This document shows, one piece after another, positions 1-48,667 of a stretch of DNA of 48,667 nt. Within the stretch, counting starts at the first letter, position 1; each line of letters opens with the position of its first letter. The position numbers and the translations under genes were made by a program. Origin of the DNA: Ectothiorhodospiraceae bacterium WFHF3C12 (GTDB lineage Bacteria > Pseudomonadota > Gammaproteobacteria > Nitrococcales > Nitrococcaceae); the NCBI GenBank assembly GCA_013519935.1, contig JACDUA010000030.1, positions 1 through 48,667 of the forward strand. The letters run 5' to 3'. A model generated the notes under the pieces. The model searched no databases. It worked only from the letters and a program-made list of their open reading frames with translations, and was not told where the DNA came from.

Positions 1-107
1 AACCCGAGCCGGAACCCGAGCCGGAACCCGAGCCGGAACCCGAGCCGGAACCCGAGCCGGAACCCGAGCCGGAACCCGAGCCGGAACCCGAGCCGGAACC
101 CGAGCCG
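1..107 (+). repeat. 12-bp tandem repeat coding Pro-Glu-Pro-Glu
   Basis: Nine head-to-tail copies of aacccgagccgg are present; the last differs in its final base. In the TonB frame each unit encodes PEPE. The true copy number is unknown because the array runs off the left edge. In-frame units allow length change without breaking the gene. Confidence 0.95.
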
Positions 108-590
108 ATTCCGGAAGCCGCGACTTCGCAGCCGTCACCGGAAGCCGCGACTTCGCAGCCGTCACCGGAAGCCGCGACTTCGCAGCCGTCACCGGACGCG
201 CCCGTCGAAAGCGCCCAGGAAACGCCGGACCGGTCCGGTGAGTCGACCCAGTCCGGCACCGGCGGCAGCGAGGATGACCCCGCCTTCGGCGGCGCACCGG
301 GTGCGGTGCAGGATTACCTCAGCGAGGTTCGGGCGTGGCTGCAGCGGCACAAGCGCTACCCGGCACGCGCGCGGATGCGACGCCAGGAGGGCGTGGTCAA
401 TCTGCGCCTGGTGCTGCGCCGGGATGGCGAGATCCTGGAGGCCAGCATCGTGGGCAGCTCGGGCCATGGCGCACTGGACGACGAGGCGCTCGCCATGGCG
501 CGGCGCGCCAGCCCGGTACCGCCTTTCCCGGAAGAAAGCGAGGCCGAGACCGTCAGCGTCACCGTGCCGGTGGCCTTCAACCTGCGCTGA
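1..590 (+). CDS. tonB: TonB energy transducer, 3' part (5' end outside window)
   Basis: TonB couples the inner-membrane proton gradient, through ExbB/ExbD, to TonB-dependent outer-membrane receptors. The reading frame is open from base 3, so the N-terminal membrane anchor lies upstream of the window. What is visible is a Pro-Glu repeat linker (bases 1-107), three copies of a 9-residue unit beginning PEAATSQPS (111-191), an acidic Gly/Ser spacer, and then a C-terminal domain from about base 300. That domain has the family pattern: RYPARAR, a segment like GVVNLRLVLRRDGEI, SSGHGALDDEA and a final PFPEE. The Pro/Glu-rich linker is typical of a periplasm-spanning TonB. ExbB/ExbD are not in the window. 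An unrelated protein with a TonB C-terminal domain is less likely. Confidence 0.88.
   Translation, partial: PEPEPEPEPEPEPEPEPEPEPEPEPEPEPEPEPEPIPEAATSQPSPEAATSQPSPEAATSQPSPDAPVESAQETPDRSGESTQSGTGGSEDDPAFGGAPGAVQDYLSEVRAWLQRHKRYPARARMRRQEGVVNLRLVLRRDGEILEASIVGSSGHGALDDEALAMARRASPVPPFPEESEAETVSVTVPVAFNLR
111..191 (+). repeat. 27-bp tandem repeat, three identical copies
   Basis: Three identical 27-bp copies start at 111, 138 and 165. Each encodes nine residues, PEAATSQPS, in the TonB linker. Identical copies without synonymous differences suggest recent slippage or duplication. Confidence 0.95.
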
Positions 591-613
591 GCTTCACGAG
601 CGGTCCCGGAAGC

Positions 614-1543
614 TCAGCTTGCCCTTGCCGGGTCGGCGGCGATACGCCAGACCGGTTCGCTGCCCAGCTTTTCGGCCAGGTAGTCGACGAATACACGCAC
701 CTTGGCGGAGACGTGGCGGGTATAGGGATAGACGGCGTAGACGTTGATATCCATGGTGGTGAAATCCGTCAGCAGCCGCTCCACGCGTCCTTCACGAACC
801 GCCTGGTAGGCGATGAAGTCCGGCATCAGCACGATGCCCTCGCCCTGGCAGGCCGCTTCCAGCAGCAACTCGCCGTTGTTGGCGCGCAGGTTGCCGTGAA
901 CCGAGACGCGGTGTTCCTGGCCGTCCGGATCGATGAACCGCCATTCCTTGGTCTGCCGCGCGTAGGCGTAGATGAGGCAGTTGTGCCGGGCCAGGTCCTC
1001 CGGCCGGCCGGGCCGGCCGTGCCGCGCCAGGTAGTCCGGTGACGCGCACAGCCAGCTGGTGCAGGGTGCCAGTCGCCGGGCCATCAGCGTGGAGTCCTCC
1101 AGCTGGGTGATGCGCACGGCGGCGTCGAAGCCCTCGTCCACCAGGTCCACGAACCGGTCGTTCAGGGTGACCTCGACCTCCATCTCCGGATAGCGCCGAA
1201 GGAACTCGGGCAGCAGCGGCGTCATGTGGAGCAAGCCGAAGGATACGGGGACGTTGATTCGCAGGATGCCGCGGGGGTTGGCGGTGAGCTCGGTGATGGC
1301 GCGCTCGGCGTCCTCCAGCTCGTCAAGGATGGTGACGCAGCGTTCCAGGTAGCGCTGGCCCGCCTCGGTCAGGCTCAACCGGCGAGTGGTCCGGTTGAGC
1401 AACCGAACGCCCAGGTGCTGTTCCAGGGCCTGAACCTGTTTGCTGACCACGGACTTCGACAGGCCGAGAATGCGCCCGGCAGCCGAGAAGCCGCCCTCCT
1501 CGGCGACGCGTCGGAAGACTTCCATACTGTGCAGGCGGTCCAT
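614..1543 (-). CDS. LysR-family transcriptional regulator of a quinone-response pair
   Basis: A 309-residue LysR-type regulator of normal family length. Residues 1-60 form the winged helix-turn-helix (FRRVAEEGGFSAAGR, then LGLSKSVVSKQVQALE and a wing near RLLNRTTRRLSLTEAG). The remainder is the periplasmic-binding-like effector domain. The start at 1543 is preceded on its strand by GGGAAG. It is transcribed away from wrbA and the glutathionyl-hydroquinone reductase gene, the usual arrangement for a LysR protein controlling its neighbour. E. coli YhaJ, a quinol-responsive LysR protein next to yqjG, is a plausible functional analogue. The inducer cannot be read from the sequence; quinones are inferred from the target genes. 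Confidence 0.9.
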   Translation of the reverse strand: MDRLHSMEVFRRVAEEGGFSAAGRILGLSKSVVSKQVQALEQHLGVRLLNRTTRRLSLTEAGQRYLERCVTILDELEDAERAITELTANPRGILRINVPVSFGLLHMTPLLPEFLRRYPEMEVEVTLNDRFVDLVDEGFDAAVRITQLEDSTLMARRLAPCTSWLCASPDYLARHGRPGRPEDLARHNCLIYAYARQTKEWRFIDPDGQEHRVSVHGNLRANNGELLLEAACQGEGIVLMPDFIAYQAVREGRVERLLTDFTTMDINVYAVYPYTRHVSAKVRVFVDYLAEKLGSEPVWRIAADPARAS

Positions 1544-1577
1544 AGCATGCTTCCCAGGGCGTTATAGTTTCTAAATC

Positions 1578-1667
1578 GAAAACAATGAGTTGACTGTTCC
1601 TCTAATTGTTTTCCCTTAGGCGAAAACCTAGGCTGGGCAAATCCTTCAGTCAACCGAGGTTTTCGCC
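1578..1667. promoter_or_regulatory. Divergent lysR/wrbA control region with two perfect inverted repeats
   Basis: The 124-base gap holds two nested dyads sharing a GAAAAC core. The first is GAAAACAAT at 1578-1586 with ATTGTTTTC at 1605-1613. The second is GGCGAAAACCT at 1619-1629 with AGGTTTTCGCC at 1657-1667, ending at the base before the wrbA ATG. TTGACT at 1590-1595 could be a -35 for the plus strand, but I see no good -10 at standard spacing. LysR regulators usually bind dyads in such gaps, so these are the best operator candidates. The second arm could also fold in RNA over the wrbA ribosome-binding region. Confidence 0.6.
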
Positions 1668-2267
1668 ATGACACGCGTTCTGATTCTTTATTACAGCATG
1701 TACGGGCACATCGAAACGCTGGCCGAGGCCATGGCGGAGGGGGTGACCGAGGTCGAAGGCGTCGAGGTCGCCATCAAGCGCGTGCCCGAGCTCATGCCCG
1801 AGGAAGTGGCCCGGCGGGCGGGCGCCAAACTGGACCAGTCGGCGCCCATCGCCACCATCGACGAGCTACCCGACTACGACGCCATCATTCTGGGCAGTCC
1901 CACCCGGTTCGGGAACATGGCTGCCCAGCTGCGCAACTTCCTGGATCAGACCGGCGGGCTCTGGGCGGGCGGCAAGCTCATTGGCAAGGTGGGCAGTGCA
2001 TTCACCAGCACGGCCTCGCAGCACGGCGGGCAGGAGACGACCCTGCAGTCCATGCAGACCACGCTGATGCACCACGGCATGGTCATCGTCGGCGTGCCCT
2101 ACAGCTGTCCGGAGCTGACGAACCTGGATGAGATCTCCGGCGGCACGCCCTACGGGGCCAGCACCATCGCCGCCGGCGACGGCAGCCGCCAGCCCAGCGG
2201 CAACGAGCTCGCCATCGCCCGCTTCCAGGGGCGGCACGTCGCCGGGATCGCGGCGAAGCTGGCCTGA
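1668..2267 (+). CDS. wrbA: NAD(P)H:quinone oxidoreductase WrbA
   Basis: A 199-residue flavodoxin-fold FMN protein that reduces quinones by two electrons at the expense of NAD(P)H, avoiding semiquinone radicals; cytoplasmic. The N terminus ([21 protein letters not shown]) is the FMN phosphate loop of the WrbA family. [20 protein letters not shown] and [14 protein letters not shown] are the other hallmark segments. Length matches E. coli WrbA (198). It is the first gene of a probable two-gene unit with the glutathionyl-hydroquinone reductase, divergent from the LysR gene, so induction by quinones is likely. No truncation or odd residues seen. Confidence 0.95.
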
Positions 2268-2290
2268 TCGGGGCCGGACATTCACCAGTG

Positions 2291-2312
2291 ACCCGGCGCC
2301 ATCGCGCCGGGT
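2291..2312 (+). other. Intercistronic hairpin in the wrbA-yqjG gap
   Basis: ACCCGGCGC (2291-2299) and GCGCCGGGT (2304-2312) form a perfect 9-bp stem with a CATC loop. No T-run follows, and the ribosome-binding purines of the next gene come directly after. It is more likely an mRNA-stabilising or translation-modulating stem than a terminator. Confidence 0.55.
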
Positions 2313-2327
2313 CCGAGGGAGGACATC

Positions 2328-3278
2328 ATGGGGCTGCTCGTAGAAGGTATCTGGCGCGACCAGTGGTACGACACGGAAAAGCACGGCGGGCGTTTCGTGC
2401 GTCCGCAGACCCAGTTTCGTGACTGGGTCGGGCCGGCGGGGCGCTTTCCGGCCGAGGCGGGGCGCTACCATCTGTACGTCTCGCTGGCGTGTCCGTGGGC
2501 GCACCGGGCCCTGATCATGCGCAAGCTCAAGGGGCTCGAAGACGTAATCTCCTATAGCGTCGTCCACCCCTATATGGGCGATCAGGGCTGGCAGTTCGAT
2601 TCCAGCTACCCCGGGTGCACCGACGATCCGGTCAACGGTGCCGCATTCATGCACGAAATCTATACCCGGGCCCAGAGCGACTATACCGGCCGGGTGACGG
2701 TGCCCGTCCTGTGGGACCGGGAAACCGGCACCATCGTCAACAACGAGTCGGCGGACCTGGTGCGCATCCTCAACAGCGGCTTCCAGTCGCTGGCCGGAGA
2801 TGATCAGGATTACTACCCCGAGCCGCTGCGGGAGGCGATCGACGCCGTTAACGCCGATGTCTACGACCGGGTCAACAACGGGGTCTACAAGGCCGGTTTC
2901 GCGACCCGGCAGAGCGCCTACGAGGAGGCGGTCCACGCCCTGTTCGATGCCCTGGACGCGCTGGAGGAGCGGCTGTCCAGGCAGCGGTTCCTGGTCGGTG
3001 AACGAATGACCGAGGCGGACGTGCGGCTGTTCACCACGCTGGTGCGCTTCGATCCGGTCTATGTCAGTCACTTCAAGTGCAATATCCGCCGCCTGGTGGA
3101 TTACCCCAATCTCTGGGGGTTTGCCCGGGACGTCTACCAGACGCCGGGGGTGGCCGAGACGGTCAACTTCGATCACATCAAGCGCCACTACTTCACCAGT
3201 CACCCGATGATCAATCCCACCGGCATCATTCCGGCGGGGCCGGCCGTCGACTTCGACGCCCCCCACGGCCGCGGCTGA
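2328..3278 (+). CDS. yqjG: Glutathionyl-hydroquinone reductase (YqjG/Xi-class GST)
   Basis: A 316-residue Xi-class glutathione transferase that removes glutathione from glutathionyl-hydroquinones. The catalytic cysteine lies in ACPWAHRAL near residue 55, the CPWAHR motif of the family. SVVHPYMGDQGW, VPVLWDRETGTIVNNES (glutathione-binding thioredoxin half) and the all-helical half with MTEADVRLFTTLVRFDPVY follow the family order, ending in the conserved HPMINPTGIIP-type tail. GAGGGAGG at about 2314-2323 is a strong ribosome-binding site before the ATG at 2328. It lies 60 bases downstream of wrbA on the same strand: WrbA reduces free quinones and this enzyme rescues the thiol adducts. Confidence 0.95.
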   Translation: MGLLVEGIWRDQWYDTEKHGGRFVRPQTQFRDWVGPAGRFPAEAGRYHLYVSLACPWAHRALIMRKLKGLEDVISYSVVHPYMGDQGWQFDSSYPGCTDDPVNGAAFMHEIYTRAQSDYTGRVTVPVLWDRETGTIVNNESADLVRILNSGFQSLAGDDQDYYPEPLREAIDAVNADVYDRVNNGVYKAGFATRQSAYEEAVHALFDALDALEERLSRQRFLVGERMTEADVRLFTTLVRFDPVYVSHFKCNIRRLVDYPNLWGFARDVYQTPGVAETVNFDHIKRHYFTSHPMINPTGIIPAGPAVDFDAPHGRG

Positions 3279-3410
3279 CCGGCTGCGCTCGCCGGGGCCC
3301 GGGCAGGGCGGGAGGATGCGGTGGCCGTGAATGTGATAAATTTACCGGCCCATCAATCTGCGCCCGCGAGGCCGGCCGCCGGCGGGCGGCCGTCGGTACG
3401 AGGAAACAGC

Positions 3411-4046
3411 TTGTCAGCCAACAAGACCCAAGTCGCGGACACGGCCGTCGAGCACGTCGCCGAGGCGGACCTGCCGACACCCTGGGGCGTGTTCCGCCTG
3501 CACGGTTTCCGCGAGCGGGCCAATGGCAAGGAACACGTGGCCATCACCATGGGCCGTTGGGAGGCGGGCGACGCGGTGCTGGTGCGGGTGCACTCGGAGT
3601 GTCTCACGGGGGATGCCCTGTTCAGCCAGCGTTGCGACTGCGGGCCGCAGCTGGAGGCGGCCATGCGCCAGATCGCCGAGGCCGGTGCCGGCGCGGTGGT
3701 GTACCTGCGCCAGGAAGGCCGGGGTATTGGCCTGATCAACAAGATCCGCGCCTACGCCCTGCAGGACACCGGCGCCGACACGGTGCAGGCCAACGAGGCG
3801 CTGGGCTTCATGGCCGATGCCCGCGATTACGGTGCGGCGGCCGGCATTCTGCGCGGCCTTGCCATCACCCAGCTGCGGCTGCTGACCAACAACCCCGCCA
3901 AGGTCGACGGGCTGACCGCCCACGGCTTGACCGTGACCGAGCGGTTGCCGTTGCGCGCCGGGCACAACCCCCACAACCGCGCGTACCTGGAAGCGAAGGC
4001 CGCCTATTTCGGGCATCGCTTCGACGCCGACGAGCACGAGCCGTAG
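3411..4046 (+). CDS. ribA: GTP cyclohydrolase II
   Basis: Converts GTP to 2,5-diamino-6-ribosylamino-pyrimidinone phosphate with loss of formate and pyrophosphate, the first committed step of riboflavin synthesis; cytoplasmic. The zinc site is clear: SECLTGDALFSQRCDCGPQL carries the three cysteines, and RQEGRGIGLINKIRAYALQD is the GTP-binding and catalytic segment. I chose TTG at 3411 because AGGAAA lies just upstream and the product (211 residues) fits the usual 195-215. A GTG at 3321 behind GGAGG would add 30 poorly conserved residues and cannot be excluded. It is a stand-alone RibA without a DHBP synthase domain. No FMN riboswitch is visible upstream. Its position next to FMN-dependent WrbA may be coincidental. 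Confidence 0.92.
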   Translation: MSANKTQVADTAVEHVAEADLPTPWGVFRLHGFRERANGKEHVAITMGRWEAGDAVLVRVHSECLTGDALFSQRCDCGPQLEAAMRQIAEAGAGAVVYLRQEGRGIGLINKIRAYALQDTGADTVQANEALGFMADARDYGAAAGILRGLAITQLRLLTNNPAKVDGLTAHGLTVTERLPLRAGHNPHNRAYLEAKAAYFGHRFDADEHEP

Positions 4047-4085
4047 CGCGATTGGCTTCCGGGATGCCTCCGAAGCCGCCCGCCA

Positions 4086-4109
4086 GGAATGTGAGATAAC
4101 GCACATTCC
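4086..4109. promoter_or_regulatory. CRP/Vfr-like palindrome upstream of a small membrane protein gene
   Basis: GGAATGTG and CACATTCC form a perfect 8-bp dyad with an 8-base spacer. The inner part, TGTGA-N6-GCACA, matches the CRP consensus TGTGA-N6-TCACA at 9 of 10 positions, and the flanking AAT/ATT also fit. It lies about 80 bases before the start at 4187. A second weaker dyad, ATTGCGCC/GGTGCAAT with one mismatch, follows at 4111-4132. Confidence 0.5.
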
Positions 4110-4186
4110 AATTGCGCCTCACGCGGTGCAATAAGGATCGGTCACGGCGGTGCTCGTCGTCGCGACACGTTTCGTTTGGGGGTGCA

Positions 4187-4654
4187 ATGTCCGATCTCAC
4201 GCTTCGAGGCGTCAGCGGTGTAGTGCTGGCGCCGGCGGCCGCCTCGGCCGCGGGGCTCGGTGTCCTCGCCTATATCGCCGACGGCCTTGGAGAGCGCGGC
4301 GCTGTCGCCGTCGCGGTGCTGCAGGGCGTCGCGGTGGCCGCCGGATTGATCGCCGCGGCGGTCGTGGGCAGCCGCCGGCTGACATTGCGCCGTGGCGTAC
4401 TGAGCTACCGCAGTCTTTCGAGGCGGCTGCGCTGGCATGCCGCGGACGTCGTCGCCGTCACCTACGAGGGCCACCCCTCCCAGGGCTGGCACGCCCATAT
4501 CACCCTTCACCACGCGGACGGCGAGCAGCTGGCGCTCAACGTCTACCTCTGGCATCAGAGCCAGGTCGCCGCTTTGCTGCAATTGCTTGCCGCCGCCAAT
4601 CCGGCCCTTCGCCTCACCCCGGCTACCCGCGGCTACCTGGCGGTGGTGCGCTAG
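4187..4654 (+). CDS. Small membrane protein, two helices plus PH-like domain, unknown function
   Basis: A 155-residue protein I cannot name. Two hydrophobic segments (about residues 10-30 and 38-60) are followed by a soluble part beginning RRLTLRRGVLSYRSLSRRL. That part reads like the beta strands of a bacterial PH-like domain and ends in a helix (SQVAALLQLLAAAN). I chose ATG 4187, preceded by GGGGGTGCA, over an upstream ATG at 4112 because the extra residues are polar, non-conserved in character, and overlap the palindromes. The 10806-11417 gene has the same layout. Such proteins are usually cytoplasm-facing inner-membrane proteins; no enzymatic motif is present. Confidence 0.7.
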   Translation: MSDLTLRGVSGVVLAPAAASAAGLGVLAYIADGLGERGAVAVAVLQGVAVAAGLIAAAVVGSRRLTLRRGVLSYRSLSRRLRWHAADVVAVTYEGHPSQGWHAHITLHHADGEQLALNVYLWHQSQVAALLQLLAAANPALRLTPATRGYLAVVR

Positions 4655-5020
4655 AGTAGCCCATGACCTGTCGGTCGGATGGGCTTGCCATCCGAGGCTG
4701 GTGATCGCCCGCCGGGTGTCGGCGCCGGCTGCGCCGGTGCCGACCCTGGGGTGGGAGCAGCCCCTCGCATCCCTGGGTCATCGATCCCGTCCCCGTGAGG
4801 ATGCAGTCCCCCGATCGAGGCTTCGGGCCGCTCAGCGACAGGACTGTGGGAGGCGCGTCCCCGCGGCGACACCGAAGCGTGGGTCGGACGGGCTTGCCGT
4901 CCGACGATGATGATCCTCCGCGGGGTGTCGGCGCCGGCTGCGCCGGTGCCGACCTACTCCTGCTACGCATGTGCCCACAGTATTCCCGAATCCGCCGAGC
5001 GTCCGGGCGACGGGTGGCGA
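4655..5020. repeat. Non-coding island of paired palindromic repeats
   Basis: No convincing gene. Two stem-loops share a GCTTG loop: TCGGATGG/CCATCCGA at 4675-4695 and GTCGGACGG/CCGTCCGAC at 4883-4905. A 32-base element containing GTCGGCGCCGGC-TGC-GCCGGTGCCGAC occurs at 4714-4745 and again, identically, at 4923-4954; it is itself a near-perfect dyad. A degenerate member of the GTGGGAGCGG-type REP element seen near 23.8 kb is at 4846-4869. The order small stem then large stem is repeated, so the island looks like two copies of a roughly 210-bp composite unit, in the manner of REP/BIME elements. Confidence 0.75.
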
Positions 5021-5062
5021 TTGACCATGTTATGTCGGAGTGATATATGTCGGCCCGACATA
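5021..5062 (+). promoter_or_regulatory. padR promoter overlapped by a PadR-type operator
   Basis: TTGACC (5021-5026) and TATATG (5044-5049), 17 bases apart, make a good sigma-70 promoter. A perfect 17-base palindrome, TATGTCGGCCCGACATA, covers 5046-5062, over the -10 and the start point. A further direct half-site TATGTCGG lies at 5031-5038 inside the spacer. A repressor bound here would block transcription, which fits autoregulation by the PadR protein encoded 17 bases downstream. Confidence 0.8.
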
Positions 5063-5078
5063 ACCAACCAGGTCGAAC

Positions 5079-5630
5079 ATGGATACGCGAACCCTTTGCC
5101 TGGCCGTTCTCACGGACGGCCCCGCCAGCGGCTACGAGATCAAGAAGGCCTTCGAGGAGCACTTCGGTTATTTCCTCGACGTCAGCCATGGCGCGATCTA
5201 TCCCGCACTGGCGGACATGCGGGAACAGGGCCTGGTCGAATGCGAGGAGGTTCGTCAGGACGGCAAACCGGACAAGAAGCTCTATCGCCTGACCGAAGCG
5301 GGCCGGACGGCCCTGGCGGAGGGGCTCGCCCGGTCGCCGGGCCGACACCGGGTGCGCTCGGAGTTCGTCGCGCTGTTGATCTTCTCGGAGTTCCTGCCCG
5401 CCGATCGGATTCGCTCACTCATCGACGCGCGGCTCGACGAATGGCGGGGGATGCGCGAGCTCGCGCAATGTCCGCCGGATAACGTCAGCGAACAGCGCGC
5501 CGGCGTACACTTCGCCATGGGCCTGTGCGACGCGATCCTGCAGGCCGGCGTCGACTACCTGGAGCGCAACCGCGACTGGCTGGAATCGTCGCTGCAGGCC
5601 GAAGCAGCTTCCAAGGGAGGAAAGACGTGA
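5079..5630 (+). CDS. PadR-family transcriptional repressor of the adjacent efflux genes
   Basis: A 183-residue PadR regulator. The N-terminal winged helix is typical: CLAVLTDGPASGYEIKKAFE, then a recognition region with SHGAIYPALADMREQGLVE and the wing QDGKPDKKLYRLTEAGR. The C-terminal half is helical and fits the dimerisation and ligand-sensing domain of the longer PadR (Vir) class. The stop overlaps the GTG start of the membrane-fusion gene (GTGA), so the three genes form one operon under the promoter at 5021-5049. PadR repressors commonly control drug or phenolic efflux and detoxification genes. The ligand is not deducible. Confidence 0.93.
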   Translation: MDTRTLCLAVLTDGPASGYEIKKAFEEHFGYFLDVSHGAIYPALADMREQGLVECEEVRQDGKPDKKLYRLTEAGRTALAEGLARSPGRHRVRSEFVALLIFSEFLPADRIRSLIDARLDEWRGMRELAQCPPDNVSEQRAGVHFAMGLCDAILQAGVDYLERNRDWLESSLQAEAASKGGKT

Positions 5631-6754
5631 ACGCCAAATCCTATGTGATCGCGATCGCGCTGGCGATGGTGATCGGGCTATGGATGGCCAGTGGCTACCT
5701 GGTGGGGGATAGCCAGGGCTCCATGGCCGAGGGCAGCGCCGACGAGCCCCCCTCGGTCGAGCCCATGACGGTCGAGGTGCGCACCCAGACGGCTCAGCGC
5801 GTGAGCCGGCGCCTGGAGGCCCAGGGCGAGGCCCTCGCCAATCGCCGCGTGACCCTGCGCGGCGAGACCAGTGGCCGGGTGGTGGAGATCAAGGTGGAGC
5901 GTGGCGCGACGGTCGAGGCGGGCCAGCCTCTGGTCGAGCTCGCCATGAACGACCGCCGGGCCCGTCTGGAACGGGCCCGGGCCCTGGTGGCCCAGCGCGA
6001 GGCGGATTACAAGGCCGCCGAGCAGCTCGGGCGCAGCGGGTTCCAGTCGGAATCCGAACGGCGGCAGGCCTTCGCCGCCCTGCAGTCGGCCCGGGCCGAG
6101 CTGGAGTCGATCCAGGAGGACATCGCCAATACGACGATCCGCGCACCGTTCGCCGGCGTGGTCGAGGACCGGATGGTGGAGCTGGGCGATTACATAACGG
6201 CGGGCGATGGCGTGGCGATGCTGGTGGACAAGGACCCCCTGCGCGTTCGGGTGGACATCGCCCAGCAGCAGATCCGCAAGCTCGAGCGCGGCGCCGAGGC
6301 CCGTATCGAGCTGGCCACCGGCGATTCCCTGACCGGCCGGGTCACCTACATCTCGCCGCGGGCCAGCGAGGGCACGCATACCTTCCCGGTGGACATCACG
6401 GCGGCGAATCCCGACGGCCTGCCCGCCGGCGTCAGCGCCACCGTTACCCTGCCTCTGGAGAGCGAGCAGGCGCACTTCATTTCGCCGGCGCTGCTGGCGC
6501 TGGATACCGACGGCACCCTGGGTGCCAAGACCGTCACCGACGACGGCCGGGTGCGCTTCAACCCGGTCGCCATCGTGCGCACCGAGCGGGACGGCGTCTG
6601 GGTCACGGGGCTGCCCGCCCAGGCCCGAATCATCACCCGGGGGCAGGGCTTCGTCCGCGACGGCGAGCCGGTGCGCACCGTCACCGCGGCGGAGTCGGAG
6701 CTGGACCTCGACCCGGCGGCGGGTGAGCGCCCGGCGATAACCGGCGAGGGCTGA
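5627..6754 (+). CDS. RND efflux periplasmic adaptor (membrane fusion protein)
   Basis: A 375-residue HlyD/AcrA-type adaptor linking an inner-membrane RND pump to an outer-membrane channel. Residues 6-24 are a hydrophobic N-terminal anchor. A lipoyl half-motif (RGETSGRVVEIKVERGATVE), an alpha-helical hairpin (LERARALVAQREADYKAAEQ), the second lipoyl half (IRAPFAGVVEDRMVELGDYI) and beta-barrel and membrane-proximal strands follow in the usual order. The GTG start at 5627 has GGGAGG upstream and overlaps the padR stop by four bases. No outer-membrane factor gene is adjacent, so a TolC-like channel must be supplied from elsewhere. Confidence 0.92.
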   Translation: MNAKSYVIAIALAMVIGLWMASGYLVGDSQGSMAEGSADEPPSVEPMTVEVRTQTAQRVSRRLEAQGEALANRRVTLRGETSGRVVEIKVERGATVEAGQPLVELAMNDRRARLERARALVAQREADYKAAEQLGRSGFQSESERRQAFAALQSARAELESIQEDIANTTIRAPFAGVVEDRMVELGDYITAGDGVAMLVDKDPLRVRVDIAQQQIRKLERGAEARIELATGDSLTGRVTYISPRASEGTHTFPVDITAANPDGLPAGVSATVTLPLESEQAHFISPALLALDTDGTLGAKTVTDDGRVRFNPVAIVRTERDGVWVTGLPAQARIITRGQGFVRDGEPVRTVTAAESELDLDPAAGERPAITGEG

Positions 6755-6764
6755 GAGCCAGACC

Positions 6765-9700
6765 ATGAAGACACTCATCAACGCCGCCTTCGACCGTACT
6801 CGCACGGTGACGTTGCTGTTCCTGGTCATCGTGGTGATGGGGCTCTACGCCTACGTGAGCATCCCGAAGGAGGCGGAGCCGGACGTTGCCATCCCCATCG
6901 TCTACGTCTCCATGACCCATGAGGGCATCTCGCCGGAGGACAGTGAGCGGCTGCTCATTCGCCCCATGGAGAAAGAGCTGCAGACCATCGAAGGCCTCAA
7001 GGAGATGCGGGCCACGGCGGCCCAGGGCTACGGGGCCATCGTGCTGGAGTTCGACGCCGGGTTCGATTCCGAGACGGCGCTGGAGGACGTTCGCGAGAAG
7101 GTGGATCTGGCGAAGGTCGAGCTGCCGCCGGAGACCGACGAGCCGCGGGTCAGCGAGGTCAACGTGGCGCTGTTCCCGGTGCTGACCGTAAGCCTGTCCG
7201 GGCCCGTGCCCGAGCGCACGCTGGTGAGCCTGGCCCGGGATCTCCAGGACCGCATCGAGGCGCTGCCGGGGGTGCTGGAGGCCGATATCGGCGGTGACCG
7301 CGAGGAGCTGCTGGAAGTCACGGTCAGCAATCAGATCATGGAGACCTACGGCGTCTCCTACGAGCAGCTGTTCTCCCTGGTGCGCAACAACAACCTGCTG
7401 GTGGCGGCCGGCAGCCTGGATACCGGCGCGGGCCAGATGAACATCAAGGTGCCGGGGGTCATCGAGGATCTGGACGACGTGCTGAATCTGCCCGTGAAGG
7501 TGGATGGCGACCGCGTGGTTACCTTCGGCGACGTCGCCCAGGTCCGGCGCACCTACAAGGATCCGGACGAGTTCGCCCGCGTGGCCGGCCAGCCGGCGGT
7601 AACCCTGGAGGTCTCCAAGCGCGTCGGCGCCAACATCATCGAGACCATCGAGGGCGTGCGGGAGGTCGTGGACGCCGAGCGCGCGCTCTGGCCGGAGGCC
7701 CTGGAGGTCTCGTACATGCAGGACAAGTCCGAGGACATCCGGAGCATGCTCCGGGACCTGCAGAACAACGTCCTCACGGCCGTGGTGCTGGTGATGGTGG
7801 TGATCATCGCCGCCCTGGGCTGGCGGCCGGCGCTGCTGGTGGGCATGGCCATACCCGGCTCCTTCCTGGCCGGCATCCTGGTCATTCACATGCTCGGCTA
7901 CACCATGAACATCGTGGTGTTGTTCAGCCTGATCCTGGTGGTGGGCATGCTGGTGGACGCGGCCATCGTCGTCGTGGAGCTGGCCGAGCGCAAACTTACC
8001 GAGGGCCTCGGACGGCGCGAGGCCTACGCTTTCGGTGCCAAGCGCATGGCCTGGCCGGTGATCAGCGCCACGGCGACCACCCTGATGGTCTTCCTGCCGC
8101 TGGTGTTCTGGCCGGGCGTGGTGGGCGAGTTCATGAAATATCTGCCCATTACCGTGCTGATCACCCTGACCGCCTCTCTTGCCATGGCGCTGGTGTTCAT
8201 TCCGGTACTGGGCGGGTTGATCGCACGGCGCGACCGCACCAGCGAGGCCAACCATAACGCCCTGGTGGCCGCCGAGAGCGGCGATCTCGGCAGCATCGGC
8301 GGGTTCACCGGCGGCTACCTGCGGCTGCTCGGCGGCGCGCTGCGCTACCCGGGCTGGGTGCTGGCCGGCATGCTGTCCCTCATCGTGATCAGCTACGTCG
8401 CCTACGGCGCGCTGGGCCGGGGCGTGGAGTTCTTCCCCGACGTGGAGCCGGAGCTCGCCCAGGTGCAGGTCCAGGCCCGGGGCGATCTGTCCATCTGGGA
8501 GAAGGATGCCCTGGTGCGGGCAGTGGAGAAGCGGATCCTCGGGACGCCGGGCATCAAGCACGTCTACGCCCGCTCCATGGACGACGTTCAGGGGGCGGCG
8601 GCCGGACAGAACCTCACCGAGGACACCATCGGCGTCATCCAGCTGGAGTTCCTGGACTGGGAGGACCGCCGGCCCGCCGCCGAGATCCTGGAAGGGGTGC
8701 GCGAGCGGACGGGCGACATCCCGGGCATCAAGCTGCAGGTCCGCGAGGCGGAGAGCGGGCCCGGCCAGGGCAAGCCCATCCAGATCGAGGTCAGCAGCCG
8801 GGACAACGAGCTGCTGGCCCCGGCCGTCGGTCGGGTGCGCGCCCTCATGGAGCGGCTGGGCGGGTTCACGGACGTCAGCGACAACCGGCCGTTGCCGGGC
8901 ATCGAGTGGCAGCTCAACGTGGACCGGGAAAAGGCCGCCCGCTTCGGCGCCGACATCCAGCTGGTGGGCAACGCGGTGCAGCTGGTGACCAACGGCATCA
9001 AGGTGGCCGACTATCGGCCCGACGACGTGGACGAGGAAGTCGACATCCGGGTGCGCTTCCCCATCGCCGACCGCAGCCTGGATACCCTGGGCCAGCTGCG
9101 GGTGCCTACGCGCTACGGTCAGGTCCCGGTGGACAACTTCGTCAGCTTCACCCCCGCGCCGAAGACCGGCACCATCGAGCGCACCGACGCCGAGCGTGTG
9201 CTCAAGGTCCAGGCGGACGTGGCGGAGGGGCTGCTGGTGGACGACAAGGTCCGTGAGCTCAAGGCGGCCCTGGGCCAGGCGGACGTGCCCGAGCCGGTCA
9301 ACGTGACCTTCAAGGGCGAAGACGAGGACCAGCGAGAGGCCCAGCAGTTTCTGGGCAACGCGTTCATCCTCGCCATTCTGCTGATGGCGCTGATACTGGT
9401 GACGCAGTTCAACAGCGTTTACCAGGCCCTGCTGGTGCTCTCAGCCATCGTCTTCTCCACCGCCGGTGTGCTGGTGGGGCTGCTGCTGACCCAGCGCCCG
9501 TTCGGCATCGTCATGTGCGGCGTCGGCATGATCGCTCTGGCCGGCATTGTGGTGAACAACAACATCGTGCTGATCGATACCTACAACGACCTGCGTCGTC
9601 AGGGCATGGCCGCCCGGGAGGCGATCCTGCGCACCGGGGCCCAGCGCCTGCGGCCGGTGCTGTTGACCTCCGTCACCACCGTGCTCGGGCTGATGCCCAT

Positions 9701-9929
9701 GGTGCTCAAGCTCAACGTGGACATCATCGGCCGGCAGATCCAGTACAACGCGCCCTCGACCCAGTGGTGGGCCCAGCTCTCCAGCACCATAGCCGGCGGG
9801 CTGACCTTCGCCACCGTGCTGACGCTGGTGCTCACCCCGTGCATGCTCATGCTGGGCGTGAATGTTTCCAGTGCGCTCGACGGTTGGCGGTCCCGGCGAG
9901 CGTCGTCCGGAGAGTCCGTAACCGGCTGA
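6765..9929 (+). CDS. RND-family efflux permease (HAE1-like)
   Basis: A 1054-residue proton-driven RND pump, the usual length of AcrB-class permeases. It has the N-terminal helix, a large periplasmic loop, a six-helix membrane block (roughly residues 335-545), a second periplasmic loop and a final helix block beginning near residue 865 (FILAILLMALILVTQFNSVY). The first half of the proton-relay helix reads GMLVDAAIVVVE: AcrB has two adjacent aspartates there, and here the second is alanine. The start at 6765 is 10 bases after the adaptor stop. The substrate cannot be predicted; control by PadR suggests organic toxicants. Heavy-metal CzcA-type pumps are less likely. Confidence 0.93.
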   Translation: MKTLINAAFDRTRTVTLLFLVIVVMGLYAYVSIPKEAEPDVAIPIVYVSMTHEGISPEDSERLLIRPMEKELQTIEGLKEMRATAAQGYGAIVLEFDAGFDSETALEDVREKVDLAKVELPPETDEPRVSEVNVALFPVLTVSLSGPVPERTLVSLARDLQDRIEALPGVLEADIGGDREELLEVTVSNQIMETYGVSYEQLFSLVRNNNLLVAAGSLDTGAGQMNIKVPGVIEDLDDVLNLPVKVDGDRVVTFGDVAQVRRTYKDPDEFARVAGQPAVTLEVSKRVGANIIETIEGVREVVDAERALWPEALEVSYMQDKSEDIRSMLRDLQNNVLTAVVLVMVVIIAALGWRPALLVGMAIPGSFLAGILVIHMLGYTMNIVVLFSLILVVGMLVDAAIVVVELAERKLTEGLGRREAYAFGAKRMAWPVISATATTLMVFLPLVFWPGVVGEFMKYLPITVLITLTASLAMALVFIPVLGGLIARRDRTSEANHNALVAAESGDLGSIGGFTGGYLRLLGGALRYPGWVLAGMLSLIVISYVAYGALGRGVEFFPDVEPELAQVQVQARGDLSIWEKDALVRAVEKRILGTPGIKHVYARSMDDVQGAAAGQNLTEDTIGVIQLEFLDWEDRRPAAEILEGVRERTGDIPGIKLQVREAESGPGQGKPIQIEVSSRDNELLAPAVGRVRALMERLGGFTDVSDNRPLPGIEWQLNVDREKAARFGADIQLVGNAVQLVTNGIKVADYRPDDVDEEVDIRVRFPIADRSLDTLGQLRVPTRYGQVPVDNFVSFTPAPKTGTIERTDAERVLKVQADVAEGLLVDDKVRELKAALGQADVPEPVNVTFKGEDEDQREAQQFLGNAFILAILLMALILVTQFNSVYQALLVLSAIVFSTAGVLVGLLLTQRPFGIVMCGVGMIALAGIVVNNNIVLIDTYNDLRRQGMAAREAILRTGAQRLRPVLLTSVTTVLGLMPMVLKLNVDIIGRQIQYNAPSTQWWAQLSSTIAGGLTFATVLTLVLTPCMLMLGVNVSSALDGWRSRRASSGESVTG

Positions 9930-10023
9930 GCGGATTCCTGCCGGGGAATCGCGGCGCCGGCCTTGTATGCGCGGTCCGGCGCCGCCACTATCGAGGCACG
10001 GCGGAGACGGAGCGGGTAGTATC

Positions 10024-10566
10024 ATGGCGGAGAAGGAGCTGGCACACGCGACGCTGGGCGGCGGATGCTTCTGGTGCCTGGAGGCCGTCTTTCAGCGGCT
10101 GAAGGGGGTTCATTCGGTAACCTCCGGCTACGCCGGCGGCGAGACGGAGAACCCCGACTATCGTTCCGTCTGTAGCGGCCGCACCGGTCACGCGGAGGTC
10201 GTCCAGGTGGCTTACGACCCGGAGGTGATCGGCTTCGAAAGACTGCTGGAGGTGTTCTTCACCGCCCACGATCCCACCCAGAAGAACCGCCAGGGCAACG
10301 ATGTCGGGACCCAGTATCGCTCCGTGATTCTGTACCACGACGCGGCGCAGAAGCAGGCCGCCGAGCAGGCCATCGACCGGCTGGAGGCGAGCGGTGCCTT
10401 CGCCGCACCCGTTGTCACGGAGGTCGCGCCACTGGCGCGGTTCTATCCGGCCGAGCGCTACCACCAGGACTACTTCAACGCCAATCCGGGACAACCCTAC
10501 TGCCAGGTCATTATCGGCCCGAAGCTGGAAAAGGTCCGGGCGGCGTTCGGACACCTGATGGGTTGA
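10024..10566 (+). CDS. msrA: Peptide methionine sulfoxide reductase MsrA
   Basis: A 180-residue MsrA that reduces the S-epimer of methionine sulfoxide in proteins, using thioredoxin. The catalytic motif GGCFWCLEAVF is at residues 13-23, with the nucleophilic cysteine in GCFWC. GYAGGETENPDY, TGHAEVVQVAYDP, FFTAHDPTQKNRQGNDVGTQ (the conserved DPT and GTQYRS region) and YHQDYF complete the family. The ATG at 10024 begins an N terminus of family-typical length. No MsrB domain is fused. It probably has its own promoter in the 94-base gap after the RND gene. Repair of oxidised proteins fits the Ohr/OhrR and quinone genes elsewhere in the window. Confidence 0.95.
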   Translation: MAEKELAHATLGGGCFWCLEAVFQRLKGVHSVTSGYAGGETENPDYRSVCSGRTGHAEVVQVAYDPEVIGFERLLEVFFTAHDPTQKNRQGNDVGTQYRSVILYHDAAQKQAAEQAIDRLEASGAFAAPVVTEVAPLARFYPAERYHQDYFNANPGQPYCQVIIGPKLEKVRAAFGHLMG

Positions 10567-10609
10567 GCGGCGCCCCGTCCCCGGCCACGCTGGCCGGGAC
10601 AAATCTGCG

Positions 10610-10631
10610 AAATGTTTCACATTTGATCAAA
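10610..10631. promoter_or_regulatory. Two overlapping perfect palindromes in the msrA-10806 gap
   Basis: AAATGTTTCACATTT (10610-10624) is a perfect 15-base dyad, and TTTGATCAAA (10622-10631) a perfect 10-base dyad overlapping it. The region is AT-rich against a GC-rich background, as regulatory sites often are. A third short dyad, GGACA-GCAT-TGTCC, is at 10665-10678. They lie 140-196 bases before the start at 10806. The binding protein is unknown. Confidence 0.4.
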
Positions 10632-10758
10632 GCGACTTCCTGTTCGTCCTGACAGCTGTTTTCTGGACAGCATTGTCCGGATCCTGATAGCCGGGCCGAC
10701 GAGCCGGCGATACCGCCGAAAGGCACGGCCAGGCCCCACCGAAAATGGCTTCTGCTGC

Positions 10759-10779
10759 CGCCGCCGGAGACCGGTGGCG
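10759..10779 (+). other. GC-rich hairpin in the leader of the 10806 gene
   Basis: A nine-pair stem (one G-T wobble) with an AGA loop spans 10759-10779, 26 bases before the ATG. Together with the base-rich stretch 10680-10745, it suggests a structured 5' leader, but it does not match a riboswitch class I can confirm by eye. Confidence 0.35.
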
Positions 10780-10805
10780 ACGGATCGCAACAGGGAGTAT
10801 CCGTT

Positions 10806-11417
10806 ATGACGCAACCCAAAGGTGTGGTGGTGCCGCCGGCCTCCATCCGGCGGCCGCTTGTCCTGGCGCTGGTCTTCGGCGCGCTGTTCGCCTGGTCCGT
10901 TTCGGCGCTGGTGTCCAACTGGACCTTCTCTCCGGCGCTGCGCGACGACCTTCTCGTCGCCGCCCTGGGCGTGGCGGCGGCGTTGACCGGCGTAGTCTTC
11001 TACATGGCCCTGGGTGCGGTGATACTCGATGTCGGTCAACCGCAGCTCACCGTCAACGACAAGGGCATCAAGTCGCCGGCCTATCCGTTGTTCGGCTGGT
11101 CGGAGATCCTGGGCGCCGAGCTGCGGGATCGCGGCGGGCTGCTGAGCCGGCATGATTCGGCGCTGGTGCTGACGTTCGCCGGGGACGCGCCGGGCCTCCA
11201 GCAACTGTCGCTGCTACAGCGCTTGCGCCAGCGCAGGTCCATCCGGCAGGGAGCCGTGGTGCTCACCGGCCAGGGCTGGGACATGACCGCGTTGCAGCCG
11301 GCCATCGAGAGCCACCTGGCGTGGTACCGGCATCGATCCGAGGCAATGGAGCGCAAGCTGGTGCGCTATGTGGGCGGTCGCGTGGGCGCCGGAGACGCCG
11401 GCCAGCGGGTGGCCTGA
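10806..11417 (+). CDS. Membrane protein, two helices plus PH-like domain, unknown function
   Basis: A 203-residue protein without a recognised name. Residues 15-38 and 48-76 are two membrane helices. The soluble remainder starts with LTVNDKGIKSPAYPLFGWSE, then strands and a long helix with IESHLAWYRHRSEAMERKLV. The layout (two helices, then LT...G...Y...W and a beta domain) parallels the 4187-4654 gene and suggests a PH-like fold. A basic, amphipathic C-terminal helix of about 40 residues is an addition not seen in the shorter protein. The ATG follows CAGGGAG with 8 bases of spacing. The gene is preceded by the palindromes at 10610-10631 and may be independently regulated. Confidence 0.7.
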   Translation: MTQPKGVVVPPASIRRPLVLALVFGALFAWSVSALVSNWTFSPALRDDLLVAALGVAAALTGVVFYMALGAVILDVGQPQLTVNDKGIKSPAYPLFGWSEILGAELRDRGGLLSRHDSALVLTFAGDAPGLQQLSLLQRLRQRRSIRQGAVVLTGQGWDMTALQPAIESHLAWYRHRSEAMERKLVRYVGGRVGAGDAGQRVA

Positions 11418-11442
11418 TCCACTGCGGACGGCGATGCCCGGT

Positions 11443-12021
11443 TCAGCGCTCCAGCAGCCCGGGTACGTGGAGGTACAGCAGCAGCGAGTTCTCTCCCGGG
11501 TTGTGGTCCGGCCGGATCTCGGAGTTCGACAGGTGATAATAGCCGCCGGTCACCCGCCAGCCGTTGTCGAACACCCAGCCCGCCTCCAGGCCGGAACGGA
11601 ACTCCAGGGGGTAGCCGAGATCCTTGCCGTGGCCCCGGCTGTAGAGACCTGCCCCCAGGCTGACCGACGCCACCAGGTGATCGGCCCGCAGGTCGACCAC
11701 GCCGCCGCCGCCGGCCCAGACGCCCCAGTGGCCGGTCACCTCGGCGCTGAGCCAGGGCCGGGCAGTCAGCCAGGGCCAGGGCTGCCAGGCGAGATCGCCG
11801 CCGAAACGATGCTCCAGCCGCACTGACCAGGTCTCGCCGGCGCCGGCGTCGCTGCCCTGGTCGAGCCAGAGCAGGTTGATGCCAACCGCGTCCTGATCGA
11901 ACCAGCCCAGGGCCAGGCCTGTCAGCCCCGGCGGGCCGTCGGCGGCCATGGCCGCGCCGGCGGCCAGGAGCAACGCGACCGCGCTGCCCAACCGGGTCCA
12001 GAGGGTATTGCTCGTACTCAA
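11443..12021 (-). CDS. PagL-like lipid A 3-O-deacylase (acyloxyacyl hydrolase)
   Basis: A 192-residue outer-membrane beta-barrel enzyme predicted to remove the 3-O acyl chain of lipid A. Residues 1-27 are a signal peptide ending AAMAA. The body is alternating aromatic strands. The C-terminal region carries YYHLSNSEIR and NPGENS, giving His163, Ser165 and Glu177. Their spacing (+2, +14) equals that of the PagL triad His126/Ser128/Glu140, which is strong support for an active enzyme. The barrel closes with LLLYLHVPGLL. It is divergent from the ykgJ-type gene across 94 bases. In other bacteria PagL is linked to envelope stress and host or polymyxin responses; nothing here shows its regulation. 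Confidence 0.85.
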   Translation of the reverse strand: MSTSNTLWTRLGSAVALLLAAGAAMAADGPPGLTGLALGWFDQDAVGINLLWLDQGSDAGAGETWSVRLEHRFGGDLAWQPWPWLTARPWLSAEVTGHWGVWAGGGGVVDLRADHLVASVSLGAGLYSRGHGKDLGYPLEFRSGLEAGWVFDNGWRVTGGYYHLSNSEIRPDHNPGENSLLLYLHVPGLLER

Positions 12022-12115
12022 CTTCCAGTGCCCTCCCGCTTGCTTCCCTCGCGAGCGCCCCGGGCGCCCCGCGTGTTACCGTGTCGCCCCTGTCACGGGT
12101 GCGGAAAATCTTGCC

Positions 12116-12370
12116 ATGGACTGTCGCCCAGGGTGTGCGGCCTGCTGCATCGCCATAACCATTTCATCGCCCCTGCCGGGCATGCCCGAGGGCAAGCCCG
12201 CCGGCGTGCCGTGCGTCAATCTCACGGAGGACAACCTCTGCGGATTGTTCGGCCGGCCCGAGCGGCCGGCCGTCTGCGCCGCGTTGCGGGCCAGTCCGGA
12301 GATGTGCGGGACCAACGCCGAGGAGGCATTCGCGCGCCTGCGCGAACTCGAGGCGGCCACCCTTCCCTGA
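12116..12370 (+). CDS. YkgJ-family cysteine-cluster protein
   Basis: An 84-residue protein of the YkgJ family (zinc- or iron-chelating cysteine cluster). MDCRPGCAACCIAITISSPL opens with four cysteines in the family arrangement, and PCVNLTEDNLCGLFG, RPAVCAALRAS and EMCGTN supply the rest. I chose ATG 12116 because the cysteine motif begins at residue 3 and upstream sequence in frame has no family character. The biochemical role of the short YkgJ proteins is unsettled; metal binding is inferred from the cysteines. It converges on the antiporter gene, with only seven bases between the two stop codons. Confidence 0.88.
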   Translation: MDCRPGCAACCIAITISSPLPGMPEGKPAGVPCVNLTEDNLCGLFGRPERPAVCAALRASPEMCGTNAEEAFARLRELEAATLP

Positions 12371-12377
12371 CCGCTCC

Positions 12378-14177
12378 TCAGTCCTCGCCGGCCACACGGC
12401 GCCGGCGGCCGTTACGTTCTCCGGCATCGCTCTCGAACAGATCCTGCAGCTCTTCCGCCGCCTCCTGGGCGGACTGAATCAGCGCCCGCTCGTCGTTGCG
12501 GATCGCGTACTGGCGGCGCAGCGTCTGCTCGTCGTGTTGTTCGAAAATGCCTACCGCGCGGGAGGCCTCGCCGCTGGACAGCCCCAGTCCCCGCAGCGCC
12601 TGCTCGGCCACCTTGAGGCTGGAGTGGAGCGTCTCGCGGACGATGAAATCGACGCCCACGTCCATGAGCCGATGGGCGTGATTGCGGTTCCTGGCCCGCG
12701 CCAGGACCTTGAGGCGCGGGAAGTGCCGGCGCACCGTCTCCGCGATCCTGACGGAATCCTCGATGTCGTCCACGGCGATGATGAAGACCCGCGCGCCCTC
12801 GGTGTGCGCGGCCCGCAGCAGCTCGATGTGCGAGGCGTCGCCGTAGTAGAGCTTGCCGCCGAATCGGCGCACGAAGTCCACCTGGGCGGTGCTGGTCTCC
12901 AGCGCGGTGAACGGAATCTGCCGTGAGCTCAACAGCCGGCCGATGATCTGCCCGAATCGGCCGAACCCGGCGATGATCACGGGCGCGGGCGGATCGTCGA
13001 TGGTATCGAAGGGACGTTCGGCCTCCCCGGCGAGCCGCGGCTCCACGAAGCGGCCATTGAGCCAGACCAGCAGCGGCGTCGCCGCCATGGACAGTGTCAC
13101 CGACATGATCAACGGCTCCGCCAGCGCCGCCTCCATCAGGCCGCGGCCGCGGGCGGCGGCGAAAAGCACGAATGCGAACTCGCCGCCCTGGGCCAGCAGC
13201 AGCCCGAGCTGACGGGCGCTGGAGCCGGTGAATCCGGCGGCCCGCGCGATACCGAACAGCACCAGTGCCTTGAGCAGTATCAGCGCCGCGGCGATGGCGA
13301 CGATGAACACCGGCTGGGAGATGATGGTGCCCAGGTTGGCCGACATGCCGACGCTCATGAAGAACAGGCCCAGCAGCAACCCCTTGAAGGGCTCGATGTC
13401 CGCTTCCAGCTGGTGGCGGTATTCCGAGTCCGCCACCAGTACGCCCGCCAGGAATGCGCCCAGTCCCATGGAGAGTCCGGCGGAGTCCATGAGCAGGGCG
13501 GAGCCGATGACCATCAGCAGGGCGGCGGCCGTGAATATCTCGTGAATGCCGGCCGCCGCTATGGCGCGCAGCACCGGGCGGAGCAGGTAATGGCCGCCGA
13601 CGATGAGCCCGACGACCACGGCGACGGCGTGCAGCAGGTCCAGCCAGATTTCGCCGTCGCTGCTTCCGCCGCCGGCGACCACGGGTAGCACGGCGAGCAT
13701 CGGTATCACCGCGAGATCCTGAAACAGCAGGATGCCGAAGGCGCCACGGCCGTGGACGCTGGTCAGCTCACGCCGCTCGGAGAGCAACTGCAGCACGAAG
13801 GCGGTGGACGACAGGGACAGCCCGAACCCGACGATCCAGGCGCTCGCCGGCGCCACGCCCAGCCACCAGGCAATGGCCGACAGCAATGTGCCGGTGACCC
13901 CCACCTGGGCCAGGCCCAGCCCGAAGATGGATCGGCGCAGGACCCACAACCGGCGCGGCTGAAGCTCCAGGCCGATCACGAACAGCAGGAAGACGACGCC
14001 GATCTCGGCGAAATGCAGCACCGCTTCCGGCTCCTGAGCCAGCCCCAGGCCCCAGGGTCCGAGCACGAGCCCGGCCGCCAGATAGCCGAGAACGGCACCC
14101 AGGCCGAGCCGGCGGCACAGGGGCACCGCAACGACGGCGGCGGCCAGGAACACGGCGGTCTGTTCCAGCAGTGACAT
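12378..14177 (-). CDS. KefB/KefC-like K+/H+ antiporter with NAD-binding (RCK) domain
   Basis: A 599-residue CPA2-family antiporter. Residues 1-385 hold about 12 membrane helices (GYLAAGLVLGPWGL, GLELQPRRLWVL, GLSLSSTAFVLQLLSERREL). A linker leads to a TrkA-N domain at about 400-520 with the nucleotide-binding glycine motif IIAGFGRFGQIIGRLL. Members export potassium in exchange for protons and are often gated by glutathione adducts of electrophiles. I chose the ATG at 14177, behind GGGGGAG, because the 49 residues that could precede it are Pro/Arg-rich and not part of a membrane helix. The charged C-terminal tail (NGRRRRVAGED) is a normal extension. Electrophile-triggered K+ efflux would fit the quinone-detoxification genes, but no KefF-type partner is adjacent. 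Confidence 0.9.
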   Translation of the reverse strand: MSLLEQTAVFLAAAVVAVPLCRRLGLGAVLGYLAAGLVLGPWGLGLAQEPEAVLHFAEIGVVFLLFVIGLELQPRRLWVLRRSIFGLGLAQVGVTGTLLSAIAWWLGVAPASAWIVGFGLSLSSTAFVLQLLSERRELTSVHGRGAFGILLFQDLAVIPMLAVLPVVAGGGSSDGEIWLDLLHAVAVVVGLIVGGHYLLRPVLRAIAAAGIHEIFTAAALLMVIGSALLMDSAGLSMGLGAFLAGVLVADSEYRHQLEADIEPFKGLLLGLFFMSVGMSANLGTIISQPVFIVAIAAALILLKALVLFGIARAAGFTGSSARQLGLLLAQGGEFAFVLFAAARGRGLMEAALAEPLIMSVTLSMAATPLLVWLNGRFVEPRLAGEAERPFDTIDDPPAPVIIAGFGRFGQIIGRLLSSRQIPFTALETSTAQVDFVRRFGGKLYYGDASHIELLRAAHTEGARVFIIAVDDIEDSVRIAETVRRHFPRLKVLARARNRNHAHRLMDVGVDFIVRETLHSSLKVAEQALRGLGLSSGEASRAVGIFEQHDEQTLRRQYAIRNDERALIQSAQEAAEELQDLFESDAGERNGRRRRVAGED

Positions 14178-14510
14178 GGGCGTTCGCTCCCCCGGATCGA
14201 CGGCGCGCGGCACGCCTGATCGCCGCGGCACGCCGGTACTATGGCCGATCGCGGCGAAAAACAACACACCGGACGCCGGAGGGCGCGTCCGTGGCGCTGT
14301 CGCGCCGTGGACGCGAGACGTCATTGTCCGGTTGTTCCCGTGGTGAGACGATCCGGGGTTTTCGTGCAGAGTTGGACGGTGTTATAAGAGTTGCGCGTTG
14401 TAGTCACATGGCCCGTGGGCTAATGTGAAGCGCGTGGCTCGGCCCGCACCCGGGCCGCCGCAGATAACAACGAGTCCAAAATAATTGCGATTTCGGAGGG
14501 AAGGACAGTC
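14178..14510. promoter_or_regulatory. Gap between kef-like gene and first binding-protein gene
   Basis: No gene in this 333-base divergent region. A long interrupted hairpin is at 14284-14315 (7 bp plus 5 bp around a symmetric GT/GT internal loop, TGTC loop). TATAAG at 14383-14388 is a possible -10 with no good -35. TCACAT/ATGTGA arms at 14404-14428 enclose a second inner dyad. CGGCCCG-CACC-CGGGCCG at 14440-14457 is a perfect stem in the probable leader of the 14511 gene. CGGAGGGAAGGA just before 14511 is the ribosome-binding site. Confidence 0.45.
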
Positions 14511-15770
14511 ATGTCTCGCAAATCATTCATCAAGAAGACCCTGATTGCCGGCGCGGTGGCGGTGGCCACTTCCCTGGCGTCGGTCACGGCGAGCGCCCAG
14601 GACACCATCCGCGTGGCCTTCATCGAGGGCCTCTCCGGCCCGTTCGCCAACGCCGGTGACGCGGCCCTGAAGAACTTCGTCTACGTCAGCGACCTGATCA
14701 ACGAGCAGGGCGGCATCAACGGGAAGAAGATCGAAATCATCCCGTACGACAACAAGTCCAGCCCCCAGGAGTCCCTGCAGATCCTGCAGAAGGTCGCCGA
14801 CCAGGGCATCCAGTACATCACCCAGGGTAACGGTTCCCATGTCGCGGGCGCGCTGATCCAGGGCGTGAACAAGCACAACAACCGCAACCCCGACAGCCCG
14901 ATCGTCTTCCTGAACTACGCGGCGGTGAACCCGGACTTCACCAACGAGGACTGCAGCTTCTGGCACTTCCGCTTCGACGCCCACAGCGGCATGAAGCTCC
15001 AGGCCATCACCGACTACATGGCCAAGCAGGAGGACGTTAAGAAGGTCTTCCTGATCAACCAGGACTATTCCCACGGCCAGGCGGTCTCCCGCATCGCCAA
15101 GGAGATGCTCGCGCGCAAGCGCCCGGACGTGGAGATCGTCGGTGACGTGCTGCACCCCATCGGCAAGGTCAAGGACTTCTCGCCGTACGTCTCCCAGATC
15201 AAGGCCTCCGGCGCCGATACGGTGATCACCGGTAACTGGGGCAACGACCTGTCGCTGTTGATCAAGGCGGCCAACGACGCCGGCCTGGAAGTGAATTTCC
15301 AGACCTACTACGGCGGCGTCACGGGCACCCCGACCGCCATCGGCGAGGCGGGCGCCGGCCGCGTGAAGATGGTGGCGGAGTTCCAGGAGAACCTGCCCAC
15401 CCGGTTCAACGCCACCGAGTACGAGAAGATCTCCCGGGGCCTGAAGGATCGCTATCCGGAGATCGAGTTCCTGGGCCGGGCCCATACGCAGATGAACCTG
15501 CTGGCGATGGCCATGGAGAAGGCGGGCACCACCGAGCCGGTGGCGGTCGCGAAGGCGCTGGAAGGGCTGGAGATGGATCATCCCTTCGGTCAGGTGAAGA
15601 TGCGCTCCATCGACCACCAGGTCCTGCAGCCGCTGTTCATCTCCACGTTCACCAAGGACTACCTGGCCCACGACACCGAGGACACCGGTCTGGGCTGGAA
15701 GATGGACGTGAAGATCGAGTCGGAAGAGACGGCCGTTCCGACGACCTGCGAGATGAAGCGGCCCAACTGA
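14511..15770 (+). CDS. ABC importer periplasmic binding protein 1 (branched-chain amino acid/amide type)
   Basis: A 419-residue type I periplasmic binding protein of the LivK-like HAAT family. Residues 1-29 are a signal peptide ending SVTASAQ. The mature part begins DTIRVAFIEGLSGPFAN and alternates beta-alpha units with NYAAVNPDFTNEDCSFWHFR and HPIGKVKDFSPYVSQI. One cysteine in NEDCSF and one in PTTCEM could form a disulfide. The next gene (16168) encodes a protein of the same length and very similar sequence. Both precede livHMGF, so they probably deliver ligands to one transporter. A strong terminator follows, so this gene can be transcribed alone. The ligand is unknown; branched-chain amino acids, amides or urea-like compounds are family options. 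Confidence 0.93.
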   Translation: MSRKSFIKKTLIAGAVAVATSLASVTASAQDTIRVAFIEGLSGPFANAGDAALKNFVYVSDLINEQGGINGKKIEIIPYDNKSSPQESLQILQKVADQGIQYITQGNGSHVAGALIQGVNKHNNRNPDSPIVFLNYAAVNPDFTNEDCSFWHFRFDAHSGMKLQAITDYMAKQEDVKKVFLINQDYSHGQAVSRIAKEMLARKRPDVEIVGDVLHPIGKVKDFSPYVSQIKASGADTVITGNWGNDLSLLIKAANDAGLEVNFQTYYGGVTGTPTAIGEAGAGRVKMVAEFQENLPTRFNATEYEKISRGLKDRYPEIEFLGRAHTQMNLLAMAMEKAGTTEPVAVAKALEGLEMDHPFGQVKMRSIDHQVLQPLFISTFTKDYLAHDTEDTGLGWKMDVKIESEETAVPTTCEMKRPN

Positions 15771-16167
15771 TCCGCAGCTGAAACCGCAGAGAGCAGCAAC
15801 CGGCGCCGCCCCTTGGGCGACGCCGGTTTTTTTGTTTCATGGACCGCTATGCGGAACTCCTTCGGCGATGTTGCGCTGCAGAAAAATTTCCCCGGGTCAT
15901 TCGCTCTGCTGCAGTGCATCAATCATGTTTTTCCGTACTCGAGCGTACGGCTCAGCGCGGACGTTTCAGGGCTTCCGTTGCGGAATTTCCCGGCTTTTTG
16001 CCTGTTTCCCATCGAGGCTAATAATCCGGCACCGGACCCCCCGTTGTAGTGAAGCGTCGAGTCGGATAATGTTCGGGATACGCAGCCGGCGACAGCCGTC
16101 TGCAAGGGTGCGGCGAGTCCCATCGCCGCCATCGAACTTGCCGGTTTCGGAGGAGAGGAACCCCGTC
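15771..16167. promoter_or_regulatory. Terminator-containing gap between the two binding-protein genes
   Basis: This 397-base gap has no convincing gene. It starts with the terminator at 15799-15837. A dyad CCGTAC/GTACGG is at 15933-15950. TAATAAT at 16019-16025 preceded by TTGCCT at 15998-16003 is a weak promoter candidate (short spacing). The AT content is higher than the surrounding coding sequence, as expected for a promoter plus leader. GGAGGAGAGGAA at about 16149-16160 is the ribosome-binding site of the next gene. Confidence 0.4.
15799..15837 (+). terminator. Rho-independent terminator after binding protein 1
   Basis: ACCGGCGCCGCC and GGCGACGCCGGT pair over 12 bases with one mismatch around a CCTTG loop, followed by seven T (TTTTTTTGTTT). 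It sits 28 bases after the stop codon of the 14511 gene and should separate it from the rest of the transporter genes. Confidence 0.9.
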
Positions 16168-17427
16168 ATGTTCCGCAGAGCAGTACTAAAAAAACTTTCT
16201 GCCATCGCCGCCGGTGTCACGCTGACCGCGGCCGCATCCACGACCGTGTTCGCCCAGGACACCATCCGGGTCGCGTACATTGACCCGCTGTCCGGGCCGT
16301 TCGCCAACGTGGGCGACGCCGGTGCCAAGCACTTCCTGTATGTCGCCGAAATGATCAACGAGAACGGCGGCATCATGGGCAAGGACATCGAGATCATTCC
16401 GTTCGACAACAAGTCCAGCCCGCAGGAGTCCCTGCAGATCCTGCAGAAGGTCGCCGACCAGGGCATCCAGTACATCACCCAGGGTAACGGGTCCCACGTG
16501 GCCGGCGCGCTGATCCAGGGCGTCGAGAAGCACAATGCCCGGAACCCCGACAACCAGATCCTGTTCCTCAACTACGCCGCGGTGAACCCGGACTTCACCA
16601 ACGAGGACTGCAGCTTCTGGCACTTCCGCTTCGACGCCAACGCGGCCATGAAGCTCCAGGCCATCACGGACGTGATCAAGGAGAACCCGGAGACCAAGAA
16701 GCTGTTCCTGATCAACCAGGACTACTCTCATGGTCAGGCGGTCTCGCGGATCACCAAGAACTTCCTGGCCCGCAAGCGCCCGGACATCGAGATCGTCGGC
16801 GACGTGCTTCACCCCATCGGCAAGGTGAAGGACTTCTCGCCGTACATCTCCCAGATCCAGTCCTCCGGCGCTGATACCGTGGTCACCGGTAACTGGGGCA
16901 ACGACCTCAGCCTGCTGGTCAAGGCGGGTTCGGATGCCGGTCTGGATGTCACGTACCACACCTTCTACGCGGGCGGTCTCGGTACGCCGACGGCCATCGG
17001 CGAGTCCGGTGTCGGCAAGGTGACCCAGGTGACGGAGTGGTTCGAGAACCTGGCGGTGCGCGAGAACGCCAAGGAGCTCGAGGACATCCTGGTGGAGTTC
17101 GAGGAGCGTTACCCGGAGATCGAGTTCTACTATCTGCGGGTCCTGCGCCAGATGCAGATGCTGAAGATGGCCGTGGAAGAAGCGGGGAGCACGAATCCCA
17201 AGGACGTGGCCTACGCCATGGAGGGGATGAACATGGACAGCCCGTTCGGGCCGGTGACCATGCGCACCCTGGACCACCAGGTGATCCAGCCGCTCTACAT
17301 CTCGGTGTTCTCCGATGATTACCTCAAGTACGACACCGAGGATACCGGGTTCGGCTGGAAGTACGTGGCCAAGATCAACGCCGAGGACACCGCCGTTCCC
17401 AGCACCTGCGAGATGCAGCGGCCGTAA
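16168..17427 (+). CDS. ABC importer periplasmic binding protein 2, paralogue of the preceding gene
   Basis: 419 residues, the same length as the 14511 product. A signal peptide ends near ASTTVFAQ (residue 29) and the mature part starts DTIRVAYIDPLSGPFAN. From residue about 60 to 250 the two proteins are nearly identical (for example NKSSPQESLQILQKVADQ, and CSFWHFRFDA). They diverge mainly between residues 255 and 350, which in this fold lies in the second half of the protein, before converging again in FGWK and TCEMQRP. DNA identity in the conserved blocks is also high, which implies recent duplication or gene conversion. ATG 16168 follows GGAGGAGAGGAA. It leads into livH, so this copy is the one in cis with the transporter. 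Confidence 0.93.
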   Translation: MFRRAVLKKLSAIAAGVTLTAAASTTVFAQDTIRVAYIDPLSGPFANVGDAGAKHFLYVAEMINENGGIMGKDIEIIPFDNKSSPQESLQILQKVADQGIQYITQGNGSHVAGALIQGVEKHNARNPDNQILFLNYAAVNPDFTNEDCSFWHFRFDANAAMKLQAITDVIKENPETKKLFLINQDYSHGQAVSRITKNFLARKRPDIEIVGDVLHPIGKVKDFSPYISQIQSSGADTVVTGNWGNDLSLLVKAGSDAGLDVTYHTFYAGGLGTPTAIGESGVGKVTQVTEWFENLAVRENAKELEDILVEFEERYPEIEFYYLRVLRQMQMLKMAVEEAGSTNPKDVAYAMEGMNMDSPFGPVTMRTLDHQVIQPLYISVFSDDYLKYDTEDTGFGWKYVAKINAEDTAVPSTCEMQRP

Positions 17428-17436
17428 GACCGCTGA

Positions 17437-17511
17437 GGCCCGCGCCGTCCGGCGCGGGCCCACGCCAGAGCACCCGCCCCCGCCAGCTGCGCCGTGCAGC
17501 GGCCGGGGCGG
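17437..17511 (+). other. Two large hairpins between binding protein 2 and livH
   Basis: GGCCCGCGCC-GTCC-GGCGCGGGCC (17437-17460) is a perfect 10-bp stem. A second stem of about 16 pairs with one mismatch and one bulged base spans 17474-17511, closed by CCGCCCC/GGGGCGG and with a five-base loop. Neither has a T-run. Stems at this place in binding-protein operons are known to protect the upstream mRNA and lower expression of downstream permease genes; that role is inferred here. Confidence 0.6.
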
Positions 17512-17558
17512 CGTGATTATCGTCATTCCGGGGGGCTTTAGTTGGGGAATCCAATTCA

Positions 17559-18509
17559 ATGCTGGAATCACTGATCTTTACCATCTTCAACGGCGTGCTC
17601 TACGGCATGCTGTTGTTCATGCTGGCCAGCGGCCTGACGCTGATATTCGGTATGATGGGCGTGCTGAACTTCGCCCACGCCAGCTTCTACATGCTGGGCG
17701 CCTACTTCGCCTATCAGGTCAGCGTCTTCGCCGGTTTCTGGGCGGCGCTGTTCCTGGCGCCACTCGGTGTCGCGCTGATTGGCGCGCTGACCGAACGCTA
17801 CGGCTTGCGTCAGGTCCACCAGCACGGCCACGTGGCGGAGCTGCTGTTCACGTTCGGCCTGGTTTACGTCATCGAGGAAGTGGTTCACTTGGTCTGGGGG
17901 CGTACCCCGGTCAACTACCAGGTGCCCGAGGCCCTCGATTTCACCCTGTTCACGCTGTTCACCACCGACTTCCCGGCCTATCGGGCGTTCATGCTGGGCG
18001 TGGCGATATTCATGTTCGTGGGTATCTTCCTGCTACTGACGAAGACCCGTATCGGTCAGGTCGTGCAGGCGTCGTTGTCCCATCCCGACATGGTCGGCGC
18101 GCTGGGCCACAACGTGCCGCGGGTGTTCACCCTGGTGTTCGCCTTTGGTTGCGCCCTGGCGGGCCTTGCCGGCGTCATCGCCGGAAACTATTTCATCACG
18201 GAGCCGGGCATGGCCTGGAACATGGGGCCGATCGTCTTCGTGGTGGTGGTCTTCGGCGGATTGGGCTCGCTCGGAGGTGCCCTGGTCGGCTCGTTGATCA
18301 TCGGCCTGGCGCAGACCTTCGCCGTACAGATGACCTTCTCCATCGCCAGTGTCCTGGCCGACATGGGGCTGGCGATCTCCGAAGATGCCTTCCTCAGTGG
18401 CTTCTGGTTCCTGGAGCTCTCGCGTATTGGCCCCATGCTGCCGTACCTGCTGCTGGTGCTGATGCTGATTTTCCGCCCGCGCGGACTCATGGGCACGCGT
18501 GCGGACTGA
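17559..18509 (+). CDS. livH: ABC importer permease LivH
   Basis: A 316-residue inner-membrane permease of the LivH family, one of two membrane subunits of a branched-chain-amino-acid-type importer. GMLLFMLASGLTLIFGMMGV followed by LNFAHASFYMLGAYFAY is the family-specific first helix pair. About eight helices follow, and the coupling-helix region GHNVPRVFTLVFAFGCALAG is conserved. A GGGGA precedes the ATG at 11 bases. It is 131 bases downstream of binding protein 2 and 16 bases upstream of livM. The ending (FRPRGLMGTRAD) is family-typical. Confidence 0.94.
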   Translation: MLESLIFTIFNGVLYGMLLFMLASGLTLIFGMMGVLNFAHASFYMLGAYFAYQVSVFAGFWAALFLAPLGVALIGALTERYGLRQVHQHGHVAELLFTFGLVYVIEEVVHLVWGRTPVNYQVPEALDFTLFTLFTTDFPAYRAFMLGVAIFMFVGIFLLLTKTRIGQVVQASLSHPDMVGALGHNVPRVFTLVFAFGCALAGLAGVIAGNYFITEPGMAWNMGPIVFVVVVFGGLGSLGGALVGSLIIGLAQTFAVQMTFSIASVLADMGLAISEDAFLSGFWFLELSRIGPMLPYLLLVLMLIFRPRGLMGTRAD

Positions 18510-18525
18510 TGGGGGCCCGTGAATC

Positions 18526-19839
18526 ATGACCGAGGAAACGATGCAACAAACTGCTAAATCACAGCCGGGCGCGGCCGTCGGGTTCCTGCGCCGGTACTCG
18601 CTATGGATCGCCGCGGCGGTCGTTGTGCTCGTACTGCCCTATATCTTCACCTCGGGCAGTTCCATCTCCATGATGAGCCAGATGGGCGTCATGGTGGTAT
18701 TCGCCCTGTCCTACAACATGCTGCTGGGCCAGGGGGGCATGCTCTCCTTTGGTCACGCGGTGTATTTCGGCCTGGGCGGGTTTTTCACGCTGCACGCCAT
18801 CAACGGTGTCAACAACGGGGCCTGGAGCTTCCCGCTGGAGCTCATGCCGTTGGTTGGCGGCCTCGGTGGGCTGGCCTTCGGCATCATTTTCGGCTGGATC
18901 TCCACCAAGCGGGCGGGCGTGACCTTCGCCCTCATTTCCCTGGGCATCGGTGAGCTGGTCGCGGCCAGTGCGCAGATGTTCACGGACTTCTTCGGCGGCG
19001 AGGGCGGTATCTCCACGAACCGGGTAACGGCCGCCAACGAGGCGTCGATTTTCGGCTTCAATTATGGCCCGCAGATCGATATCTACTACCTGGTGGTCGT
19101 ATGGGCCTTTCTCGCCACCATCCTGATTTACCTGCTGACCAAGACGCCGCTGGGGCGCATGGCCAACGCCGTGCGGGATAACCCGGAGCGGGCCCAGTTC
19201 GTCGGCTACAACCCGCGCATGGTGCGTTTCGCGCAGTTCTCGCTGTCCGGCTTCTTCGCGGGTCTCGCCGGTGGGTTGTTCGCCATCATGTTCGAGATCC
19301 TGACGGCCGAGAACCTGGGCGCCATCCAGTCCGGGTCGGTGTTGCTGATGACCTACATCGGCGGTATCGGTATCTTCTTCGGGCCGATCATCGGTGCCAT
19401 CCTGATCACCTGGCTGCAGACATCGCTTAGCGCCTTCAGTGAAGCCTGGGTGCTGTATTTCGGGTTGATGTTCGTGTTCATGGTGATGTACGCGCCCTTC
19501 GGCATCTCGGGCATCATCATGCAGCACTATCTGCCCTACAAGACCGGCCTGTTGAAGCGGCTGCTGCCCGCGTATGGCATCGCGGTCATCCCCACGCTGA
19601 TCCTGCTCGTCGGCGCGGTGAGCATCGTCGAGATGGGCTATCACATCTCCACCTCCTACCTGCCCTCGCGGCCTATGGATCTGTTCTGGGTGTCCGTCGT
19701 GGCGACGAACGCTTGGTCCTGGATCATCGCCGGCGCGATCTTCGTGGCGGGCGTTTTCGCCTGCCGCTGGAGTTACCGCAAGGTGGGCCGGGCCTGGGAT
19801 GACGTGAACGAAACCTTGGTAGAGAGGGGGCTGGCATGA
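18526..19839 (+). CDS. livM: ABC importer permease LivM with C-terminal membrane extension
   Basis: The second permease subunit, 437 residues if the first ATG is used. A second in-frame ATG at 18541, preceded by GAGGAAACG, has the better ribosome-binding site and may be the real start (432 residues). The core shows GQGGMLSFGHAVYFGLGGFF, the family motif after helix 2, and GRMANAVRDNPERAQFVGYN, the cytoplasmic coupling loop. After the usual end of the permease near residue 335, about 100 further residues contain two more hydrophobic stretches (IAVIPTLILLVGAVSIVEMG and ATNAWSWIIAGAIFVAGVFA). I do not know their role. The gene overlaps livG by four bases (ATGA). Confidence 0.92.
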   Translation: MTEETMQQTAKSQPGAAVGFLRRYSLWIAAAVVVLVLPYIFTSGSSISMMSQMGVMVVFALSYNMLLGQGGMLSFGHAVYFGLGGFFTLHAINGVNNGAWSFPLELMPLVGGLGGLAFGIIFGWISTKRAGVTFALISLGIGELVAASAQMFTDFFGGEGGISTNRVTAANEASIFGFNYGPQIDIYYLVVVWAFLATILIYLLTKTPLGRMANAVRDNPERAQFVGYNPRMVRFAQFSLSGFFAGLAGGLFAIMFEILTAENLGAIQSGSVLLMTYIGGIGIFFGPIIGAILITWLQTSLSAFSEAWVLYFGLMFVFMVMYAPFGISGIIMQHYLPYKTGLLKRLLPAYGIAVIPTLILLVGAVSIVEMGYHISTSYLPSRPMDLFWVSVVATNAWSWIIAGAIFVAGVFACRWSYRKVGRAWDDVNETLVERGLA

Positions 19840-20594
19840 GTCACGACGCACTGACGCTAACCAACGTACACAAGCGCTTCGGCCCGGCGCACATCATCCG
19901 TGGGGTGGATCTGAACATCCCCGAGGGTGAGCGCCATGCGATCATCGGGCCCAACGGCGCGGGCAAGTCCACGCTGTTCAACCTGATCAGCGGACGGTTC
20001 GATATCAGCGACGGCGAGATTCGCCTGCATGGCGAGGCGATCAACGGTCTGCCGCCACACCTGATCAACCGCAAGAAGCTCAGCCGGAGCTTCCAGATCA
20101 CCAACCTGTTCCAGCGCATGACCGTGTTCGAGAACCTGCGCTGCGCCCTGCTGTGGGCCCACGGTTACGGGTATTCGTTCTGGAAGATGGTCGAGAGCCA
20201 GAAGGCCCTGAACGAGGAAGCCGAGCAGCTGCTGGAGAAGATTCACCTTCAGGACAAGCGCAATACCATGGCTTCGCTGCTGTCCTACGCCGATCAGCGT
20301 GCCCTCGAGATCGGCACCACCATCGCCGGCGGCGCCAACGTCATCCTCCTGGACGAGCCCACCGCGGGCATGAGTCATACCGAGACGGACTATGCGGTGC
20401 AACTCATCCGCGAGGTGACCGAGGACAAGACGCTGATCATGGTGGAGCACGACATGGGGGTGGTCTTCGACATCGCCGACCGCATTAGCGTGCTGGTCTA
20501 CGGCGAGATCATCGCCACCGATGTACCCGAAAAGATTCGCGGCAATGCCAGGGTGCAAGAGGCCTATCTCGGGACCGGGGAGGACGCGGCGTAA
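19836..20594 (+). CDS. livG: ABC importer ATPase LivG
   Basis: A 252-residue nucleotide-binding subunit. Walker A is GPNGAGKST near residue 40, the Q-loop region is RSFQITNLFQRMTVFENLRC, the signature region reads LLSYADQRALEIG, Walker B is VILLDEPTAGMS and the switch histidine is in MVEHDMGVVF. It has the family's extended helical subdomain. The signature LSYADQR departs from the classic LSGGQ, a change common in LivG proteins (LSYGDQR/LPYGLQR type). Start and stop overlap livM and livF, so expression is translationally coupled. Confidence 0.95.
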   Translation: MSHDALTLTNVHKRFGPAHIIRGVDLNIPEGERHAIIGPNGAGKSTLFNLISGRFDISDGEIRLHGEAINGLPPHLINRKKLSRSFQITNLFQRMTVFENLRCALLWAHGYGYSFWKMVESQKALNEEAEQLLEKIHLQDKRNTMASLLSYADQRALEIGTTIAGGANVILLDEPTAGMSHTETDYAVQLIREVTEDKTLIMVEHDMGVVFDIADRISVLVYGEIIATDVPEKIRGNARVQEAYLGTGEDAA

Positions 20595-21289
20595 TGCTTG
20601 AAGTCAAGGGTCTTCACGCCTTCTATGGCAAGAGTCATATTCTGCACGGCGTGGACATGAACATCGGCAAGGGCGAGATCGTCTCGCTGCTGGGCCGCAA
20701 CGGCGTGGGCCGCACGACCACCTGCAAGTCCATCATGGGCCTGGTGGAACCGGTCGGGAACATCACCTACAACGGCGAGAAAATCAGCGGCATGGAGCCG
20801 CATCAGATCGCCCATCGCGGTATCGGCTACGTCCCCGAGGACCGGCTGATATTCCCGGGCCTGACCACCCGTCAGAACCTGGAGCTGGGCATGAAAAAGA
20901 GCGGCCAGGAAGGCCGCTGGAAGCTGGACGACGCGTACAAGCTCTTTCCGCGTCTGGAGGAGCGGGCCGAAACGCCCGCCGAGGTGCTCTCCGGCGGCGA
21001 GCAGCAGATGCTGACCATGTGCCGGACGCTGATGGGCGATCCCGAGCTGATCATGATCGACGAGCCCACCGAGGGGCTGGCGCCCCAGATCGTCAAGCAG
21101 GTGGGTGAGTTCCTCGAACAGATCGCCTCCAGCGGCATGTCGGTGCTGCTCATCGAGCAGAAGCTCAGCATCGCCCTGAAGGTCTCCCAGCGCCTTTACG
21201 TCATGGGCCACGGCGAGATCGTCTTCGAGGGCACGCCGAGCGATCTGGAAGCCAACGAGAGCGTCCGCAAGGAGTGGCTCGAGGTCTGA
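20594..21289 (+). CDS. livF: ABC importer ATPase LivF with Arg in place of the Walker A Lys
   Basis: A 231-residue nucleotide-binding subunit, pairing with LivG. The phosphate loop reads GRNGVGRTTT: Arg40 replaces the lysine that normally contacts the ATP phosphates. All other motifs are intact: signature LSGGEQQ, Walker B LIMIDEPTEGLAP and a switch segment VLLIEQKLS (Gln-Lys in place of the His, which is normal for LivF). The start codon overlaps the livG stop by one base (TAATG). A perfect terminator closes the operon. The substitution may be tolerated by a degenerate site in an asymmetric ATPase pair; I believe some relatives share it, but an alignment is needed. Confidence 0.94.
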   Translation: MLEVKGLHAFYGKSHILHGVDMNIGKGEIVSLLGRNGVGRTTTCKSIMGLVEPVGNITYNGEKISGMEPHQIAHRGIGYVPEDRLIFPGLTTRQNLELGMKKSGQEGRWKLDDAYKLFPRLEERAETPAEVLSGGEQQMLTMCRTLMGDPELIMIDEPTEGLAPQIVKQVGEFLEQIASSGMSVLLIEQKLSIALKVSQRLYVMGHGEIVFEGTPSDLEANESVRKEWLEV

Positions 21290-21318
21290 CCCGGTCTCCC
21301 GGTCCAAGATCCACGACC

Positions 21319-21348
21319 ACGGGCCCGCATCGCGGGCCCGTTTTTTTT
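21319..21348 (+). terminator. Rho-independent terminator of the liv operon
   Basis: ACGGGCCCGC (21319-21328) and GCGGGCCCGT (21332-21341) form a perfect 10-bp stem with a three-base loop, followed by a run of eight T (21341-21348). It lies 30 bases after the livF stop codon. Confidence 0.95.
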
Positions 21349-21475
21349 CGTGTGCGTCCGAAGCCGTGACCTCACCCCGTGACCGGGTTCCGGACTTTGT
21401 GCCCCGCGCCCGCCTAGACTCGATCCCCTGAGGGCGTCGGCAAGCGCCGATGCCTTCCCTGGCCGCGGGCGGGCC

Positions 21476-21502
21476 TCAAGCCCCGCCGTCGGCGGCCGAT
21501 AA
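21476..21502 (+). promoter_or_regulatory. Sigma-28 (FliA) promoter for the chemoreceptor
   Basis: TCAAGCCC (21476-21483), an 11-base spacer, then GCCGATAA (21495-21502). The -10 is a perfect match to the FliA consensus GCCGATAA and the -35 core TCAAG is the usual variant of TAAAG; the spacing is exactly that of FliA promoters. The chemoreceptor ATG is 38 bases further on. The gene is therefore probably part of the late flagellar regulon. Confidence 0.82.
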
Positions 21503-21539
21503 GACCCTGTAGAAGGGCACGTAAGCACGGGGGGAAAAG

Positions 21540-23522
21540 ATGAAAATGAAGCTTGCGGGGATCCGCTCCGGCGCCTTCGGCATCCGCGCCAAGGTGCTGG
21601 CGGCGCCGTTGATCATACTGGTCGCCTTTGTCGGCGTGGGGGTGTTCACCATCTCCCATTTTCGCGGTCTGGAGCACCAGGTCGGCACCGTCTCCGACGA
21701 GGTGGCGCCCGAGTCGGCCATGGTCAACGACCTCATCGCCGCGCTCAACGACATGCGCATGGCCGTCTCCGGCTACATGTCCACACGCGCCCAGAGTCAG
21801 GCGGAACAGTTCAACGAGGCCGACAGCCGTTTCCAGGCCCTGCTGGCCAAGGCCGACGAGCGCATGTCGGACGTGCAGCGCCAGTCCATGATCGACGAGA
21901 TCCAGACCACGCTGGAGCGCTACGAGAGCGTGGTGAGCGACGAGCTGTTGCCCACCGGTCAGCGGGTTACCAAGCTCGTCGACCAGCTGGAGGAAACCGG
22001 CAAGAGCCTGGAGCGCAGCCTCAAGGGCGTCGGCGAGACGGCCCGCTACTCCGCGAATAACGAGCTCTCCGCCGAGGCCGAGGCCGCGGCCCGTGACGCC
22101 ATGAGCGCGCGCATGGGCGCACAGCAGTATCTGCTCTCGCCCTCGCCCATCAACAAGAGCAACACCATGGTGGCCGTGGCGACCTTGGAGACCCGCGTGT
22201 CCAGTATCGCCGAGGAGATGGGCGATACCCGGGAGCTGAAGGCCGCACAGAAAGCCCTCGAGAGTTACAGGAGCGATTTCAAGGCCCTCACCGAGGCGCT
22301 ACCGGCCCTTCGTGCCGCAAAGACCGAGCAACTGGACCAGATCGGCCCGCAGATCGCAGGTCAGGCTCGTGAGCTGCAGGACGCGACCTACGGCATGCTG
22401 GAAACCCTGGCCGCCGACGCCAGCGGGGCCTCGGCCACCGCGATTCGCGTGCAGATCATCATCATGGTGGTGGCCGCCATCGGTGGCGTCGCCCTGGCGC
22501 TGCTGATCAGCCGTACCGTCGTGCGGCCGGTGAAACAGGCGAGCGACGAGATCGGCGCCCTGCTGGCCGACATCAAGGCGGGGCACGCGGACCTGAACCA
22601 GCGCCTGACCGTGACCAGCCGCGACGAGGTGGGCTCGTTCATTGGCGCGGTGAACGAGTTCCTGGACACCCTCCAGGAGGTGATCGAGTCCATTTCCGGC
22701 GCCACCCAGCGCCTGGCCCAGTCCGCCACCAGCCTGTCCCAGGTAACGGATCGCACCCGTCAGGGCTCGGAAGAACAGCGCGGCGAGATCGAACAGGTGG
22801 CCACGGCCATGAACGAGATGGCCGCCACCGCCGAGGAGATCGCCCGCAACACGGCGGACACGGCCTCGGCGGCGGAGCAGTCCACCAAGGCCACCGACAA
22901 GGGCCGGGGCGTGGTCAACCAGACCGTCGACGCCATCGACAGTCTCGCCGTGCAGGTGGAACAGGGCGCCGCCACCGTGCTGAAGCTCCAGGAGGAGTCG
23001 GATGCCATCGGCAAGGTCCTGGACGTGATCCGGGAGGTGGCCGAGCAGACCAACCTGCTCGCCCTGAACGCGGCGATCGAGGCCTCCCGGGCCGGCGACG
23101 CCGGCCGCGGTTTTGCCGTCGTGGCCGACGAGGTGCGCAACCTGGCGAGCCGGGTGCAGGATTCAACCCAGGAGATCGAGCAGATCATCGACCGTCTTCA
23201 GGCAGGCGCCCGCGAGGCGGCCAAGACGATGAACGAGTCCCAGGAATCGGCCAAGCGCACCGTGGAACGCGCTTCCGAGGCGGGGGACGCCTTGTCGATG
23301 ATCGCCGAGGGCATCAACCGCATCAACGATATGGCCACCCAGATCGCCAATGCCGCCGAGGAACAGACGGCGACGGCCGAGAACATCAACCAGAGCGTGC
23401 TCAAGGCCAACAAGATCGTCGACGACGTCAGCAAGGACATCCAGACCGTCAGCTCCAGCAGCACCGAGCTCAACCAGATGAGCGACGAGCTGCGTCAGCT
23501 CGTGTCCCGGTTCCGCGCCTGA
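21540..23522 (+). CDS. Methyl-accepting chemotaxis protein
   Basis: A 660-residue chemoreceptor that controls CheA through CheW. A membrane helix at about residues 16-42 is followed by a mostly helical periplasmic sensor of some 250 residues, a second helix near 302-327 ([20 protein letters not shown]), a HAMP linker and a long coiled-coil signalling domain. The kinase-contact tip is visible as [20 protein letters not shown] and [12 protein letters not shown]. The sensor size and helical character fit a four-helix or bimodular helical (HBM-like) domain, but no ligand motif can be read. No CheR-docking pentapeptide is present at the C terminus, which ends [10 protein letters not shown]. It is monocistronic: a FliA promoter lies in front and a large inverted repeat behind. 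Confidence 0.95.
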
Positions 23523-23981
23523 CGGAGATATACCGCTCGCGGCCAGGGGCCGCTCCTACGGGTCAACCAGGGCACCTGTAGGAGCGGCCCCTGGCCGCGA
23601 CCCGGTTCCAGGTGGCCTTGAGCGCCATCGCGCCTTAGGGCGCCTGCCTATCCGCCATTTCCAGCATCTGGTGGGAGCGCGGATCCCGGCGCCATCGGGA
23701 TGCCTGCCACCTTCAGGTTTTTCGCGGCGAGGACGCCGCTCCCACGCGGGCTTCATACGGCCGTAGGAGCGGCCCCCGGCCGCGAACCTTTAGTCCATGT
23801 CGGTGCACCGTCCGGGCATCGCCCCAGCCGAAAGGCCGGCATCCGGCTGTGGGAGCGGCGTCCCCGCCGCGATGGGGTGCCAGTGCGGCTCCCGTCGCGG
23901 CGAGTTCACCGCGCCCACGGCGCCTCGGCCCCCTCGGGGCCGTAGGAGCGGCCCCTGGCCGCGAACCCATGGTCCCCGCTA
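23523..23981. repeat. Gene-free REP-like cluster, two element types
   Basis: This 459-base gap has no gene. Six REP-like elements of 23-24 bases are readable. Type A (GTAGGAGCGG, variable loop, CCGCGA): 23537-23559 minus, 23578-23600 plus, 23763-23785 plus, 23942-23964 plus. Type B (GTGGGAGCGGCG, CGCCGCGA): 23722-23745 minus, 23849-23872 plus. Each contains a small internal stem of the GCGGC/GCCGC kind. A further degenerate copy starts at 23670. They resemble the REP elements common in gammaproteobacteria. No transposase (RAYT) gene is in the window. Confidence 0.85.
23537..23600. repeat. Perfect 23-bp inverted pair of type A REP elements
   Basis: The first two type A copies are exact inverted copies with an 18-base loop between them, starting 14 bases after the chemoreceptor stop. 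As RNA this would be a 23-bp hairpin, able to stabilise the 3' end or help terminate, although no T-run follows. Confidence 0.8.
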
Positions 23982-26900
23982 CTACCAGGTATCGATCAAC
24001 GGCCGCTTCTTGCCTTCGCGCCGCGCCGGCGCGGGCATGGACTCCAGGCCCCGGACCAGCCAGCGGCGGGTTTCCATGGGGTCGATGACGCCGTCGATCT
24101 CCAGGTGCGAGGCCATGTTGATGGCCTTGCCGTGCTCGTAGGACTCGGCGACCATCCGCTGGAACGTCGCCTCCCGCTCCTCCGGGTCCTCGATGGCGGC
24201 GAGCTCCTTGCGGTAGCCCAGCCGCACCGCCCCCTCCAGGCCCATGGCGCCGAATTCGCCGGTGGGCCAGGCGACGATGAACACCGGCGCCTCGAAGGTT
24301 CCGCCGGCCATGGCCTGGGCGCCCAGCCCGTAGCCCTTGCGCAGCACCACGGTGAACAACGGGACGTCCACGTTCGCCCCGGCGATGAACATCCGCCCGG
24401 CGTGACGCACCAGGGCCGTGCGCTCGGCGTCCGGCCCCACCATGATGCCCGGCGTGTCGCACAGGCTCAGGATGGGGATATCGAAGGCATCGCACAGCTG
24501 CATGAACCGCGCGGCCTTGTCGGCCCCGTCTGCGTCGATGGCCCCGCCCAGGTGACCCGGGTTGTTGGCGATCAGCCCCAGCGGTCGGCCTTCGACGCGG
24601 ATGAAGGCGGTGATCATTCCCGGGGCGAACTCACGCCGCAGCTCCATTACCGAGCCGGTGTCGGCCAGGATCTCGATCAGTGAGCGGATGTCGTAGGCGC
24701 GCAGGCGATTCTCGGGGATGGCCCGGCGCAGCCAGCGCTGGTCCTCGCAGTCCCAGTCGGCGACGGTCCCCTGGAAATAGCCGAGCAGCTGACGGGTCGC
24801 GGCCACCGCCTCGGCCTCGTCCGCCACCACCAGGTCCACCACGCCGTTGGGCGCCTGCATGGACATGGGGCCCACCTGCTCAGGCGTGTACACGCCCAGG
24901 CCGCCGCCCTCGATCATGGCCGGCCCGCCCATGCCCAGCGTGGCGTTCTCCGTGGCCACGACGATGTCCGCGCAGCCGGCCAGGGCGGCGTTGCCGGCGA
25001 AGCAACGTCCCGAGACCACGGTGATACGCGGGACGAGACCGCTGAGCCGGGCGTACTGGCGGAACGTGGGCACGTCCAGCCCGGCCACGACCGTCGCGTC
25101 GGTATCCCCGGGGCGGCCGCCGCCGCCCTCGGCGAAAACCACCAGCGGCAGTCGACGCTCCTCGGCCAGGTTCAGCATGCGGTCGGTCTTCTTGTGGTTC
25201 ATCGCCCCCTGGGTGCCGGCGAAGACGGTGTAATCGTAGGACATGACCATGCAGCGGGCCGCCTCGTCGCCGAACACCCCGCGGTTGATGGTCGCCATGC
25301 CGCCCACCAGGCCGTCGGCCGGCGACATCCGGATCAGCTCGTCGAGCTCGCGCCGGCGGCGCTGAGCGGCCAGGGCCAGGGCCCCGTATTCGATGAAGCT
25401 GCCGGGGTCGCAGAGATCGTCGATGTTTTCCCGGGCCATTCGCTGGCCGCGCTGGTGACGCTTGGCCACGGCCTCCGGGCGGTTCTCGTCGAGCCCCACG
25501 GCGTGGCGTTCCATCACCTCGGCCAGATCCGGGCGGACGGCGTCGAGGTCGATGGTCTCGGTGGACTCCGACCCGCTGTCGCCGACTTCCGCCTCTTCAA
25601 GAAACAGCAGAGGCGCCCCTTCGAAGACGTTGTCCTCCGCGGCGGCGCCGAACTGCCGGACGATGCCGCTAACCGGCGCGGTGACCACGTGCTCCATCTT
25701 CATGGCGTCGAGCAGCGCGACCTGCGCCCCGGCGCGCACCGCCTCGCCCTCGGCCACTGACAGCTCCAGGACCCGACCCTGCATCGGCGCCGCCACGGCG
25801 ACAGTCCCGGGCGGCTGCCCGGTCGCGGCTTGATCCGTAACCGGCGCCGCCGCTCCTTCGTCGCCGCTGAAATAAAGCGGGCGATGAGCATACGCCGCGC
25901 TGTCCACCAGATCCGCGGCATGTTCGTCCAGGAACCGCGTATGGATGCGATTCGCCACGAGCTCCGGGTGCCGCAGCAGGCTCTGCAGTATGCCGATATT
26001 GGTCTCGACGCCCTCGATGCGGAACTCGCACAAAGCCCGATAGGCCTTCTCCAGCACGGCTTCGTAGCCGCCGGAGCGGCTGTGGGCGATCACCTTGGCG
26101 AGCAGCGAATCGAAGCCGGGATGGGTCCGGTAGCCGCTGTAGCCGAAGGTGTCCACCCGCAGCCCGGGGCCGGTGGGCGGCTCGAAGGCACGCAGCACGC
26201 CGCCGGTGGGCTTGGCCGTGCCGTCGGGCTGAACGGCTTCCATGTTGACCCGCAGCTGCACGGCGAATCCCCGGGGCGGGGGAGGCTCCGGCCGATCGAG
26301 GCCCAGCTCGGCGAGGCCCGCCCCGCCGGCGATGCGCAGCTGGGTCTGGACCAGGTCGACGTCCGTCACCTCCTCGGTCACCGTGTGCTCGACCTGTAGC
26401 CGCGGGTTGGCCTCGATGAACGCGAACGCCGGCGCGCCGCCGTCGGCGCGGACCAGGAATTCGAACGTCCCCAGTCCGTCGTAGCCGGCGGAGCGCGCCA
26501 GGGCCACGGCGGCGTCGCAGATACGCCGGCGAAGCTCGGCCGACAGCGACGGACTGGGCGCGATCTCCAGCAACTTCTGGTTGCGCCGCTGGATGGTGCA
26601 TTCCCGCTCCCAGAGGTGGTTGACGTGCCCGGCCGCGTCGCCCACCACCTGTACCTCCACGTGACGGGCGCGGGGAATCAGCGCCTCCACGTAAAGCCGG
26701 CCGTCGCCGAAAGCGGATGCGGCCTCGGAGGCGCAGCGTTCGAAGGCCGCCTCCAGTTCCGCCTCCGTGTGTACCGCCCGCATACCCCGGCCGCCGCCCC
26801 CGGCCAGGGCCTTGACCATGATGCCGTGGGCGCCGGCCTCGCTGGCGAGGAACTCATGCGCCCCGGCGAGCGAGGTCTCGTCGTCCGTGCCGGGGATGAC

Positions 26901-27287
26901 GGGGATATCCAGGGCGCGGGCCCGTTCCAGTGCCCGGGCTTTGTCGCCGAATAGCGCCAGGGCGCGGTCGTTGGGACCGACGAATGTCAGGCCCTGCTCG
27001 CGACAGGCCCGTGCGAAGTCGACGCTTTCGCTGAGAAACCCGTAGCCGGGATGCACGGCGTCGCAGCCCGTCTCCCGGGCCGCCTCCACAAGGGCGCCGG
27101 CATCCAGGTACGCGGCCACGCCGCGTCCCGGAAGCGGGCAGCTGTCATCGGTCACCAGGACATGCCTGCTATCGGCGTCGTCCTCGGCGTAGACTGACAC
27201 GGTAGCGATGCCGAGCTCGGCGGCGGCACGGGCAATACGGATGGCGATTTCGCCACGATTGGCGATCAGCAGTCTGGTCAGGGACAT
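23982..27287 (-). CDS. Single-chain biotin-dependent acyl-CoA carboxylase
   Basis: A 1101-residue fusion of all three functions of an acyl-CoA carboxylase, which adds carbonate-derived CO2 to an acyl-CoA using ATP and biotin. Residues 1-455 are biotin carboxylase (IANRGEIAIRIARAA, ATP-grasp loop AGGGGRGM at 162-169, EANPRLQVEH near 292). A linker leads to the biotin carrier with DAMKMEH, biotin on Lys530. Residues from about 590 on are both carboxyltransferase halves (GTQGAMNHKKTDRM, then PGHLGGAID, LCDTPGIMVGPDAE and MAGGTFEAPVF). This order matches the single-chain long-chain acyl-CoA carboxylases described in mycobacteria. I chose the ATG at 27287, where the canonical N terminus starts. 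It is divergent from an SDR/acetoacetyl-CoA synthetase operon. The acyl substrate is unknown. Confidence 0.93.
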   Translation of the reverse strand: MSLTRLLIANRGEIAIRIARAAAELGIATVSVYAEDDADSRHVLVTDDSCPLPGRGVAAYLDAGALVEAARETGCDAVHPGYGFLSESVDFARACREQGLTFVGPNDRALALFGDKARALERARALDIPVIPGTDDETSLAGAHEFLASEAGAHGIMVKALAGGGGRGMRAVHTEAELEAAFERCASEAASAFGDGRLYVEALIPRARHVEVQVVGDAAGHVNHLWERECTIQRRNQKLLEIAPSPSLSAELRRRICDAAVALARSAGYDGLGTFEFLVRADGGAPAFAFIEANPRLQVEHTVTEEVTDVDLVQTQLRIAGGAGLAELGLDRPEPPPPRGFAVQLRVNMEAVQPDGTAKPTGGVLRAFEPPTGPGLRVDTFGYSGYRTHPGFDSLLAKVIAHSRSGGYEAVLEKAYRALCEFRIEGVETNIGILQSLLRHPELVANRIHTRFLDEHAADLVDSAAYAHRPLYFSGDEGAAAPVTDQAATGQPPGTVAVAAPMQGRVLELSVAEGEAVRAGAQVALLDAMKMEHVVTAPVSGIVRQFGAAAEDNVFEGAPLLFLEEAEVGDSGSESTETIDLDAVRPDLAEVMERHAVGLDENRPEAVAKRHQRGQRMARENIDDLCDPGSFIEYGALALAAQRRRRELDELIRMSPADGLVGGMATINRGVFGDEAARCMVMSYDYTVFAGTQGAMNHKKTDRMLNLAEERRLPLVVFAEGGGGRPGDTDATVVAGLDVPTFRQYARLSGLVPRITVVSGRCFAGNAALAGCADIVVATENATLGMGGPAMIEGGGLGVYTPEQVGPMSMQAPNGVVDLVVADEAEAVAATRQLLGYFQGTVADWDCEDQRWLRRAIPENRLRAYDIRSLIEILADTGSVMELRREFAPGMITAFIRVEGRPLGLIANNPGHLGGAIDADGADKAARFMQLCDAFDIPILSLCDTPGIMVGPDAERTALVRHAGRMFIAGANVDVPLFTVVLRKGYGLGAQAMAGGTFEAPVFIVAWPTGEFGAMGLEGAVRLGYRKELAAIEDPEEREATFQRMVAESYEHGKAINMASHLEIDGVIDPMETRRWLVRGLESMPAPARREGKKRPLIDTW

Positions 27288-27310
27288 GAAACGGCCTTTC
27301 TGGCGGCGCT

Positions 27311-27348
27311 GTGCCGATGATGTCCGCTTGGCGGAACGATGTCGGCAC
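27311..27348. promoter_or_regulatory. Nested dyad in the carboxylase/SDR divergent gap
   Basis: GTGCCGA (27311-27317) and TCGGCAC (27342-27348) bracket CCGC-TTG-GCGG (27324-27334), so two inverted repeats share nearly one centre. It lies 24 bases upstream of the carboxylase start and in the 233-base divergent gap, so it could control both directions. No TetR or other regulator gene is adjacent. Confidence 0.45.
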
Positions 27349-27520
27349 GGCCGGTGGTTATCAGTTTTAATCTGGGACCGGATCGGCCCGGGCCCAGTAA
27401 AAGCCATGGCGGGGCCGCACGCAACACCAGAACGAACACGCCGGATGGCTCAGTGGGTAATCGTCGCCGCGGCTGTGCGTATGCATCCGGCATTTCAGCG
27501 GTATTGCTGGAGGGGCAGTT

Positions 27521-28279
27521 ATGGATCTGGGTATCTCGGGTAAGCGGGCCGTCATCACCGGCGGCAGCAAGGGTATCGGCCGGGCCATCGCGCTGTCGCT
27601 GGCGGCGGAGGGCGCGGATATCGCCCTGTGCGCGCGCGGTGAGGAGGCGCTGGAGCGAACCCGGGCGGACGTGGAGCGTGCCGGGGCACGTTGCTTCGCC
27701 CAGGCCTGCGACGTCGGCGACGAGGCCGCCTACGGCGCCTTTCTGGATGCGGCCCGGGATGACTTGGGCGGCGTGGACATATTCGTCAGCAACGTCTCGG
27801 CCCTGGGCGCCGGAGACAGCCTGGAGGCCTGGCAGGCCAATATCAGCCTGGACCTGATGGGGGCGGTGCACGGTACGAACCGGGTGCTGCCCTGGATGGC
27901 GTCGGCCGGTGGCGGCAGCGTCGTGCTGATCTCGTCCATCGCCGGCATCGAGGCCGGCTCTACGCCGGCGCCCTACGCGGCCACCAAGTCGGCGCTGATC
28001 AGCCTGTCCAAGACGCTGGCCATCGCTCACGCGGCAGAAGGGATTCGGGTCAACGTCGTCGCGCCGGGCTCCATCGAGTTCGAGGGCGGCGTCTGGGACC
28101 GTGCCCGCCAGCACAACCCGGAGCGCTACGAGCGGACCCTTGCCCGGATTCCGGAGGGACGCATGGGCCGACCCGAGGAGGTGGCCGATGCCGTCACTTT
28201 CCTGGTCTCCGGCCGGGCCAGCTGGGTCAACGGCGCCTGCCTGGTGGTGGACGGCGCGCAGCACAAAGCGATCTTTTGA
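27521..28279 (+). CDS. SDR-family oxidoreductase (FabG-like)
   Basis: A 252-residue short-chain dehydrogenase. The cofactor motif TGGSKGIG is at residues 13-20, and the catalytic Ser139, Tyr152 and Lys156 are in place (LISSI, PYAATK). The usual NAG motif after strand 4 is NVS here (residues 91-93), a mild deviation. The C terminus (GRASWVNGACLVVDGAQHKAIF) is typical. GGAGGGGCAG precedes the ATG. It is first in an apparent operon with the acetoacetyl-CoA synthetase (58-base gap) and perhaps the thioesterase. The context suggests a 3-hydroxyacyl/3-oxoacyl or 3-hydroxybutyrate-type substrate, which is inference only. Confidence 0.88.
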   Translation: MDLGISGKRAVITGGSKGIGRAIALSLAAEGADIALCARGEEALERTRADVERAGARCFAQACDVGDEAAYGAFLDAARDDLGGVDIFVSNVSALGAGDSLEAWQANISLDLMGAVHGTNRVLPWMASAGGGSVVLISSIAGIEAGSTPAPYAATKSALISLSKTLAIAHAAEGIRVNVVAPGSIEFEGGVWDRARQHNPERYERTLARIPEGRMGRPEEVADAVTFLVSGRASWVNGACLVVDGAQHKAIF

Positions 28280-28285
28280 TAATCA

Positions 28286-28301
28286 CTTGAGCGGTCTCAA
28301 G
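28286..28301 (+). other. Short perfect dyad between SDR and synthetase genes
   Basis: CTTGAG-CGGT-CTCAAG lies in the 58-base gap, six bases after the SDR stop. No T-run follows. It could be an intercistronic stem or a regulator half-site pair. Confidence 0.35.
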
Positions 28302-28337
28302 AGCCGTAGTGGAATTCCCGTCGAGGAGGAACGATCC

Positions 28338-30320
28338 GTGACACAGAGCGAACCGCAACCGATGTGGACGCCCAGCCGGGAGCGCATCGAGCAGAGCAAC
28401 CTCTGGGACTACATGGGCTGGCTCAAGCGCCACAAGGGACTGGATTTCGGCGACTACGAATCCCTCTGGCAGTGGTCCGTGGACAACCTCGAAGACTTCT
28501 GGGCTTCCATCTGGGAGTATTTCGACATCCCGCATTCCAAGGGCTACTCGCGGGTGCTGGACAGCCAACGCATGCCCGGTGCCAAGTGGTTCGAGGGCGC
28601 GGAGCTGAACCTGGCCGAGCAGGTGTTCCGCTTTCACCACGGCGCCGGCGCCGACCGGCCCGCGATCATCTCCCGGTCCGAACTGCGGCCCCTGCAGGAG
28701 ATGTCCTGGCGCGAGCTGCGCCGGCAGGTGGCCGCGGTGGCCCAGGGCCTGCGGGAGATGGGCGTGGAGCGGGGCGACCGGGTGGTCGCCTATCTGCCCA
28801 ACGTGCCGGAGACCGTGGTGGCCTTTCTGGCCACCGCCAGCCTCGGGGCCATCTGGTCCAGCTGTTCCCCGGACATGGGCACGCGCAGCGTGGTGGACCG
28901 TTTCCAGCAGATCGACCCGAAGGTGCTGATCGCCGCCGACGGCTACCGCTACGGCGGCAAGGACTACGACCGCCGCGAGGTGGTCGAGGGACTGAGGCAG
29001 GACCTGCCGACCCTTGAGCACCTGGTGCTGTTGCCCTACCTGGACGAGGGGGCGCGTCTGCCGGATGCCCATCTGTGGTCCGAGCTGCTCCAGCACGAGG
29101 CGGAAATGCGCTTCGAGCAGGTGCCCTTCGATCACCCGCTCTGGGTTGTTTATTCGTCGGGCACCACCGGCATGCCCAAGCCCATCGTCCACGGCCAGGG
29201 CGGGACCCTGATCGAGGGTCTCAAGGGCCATTCCCTGCAGCTGGATCTGGGACCGGAGGACCGCTTCATGTGGTTCACCACCACCGGCTGGATCATGTGG
29301 AACTCCCAGGTTACGGGGCTGTTCGTGGGCTCGACCATCTGCATCTACGACGGCAACCCCGGTCATCCGGACCTGGGGTTGCTGTGGCGCTTTGCCGAGG
29401 AAACCGGCATGACCTTCTTCGGTGCCGGCGCGGCCTACTTCGCCAACTGCAAGAAGGCCGGTATTCGTCCCGCCGAGATCGCCGACGTCGGCCGCATCCG
29501 CGCGGTGGGCTCCACGGGTTCGCCCCTGTCGGAAGAGGATCACTACTGGATCGCCGAGCAGCTCGGGGACGTGCATATCGCGGCCATCAGCGGGGGTACG
29601 GACATTGCGGCGGCCTTCGTCGGCGCCAGTCCGATCAAGCCGCTGATCGCCGGGGAGATGCAGGCCCGGGGGCTGGGCATTGCCGTCCATGCCTTCGACG
29701 ATGCCGGCAACAAGCTCGACGACGAGGTGGGCGAGCTGGTGGTGACCGAGCCCATGCCCTCCATGCCTCTGTACTTCTGGAACGACGAGAACGGCCAGCG
29801 GCTGCACGAGAGCTATTTCGACACCTACCCGGGGCTGTGGCGTCACGGTGACTGGATCCGCATCACGCCCCGGGGTGGCGCGGTGATCTACGGCCGCTCC
29901 GATACCACCATCAACCGCCACGGCATCCGCATGGGGACCAGCGAAATCTACCGGGTGGTGGAGGAGTTCGACGAGGTGCTGGATAGCCTGGTGGTGGACC
30001 TGGAGTACCTGGGCCGGGAGTCCTACATGCCGCTGTTCGTCGTGCTGCGTGAGGGGCTCGAACTGGACGACGACCTCGCCGGACGCATCAAGGACGCCAT
30101 CCGCAAGAACCTCTCGGCGCGGCACGCGCCCAACGAGATCATAGCGGTGGAGGAGATCCCACGCACGCTCACCGGCAAGAAGATGGAGCTGCCCATCAAG
30201 AAGCTCCTGCTGGGCGTGCCCCTGGAGAAAGCCGCCAGTGCCGACGCCATGGCCAACCCTCACACGCTGGATTTCTTCGTCGACTTCGCCGAGCGCCGGG
30301 GGACCAGCCACCCGGCCTGA
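28338..30320 (+). CDS. Acetoacetyl-CoA synthetase
   Basis: A 660-residue AMP-forming ligase of the acetoacetate-CoA ligase family (typical length 650-670), making acetoacetyl-CoA from acetoacetate, ATP and CoA. An N-terminal extension typical of the family begins near MWTPSRERIEQSNLWDYM and includes WFEGAELNLAEQVFR. Adenylation motifs are YSSGTTGMPKPIVH (about residue 272), FMWFTTTGWIMWN, TDIAAAF and a C-terminal domain ending in PRTLTGKKMELPIKKLL, with the catalytic lysine in TGKK. I chose GTG 28338 behind GAGGAGGAACG. The neighbouring SDR, acyl-CoA carboxylase and thioesterase suggest a ketone-body, leucine-type or PHB-derived route into acetoacetyl-CoA. Confidence 0.92.
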   Translation: MTQSEPQPMWTPSRERIEQSNLWDYMGWLKRHKGLDFGDYESLWQWSVDNLEDFWASIWEYFDIPHSKGYSRVLDSQRMPGAKWFEGAELNLAEQVFRFHHGAGADRPAIISRSELRPLQEMSWRELRRQVAAVAQGLREMGVERGDRVVAYLPNVPETVVAFLATASLGAIWSSCSPDMGTRSVVDRFQQIDPKVLIAADGYRYGGKDYDRREVVEGLRQDLPTLEHLVLLPYLDEGARLPDAHLWSELLQHEAEMRFEQVPFDHPLWVVYSSGTTGMPKPIVHGQGGTLIEGLKGHSLQLDLGPEDRFMWFTTTGWIMWNSQVTGLFVGSTICIYDGNPGHPDLGLLWRFAEETGMTFFGAGAAYFANCKKAGIRPAEIADVGRIRAVGSTGSPLSEEDHYWIAEQLGDVHIAAISGGTDIAAAFVGASPIKPLIAGEMQARGLGIAVHAFDDAGNKLDDEVGELVVTEPMPSMPLYFWNDENGQRLHESYFDTYPGLWRHGDWIRITPRGGAVIYGRSDTTINRHGIRMGTSEIYRVVEEFDEVLDSLVVDLEYLGRESYMPLFVVLREGLELDDDLAGRIKDAIRKNLSARHAPNEIIAVEEIPRTLTGKKMELPIKKLLLGVPLEKAASADAMANPHTLDFFVDFAERRGTSHPA

Positions 30321-30377
30321 TCCGCGACGCCGGCGCGTGCCGTGTCACGGCCGCGCCGGCCCCGACCCATCAGGCTT

Positions 30378-30794
30378 ATGAACGACAGCGAGAACCCGAA
30401 ACTCGAGGCGGTGCGGCAGCTGCCGCTGCATCGCCACCTTGGTGTGACCGACCTCACGGCCGGTGAGGGCCGTTCCGAGCTTTGGCTGACCGTCGGCGAG
30501 GCCAGCACCAACCCCGCCGGCGTGCTCCATGGCGGGGTGCTCTACATGCTCTGCGACGTCGCCTCCTATACCGCGCTTCTCAGCGTGCTGGACCATGCCC
30601 GGGAAGCGGCGACCCACGATATCCACGTCTCGGTGATGGCGCCGGCGACACCCGGCGAGCGGGTGCGCTTTTGCGGCCGTGTCGTGCAGCAGGGCAAGCG
30701 GCTGGTCTTCACCGAGGCCGAGGCCCGTGCGGGCGATCGTCTGCTGGCCACGGCCCGGGTCACGAAGACGGTGTTCACGCCGCGTGGCGGGTGA
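30378..30794 (+). CDS. Hotdog-fold acyl-CoA thioesterase (PaaI-like)
   Basis: A 138-residue hotdog protein. NPAGVLHGGVLYMLCDVASY carries the HGG motif at the active-site helix. DIHVSVMAPATPGERVRFCG and the final ARVTKTVFTPRG are the expected strands of the family. I chose ATG 30378 (MNDSEN) since the twelve residues that could precede it are Arg/Pro-rich. It lies 57 bases after the acetoacetyl-CoA synthetase and may be co-transcribed with it, hydrolysing surplus acyl-CoA. The acyl specificity is unknown. Confidence 0.87.
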   Translation: MNDSENPKLEAVRQLPLHRHLGVTDLTAGEGRSELWLTVGEASTNPAGVLHGGVLYMLCDVASYTALLSVLDHAREAATHDIHVSVMAPATPGERVRFCGRVVQQGKRLVFTEAEARAGDRLLATARVTKTVFTPRGG

Positions 30795-30939
30795 GCGCGT
30801 GGGACGTTCCGGCGGGTGCGTCGGGCGGCCTCGGTCTCGGTGGACGGCCCGCGGCCTTTCGAGGAGCGGCTTGCCGTCCCGGGTCGTGAGCGTCGACGAC
30901 GCGACGTGCCGACGCACGCCGGCGAACGGGTAGGACGTC

Positions 30940-31842
30940 ATGGAAGATGGTCGGACAACGGCCCTGGCCACCCTGATCGTTATCGTCACCGGCGTGCTCT
31001 GGGGGGTGTACTGGCTGCCCGTGCGCCGCCTGGCCGAGCTGGACCTGCCCGGCGCCTGGGGCACCCTCGCCATCGTCGCGGCGGCCACGTTTCTCCTGAC
31101 ACCGTTGGCGATCTGGCGGCGCCGGCGGCTGGCCCGTGCCGATCGCCTGGCCATGGTCTCGGTGGCGCTCGGCGGTACGGCGTTCGTGCTCTACTCCGTC
31201 GGGCTCGTCTACGGGCGCGTCGCGATCATTATCCTGCTGTTCTTCCTCACGCCCGTATGGAGCACGTTGATCGGGCATTACGTCATGGGGTGGCCCACTC
31301 CGCGCCTGCGCCTCGCCGCCATCGTCGTTGGTATAGCGGGCCTCGCCATCATGCTGGGCGCCGACGGCGGCACGCCGCTGCCCCGCGGGGCCGGGGAATG
31401 GCTGGCACTGATCTCCGGCGTACTCTGGTCGATCGCGACGACCGGCATCCGGTCCAAGGCGGCGCTAGGTCCGTCTGAGGCGGCTTTCGTCTTCGCCGGT
31501 GGCGCGTTTGCCGGGGCGCTCGTCCTGGCGCCCGCCCTGGCCCCCTGGCCGACGGGCATCGCCATGCAGGACCTCGGCCAGGCCGTTGGTTGGGCCGTCG
31601 TGGCCGGCGGCCTCTGGTGGGGGGCGTCCATCGCGAGCCTGATGTGGGCGACGGCAAGGCTGGAGCCGGCGCGCGTCGGCATCCTGTTGATGACGGAAGT
31701 GATCGTTGGCGCGGTGTCGGCGGCAATCCTTGCCGGGGAACATCTCGGGTCGCTCGAGATCATCGGCGGTGCACTGGTCCTGTGCGCGGGCATTCTCGAG
31801 GTCTGGCCGATCCGGCGAAGGGGCGGCGCCGGCTTGGTCTGA
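30940..31842 (+). CDS. EamA/DMT-superfamily transporter
   Basis: A 300-residue inner-membrane protein with about ten hydrophobic helices in two EamA repeats. The first repeat opens VTGVLWGVYWLPVRRL, and the second starts near residue 148 (GEWLALISGVLWSIATTGIR). The last helices contain ILLMTEVIVGAVSAAILAGE, the recognisable end of the second repeat. Members export amino acids, metabolites or drugs; the substrate is not readable. The 145 bases before it contain a gapped inverted repeat (around 30809-30824 and 30909-30924), and it ends against a palindrome and a terminator serving the opposite strand. Confidence 0.9.
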   Translation: MEDGRTTALATLIVIVTGVLWGVYWLPVRRLAELDLPGAWGTLAIVAAATFLLTPLAIWRRRRLARADRLAMVSVALGGTAFVLYSVGLVYGRVAIIILLFFLTPVWSTLIGHYVMGWPTPRLRLAAIVVGIAGLAIMLGADGGTPLPRGAGEWLALISGVLWSIATTGIRSKAALGPSEAAFVFAGGAFAGALVLAPALAPWPTGIAMQDLGQAVGWAVVAGGLWWGASIASLMWATARLEPARVGILLMTEVIVGAVSAAILAGEHLGSLEIIGGALVLCAGILEVWPIRRRGGAGLV

Positions 31843-31862
31843 CCGACGCGGAGCCCTCGTTC

Positions 31863-31893
31863 TGGTGGATTAGGCGCCGGCCGTAATCCACCA
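31863..31893. repeat. TGGTGGATTA palindromic repeat after the EamA gene
   Basis: TGGTGGATTA (31863-31872) and TAATCCACCA (31884-31893) are perfect arms around an 11-base GC loop, 20 bases after the stop codon. Palindromes with a GGTGGATTA arm are widespread intergenic repeats in proteobacteria. It may stabilise or terminate the EamA mRNA. Confidence 0.65.
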
Positions 31894-31912
31894 ACCCGGA
31901 GGCCGTTCCGCC

Positions 31913-31941
31913 ACGAAAAAGGCCCGCCGGAAGGCGGGCCT
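31913..31941 (-). terminator. Rho-independent terminator of the orphan binding-protein gene
   Basis: Read on the minus strand: AGGCCCGCC-TTCC-GGCGGGCCT, a perfect 9-bp stem followed by TTTTT (plus-strand a-run at 31916-31920). It lies 32 bases after the stop of the 31973-33238 gene. Confidence 0.9.
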
Positions 31942-31972
31942 GTCAGGCACGTTGGGACTCGGGTCGGCTGGC

Positions 31973-33238
31973 CTAGGAGCTCTTCTTCTCGTTGCCCTTG
32001 CCGGCCTGCTTGCCGTCGCCGTCGCCGCTGCCCTTGCCCTTGATGTATGAGCAGTTGCCGGCCTCCATGGACTTGAAGGCCTTCTCGCCGGGGATCACCG
32101 AGGCCACCTTGTAATAGTCGCCGGGCTGCTCGACCTCGTTGGGGTCCTTCACCTCGACCAGGTACATGTCGTGGACCATGCGCCCGTCGCGGCGCAGCTT
32201 GCCATTCTGCGTGAAGATATCCTTGACGGGCATGTCGCGCATCTTGGCGATGACCTGCTTGGTCTCGTCCGTGCCCGTCGCTTCGATGGCCTTGAGGTAA
32301 TGCTTGACGGCCGAATAGACGCCCGCGGAGAACATGGTCGCTTCGGTGCCGGCGCGGCGCTTGAGGCGCTCGTTCCAGGCGCGGGTCTCTTCGTTCATGC
32401 TCCAGACCCAGCCGGTAACGAATCGCACGCCGCCGGAGACGTAGAGGCCGACGTTGCGGATGACGTCATGCGTCATGAGCAGGCCCACCAGCTGCTGCTC
32501 GCCGCTGGAGGTGATGCCCAGCTCCCAGGCCTGGCGGATGGTGGCCTGGGTGTCGTCGCCGGCGTTGGCCAGGGCGATGACATCGGCGCCGGAGTTCATG
32601 GCCTCCAGCAGCTGGGAGGTCATGTTGGTGCCCTTGAACTTGTGCAGCGCGGAGCCGAGGACTTCGCCGCCGGCTTCCTTGACGGCGGCCGAGGCATCGG
32701 CCTGCAGGACCTTGCCGAAGGTATAGTCGACGGTGACGAAAAACCACTTCTTGCCGCCGTTGTCGACGATGGTCTTCGCCGAGCCGGCCGCCAGGGCGTG
32801 GGTATCGTAGGTCCAGTGCACCCCCACCGGCGAGCAGTACTTCCCGGTGAGGATGGAGGAGGCGGACCCGGTGTGGATTGCCAGGGTGTTCGTCTTGGCG
32901 GCGTAGCCCTGGATCGGCACTGCGACGTTGGTGCCCACCATGTCCAGGAAGGCGTCGACGTTGTATTGCTCCTTGAGCTCCTTGGCGTGTTTCATGCCCG
33001 TTTCCGCGTCCAGCTTGTGGTCGCGGGTGTAGAGCACGATCTTTTTGCCGTTGACCTCGCCGCCGAAGTCCTCGATGGCCATCTCCGCGGCGATCTCCGC
33101 CTGCTGGCCGATATCCTGGTAGACGCTGGTGAAATCGGAGATCAGGCCGATGCGCACCTCGTCGTCGGAGACCTGGGCCTGCGCGCACAACGGCGCGGCC
33201 GCCCCCAGTGTCAGCAATGCAGAAAGGATTCGCTTCAT
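31973..33238 (-). CDS. Orphan ABC periplasmic binding protein (LivK-like)
   Basis: A 421-residue type I periplasmic binding protein. Residues 1-22 form a signal peptide (ALLTLGAAAPLCAQAQ), then VRIGLISDFTSVYQDIGQQ starts the first lobe. HWTYDTHALAAG, DYTFGKVLQAD, and NSGADVIALANAGDDT are typical of the LivK-like family. It is not close in sequence to the two binding proteins at 14511-17427. No permease or ATPase genes are next to it, so it must use a transporter elsewhere or have a sensing role. It ends in a charged low-complexity tail of about 20 residues rich in Gly, Lys and Asp after CSYIKGKG. GGGGGAGAGA precedes the ATG at 33238. Confidence 0.92.
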   Translation of the reverse strand: MKRILSALLTLGAAAPLCAQAQVSDDEVRIGLISDFTSVYQDIGQQAEIAAEMAIEDFGGEVNGKKIVLYTRDHKLDAETGMKHAKELKEQYNVDAFLDMVGTNVAVPIQGYAAKTNTLAIHTGSASSILTGKYCSPVGVHWTYDTHALAAGSAKTIVDNGGKKWFFVTVDYTFGKVLQADASAAVKEAGGEVLGSALHKFKGTNMTSQLLEAMNSGADVIALANAGDDTQATIRQAWELGITSSGEQQLVGLLMTHDVIRNVGLYVSGGVRFVTGWVWSMNEETRAWNERLKRRAGTEATMFSAGVYSAVKHYLKAIEATGTDETKQVIAKMRDMPVKDIFTQNGKLRRDGRMVHDMYLVEVKDPNEVEQPGDYYKVASVIPGEKAFKSMEAGNCSYIKGKGSGDGDGKQAGKGNEKKSS

Positions 33239-33480
33239 TCTCTCCCCCTGGACCCTCAGTAATTGCAAGTCGAATCGCTGTGCCGGCCTGGCAGCGCCGG
33301 CGCCGGATTCGTTTTCGGCGCCGCGCGGCCCGGGCTGGCCAGCATCGGCGCGCGCGGGTGCGCTGGCGCCGACAACCCCGAGTTCGAAACTAAACGGGAT
33401 TTTTCAATTTTGCCAGTTCTTTGCGGCATATTGTGAAGGAGTTCTCGCGGGGTCACGGGAACTGCGGGGCAACGTTCGCG

Positions 33481-33942
33481 TCAGTCGCGATCGCCGGCGT
33501 TGCGGGGGTCGATCTCCGCCAGCGCGGCCACGAAGCGTTGCAGGTGCGCGCGCAGGGCCTGGACTTCCTCCGCGGGCATCGGAAGCTGGCAGAGCATGGC
33601 CTCTGGAACCCGCCGGGCCCTGTCCTTGAGCGCCATCCCGGGCTCGGTGGGTTCGACGCACACCCGGCGCTCGTCGTCGGCCGCCCGGCGGCGGACAATC
33701 AACCCGCGGCTTTCCAGGCGTTTGAGCAGAGGTGTGAGCGTCCCGGTATCCAGGTGCAGGGCCTGGCCGATCTCGGAAACACTCAACGGTGATCTCTGCC
33801 ATAGGCAGAGCATGACCAGGTACTGGGAGTAGGTCAGGCCGAGCTCGTCCAGCAGCGGCCGGTAGAGCCGCGTGAGTATGTTGCTGGCCGCGTAGAGCGG
33901 GAAACAGACCTGCTGGTCCAGTCTGAGTTGTTCGTCTTCCAT
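33481..33942 (-). CDS. ohrR: OhrR, MarR-family organic-peroxide sensor
   Basis: A 153-residue MarR-family repressor of the OhrR group. The N terminus LDQQVCFPLYAASN holds Cys13, at the place of the peroxide-sensing cysteine. GLTYSQYLVMLCLWQRSPLS and SEIGQALHLDTGTLTPLLKR are the helix-turn-helix regions, with wing RRRAADDERRVCVEPTEPG. When the cysteine is oxidised the repressor leaves DNA and ohr is induced. It lies downstream of ohr on the same strand, separated by 218 bases, so it may be transcribed separately or by read-through. A second cysteine in the wing (ERRVCVEPTEPG) and one near the C terminus (MLCQLPM) could support a two-cysteine mechanism. Confidence 0.92.
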   Translation of the reverse strand: MEDEQLRLDQQVCFPLYAASNILTRLYRPLLDELGLTYSQYLVMLCLWQRSPLSVSEIGQALHLDTGTLTPLLKRLESRGLIVRRRAADDERRVCVEPTEPGMALKDRARRVPEAMLCQLPMPAEEVQALRAHLQRFVAALAEIDPRNAGDRD

Positions 33943-34160
33943 CCGGGCTCCCGGCTACTGACGCGCCATTTGTGCTTGTGTATGGGGAACGCGTCTGCGC
34001 CTCCGGCCGTGGCCGGACCCGCCCGGGTCGCGGCCGCTCGATGACCGGACGCACGACAGGCAGGGTATCAGAAATGCCCGCTTCTCACCCTCGGGCGATC
34101 GCCCCTTGCGGGCGACCGGCCCGTTACCCGGGGGCTGGGTAAAACCCGGCCGTCCCGGCC

Positions 34161-34580
34161 TCAGCGCGGCGTGACCCGCGTGTCCACCTGAATGTTGCCG
34201 TTCACCGCGTGGGAGTACGGGCAGACCTCGTGGGCGGTGTCCACCAGGGACCGGGCCATGGTGGCGTCGACGCCGCCCAGCTTGACCTCCAGTGCCACGA
34301 TCAGACCGAACCCGCCTTCCGGGCGCTGGCCGATGCCCACCTCCGCGGTGACCTCGGTGTCCTCGATGCCGACCTTCCGGTTCCCCGCGACATGGGCGAG
34401 GGCGTTCTCGAAGCAGGCCGCGTAGCCCGCGGCGAACAGCTGCTCGGGGTTGGTGGCACCGCCCTGGCCGCCCAGTGCCTCGGGTAGCGCCAGGTCATGC
34501 TCGAGCAGACCGTCCTCACTGCGGACGTGGCCGGTCCGGCCGCCGCGAGCGGTTGCCGTCGTCGTGTACAAAGCCTTCAT
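34161..34580 (-). CDS. ohr: Organic hydroperoxide resistance protein Ohr
   Basis: A 139-residue thiol peroxidase that reduces organic and lipid hydroperoxides, usually with lipoylated proteins as reductant. Cys56 (AACFENALAH) and Cys120 (EVCPYSHAVNGN) are the two catalytic cysteines. TNPEQLFAAGYAACFENAL is the family core. I chose ATG 34580 (MKALYTTTATARGG), because Ohr proteins start there, over an upstream ATG at 34622 whose extra residues would overlap the operator. It is controlled most likely by OhrR through the palindrome at 34606-34618. Confidence 0.95.
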   Translation of the reverse strand: MKALYTTTATARGGRTGHVRSEDGLLEHDLALPEALGGQGGATNPEQLFAAGYAACFENALAHVAGNRKVGIEDTEVTAEVGIGQRPEGGFGLIVALEVKLGGVDATMARSLVDTAHEVCPYSHAVNGNIQVDTRVTPR

Positions 34581-34605
34581 GCCGGTGCTCCTTGATGTAT
34601 GGTAG

Positions 34606-34625
34606 ACAATTGAATTGTGCACAAT
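34606..34625. promoter_or_regulatory. OhrR operator upstream of ohr
   Basis: ACAATTGAATTGT (34606-34618) is a perfect 13-base palindrome very close to the known OhrR box TACAATT-AAATTGTA of Bacillus subtilis. It overlaps a second perfect dyad, TTGTGCACAA (34615-34624). It lies 26 bases upstream of the ohr start codon, within the expected promoter. Confidence 0.8.
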
Positions 34626-34691
34626 ATAACTGCCACCGGCAACCGTGGCTCTGCCGTGGTGGCGGTCATGGCGGCTAGAGCAGGGGGGCGC

Positions 34692-35261
34692 CTAGCTGCC
34701 GGCCAGCTCGGCGTGACGAAAACAGTCGGTGGTGTGGTCCATGACCAGGCCCACGGCCTGCATGTAGGCATAACAGATGGTGCTGCCCACGAAGTTGCAG
34801 CCGCGCCGTTTGAGGTCCCGCGCCAGGTGGTCGGACAAGGGGGTTCGGGTGGGAACCTCGGCCAGGGAGGCGAAGCGATTGACGACGGGGCGGCCGTCAA
34901 CCAGGGCCCAGAGATAGTCATTGAGACTGCCGTGCTGCGCCTGGATCTCCAGCACCGCCGCGGCGTTGCGTGGTATGGACTGGATTTTCAGCCGGTTGCG
35001 GATCAGCCCGGGATCCTCGAGCAACGGTGCCAGCTGCTCGGGGCCCCATTCGGCGAGTACGGCGGGGTCGAATCCGGCCAGGGCGTGGCGGTAGTTTTCG
35101 CGCTTGCGCAGCACCGTCAGCCAGCTCAGCCCCGCCTGGGCGCCCTCCAGGATGAGGAACTCGAACAGCGTCCGGTCGTCATGGACCGGCACGCCCCATT
35201 CGCGGTCGTGGTAATCGCGATAGAGGGGGTCGTCGGTGCACCAGCCGCAGCGCCGGGCCAT
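34692..35261 (-). CDS. tag: DNA-3-methyladenine glycosylase I
   Basis: A 189-residue Tag protein that excises 3-methyladenine in base-excision repair. The start RRCGWCTDDPLYRDYHDREW matches the family; Cys5 and His18 plus a C-terminal histidine and cysteine in DHTTDCFRH are the zinc-snap ligands. EGAQAGLSWLTVLRKRENYR is the helix-hairpin region. It ends close to the Ohr operator and starts three bases after the Pat stop codon, so it probably shares an mRNA with the large acyltransferase gene, an unusual partner. Confidence 0.95.
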   Translation of the reverse strand: MARRCGWCTDDPLYRDYHDREWGVPVHDDRTLFEFLILEGAQAGLSWLTVLRKRENYRHALAGFDPAVLAEWGPEQLAPLLEDPGLIRNRLKIQSIPRNAAAVLEIQAQHGSLNDYLWALVDGRPVVNRFASLAEVPTRTPLSDHLARDLKRRGCNFVGSTICYAYMQAVGLVMDHTTDCFRHAELAGS

Positions 35262-35264
35262 CGA

Positions 35265-37970
35265 TCAGCTATCCCCCTGCTGTTGCAGTTTGAGGGTGAC
35301 ACGGACCAGATCGGGCTCATCGGGCAGGTTGCGCTGCTCGAACCCGAGCGCCTTGCAGAGCTTGAGCATGGTCTCGTTTTCCCGCAGCACGTCGCCGTAG
35401 ACTTCGTGGATGCCTCGCTGATGGCAGTAATCGATAATCCGTCTCATGAGCATGATGCCGATGCCCATGCCCGTCATGTCATGGCGCACGATGACCGCAT
35501 ATTCCGCACGCTCGTTGTCCGGATCCGCGCTGATGCGCACTACGCCGAAAATGTCCGTGGTGCCGGCGATGCCCGGTTCGGTGAGGATCAGCGCCATCTC
35601 CCGATCGTAGTCGATCTGGGTGAACCGGGCCGCCGTGACATGGGTGAGCGTGTGCACCGGGACGAAGAACCGCAGGCGGATCTCCTCCGGCGTGAGCTTG
35701 GCGAAGGCCGCCTGCAACGCCGGTTCGTCCTCCGGACGGATGGGCCGCAGCAGCAGCTCACGGCTGTCGCCGAGCGCTATCGTCTCCTCCAGCTCCTTGG
35801 GATAGGGGCGGATGGCCAGGCGCTTGGTTCCGGGCTGTTCGACCTTCTGCACCTTGATGCGGGCATCCAGGGCGACGACGCCGTACTCGTCGGCCAGCAG
35901 CGGGTTGATATCCAGCTCGGCAATGGCGGCATGGTCGGTGACCAGCTGGCCGACCCGGATCAGCGTCATGGCGATGGCGTCCATGTTGGCCGCCGGCAGC
36001 CCGCGATAGCCCTTGAGCTGGTGGAAGATCCGGGTCCGCGACATGGTCTCCAGGGCCAGGTTCATGTTCAGCGGCGGCAGGCCCAGGGCCTGATCCTTGA
36101 CCACTTCGACGGCCGTGCCGCCCTGGCCGAAAAGGATGACCGGACCGAACTGCTGGTCCTCGGTCATGCCCACGATCAGCTCGTAGGCCCCCGGACGGCG
36201 GACCATCGGCTGGACGCTGAAGCCCTGAATGCGCGCGTCCGGTTGCTCGGACTTGATCCGCTCCAGCATGCCCTCCGCGGCGGTTCGCGCCGCCGCCGGC
36301 CCGGAGACATCCAGCGCCACGCCGCCGATGTCCGACTTGTGGGTGATGTCCGCGGAGAGGATCTTCACCGCCACCGGAGAGGCGATCTCCGCGGCGATGG
36401 CCGCGGCCTCCCGCGGCGTCTCGGCCACCCGGGTGGGGACCACCGGAATCCCGTAGGCGTCCATGACCTGCTTGGCCTCCACCTCGCTGAGCCAGGTGCG
36501 TTCTTCCGCCAGTGCCTGGTCCAGAATCTCCGCGACCCGGTCCACCTCCGGCGTGTAGTCCTCCGGCACCGAGGGCGGCGTCTCCATCAGCGCTTCCTGG
36601 CTCTCCCGGTAATGGACCAGATGCATGAACGCCCGGATCGCGTCCTCCGGCGTTTCGTAGGTGGGGATGTGGTTCTCCATGAACAGCTGCCGGGACGCGG
36701 CGGCGGAGCGGTCACCGACCCAGCTGGTCAGCAGGGCCTGCTTGTGACGGCCCTGGTCCCGGGCGGTTTCGACGATGGCCTGGGCGGCCTCGAGGCTGTC
36801 GGCGACGGCGGTGGGGCAGTTCAGCGCCAGCACCGCGTCGACGCCGGCGTCCTCGTGGAGGGCGGCGAGGGCGTCTGCGTAGCGCTGACCCGGGGCGTCG
36901 CCAATGATGTCCACAGGGTTGCCGCGGGACCAGGTCGACGGCAGCGCCCCGTCGAGGCGGGCGATGGTTTCGTCGCTGAGCTCCGCCAGCGTGCCGTCGT
37001 GATCGATCAGCGCGTCCGTGGCCATGACGCCGATGCCACCGCCGTTGGTGAGAATGGCCAGCCGGTTGCCGTGGGGCACGTCGGTCAGCGCCAGGGTGCC
37101 GACGGCATCGAAGAGCTCTTCGAGGCTGGTGACCCGCAGCATGCCGGCGCGGCGGAACGCGGCCTCGTAGACGATGTCGGAACCCGCCAGCGCCCCGGTG
37201 TGGGAGGCGGCGGCCTTGGCGCCGGCGGCATGGCGGCCGGATTTGACCACGATCACCGGCTTCGTGCGTGCCGCCGCCCGGGCCGCGGACATGAATTTCC
37301 GGGCCTCGGTGACCGCCTCGACATACAGCAGGATCGCCCGGGTTTCCCGATCGTTGGCCAGATAGTCGAGCATGTCGCCGAAGTCCACGTCCGACATATC
37401 GCCCAGTGAGACCAGGTGAGAGAAGCCGATGCCGCGGCTCGAAGCCCAGTCGACGACCGAGGTGACAATGGCCCCGGACTGGGCGACGAAGGCGAGCCGT
37501 CCCTTCTCCGGCGCCATGTGGGCGAAGCTGGCATTGAGCCCACCCCCCGGGACCAGAATGCCGAGGCAGTTGGGGCCGACCACCCGCATCAGATGCGGCC
37601 TGGCCGCGTCGAGCATCTCCTGTGTGAGCGTCCTGTCGGAGCCCTCGCGCTGGTTACCCAGCCCCGCGGTGATCACCACGGCCGCCCGCGTGCCGGCCTC
37701 GGCCAGCTGGGCGATGATGCCCGGCACGGTCTCCGGCGGGGTCGCCACCACGGCCAGGTCCGGGGTCATGGGCAGGCTCTCCACGTCGGGATAGGCCAGC
37801 ACCCCCTGTATCGCCCGGTGCTTCGGGTTCACCGGCATGACCGGCCCGTCGAATCCGGAGTTGAAGAGGTTGCGCGAGAGCACGTCCCCCACGGATTTTG
37901 CCGTCTTGCTGGCACCTATGACGGCCACGGAGCGGGGTTTGAAGAGATAGTCCAGGTTACGAATGCTCAT
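35265..37970 (-). CDS. Pat/PatZ-type protein lysine acetyltransferase (NDP-forming acyl-CoA synthetase plus GNAT)
   Basis: 901 residues. Residues 1-470 are the CoA-binding and ligase domains of NDP-forming acyl-CoA synthetases (KPRSVAVIGASKTAKSVGD, VVGPNCLGI, and SHTGALAGSD where the phospho-histidine of active ligases sits). Residues 480-700 form an ATP-grasp domain. The last 165 residues are a GNAT acetyltransferase with the acetyl-CoA loop RHDMTGMGIGIMLM and LRENETMLKLCKALGF. This architecture is that of YfiQ/Pat, which acetylates the catalytic lysine of acetyl-CoA synthetase and switches it off. An AMP-forming synthetase with the target motif is divergently encoded 205 bases away. Start is ATG 37970; a GTG at 37973 is directly before it. 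The histidine being retained leaves possible ligase activity open. Confidence 0.92.
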   Translation of the reverse strand: MSIRNLDYLFKPRSVAVIGASKTAKSVGDVLSRNLFNSGFDGPVMPVNPKHRAIQGVLAYPDVESLPMTPDLAVVATPPETVPGIIAQLAEAGTRAAVVITAGLGNQREGSDRTLTQEMLDAARPHLMRVVGPNCLGILVPGGGLNASFAHMAPEKGRLAFVAQSGAIVTSVVDWASSRGIGFSHLVSLGDMSDVDFGDMLDYLANDRETRAILLYVEAVTEARKFMSAARAAARTKPVIVVKSGRHAAGAKAAASHTGALAGSDIVYEAAFRRAGMLRVTSLEELFDAVGTLALTDVPHGNRLAILTNGGGIGVMATDALIDHDGTLAELSDETIARLDGALPSTWSRGNPVDIIGDAPGQRYADALAALHEDAGVDAVLALNCPTAVADSLEAAQAIVETARDQGRHKQALLTSWVGDRSAAASRQLFMENHIPTYETPEDAIRAFMHLVHYRESQEALMETPPSVPEDYTPEVDRVAEILDQALAEERTWLSEVEAKQVMDAYGIPVVPTRVAETPREAAAIAAEIASPVAVKILSADITHKSDIGGVALDVSGPAAARTAAEGMLERIKSEQPDARIQGFSVQPMVRRPGAYELIVGMTEDQQFGPVILFGQGGTAVEVVKDQALGLPPLNMNLALETMSRTRIFHQLKGYRGLPAANMDAIAMTLIRVGQLVTDHAAIAELDINPLLADEYGVVALDARIKVQKVEQPGTKRLAIRPYPKELEETIALGDSRELLLRPIRPEDEPALQAAFAKLTPEEIRLRFFVPVHTLTHVTAARFTQIDYDREMALILTEPGIAGTTDIFGVVRISADPDNERAEYAVIVRHDMTGMGIGIMLMRRIIDYCHQRGIHEVYGDVLRENETMLKLCKALGFEQRNLPDEPDLVRVTLKLQQQGDS

Positions 37971-38036
37971 CACTTACCACGCTATTGGCGAACCGTTGCC
38001 CGGGAGGCACCGCCCCTGGCGGGCCGGCTCTCCAGA

Positions 38037-38051
38037 TTGTGCATAGCACAA
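38037..38051. promoter_or_regulatory. Perfect palindrome in the pat/acyl-CoA synthetase divergent gap
   Basis: TTGTGC-ATA-GCACAA is a perfect 15-base dyad, about 70 bases from the pat start and 125 bases from the synthetase start. A single regulator bound here could coordinate the enzyme and its presumed inactivator. It resembles neither a CRP site (TGTGA) nor the OhrR box. The regulator is unknown. Confidence 0.6.
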
Positions 38052-38175
38052 CATACACGGTGATGACTGTCTTGCGACAGATCAATCGGGTGCGCCGCCG
38101 GCGGGGGCATCATGGCAGGGCCAAACTGATGTGCCGGGCGTTTCGACCCGCGCGTGGGAGATAGAGGCCGAAGGG

Positions 38176-39891
38176 ATGGAATGGATCGAGAAACACCCGG
38201 ACGTGTCGCCCCGCCTGACCGATTATGACGCCGAGTGCAGTAATCTGAACTGGCCGGATGCACTTGCCCGCTGGGGCGCAGGCGAGAATCAGCCCTTCAA
38301 CATGGCCGTCGCCGCGGTGGACCGACACGTGGCGGAAGGTCTAGCGGAACGCCCCGCGCTGCGGATCATTGACCGGGACGGCGGCGACCGGAGCCTCACC
38401 TATGGCGCATTACAGGCGCAAACGGCCCGGTTCGCCGGCGCGCTAGGATCCGCCGGCGTCGGCGTGGGTGATCGCGTCATGGCCGTACTGGGGCCGGTGC
38501 CCGAAGTGCACGTCGCCGTGCTTGGCACTGTTCGTGCCGGCGCGGTATTCGGCGGGCTTTTCTCGGCTTTCGGTCCGGATCTTCTGGCGCAGCGGCTGCG
38601 CCTGGCCGAAGCGCGGGTCCTGGTGACCACAACGGCCGTCTACGAGCGCAAGATCGCCCCCATTCGCGACCGGCTGCCGTCGCTGCGGGACATCTGGCTG
38701 GTGGACGGTCTGCCGGAGAATCCACCGCCCGGGCTACGTCGCCTGGCGGACGTGCTGGCGGAGGCGCCATACGCGGAGCCCGCCGCCACACGAGCCGAGA
38801 GCCCGGCGCTGCTGCACTTCACAAGCGGCACCACCGGCGAGCCCAAGGCTCTGATCCACGCCCACCGCGCCGCCGTGGCCCATGCCCTGACCGGGCGATG
38901 GGCGCTGGACCTCGGGCCGGAGGACTGTTTCTGGTGTACGGCGGACCCGGGCTGGGTTACCGGAATCTCCTATGGCGTGTTTGCGCCTTTGCTCAATGGC
39001 GCCACCGCGCTGGTGGATGCCCGCGACTTCGATCCTGATCACTGGTTGGAAAACCTCAGGGACCGGGCCGTGAACGTCTGGTACACCTCGCCGACCGCCC
39101 TGCGGATGCTGCGGCGGGCGGTCGCCGAGGCGCCGGCGCTGCCCGCGCTCAGGCATATTGCCAGTGTGGGCGAGCCACTGGATTCCGAGACGGTGGAATG
39201 GGGATTGCGGGCCTTCGGGCAGCCGGTCCACGATACCTACTGGCAGAGCGAGACCGGTGCCATCGTCATTGCCAACCTGCCGGTCAGAGCCATCAAGCCC
39301 GGGGCCATGGGGCTGCCGGTGCCCGGATGCATACCGGCCATCGTCACGCCCGGTGATCCCGACAGCCCGGTGACCGATGGGGCCGTGGGAGAGCTCGCCA
39401 TCCGCGGCGACTGGCCCGCGCTGTTCCGGGACTGTCCCAACCGGCCCGACTACAGGGCGCGTGTGACACGCAGCGGCTGGTATCTCACCGGGGACCTGGC
39501 CCGTCGCGATGCCGACGGCTATTTCTGGTTCGTCGGCCGTGGCGACGACATGATCAAGACCGCCGGACACATGGTGGGACCGTTCGAGGTGGAGGCCGCC
39601 CTGATGGCGCATCCCCGGGTTTCCGAGGCGGGGGTCGTCGGGGCGCCGGACCCGGTGGCCGGGGAGGTGGTCTGGGCCTTCGTCGTACCCACGGGGGAGG
39701 GCGAGGCCGACGAGACCCTGCGACGCGATATCCTGGCCCATGCGCGCCGCCGGCTGGGCCCTGCGGCAGCGCCACGGGTTATCCTGTTCCGGCGGCGCCT
39801 GCCTCATACCCGTTCGGGCAAGATCCTGCGCCGCCGGCTGCGCCGGCTCGCCAGCCGCATTTCCGGCAGACAATCGGGAGTCAAAGCATGA
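38176..39891 (+). CDS. AMP-forming acetyl-CoA synthetase-like ligase (AcsA type)
   Basis: 571 residues from ATG 38176 (AGAGG upstream); an ATG at 38131 would give 586. The size and start (MEWIEKHPDVSPRLTDYDAE) fit the short AcsA group rather than the 650-residue Acs. Adenylation motifs are LLHFTSGTTGEPKALIH, DTYWQSETG, and SGWYLTGDLARRDADGY, with GRGDDMIKTAGHMVGPFEVE in the C-terminal domain. The tail holds PHTRSGKILRR: Lys549 is the catalytic lysine within the P-x4-G-K pattern that Pat enzymes recognise. Residues 550-571 are Arg-rich. Its stop overlaps the start of an acyl carrier protein gene, so the acyl adenylate may be passed to a carrier protein as well as to CoA. Acetate or another short acid is likely, not proven. 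Confidence 0.88.
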   Translation: MEWIEKHPDVSPRLTDYDAECSNLNWPDALARWGAGENQPFNMAVAAVDRHVAEGLAERPALRIIDRDGGDRSLTYGALQAQTARFAGALGSAGVGVGDRVMAVLGPVPEVHVAVLGTVRAGAVFGGLFSAFGPDLLAQRLRLAEARVLVTTTAVYERKIAPIRDRLPSLRDIWLVDGLPENPPPGLRRLADVLAEAPYAEPAATRAESPALLHFTSGTTGEPKALIHAHRAAVAHALTGRWALDLGPEDCFWCTADPGWVTGISYGVFAPLLNGATALVDARDFDPDHWLENLRDRAVNVWYTSPTALRMLRRAVAEAPALPALRHIASVGEPLDSETVEWGLRAFGQPVHDTYWQSETGAIVIANLPVRAIKPGAMGLPVPGCIPAIVTPGDPDSPVTDGAVGELAIRGDWPALFRDCPNRPDYRARVTRSGWYLTGDLARRDADGYFWFVGRGDDMIKTAGHMVGPFEVEAALMAHPRVSEAGVVGAPDPVAGEVVWAFVVPTGEGEADETLRRDILAHARRRLGPAAAPRVILFRRRLPHTRSGKILRRRLRRLASRISGRQSGVKA

Positions 39892-40130
39892 CTGTGGACA
39901 ACGACACGCTGGACGAGGCGGTGACCGCGGCCCTGGAAGAAGTGGCGCCTGACGTGGACGTCAGCAGCCTCGATCCCCACCGCAATCTGCGGGATCAGGT
40001 GGAGCTGGATTCGGTGGACTTCCTCAATTTCGTCACGGCCCTGGAGCGGCGGCTGGACCTGCGTATCCCCGAGGGGGATTACCCCAAGCTGAGCAGCCTG
40101 GAAGGCTGTCGCCGCTACCTTGCCGCTTGA
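39888..40130 (+). CDS. Acyl carrier protein
   Basis: An 80-residue, acidic four-helix carrier protein. VELDSVDFLNFVTALERRLD contains the phosphopantetheine attachment serine (Ser42 in DSVD), with the conserved acidic recognition helix after it. The N terminus (LDEAVTAALEEVAPDVDVSS) and final helix (LSSLEGCRRYLAA) complete the fold. It is not the housekeeping AcpP: the sequence differs, and there is no fab gene cluster. The ATGA overlap with the upstream ligase indicates coupled translation and a working partnership. No ketosynthase, condensation domain or phosphopantetheinyl transferase is nearby, so the fate of the loaded acyl group is unknown. Confidence 0.9.
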   Translation: MTVDNDTLDEAVTAALEEVAPDVDVSSLDPHRNLRDQVELDSVDFLNFVTALERRLDLRIPEGDYPKLSSLEGCRRYLAA

Positions 40131-40163
40131 GCCGGTGGCCGCCGGCAGGGATAAACGCCACTG

Positions 40164-41417
40164 GTGAGCCCGGCAGAGTCGGACAGCTCGGACGTCGAGC
40201 AGCAGCGGCGCCTGCGGCGGCACAAGCTGTTCGCCGCTGCGCTGCTGGTGGCGATGGCCGCCGTCTTCGTCGCCAGCCACTGGCTGCCGCCGGGACCCTG
40301 GTGGGTGGGCTACATCCAGGCGGCGGCGGAGGCCGGCGTGGTCGGTGGCCTGGCCGACTGGTTCGCGGTCACCGCGCTGTTCCGTCACCCCATGGGCCTG
40401 CCCATACCCCATACGGCCATTCTGCCCAACAACAAGAAGCGCATCGGCGAGGGCCTGGGCCGGTTCGTTGAGCACAACTTCCTGGCGCCGGATCTGGTGG
40501 CCGGAAAGATCCGCGCCATGGATCCCGCGGCCCGGCTGACCCGCTGGCTCAGCCGCCGGCGCAACGCCGACCGGGTGGCGGACTGGCTCGCCTTCGTGCT
40601 CCCCGGTGTATTGCGCGGCATCGACGATGTCGAGGTCCGCGTGCTGGTGGAGCGTGCCGCCGTGGCCGGACTGGGCAGCCGCCGCCTGCAGCCGCTGCTG
40701 GCCCAGGCCATGCGGGCCGTCGCCGCCAGCCCCGCCTACCAGGATCTGCTGGATCGCCTGCTCGCCATCGGCCGCGACGTCCTCCGTGAAAACGAGGACT
40801 GGGTCCTCGCCCAGGTCTCGGAGCGCAGCCGCTGGTGGGTGCCCCAGCGGGTGGACCGGCGGCTGGCGGAGACGCTGCTCGCCAGTGTGGAGGATCTTCT
40901 GGACAGCCTGGCGCGGCCGGATCACCCCATTCGACGGGATTTCGACGCGGCGCTGGCCGGCGCAATCGATCGCTTCGAGGTCTCGCCCCGTGTGCGCTCG
41001 GAGCTGGAGGTGCTCAAGACCCAGTGGCTGACCCACCCCACCACCGCCGCCGCCCTGGGCGATCTCTGGGACGAGCTGCGCGAGGCCCTGATCAACGCCC
41101 TGGAGCGGGACCGGCCCGCGGTGGCTCGTTCCCTGACCCAGGGGCTGCGGCGCCTGGCGGTGCGCCTGCGCGCCGACCCGGGCGCGCGCGAGAACCTCAA
41201 TACCCGCGTCGAGGCATTCGTGGCCCGGGCGCTGGTGCCGATCCGCGGCGAGATCGGCGCCTTCATCGCCCAGGTGGTGGACCGTTGGGATTCGCGGACC
41301 ATGTCCCGGCGCCTGGAGCTGGCCGTGGGCCGGGATCTGCAGTACATCCGCATCAACGGGACGCTGGTGGGCGCCCTGGTGGGGGCCGGTCTGCATGCCC
41401 TGACGCATTTTCTATGA
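40164..41417 (+). CDS. DUF445 family membrane-associated protein (YjiN-like)
   Basis: A 417-residue DUF445 protein. A hydrophobic N-terminal helix (FAAALLVAMAAVFVASHWL) is followed by the hallmark GVVGGLADWFAVTALFRHPM and the segment PNNKKRIGEGLGRFVEHNFL. The middle is a long alpha-helical, charged region, and a second hydrophobic stretch closes the C terminus (INGTLVGALVGAGLHALTHF). The start is a GTG behind a weak site. DUF445 proteins are found across bacteria with no settled biochemical role; an envelope location with anchors at both ends is what the sequence shows. It runs convergent with trkH, 37 bases apart. Confidence 0.9.
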   Translation: MSPAESDSSDVEQQRRLRRHKLFAAALLVAMAAVFVASHWLPPGPWWVGYIQAAAEAGVVGGLADWFAVTALFRHPMGLPIPHTAILPNNKKRIGEGLGRFVEHNFLAPDLVAGKIRAMDPAARLTRWLSRRRNADRVADWLAFVLPGVLRGIDDVEVRVLVERAAVAGLGSRRLQPLLAQAMRAVAASPAYQDLLDRLLAIGRDVLRENEDWVLAQVSERSRWWVPQRVDRRLAETLLASVEDLLDSLARPDHPIRRDFDAALAGAIDRFEVSPRVRSELEVLKTQWLTHPTTAAALGDLWDELREALINALERDRPAVARSLTQGLRRLAVRLRADPGARENLNTRVEAFVARALVPIRGEIGAFIAQVVDRWDSRTMSRRLELAVGRDLQYIRINGTLVGALVGAGLHALTHFL

Positions 41418-41454
41418 GCGGTTGCCGCGCCGGCCGGTCGACAGCGTGTCTCGC

Positions 41455-42918
41455 TCAGCGCCGGCCCAGAAACCAGGCCACCAGGACCATGACCGGAAAG
41501 ATCTCCAGGCGGCCGGTAATCATCAGCACGATCAGCAGCAGCTTGCCGCCGGCGGGCAACCCGGCCTGGGTGATGCCCGTGCTGAGTCCCACGTTGCTCT
41601 GGGCCGAGGCGGCCTCGAAGAACACATGGGCCAGTGGCGTGCCCGCGGGCACGAAATGGAGCAGAAGGAAGACGCCGACCGCCCAGAGCAGCAGGAAGGC
41701 CGCTGTCATGGTCGCCGCGGCCTGGGCGCGCCGGCTGGCCTCGGGCAGCGACAGCCGCAGCTCCCCGAGCCGGACCCGGATGACCTCATGCGGCCGGATG
41801 CCGTAATCGCGCAGGTTCCAGCCCAGGCTCTTGAGCATGACCAGCACCCGGCTGATCTTGATGCCGCCGCCCGTCGAGCCGGTCTGGGCCCCCACCAGCA
41901 TCGCCACCACCATCAACAGCAGCGGAGCCGGCTGCCAGAGTGTCAGATCCTGCGTGGCGAAGCCCGTGGTGGTCAGCGCCGAGACCCACTGGAATGCGTT
42001 GTCCACGATCTGCCACTGGCCCGACGTCCAGAAACGCTCCAGCACCAGCAGGCCGCCGCCGGCGATGACCAGGATCCAGAACAGGCGCTGTTCCGGGCCG
42101 AAGGCGCGGCGGAAATTGCGCTCGCGCAGCAACCTGTAGTGCGCCAGGAAGCTGATGGCGCCGAACAGCATGACGGGAATCATCACCAGCTTTACCGCGA
42201 GTCCGGCGCCCTCCATGCCGGCGTCCGTAATCGTGAACCCGCCCGTGGCGATGCCCGTCATGCCGTGGTTGATCGCCCGCCAGAGGGGCTCCCCGGCGAG
42301 CCAGAGCAGGGCGATGGCGATCAGGGTGTAGACGGCGAATATCGACCAGATGGTGCGGACCGTGGATTTGACGCTGGGCAGGATCTTCTCCTCGCGGGCC
42401 TCGGAGAAATACAGGTTCAGTGCGCTCTGGCTGGTGGGTATCACCGACAGCAGCAGCACGATGACGCCGATGCCGCCGACCCATTCGGTGAAGCTGCGCC
42501 ACCATTGCAGGTAGCGGGGCAGCTCACCGGGCCGCTCCACCACGCTCAGCCCGGTGCCGGTGAAACCCGAGACCGCCTCGAACAGGGCGCTGTCCAGGGT
42601 CGCGAACACGGCCGCGCCGGGCAGCGGCGCGCTCCATGGGCTGCCCAGGGCCGCGACCAGGAAGGGCACGGTGCCGAATACGGGCACAAGCACCCAGCCC
42701 AGGGCCGCGATGAGCATGGCGTGCTGACGCTGCAGCCGGGCCGCGTCCCGGCAGAGCCAGACCAGGACCTGGCCGCAGACCAGGGCGGGCACCGCGGTGA
42801 GCAGGAAGGCCGCCAGCCCGGACCATTCCACGAAGACCGCGGCCACCGGCAGCGACAGCAACGCCATGAGCGCCGGCACGTGCAGCAGCACGCCGATGCC
42901 GAAGGCGACCGGCTTCAT
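41455..42918 (-). CDS. trkH: Potassium uptake channel subunit TrkH
   Basis: A 487-residue K+ translocating subunit. Four pore-loop repeats are visible: EAVSGFTGTGLSV, HGMTGIATGGFTI, QWVSALTTTGFATQ and EAASAQSNVGLSTG, each followed by a helix. TGSTGGGIKISRVLVMLK is the conserved cytoplasmic gate segment. The length is typical for TrkH/TrkG. It overlaps its regulatory partner trkA by four bases and is second in that two-gene unit. No ATP-binding TrkE is seen. Together with the Kef-like antiporter at 12378-14177 it shows considerable K+ traffic, as in osmotically challenged bacteria. Confidence 0.94.
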   Translation of the reverse strand: MKPVAFGIGVLLHVPALMALLSLPVAAVFVEWSGLAAFLLTAVPALVCGQVLVWLCRDAARLQRQHAMLIAALGWVLVPVFGTVPFLVAALGSPWSAPLPGAAVFATLDSALFEAVSGFTGTGLSVVERPGELPRYLQWWRSFTEWVGGIGVIVLLLSVIPTSQSALNLYFSEAREEKILPSVKSTVRTIWSIFAVYTLIAIALLWLAGEPLWRAINHGMTGIATGGFTITDAGMEGAGLAVKLVMIPVMLFGAISFLAHYRLLRERNFRRAFGPEQRLFWILVIAGGGLLVLERFWTSGQWQIVDNAFQWVSALTTTGFATQDLTLWQPAPLLLMVVAMLVGAQTGSTGGGIKISRVLVMLKSLGWNLRDYGIRPHEVIRVRLGELRLSLPEASRRAQAAATMTAAFLLLWAVGVFLLLHFVPAGTPLAHVFFEAASAQSNVGLSTGITQAGLPAGGKLLLIVLMITGRLEIFPVMVLVAWFLGRR

Positions 42919-43583
42919 TCCCTACCCGTGAACAGCTTCAGGTCCTTTTGGGATATGCCGTGCCGGGAGAAGACGATGATCTGGTCACCCGGCAACAGCT
43001 CGGTGTCCTCCCGGGGGAAGAAGGCCTGCTTCTGCCGTTCCACCGAGACGATGAACAGGTCCTCGCCCATCAGCGACTGCTGGTGGATTTCCCCCAGGGT
43101 GCGATTCGCCAGCGCCGAGTTGGGCGCGAGGGGCACCTCGATAATCTGTTCCTTGTCCCCTAGCGTGGTGACGTCCACGGCCCTGGGCAGGAGGGTGATG
43201 TCCAGCAGATGCTGGGCCACCAGCACCTCCGGGTCGGCCAGCACATGCACTCCCAGGCTCTGGAACATCTGTTTATGGGCGTGGTGGTTGACGGTGCTGG
43301 TGAGGGTCTTCACGCCATGGGAGCGGCCCAGAACCATGGCCATGAGGTTGGTGGAATCGTCGGTGGTGGTGGCGATGATGGCCCTGGCGCGCTCGAAGCC
43401 GGCTTCCTCGACCACGTTGTCGTCGGCAATGTCGGCGTTGAGCACCAGGGCGTCATAGCGGTCGGCGCAGTGTTCGGCGCGCTTCTCGTCGGGCTCGATC
43501 ACCACGGTGTCGTGGCCGGCCTGGCCGGCCAGGCCCAGCAGGCTGTTGCCGACGGGGCCCGCGCCAACGATGATCAGGTGCAT
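42915..43583 (-). CDS. trkA: Half-size TrkA (KtrA-like) potassium channel regulator
   Basis: A 222-residue cytosolic RCK protein: one TrkA-N domain with NAD(H)/nucleotide motif IIVGAGPVGNSLLGLAGQAG and Glu35 of the ligand pocket (VVIEPDEKRAEH), and one TrkA-C domain (about residues 140-222, ELLPGDQIIVFSR). E. coli TrkA has two such units in tandem (458 residues), while KtrA of Gram-positive and Vibrio systems has one. Here the one-unit protein is paired with a TrkH-type, not KtrB-type, channel. It is the first gene of the operon. The ATG sits at 43583. Confidence 0.92.
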   Translation of the reverse strand: MHLIIVGAGPVGNSLLGLAGQAGHDTVVIEPDEKRAEHCADRYDALVLNADIADDNVVEEAGFERARAIIATTTDDSTNLMAMVLGRSHGVKTLTSTVNHHAHKQMFQSLGVHVLADPEVLVAQHLLDITLLPRAVDVTTLGDKEQIIEVPLAPNSALANRTLGEIHQQSLMGEDLFIVSVERQKQAFFPREDTELLPGDQIIVFSRHGISQKDLKLFTGRE

Positions 43584-43821
43584 AACGTTTTCCCCCAGCA
43601 GGGTTCGCCAAGGCGTTCATCGACGACAGTAGCAGGGCGACGCCGCCATGCGCTGACCGGCGCCGTGTGTCCGTCCATTGGAGCGCAGCGCCGGCCGCTC
43701 GGCAAGGCGTGCGCGGAGCCGCCAGAGGGTTGCCTTGAATTTGAACTGCTCGGCAGATCTTCGCCCGGGGCTGGGTTACACATGGGCGGTGACTATAGAC
43801 CGCGGTGAGGGGTGCGGGCAC

Positions 43822-44316
43822 ATGAGGGGTGATTGGAAGCGGGTGGTGCTTGGCCTGTTACTCGGGCTTGCGCTGCCGGCACAGGGCAGTGATTTCGGCC
43901 ACGCCGTCGTGATGGAAGATTCCGGGCGACATACCTATTACGTGGCGGTGGCGATGGGCTCGCTGCCGGCTCAGCAGTTTCTCGTGGACACCGGCTCCAG
44001 CCATAGCGCCATCGACAGCGAGACCCTGTCGAAGCTGCAGCACAGCGGCCATGCCCGCTACGTGGGCAACCTCGTGGGCACCATGGCCGACGGCAGCAAG
44101 CGCCGGGTGCCCCTGTACCGCATCGAGCGGCTGGTTATCGGCGAGAGCTGCGTAGTGCAGGACGTGAAGGCCGCCGTGCTGCCCGGGGCCGATCGCAACA
44201 TTCTGGGCTTGAGCGTGCTTCGCCGGCTGGCGCCGTTCTCCATGACCACCAGCCCGCCGACGCTGCGCTTCAGTGGCTGTGCCAGCATGACGGCGTCCCT
44301 GGAAGGCAAGGGATAG
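43822..44316 (+). CDS. Retropepsin-like aspartic protease, exported
   Basis: A 164-residue protein with an N-terminal hydrophobic signal (VVLGLLLGLALPAQG, residues 8-22). The single-lobe aspartic protease motif is FLVDTGSSHSAID with Asp56-Thr-Gly, and ADRNILGLSVLRRL is the second family hallmark (hydrophobic-hydrophobic-Gly near the C terminus). Such gag-polyprotein-like or clan AA proteases act as dimers in the periplasm. A cysteine pair (SCVVQDV, SGCASM) might form a disulfide. ATG 43822 follows GGTGAGGGGTG; longer in-frame starts upstream lack a signal peptide. Substrates are unknown. Confidence 0.82.
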   Translation: MRGDWKRVVLGLLLGLALPAQGSDFGHAVVMEDSGRHTYYVAVAMGSLPAQQFLVDTGSSHSAIDSETLSKLQHSGHARYVGNLVGTMADGSKRRVPLYRIERLVIGESCVVQDVKAAVLPGADRNILGLSVLRRLAPFSMTTSPPTLRFSGCASMTASLEGKG

Positions 44317-44371
44317 AGAAACGCTGAACAATTCGCGTGCGCCGGGGGCGTTACTCGGCATCGGCCCGGGG

Positions 44372-44401
44372 GAAAAGATGCGGCGCGCCGGAGCGCGCCG
44401 C
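44372..44401 (-). terminator. Probable terminator of the EF-hand gene
   Basis: On the minus strand GCGGCGCGC-TCCG-GCGCGCCGC is a perfect 9-bp stem followed by ATCTTTTCC. The T-run is short (four), so termination may be partial. It starts about 40 bases after the stop of the 44443-44703 gene. Confidence 0.6.
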
Positions 44402-44442
44402 GGAGAGGACAGAGAGAAGAGGCTCCGTTTCGTTCCGGTGGA

Positions 44443-44703
44443 TTACTCGGACTTGGCCCCGGCCTCGAAGCGGGCGAACTCGCCCTGATCGAGCCGGGAA
44501 TCGCCGTTGGCGTCCAACTGGTCGAACTGCGCGGCCACGTTCGGGTTGGCGGTGGCCTCCTCGGGGCTGATCATGCCGTCGCCGTTGGCGTCCAGCGCCT
44601 TGTACGCGGTATGACCCTGCTCCTTCATGCCCTCCTGGCTGCCAGCGAAAGCGACCGTGGTCGCCGCGGCGAGGACAGCCGCCAGAAGCATACGATGCGT
44701 CAT
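44443..44703 (-). CDS. Small exported EF-hand calcium-binding protein
   Basis: An 86-residue protein with a signal peptide (LLAAVLAAATTVAFAG, cut near residue 20) and two EF-hand loops. Loop 1 is residues 38-49 (D38-x-N40-x-D42-G...S46...E49). Loop 2 is residues 64-75 (D64-x-N66-x-D68...D72...E75). Spacing and ligand residues fit calcium binding in both. The ATG at 44703 has GGAGGGAAATCC before it. It ends in a charged tail. Its target is unknown; a periplasmic calcium buffer or sensor is possible. The terminal gene of this window also carries an EF-type loop. Confidence 0.85.
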   Translation of the reverse strand: MTHRMLLAAVLAAATTVAFAGSQEGMKEQGHTAYKALDANGDGMISPEEATANPNVAAQFDQLDANGDSRLDQGEFARFEAGAKSE

Positions 44704-44982
44704 GGATTTCCCTCCTTGTTCATCCTGGGGTTGAGAAAGTCAGCGGCTTGCGCCGCTACGTTGCCGCCGGATATGTAGCAAACGCCGTGCCATTTTCCCC
44801 GTTCGCGGGGGATAACGCCGGAAGCTTTTTTCAAGTCATTGAATTTCCGGCTTTGTCACGACGGCCCTGAGGGGCGGGCGAGGGGTGGCGCCGTTGGCGT
44901 GCCGGGATAGGACGGCAGCAACTGTCGCCTTGCACCGACAGCATTGCGCGGTCGGATTTCTTAACCCCGTAAAGACAGGCGC
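44704..44982. other. Gap between EF-hand gene and polytopic protein gene
   Basis: 279 bases with no gene I can support. The stretch around 44765-44865 is AT-richer than the surroundings and should contain the EF-hand promoter on the minus strand, but no hexamer pair is clear. No terminator with a T-run is visible after the 44983 stop codon. Confidence 0.5.
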
Positions 44983-46131
44983 TTAGCCGTTGCAGTGGCC
45001 GTCACTCCGAGACGACGGCCTCCCGTAAAGCCACGGGCATGTCCAGCCTGGTCCGAACAGGGCCTGTACGCAGGCCAGGCAGGTGATACCGAACGGCAGG
45101 TAACCACCGTAGCCGAGCAGGGGCATGCGGAAGACCTCCATTCCGTGGACCAGGGGTACGCTGTAGCGCCAGCGGGCCAGGGCGCCCGCGTTCCACATCT
45201 CCCAGAAGAAGCCGCAGACCAGTCCGGCGACGGCGGCCAGCCACAGAGCCCGCCAGTCGCCGTTGAACAGCCCGTCGACGACGCTTGGATGCTCGCGCAG
45301 CAGCTGCCAGCCGACGAGCACCAGTCCGGGCGCCAGCCACAGCATGGGGTAGGTCCATGCCGGTAGCAGCCCGATACCGAGCAGGCCGGCCAGACCCAGG
45401 GCCAGTGCCCCCGCGCCCCAGTGACGGGCCTGCCCCGGCAGGGGCCAGCTACGCGCAAGCCCCGCCTGCAACCGCGGTGCGCTCGCCAGCAGTGCCCAGG
45501 TGCTGAATACGGCCGGCAGCACCGTGCTGAAGGGCAGGCTGGCGGCGGTCAGATAATGCCAGGGCCCCTCGGTTGCGTTACCCAGATAGTGCCAGTTGCC
45601 GACGTACTGGTTCAGGTATTCGAACAGCCACCAGAACAGCGTGCTGGCGGGGAACAGCAGCAAGAACGCCCCCGGGCGCGCGGTTAGCGGGCAGCGCCCC
45701 GTCCGGCGCTGCAGAATCGCGTTGACCAGCAGGATGTAACCCAGCCACAGAGGCGTGAAAGCATGGGCCCGCCAGGCCTGCCAGCCGGGCAGCCCCTGCC
45801 AGGCGAGCCACCAGGCACCCGCCAGCACCGCCACGCCAAGGCTGCCCCACCAGGGCCAGCCGCCGCCGGGCTGGCGTGGTACGGCCGCCGGCTGGCAACG
45901 GGCGAGCCGCACCAGGAACGGCGCCAGGACCAGGATCTCGGCAGCGGCGATCACGACGAAGGCCGTCCAGCTGAAGCTGGCGGGGAACGCCGCCGGCGGC
46001 CTGGGTGGAAAGCGCAGATAGCGCTCGGTCTCCGCGCCGGTCGCCACGGCGGCCGCCAGTGGCAACAGCAGGCAGGCAACGACGGTCACGGTGACCGCCA
46101 TCGGGGTTTTCGTCCGCGCCGCCTGATTCAT
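44983..46131 (-). CDS. Polytopic inner-membrane protein of unknown function
   Basis: A 382-residue protein with about nine hydrophobic helices, many rich in Trp (for example SLGVAVLAGAWWLAWQGLPG and STLFWWLFEYLNQYVGNWHY). I do not recognise a named family. Conserved-looking polar positions inside helices include FEYLNQY and GFFWEMWNAGALARW. AGGA lies eight bases before the ATG; an internal ATG at 46101 is a less likely start. It is divergent from the TraF-like gene across 270 bases. The short soluble N-terminal loop and C-terminal tail (residues 361-382, Arg- and Ser-rich) have no motif. Confidence 0.7.
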   Translation of the reverse strand: MNQAARTKTPMAVTVTVVACLLLPLAAAVATGAETERYLRFPPRPPAAFPASFSWTAFVVIAAAEILVLAPFLVRLARCQPAAVPRQPGGGWPWWGSLGVAVLAGAWWLAWQGLPGWQAWRAHAFTPLWLGYILLVNAILQRRTGRCPLTARPGAFLLLFPASTLFWWLFEYLNQYVGNWHYLGNATEGPWHYLTAASLPFSTVLPAVFSTWALLASAPRLQAGLARSWPLPGQARHWGAGALALGLAGLLGIGLLPAWTYPMLWLAPGLVLVGWQLLREHPSVVDGLFNGDWRALWLAAVAGLVCGFFWEMWNAGALARWRYSVPLVHGMEVFRMPLLGYGGYLPFGITCLACVQALFGPGWTCPWLYGRPSSRSDGHCNG

Positions 46132-46401
46132 CGTCCGTCCTCTGTTGCGGGCGCCGGGCCGTCGTCATGAATATCCGGTGACGAGAACCGGGCCCGCATC
46201 TTTTGTGAACCAATTCTCAAGCACCCCGGCCCGCCTCGGGCAACCTGTCGGGGCGTGACAGCGCAGTGCGGGCTGGCAAGGGGGAGCCAGCCCCATCATG
46301 GCGGCCGGATCGGCCGCCTGTGAAGCCGCTGCGCCACGATTCATCAGGACTTCGGAGCCTTGCCGCCATCGGCGGCAGATCACTGATTGGGGGTTCATAT
46401 C

Positions 46402-47712
46402 ATGATTCGCTTGTTCAGGCGGTCGTTGCTCGCCTCGGGCATGCTTGCCTGCCTGCCGGCAATGGCCGCGCCCGTTTTTCATCCGGCCGGCACCAACCTG
46501 ACCCATGGCGCCGCCTCCAACGGCGACACCGTCTTCGCCGCCACCGCCAACCCCGCGGCCACTTCACTGGCCATCGACCCGGACGCGCGTGTGCGTATGG
46601 GGCTGCTGCCGAACGCGGGGGCTGGCTACGAGGTCGGCCCGGTGGATGGCTTCGCCGACGAGGTGGACGATCTCATCGACCTGCTGGATGCCGACTTCGC
46701 CACGGTCAACGAGGCCCAGGACGCCGCCGACCGCTTCAATGCCATCCTGCCCGAGATCGGCCGGGACGGTTACGTGAAGGCCTACGCCGCCGGCCATGTT
46801 CCCCTGTTCCCGCTAATGGTGCGAACCGATGGCCTGCTCGGCGGTGTCTGGAGTTTCGATATCAGTTTCGCGGGGGAGGGCTGGGCCGGCATCCTCGACG
46901 ATCCGGTCACGGTCGATACGGTCAATCTCGAGGCGCAGAGCAACACGGCGGCGTACGTGAAGGGCGCCGAGATCACCGAGTTCGCGGTCGGTCACAGTCG
47001 TTCGCTGTTCCGGCTCGGGCCCGGCGAGGTCTTCGTCGGCGGGCGCATCAAGTACATCCAGATGGCCCTGAGCAAGCAGGTGGTGCTGCTGGAGTCGGTG
47101 GAGGACGACGACGATTTCGCCGACGTGGTCCGGGACGGCTACGAGGAAAACCAGGAAGAGGGCAGCGGAATCACCGCCGACGCCGGGCTGACCTGGGCCA
47201 GCGATAGCCTGCGGCTCGGTTTCTCCGTGGCCAACCTCACAGAGCCCGAGTTCGACTACGGCCCCGTGGGCTTCAACTGCAACGACATCACGGACTCGGT
47301 TCAGCGGGACAACTGCTTCGCCGCCGTCTACTTCGCCGACCGCATTGCCCGCGAGGAATCCCACGTGCTGGAACGCCAGGCCACGGTCAGCGCGGGGCTG
47401 TCGCTGTTCGGCGGCAGCCTCGCCCTGTCCGCCAGCCATGACCTCAACGAGATCAACGACCCGGTGGGTACCCGCTACCAGTGGAGCACCGTGGCGGCCG
47501 GCTTCCAGCCGCGCACCTGGTGGGTGCCGGGCCTGCGCCTCGGCTACCGGCAGAACAACGCCGGCAGTGAGCTCAGCATGGTCACCGCCGGGGCGACGCT
47601 GTTCCGGGTGATCCGTCTGGACGTGGGCTACGGCCTGGAAGACGTGACCTACGAGGACGAAACCTACCCGCGCACGGCCGCCGTGAATCTCAGCGTCGAA
47701 GCGCAGTTCTGA
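46402..47712 (+). CDS. TraF-like (conjugal transfer TraF family) envelope beta protein, chromosomal context
   Basis: A 436-residue exported protein. Residues 1-20 are a signal peptide (SLLASGMLACLPAMAAP). The start of the mature part, HPAGTNLTHGAASNGDTVFA and the following TANPAATSL segment, is that of the TraF_2/outer-membrane-like family. The C-terminal half has repeated beta strands (LGFSVANLTEPEF, ALSASHDLNEIND, LRLGYRQNNAG) and ends in an aromatic residue (SVEAQF), which fits an outer-membrane barrel. Only two cysteines (FNCNDITDSVQRDNCF) are clearly visible and could bond. There are no other transfer genes, so conjugation is unlikely to be its job. It is followed 13 bases on by a lipoprotein gene, likely co-transcribed. 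Confidence 0.75.
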   Translation: MIRLFRRSLLASGMLACLPAMAAPVFHPAGTNLTHGAASNGDTVFAATANPAATSLAIDPDARVRMGLLPNAGAGYEVGPVDGFADEVDDLIDLLDADFATVNEAQDAADRFNAILPEIGRDGYVKAYAAGHVPLFPLMVRTDGLLGGVWSFDISFAGEGWAGILDDPVTVDTVNLEAQSNTAAYVKGAEITEFAVGHSRSLFRLGPGEVFVGGRIKYIQMALSKQVVLLESVEDDDDFADVVRDGYEENQEEGSGITADAGLTWASDSLRLGFSVANLTEPEFDYGPVGFNCNDITDSVQRDNCFAAVYFADRIAREESHVLERQATVSAGLSLFGGSLALSASHDLNEINDPVGTRYQWSTVAAGFQPRTWWVPGLRLGYRQNNAGSELSMVTAGATLFRVIRLDVGYGLEDVTYEDETYPRTAAVNLSVEAQF

Positions 47713-47725
47713 GGGGGAGAGCAGC

Positions 47726-48667
47726 ATGAGCAACAATGGCTACACGACATTTATCCTGGCCGGTGCCCTGGCCCTGGCCGGCTGCGGCGGCGCCAACGAC
47801 CAGGACGGCGGAAACGGCGGCGGCGAGACCACGCTCGCCGGCGTCGGCGTCGACGGCTACCTGGCCCGGTCCATCGTGTGGATGGATCTCGACACAGACG
47901 GCCAGCTGGACGCCTTCGAGCCCCGTGCCTTCACCGATGACCAGGGCTACTTCAGCTACAACCCGAGTACCGAGACCGACTATTGCGCCGACGACGCCAC
48001 CGCCCGGCAGAGCCAGTACTGCCTCCGCGGCCACGCGGGTGACGGTGCACCGCTGATCCGGATGACCGGTGGCTATGACGTCACGACGGGCGAGCCTTTC
48101 GACGGCGTGTTGACCCTGCGGGCCAGCGCCGGCACCGGCTCGCTGGTGGTTTCGCCCCTCGGCGCCCTGCTCGCCAGTGCCGGCGGCGACCGGCGCGACG
48201 CCCTGCTGGCGAAGCTCCCCCTGCCGTCCAACGGCGGCACGAGCGCCAGCTGGAGCCAGGCCTCCTCGGACTTCCTGGCCGATCTCGGCGACGACGTGAA
48301 CGTGGACCTGCTGGAGACCGCGTTGCAGGCCCATAAAGTCGTCACCGCCCTGGCCGACGGCCTGGAGGATCGCTACGAGGCAATCGGCGAGGACTCGGCG
48401 CTGCCGGCCACCGCCGGCAGCCTGGTCTATGACGCCCTGGTGGAGGCGCTGCTGGCCTCGAGCGAGGATTTCCCCGCCTTCATCGCCGACGCCGCGGCCC
48501 TGGAGGCCGTGCTGACCGACGCCGAGGCGCGCATTCGTGCGCTATACGCGGATGAGGGGCTGGCCCTGCCCTCGGCAATGGGTTCCGGCGTAACCGGCCC
48601 CCTGGCCGGCGCGGCGGCGCGCGTGGCCGAGGTCGTCTCCGCCACCGTCGCCGATATCGTCCGGGAC
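47726..48667 (+). CDS. Calcium-loop lipoprotein, 3' end outside window
   Basis: An open frame of 314 codons runs to the window edge with no stop. It starts at ATG 47726, preceded by GGGGGAGA. Residues 9-20 are a lipoprotein signal with lipobox LAGC (Cys20), followed by a Gly/Asn/Asp-rich spacer. At 54-65 lies a DxDxDGxxDxxE loop (DLDTDGQLDAFE), which fits calcium binding; the surrounding sequence (VDGYLARSIVWM before it and EPRAFTDDQGYF after it) resembles the B-type repeat modules of adhesins. A mostly helical, alanine-rich region follows from about residue 150. It is the partner of the TraF-like gene upstream. The final size is unknown. Confidence 0.8.
   Translation, partial: MSNNGYTTFILAGALALAGCGGANDQDGGNGGGETTLAGVGVDGYLARSIVWMDLDTDGQLDAFEPRAFTDDQGYFSYNPSTETDYCADDATARQSQYCLRGHAGDGAPLIRMTGGYDVTTGEPFDGVLTLRASAGTGSLVVSPLGALLASAGGDRRDALLAKLPLPSNGGTSASWSQASSDFLADLGDDVNVDLLETALQAHKVVTALADGLEDRYEAIGEDSALPATAGSLVYDALVEALLASSEDFPAFIADAAALEAVLTDAEARIRALYADEGLALPSAMGSGVTGPLAGAAARVAEVVSATVADIVRD

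Follow-up and report, generated by a model that had tools for sequence, protein, structure and literature searches.

Tandem paralogous binding proteins beside a LIV-type importer of probable organic acid specificity

The window analysed here is a stretch of 48,667 nucleotides from Ectothiorhodospiraceae bacterium WFHF3C12 (contig JACDUA010000030.1, forward strand), on which two genes for solute-binding proteins, A and B, stand in tandem ahead of genes for a LIV-type importer (Table 1). Both open reading frames are present at full length, as the sequence-only reading had described, and the gene order bears out its statement that B leads into livHMGF (17559-21289). The terminator that it assigned to A was likewise recovered, with a predicted stability of -24.5 kcal/mol (z -4.0) that none of 200 shuffled sequences equalled; this terminator is missing from the output of a simple consensus terminator scan. 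The open reading frame listing contains a longer, 531-residue frame from 15832 that comprises B plus an upstream extension. We place the start of B at the ATG at 16168, where, as read from the sequence, a GGAGGAG ribosome-binding site lies upstream and the signal peptide opens. In the gap between B and livH, a strong hairpin that lacks a T run may lower permease expression. A chemoreceptor gene with HAMP and MCPsignal domains (21540-23522) follows on the same strand, 250 bp past livF, and may couple the ligand of the importer to chemotaxis. A further LIV-type binding protein gene (Peripla_BP_6) lies on the minus strand at 31973-33268, and its product shares about 25% identity with B across the aligned portion.

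Table 1. Positions of genes and other features in the window
Feature	Position	Strand	Basis or remark
Promoter-like element upstream of A, CGTTGTAGT-N16-TAATGT (TTGTAG-17-TAATGT)	14396..14426	+	common to B and C103
SBP_A, type I solute-binding protein, 419 aa	14511..15770	+	open reading frame; Peripla_BP_6 243.5 bits
Variable segment of A, residues 255-350	15273..15560	+	46/96 columns differ from B
Intrinsic terminator of A, stem 15798-15828 plus T run	15798..15836	+	RNA fold
Palindrome CCGTACTCGAGCGTACGG upstream of B, possible operator	15933..15950		perfect; CCGTAC-N6-GTACGG
Promoter-like element upstream of B, CGTTGTAGT-N16-TAATGT	16042..16072	+	common to A and C103
SBP_B, type I solute-binding protein, 419 aa	16168..17427	+	Peripla_BP_6 240.7 bits; structure model; pocket columns
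Segment of B matching A residues 255-350 (B 255-351)	16930..17220	+	alignment
Strong hairpin without T run, gap between B and livH	17432..17465	+	-28.5 kcal/mol, z -4.6
livH-like permease	17559..18509	+	profile search
livM-like permease	18526..19839	+	profile search
livG-like ATPase	19836..20594	+	profile search
livF-like ATPase	20594..21289	+	profile search

The cluster has the composition of a HAAT/LIV-type importer, with type I binding proteins, two LivH/LivM-like permeases and two LivG/LivF-like ATPases encoded together. Both A and B pass the Peripla_BP_6 cut-off of 31.7 bits, and the best matches of the 17559-21289 gene products are all LIV/urea-type subunits. More specific assignments were missed throughout: A and B score 100.9 and 85.4 bits against PRK15404 (LivJ/LivK; cut-off 477 bits) and 75.9 and 70.4 bits against UrtA (492.75 bits), the livH-like permease lies under all named equivalog cut-offs (UrtB, 133.4 of 250.3 bits; LivH, 71 of 379), and the remaining Urt profiles give 107.4 of 296.2 (UrtC), 195.7 of 304.1 (UrtD) and 226.6 of 285.8 bits (UrtE). 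LIV-type importers equipped with several binding proteins have been described before.

A and B are 69% identical overall (289 of 420 alignment columns). The sequence-only reading had called them almost identical from about residue 60 to 250; this region is strongly conserved, but at about 84% identity the wording is an overstatement. The strong difference that it reported at 255-350 is real, with 52% identity in that segment. By region of A, identity amounts to 86% at 61-160, 81% at 161-250, 55% at 251-360 and 64-66% at 361-419, while the least conserved part of the pair is the signal peptide (residues 1-30, 37%). Uniform divergence along the genes had been set beforehand as the outcome that would count against the reading, and the divergence is clearly non-uniform. 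The segment also exceeds what the variability of the family columns predicts, with 45 changes observed against 32 expected (ratio 1.40, P 0.002). Among 55 pairs of 60-93% identity, four paralog pairs rank 1, 2, 4 and 5 for this rate-adjusted excess, and within the clade of A and B the observed/expected ratios of paralogs (1.29-1.41) are slightly above those of non-paralog pairs (1.06-1.27).

On the strength of the paralog ranks we first favoured selection on 255-350 specific to duplication, and dropped this reading after comparison with a control set of tandem and single-copy operons from another family, f108. There, 66 single-copy pairs have a median observed/expected ratio of 1.64 (range 0.94-2.03), above the value for A and B, and eight tandem pairs (1.63-2.24) overlap the single-copy range. 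Because single-copy relatives in f108 have the same hot spot, the hot spot is no mark of duplication: segment 255-350 is fast-evolving in general. E. coli LivJ and LivK have it too, differing at 28 of 87 columns inside 255-350 and at 41 of 252 outside, an inside/outside ratio of 1.98 compared with 2.15 for A and B. A striking hot spot between tandem paralogs can thus be ordinary, and by itself it is no evidence for selection after duplication. The f108 tandem sets come from eight genomes of three genera (L134-L140 and L128), in which two binding-protein genes stand directly before livH; a ninth case (L141) is interrupted by a contig end.

The genome encodes a small set of close paralogs, at 100 (B itself), 70, 69 and 56% identity to B, the next being 32% identical. 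Two of them are orphans with no adjacent liv genes: C103 (C103:96796-98043), 74% identical to A and 70% to B, and C158 (C158:40468-41700), 56% identical to B. The 32% relative, on C98/C100, carries its own LivH, which at 56% identity comes closest among the other LivH proteins of the genome. Identical coordinates and scores are found for the LivH and binding protein of C98 and C100, whether through duplication in the assembly or through a genuine repeat. A 38-row tree makes A and C103 sisters (100/99), with B just outside them (97/95). An AU test with 15 rows rejected both A plus B (p-AU 0.002) and B plus C103 (p-AU 0.001) as sisters, and the tandem pair is therefore older than the split between A and C103.

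A, B and C103 have a promoter-like element in common. At C103 it reads CGTTGTAGT, 16 bases, TAGTTT, in place of the TAATGT of A and B, and the distance from the TTGTAG box to the start codon is 113 (A), 124 (B) and 126 (C103) bases. The pattern CGTTGTAGTN{15,17}TWRKKT, modelled on the sites themselves, occurs in the 4.6 Mb genome at those three places, and its reversed control at none. A looser promoter pattern is uninformative by itself, since it matches nine places, A, B and C103 among them, and its reversed control 12. A search of the 300 bases upstream of C158, and of two operon-linked relatives (L037 and G193), gave no such element. The element looks like a promoter retained by the A, B and C103 copies. 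The proposal that A and B represent two regulatory modes of one transporter is weakened accordingly, as a shared element argues against separate modes at the level of the promoter; yet A alone has its own terminator and so is still a separate unit. The palindrome upstream of B offers no regulon, CCGTAC-N6-GTACGG occurring once in the genome.

Alignment of 38 subfamily rows with E. coli LivJ and LivK allowed the binding pocket to be compared column by column (LivJ numbering). We take Ser79 of LivJ to be the carboxylate-binding residue, and Glu226 and Thr102 to hold the amino group of the ligand. Ser is present at the Ser79 column in all 38 rows, whereas the Glu226 column has Tyr in 35 and no Glu or Asp in any of the 38, and the Thr102 column holds Thr in none; A and B both have Tyr and Val at these two positions. 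Around docked isoleucine, the available text of one study places Ser79, Thr102, Tyr18 and Phe276 among other residues, with polar contacts from Ser79 and Thr102 (PMC6983066). At the Tyr18 column A has Ala, B has Val and C103 has Thr, and one residue, present at the Phe276 column in the other 36 rows, is missing from A and C103. A and C103 also have His158 and Gly268 where B has Asn and Ala, and the pocket of B resembles those of the single-copy operon-linked relatives G193 and L037. Among seven rows from Burkholderiales orphans (L055, L059, L065, L099, L102, L105 and L122, of G129), column 158 holds His in six, L059 having Ser, and column 268 holds Gly in all seven. Two receptors beside one importer, as originally proposed, are thus borne out, and a pocket-lining segment inside 255-350 differs between them. 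Since A and C103 are without the Phe276-column residue, it is plausible that A and B have different ligand ranges.

Which ligands these might be is not picked out by the fold alone. The predicted structure of B (mean pLDDT 90.5, pTM 0.87) matches 7jfn (Z 50.9) and 4xfk (Z 48.8) best, with an rmsd of 2.0 over about 380 residues, while the aromatic-acid binder 4evq, the fatty-acid binder 4n03 and the amino acid binder 3ipc score Z 40, 35 and 37.6. The Brucella ovis protein 4xfk/7jfn, about 30% identical, is the closest solved relative of A and B, and the nearest solved structure for A as well. As far as the accessible part of that report goes, its cleft held acetate and nitrate and soaking with threonine gave no binding, although its authors noted that crystallisation or buffer anions may have blocked threonine (PMC11376275).

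The neighbourhoods of related operons bear on the same question. Binding protein and LivH occur together at 23 loci, 18 of them with at least 12 kb of sequence, and these were searched with six fatty-acid-degradation queries taken from five of the linked loci. At least one beta-oxidation or acyl-CoA ligase match was found at 14 of the 18 livHMGF-linked loci compared with 6 of 63 orphan loci (at least 12 kb), a contrast inflated by the origin of the queries in linked loci and by kinship among the loci, the latter also making the Fisher P of 5e-8 an overstatement; leaving out the five source loci, 9 of 13 have a match. By query, the matches in linked loci were to 3-hydroxyacyl-CoA dehydrogenase/enoyl-CoA hydratase (12), acyl-CoA ligase (8), thiolase (7), two acyl-CoA dehydrogenases (5 and 2) and enoyl-CoA hydratase (1). 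Around the operon described here, none of the six queries matched within 5511-26289; farther off in the window are an acyl-CoA carboxylase-type gene (23982-27407), a short-chain dehydrogenase (27521-28279) and an AMP-ligase (28101-30320), and an AMP-ligase adjoins the C158 orphan. With the LivJ/LivK cut-off missed, the amino-group residues replaced and beta-oxidation genes near related operons, the reading of A and B as "liv" receptors for a nitrogen source becomes doubtful. The ligand of the pump is probably an organic acid rather than the amino acids suggested by the liv labels, which would make this another case in which such labels are probably misleading.

The nearest tested precedent is found in Rhodopseudomonas palustris, where RPA3723, RPA3724 and RPA3725 are, like A and B with livHMGF, clustered binding proteins with one HAAT transporter. 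In the available part of the published account, this cluster adjoins the pimFABCDE beta-oxidation operon, two of its proteins have different fatty and dicarboxylic acid profiles, and R. palustris COG0683 proteins in general rarely bound Leu, Ile or Val and did bind aromatic, fatty and dicarboxylic acids (PMC3223731). The likeness is drawn from the arrangement, and, unlike RPA3723-3725, the operon in the window has no adjacent beta-oxidation operon. Paralogous binding proteins are also thought to share one membrane complex in HisJ/ArgT-HisQMP, which belongs to another transporter family with other ligands. The same applies to E. coli ArtJ/ArtI-ArtQMP, whose paralogous receptors, in the text available to us, are thought to share the ArtQMP complex (PMC6640053), again in another transporter family and with other ligands. 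Literature searches on tandem LivJ/LivK-type receptors, on HAAT transporters with fatty acids and on misannotated LIV importers near beta-oxidation genes found nothing on the A/B system, though such work may exist elsewhere.

We think it somewhat more likely than not that this is an ordinary multi-receptor importer of the hydrophobic-ligand HAAT/LIV type, of the RPA-like kind, with an organic acid as ligand. A single livHMGF would draw on a small group of binding proteins able to stand in for one another, in which B, the first gene of the transporter unit, keeps the pocket of its single-copy operon-linked relatives. A, in a separate upstream unit, and its sister C103 descend from an older duplication and have a changed pocket edge, and C158 is a fourth, more distant, orphan copy. 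All four receptors may dock on one LivHMGF; that the orphans share it is suggested by there being no other close LivH, the next, at 56% identity, having its own binding protein. The ligand would be a carboxylate without an alpha-amino group, such as a fatty, dicarboxylic or aromatic acid, and A and C103 might widen the range that is taken up. A more elaborate form of this proposal we hold as tentative at best: an expandable receptor set, in which four paralogs (the tandem pair and two orphans, three of them under a shared promoter element) feed a single LIV-type organic-acid importer, new copies leave most of the protein unchanged and vary at 255-350 as in independent tandem sets of other bacteria, and A and C103 have drifted to pocket states of unlinked Burkholderiales orphans.

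Two other accounts concern what the receptors do. A and C103 could have left the transporter to act as sensors or scavengers, for example by presenting ligand to the chemoreceptor at 21540-23522. That A forms its own transcription unit, that C103 and C158 are orphans, that an MCP gene lies so near livF and that numerous relatives in Burkholderiales stand as orphans, the flanks fetched for them containing no livH-like gene, would all suit this role. A contact with the MCP would be conjecture, however, and transport fits better, because in the eight f108 genomes both tandem copies have stayed directly ahead of livH; we regard the sensor role as unlikely. Slightly less likely still, in our judgement, is a true branched-chain amino acid system in which A and B correspond to LivJ and LivK and prefer different amino acids. 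The E. coli arrangement, livJ ... livK-livHMGF (NC_000913), is similar in that one receptor lies separately upstream and the other leads the permease operon, and the E. coli pair has a comparable divergence profile. It differs in that panZ stands between livJ and livK, and the identity of A and B to the E. coli proteins does not exceed about a quarter; the ammonium-binding pocket residues of LivJ/LivK are replaced in both, their PRK15404 scores are far from the cut-off, and the closest solved relative took acetate or nitrate rather than threonine.

The remaining account, that of the sequence-only reading, concerns how the pair arose: by recent duplication shaped by gene conversion and positive selection. 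It draws on runs of 68 and 60 identical nucleotides between A and B, on a low A-B dS at 61-105 (0.16, compared with 0.51 for A-C103 and 0.34 for B-C103), on an all-codon run test at 93-106 (P 0.03) and on the rate-adjusted excess at 255-350. Against it, the Nei-Gojobori estimates for the whole pair are dS 0.64 and dN 0.24, and the sister of A is the C103 orphan, not B; this dS, the tree and the AU test lead us to reject a recent tandem duplication. Regional trees pair A with C103 at 31-160 (76/96), 161-254 (84/81) and 255-419 (100/98), and no silent-codon run test of A and B reached significance (P 0.38, 0.25 and 0.14 with three, four and five rows), so that conversion finds little to stand on, although the low dS at 61-105 leaves room for one old, short tract. 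A silent-codon run between A and C103 at 339-358 gave P 0.001 with three rows, and with more rows the longest such run gave P 0.12 and 0.17. Nor did positive selection hold up, given a dN/dS of 0.47 (0.40/0.85) at 251-360 and single-copy f108 pairs that exceed the A/B excess at 255-350. As a whole, we consider this account very improbable.

In the 22 other genomes of the same family (23 searched, with this one as the sole representative of its genus), the best match to B is just 23% identical, whereas G193, a genome of another family, has a 68% match, pointing to a possible acquisition of the operon by transfer. At Burkholderiales loci such as L059, L062, L099 and L131, relatives of A and B without liv genes occupy a conserved orphan position, next to genes that, named from the beginnings of their sequences, are pnp-, oxidoreductase-, tpiA- and secG-like.
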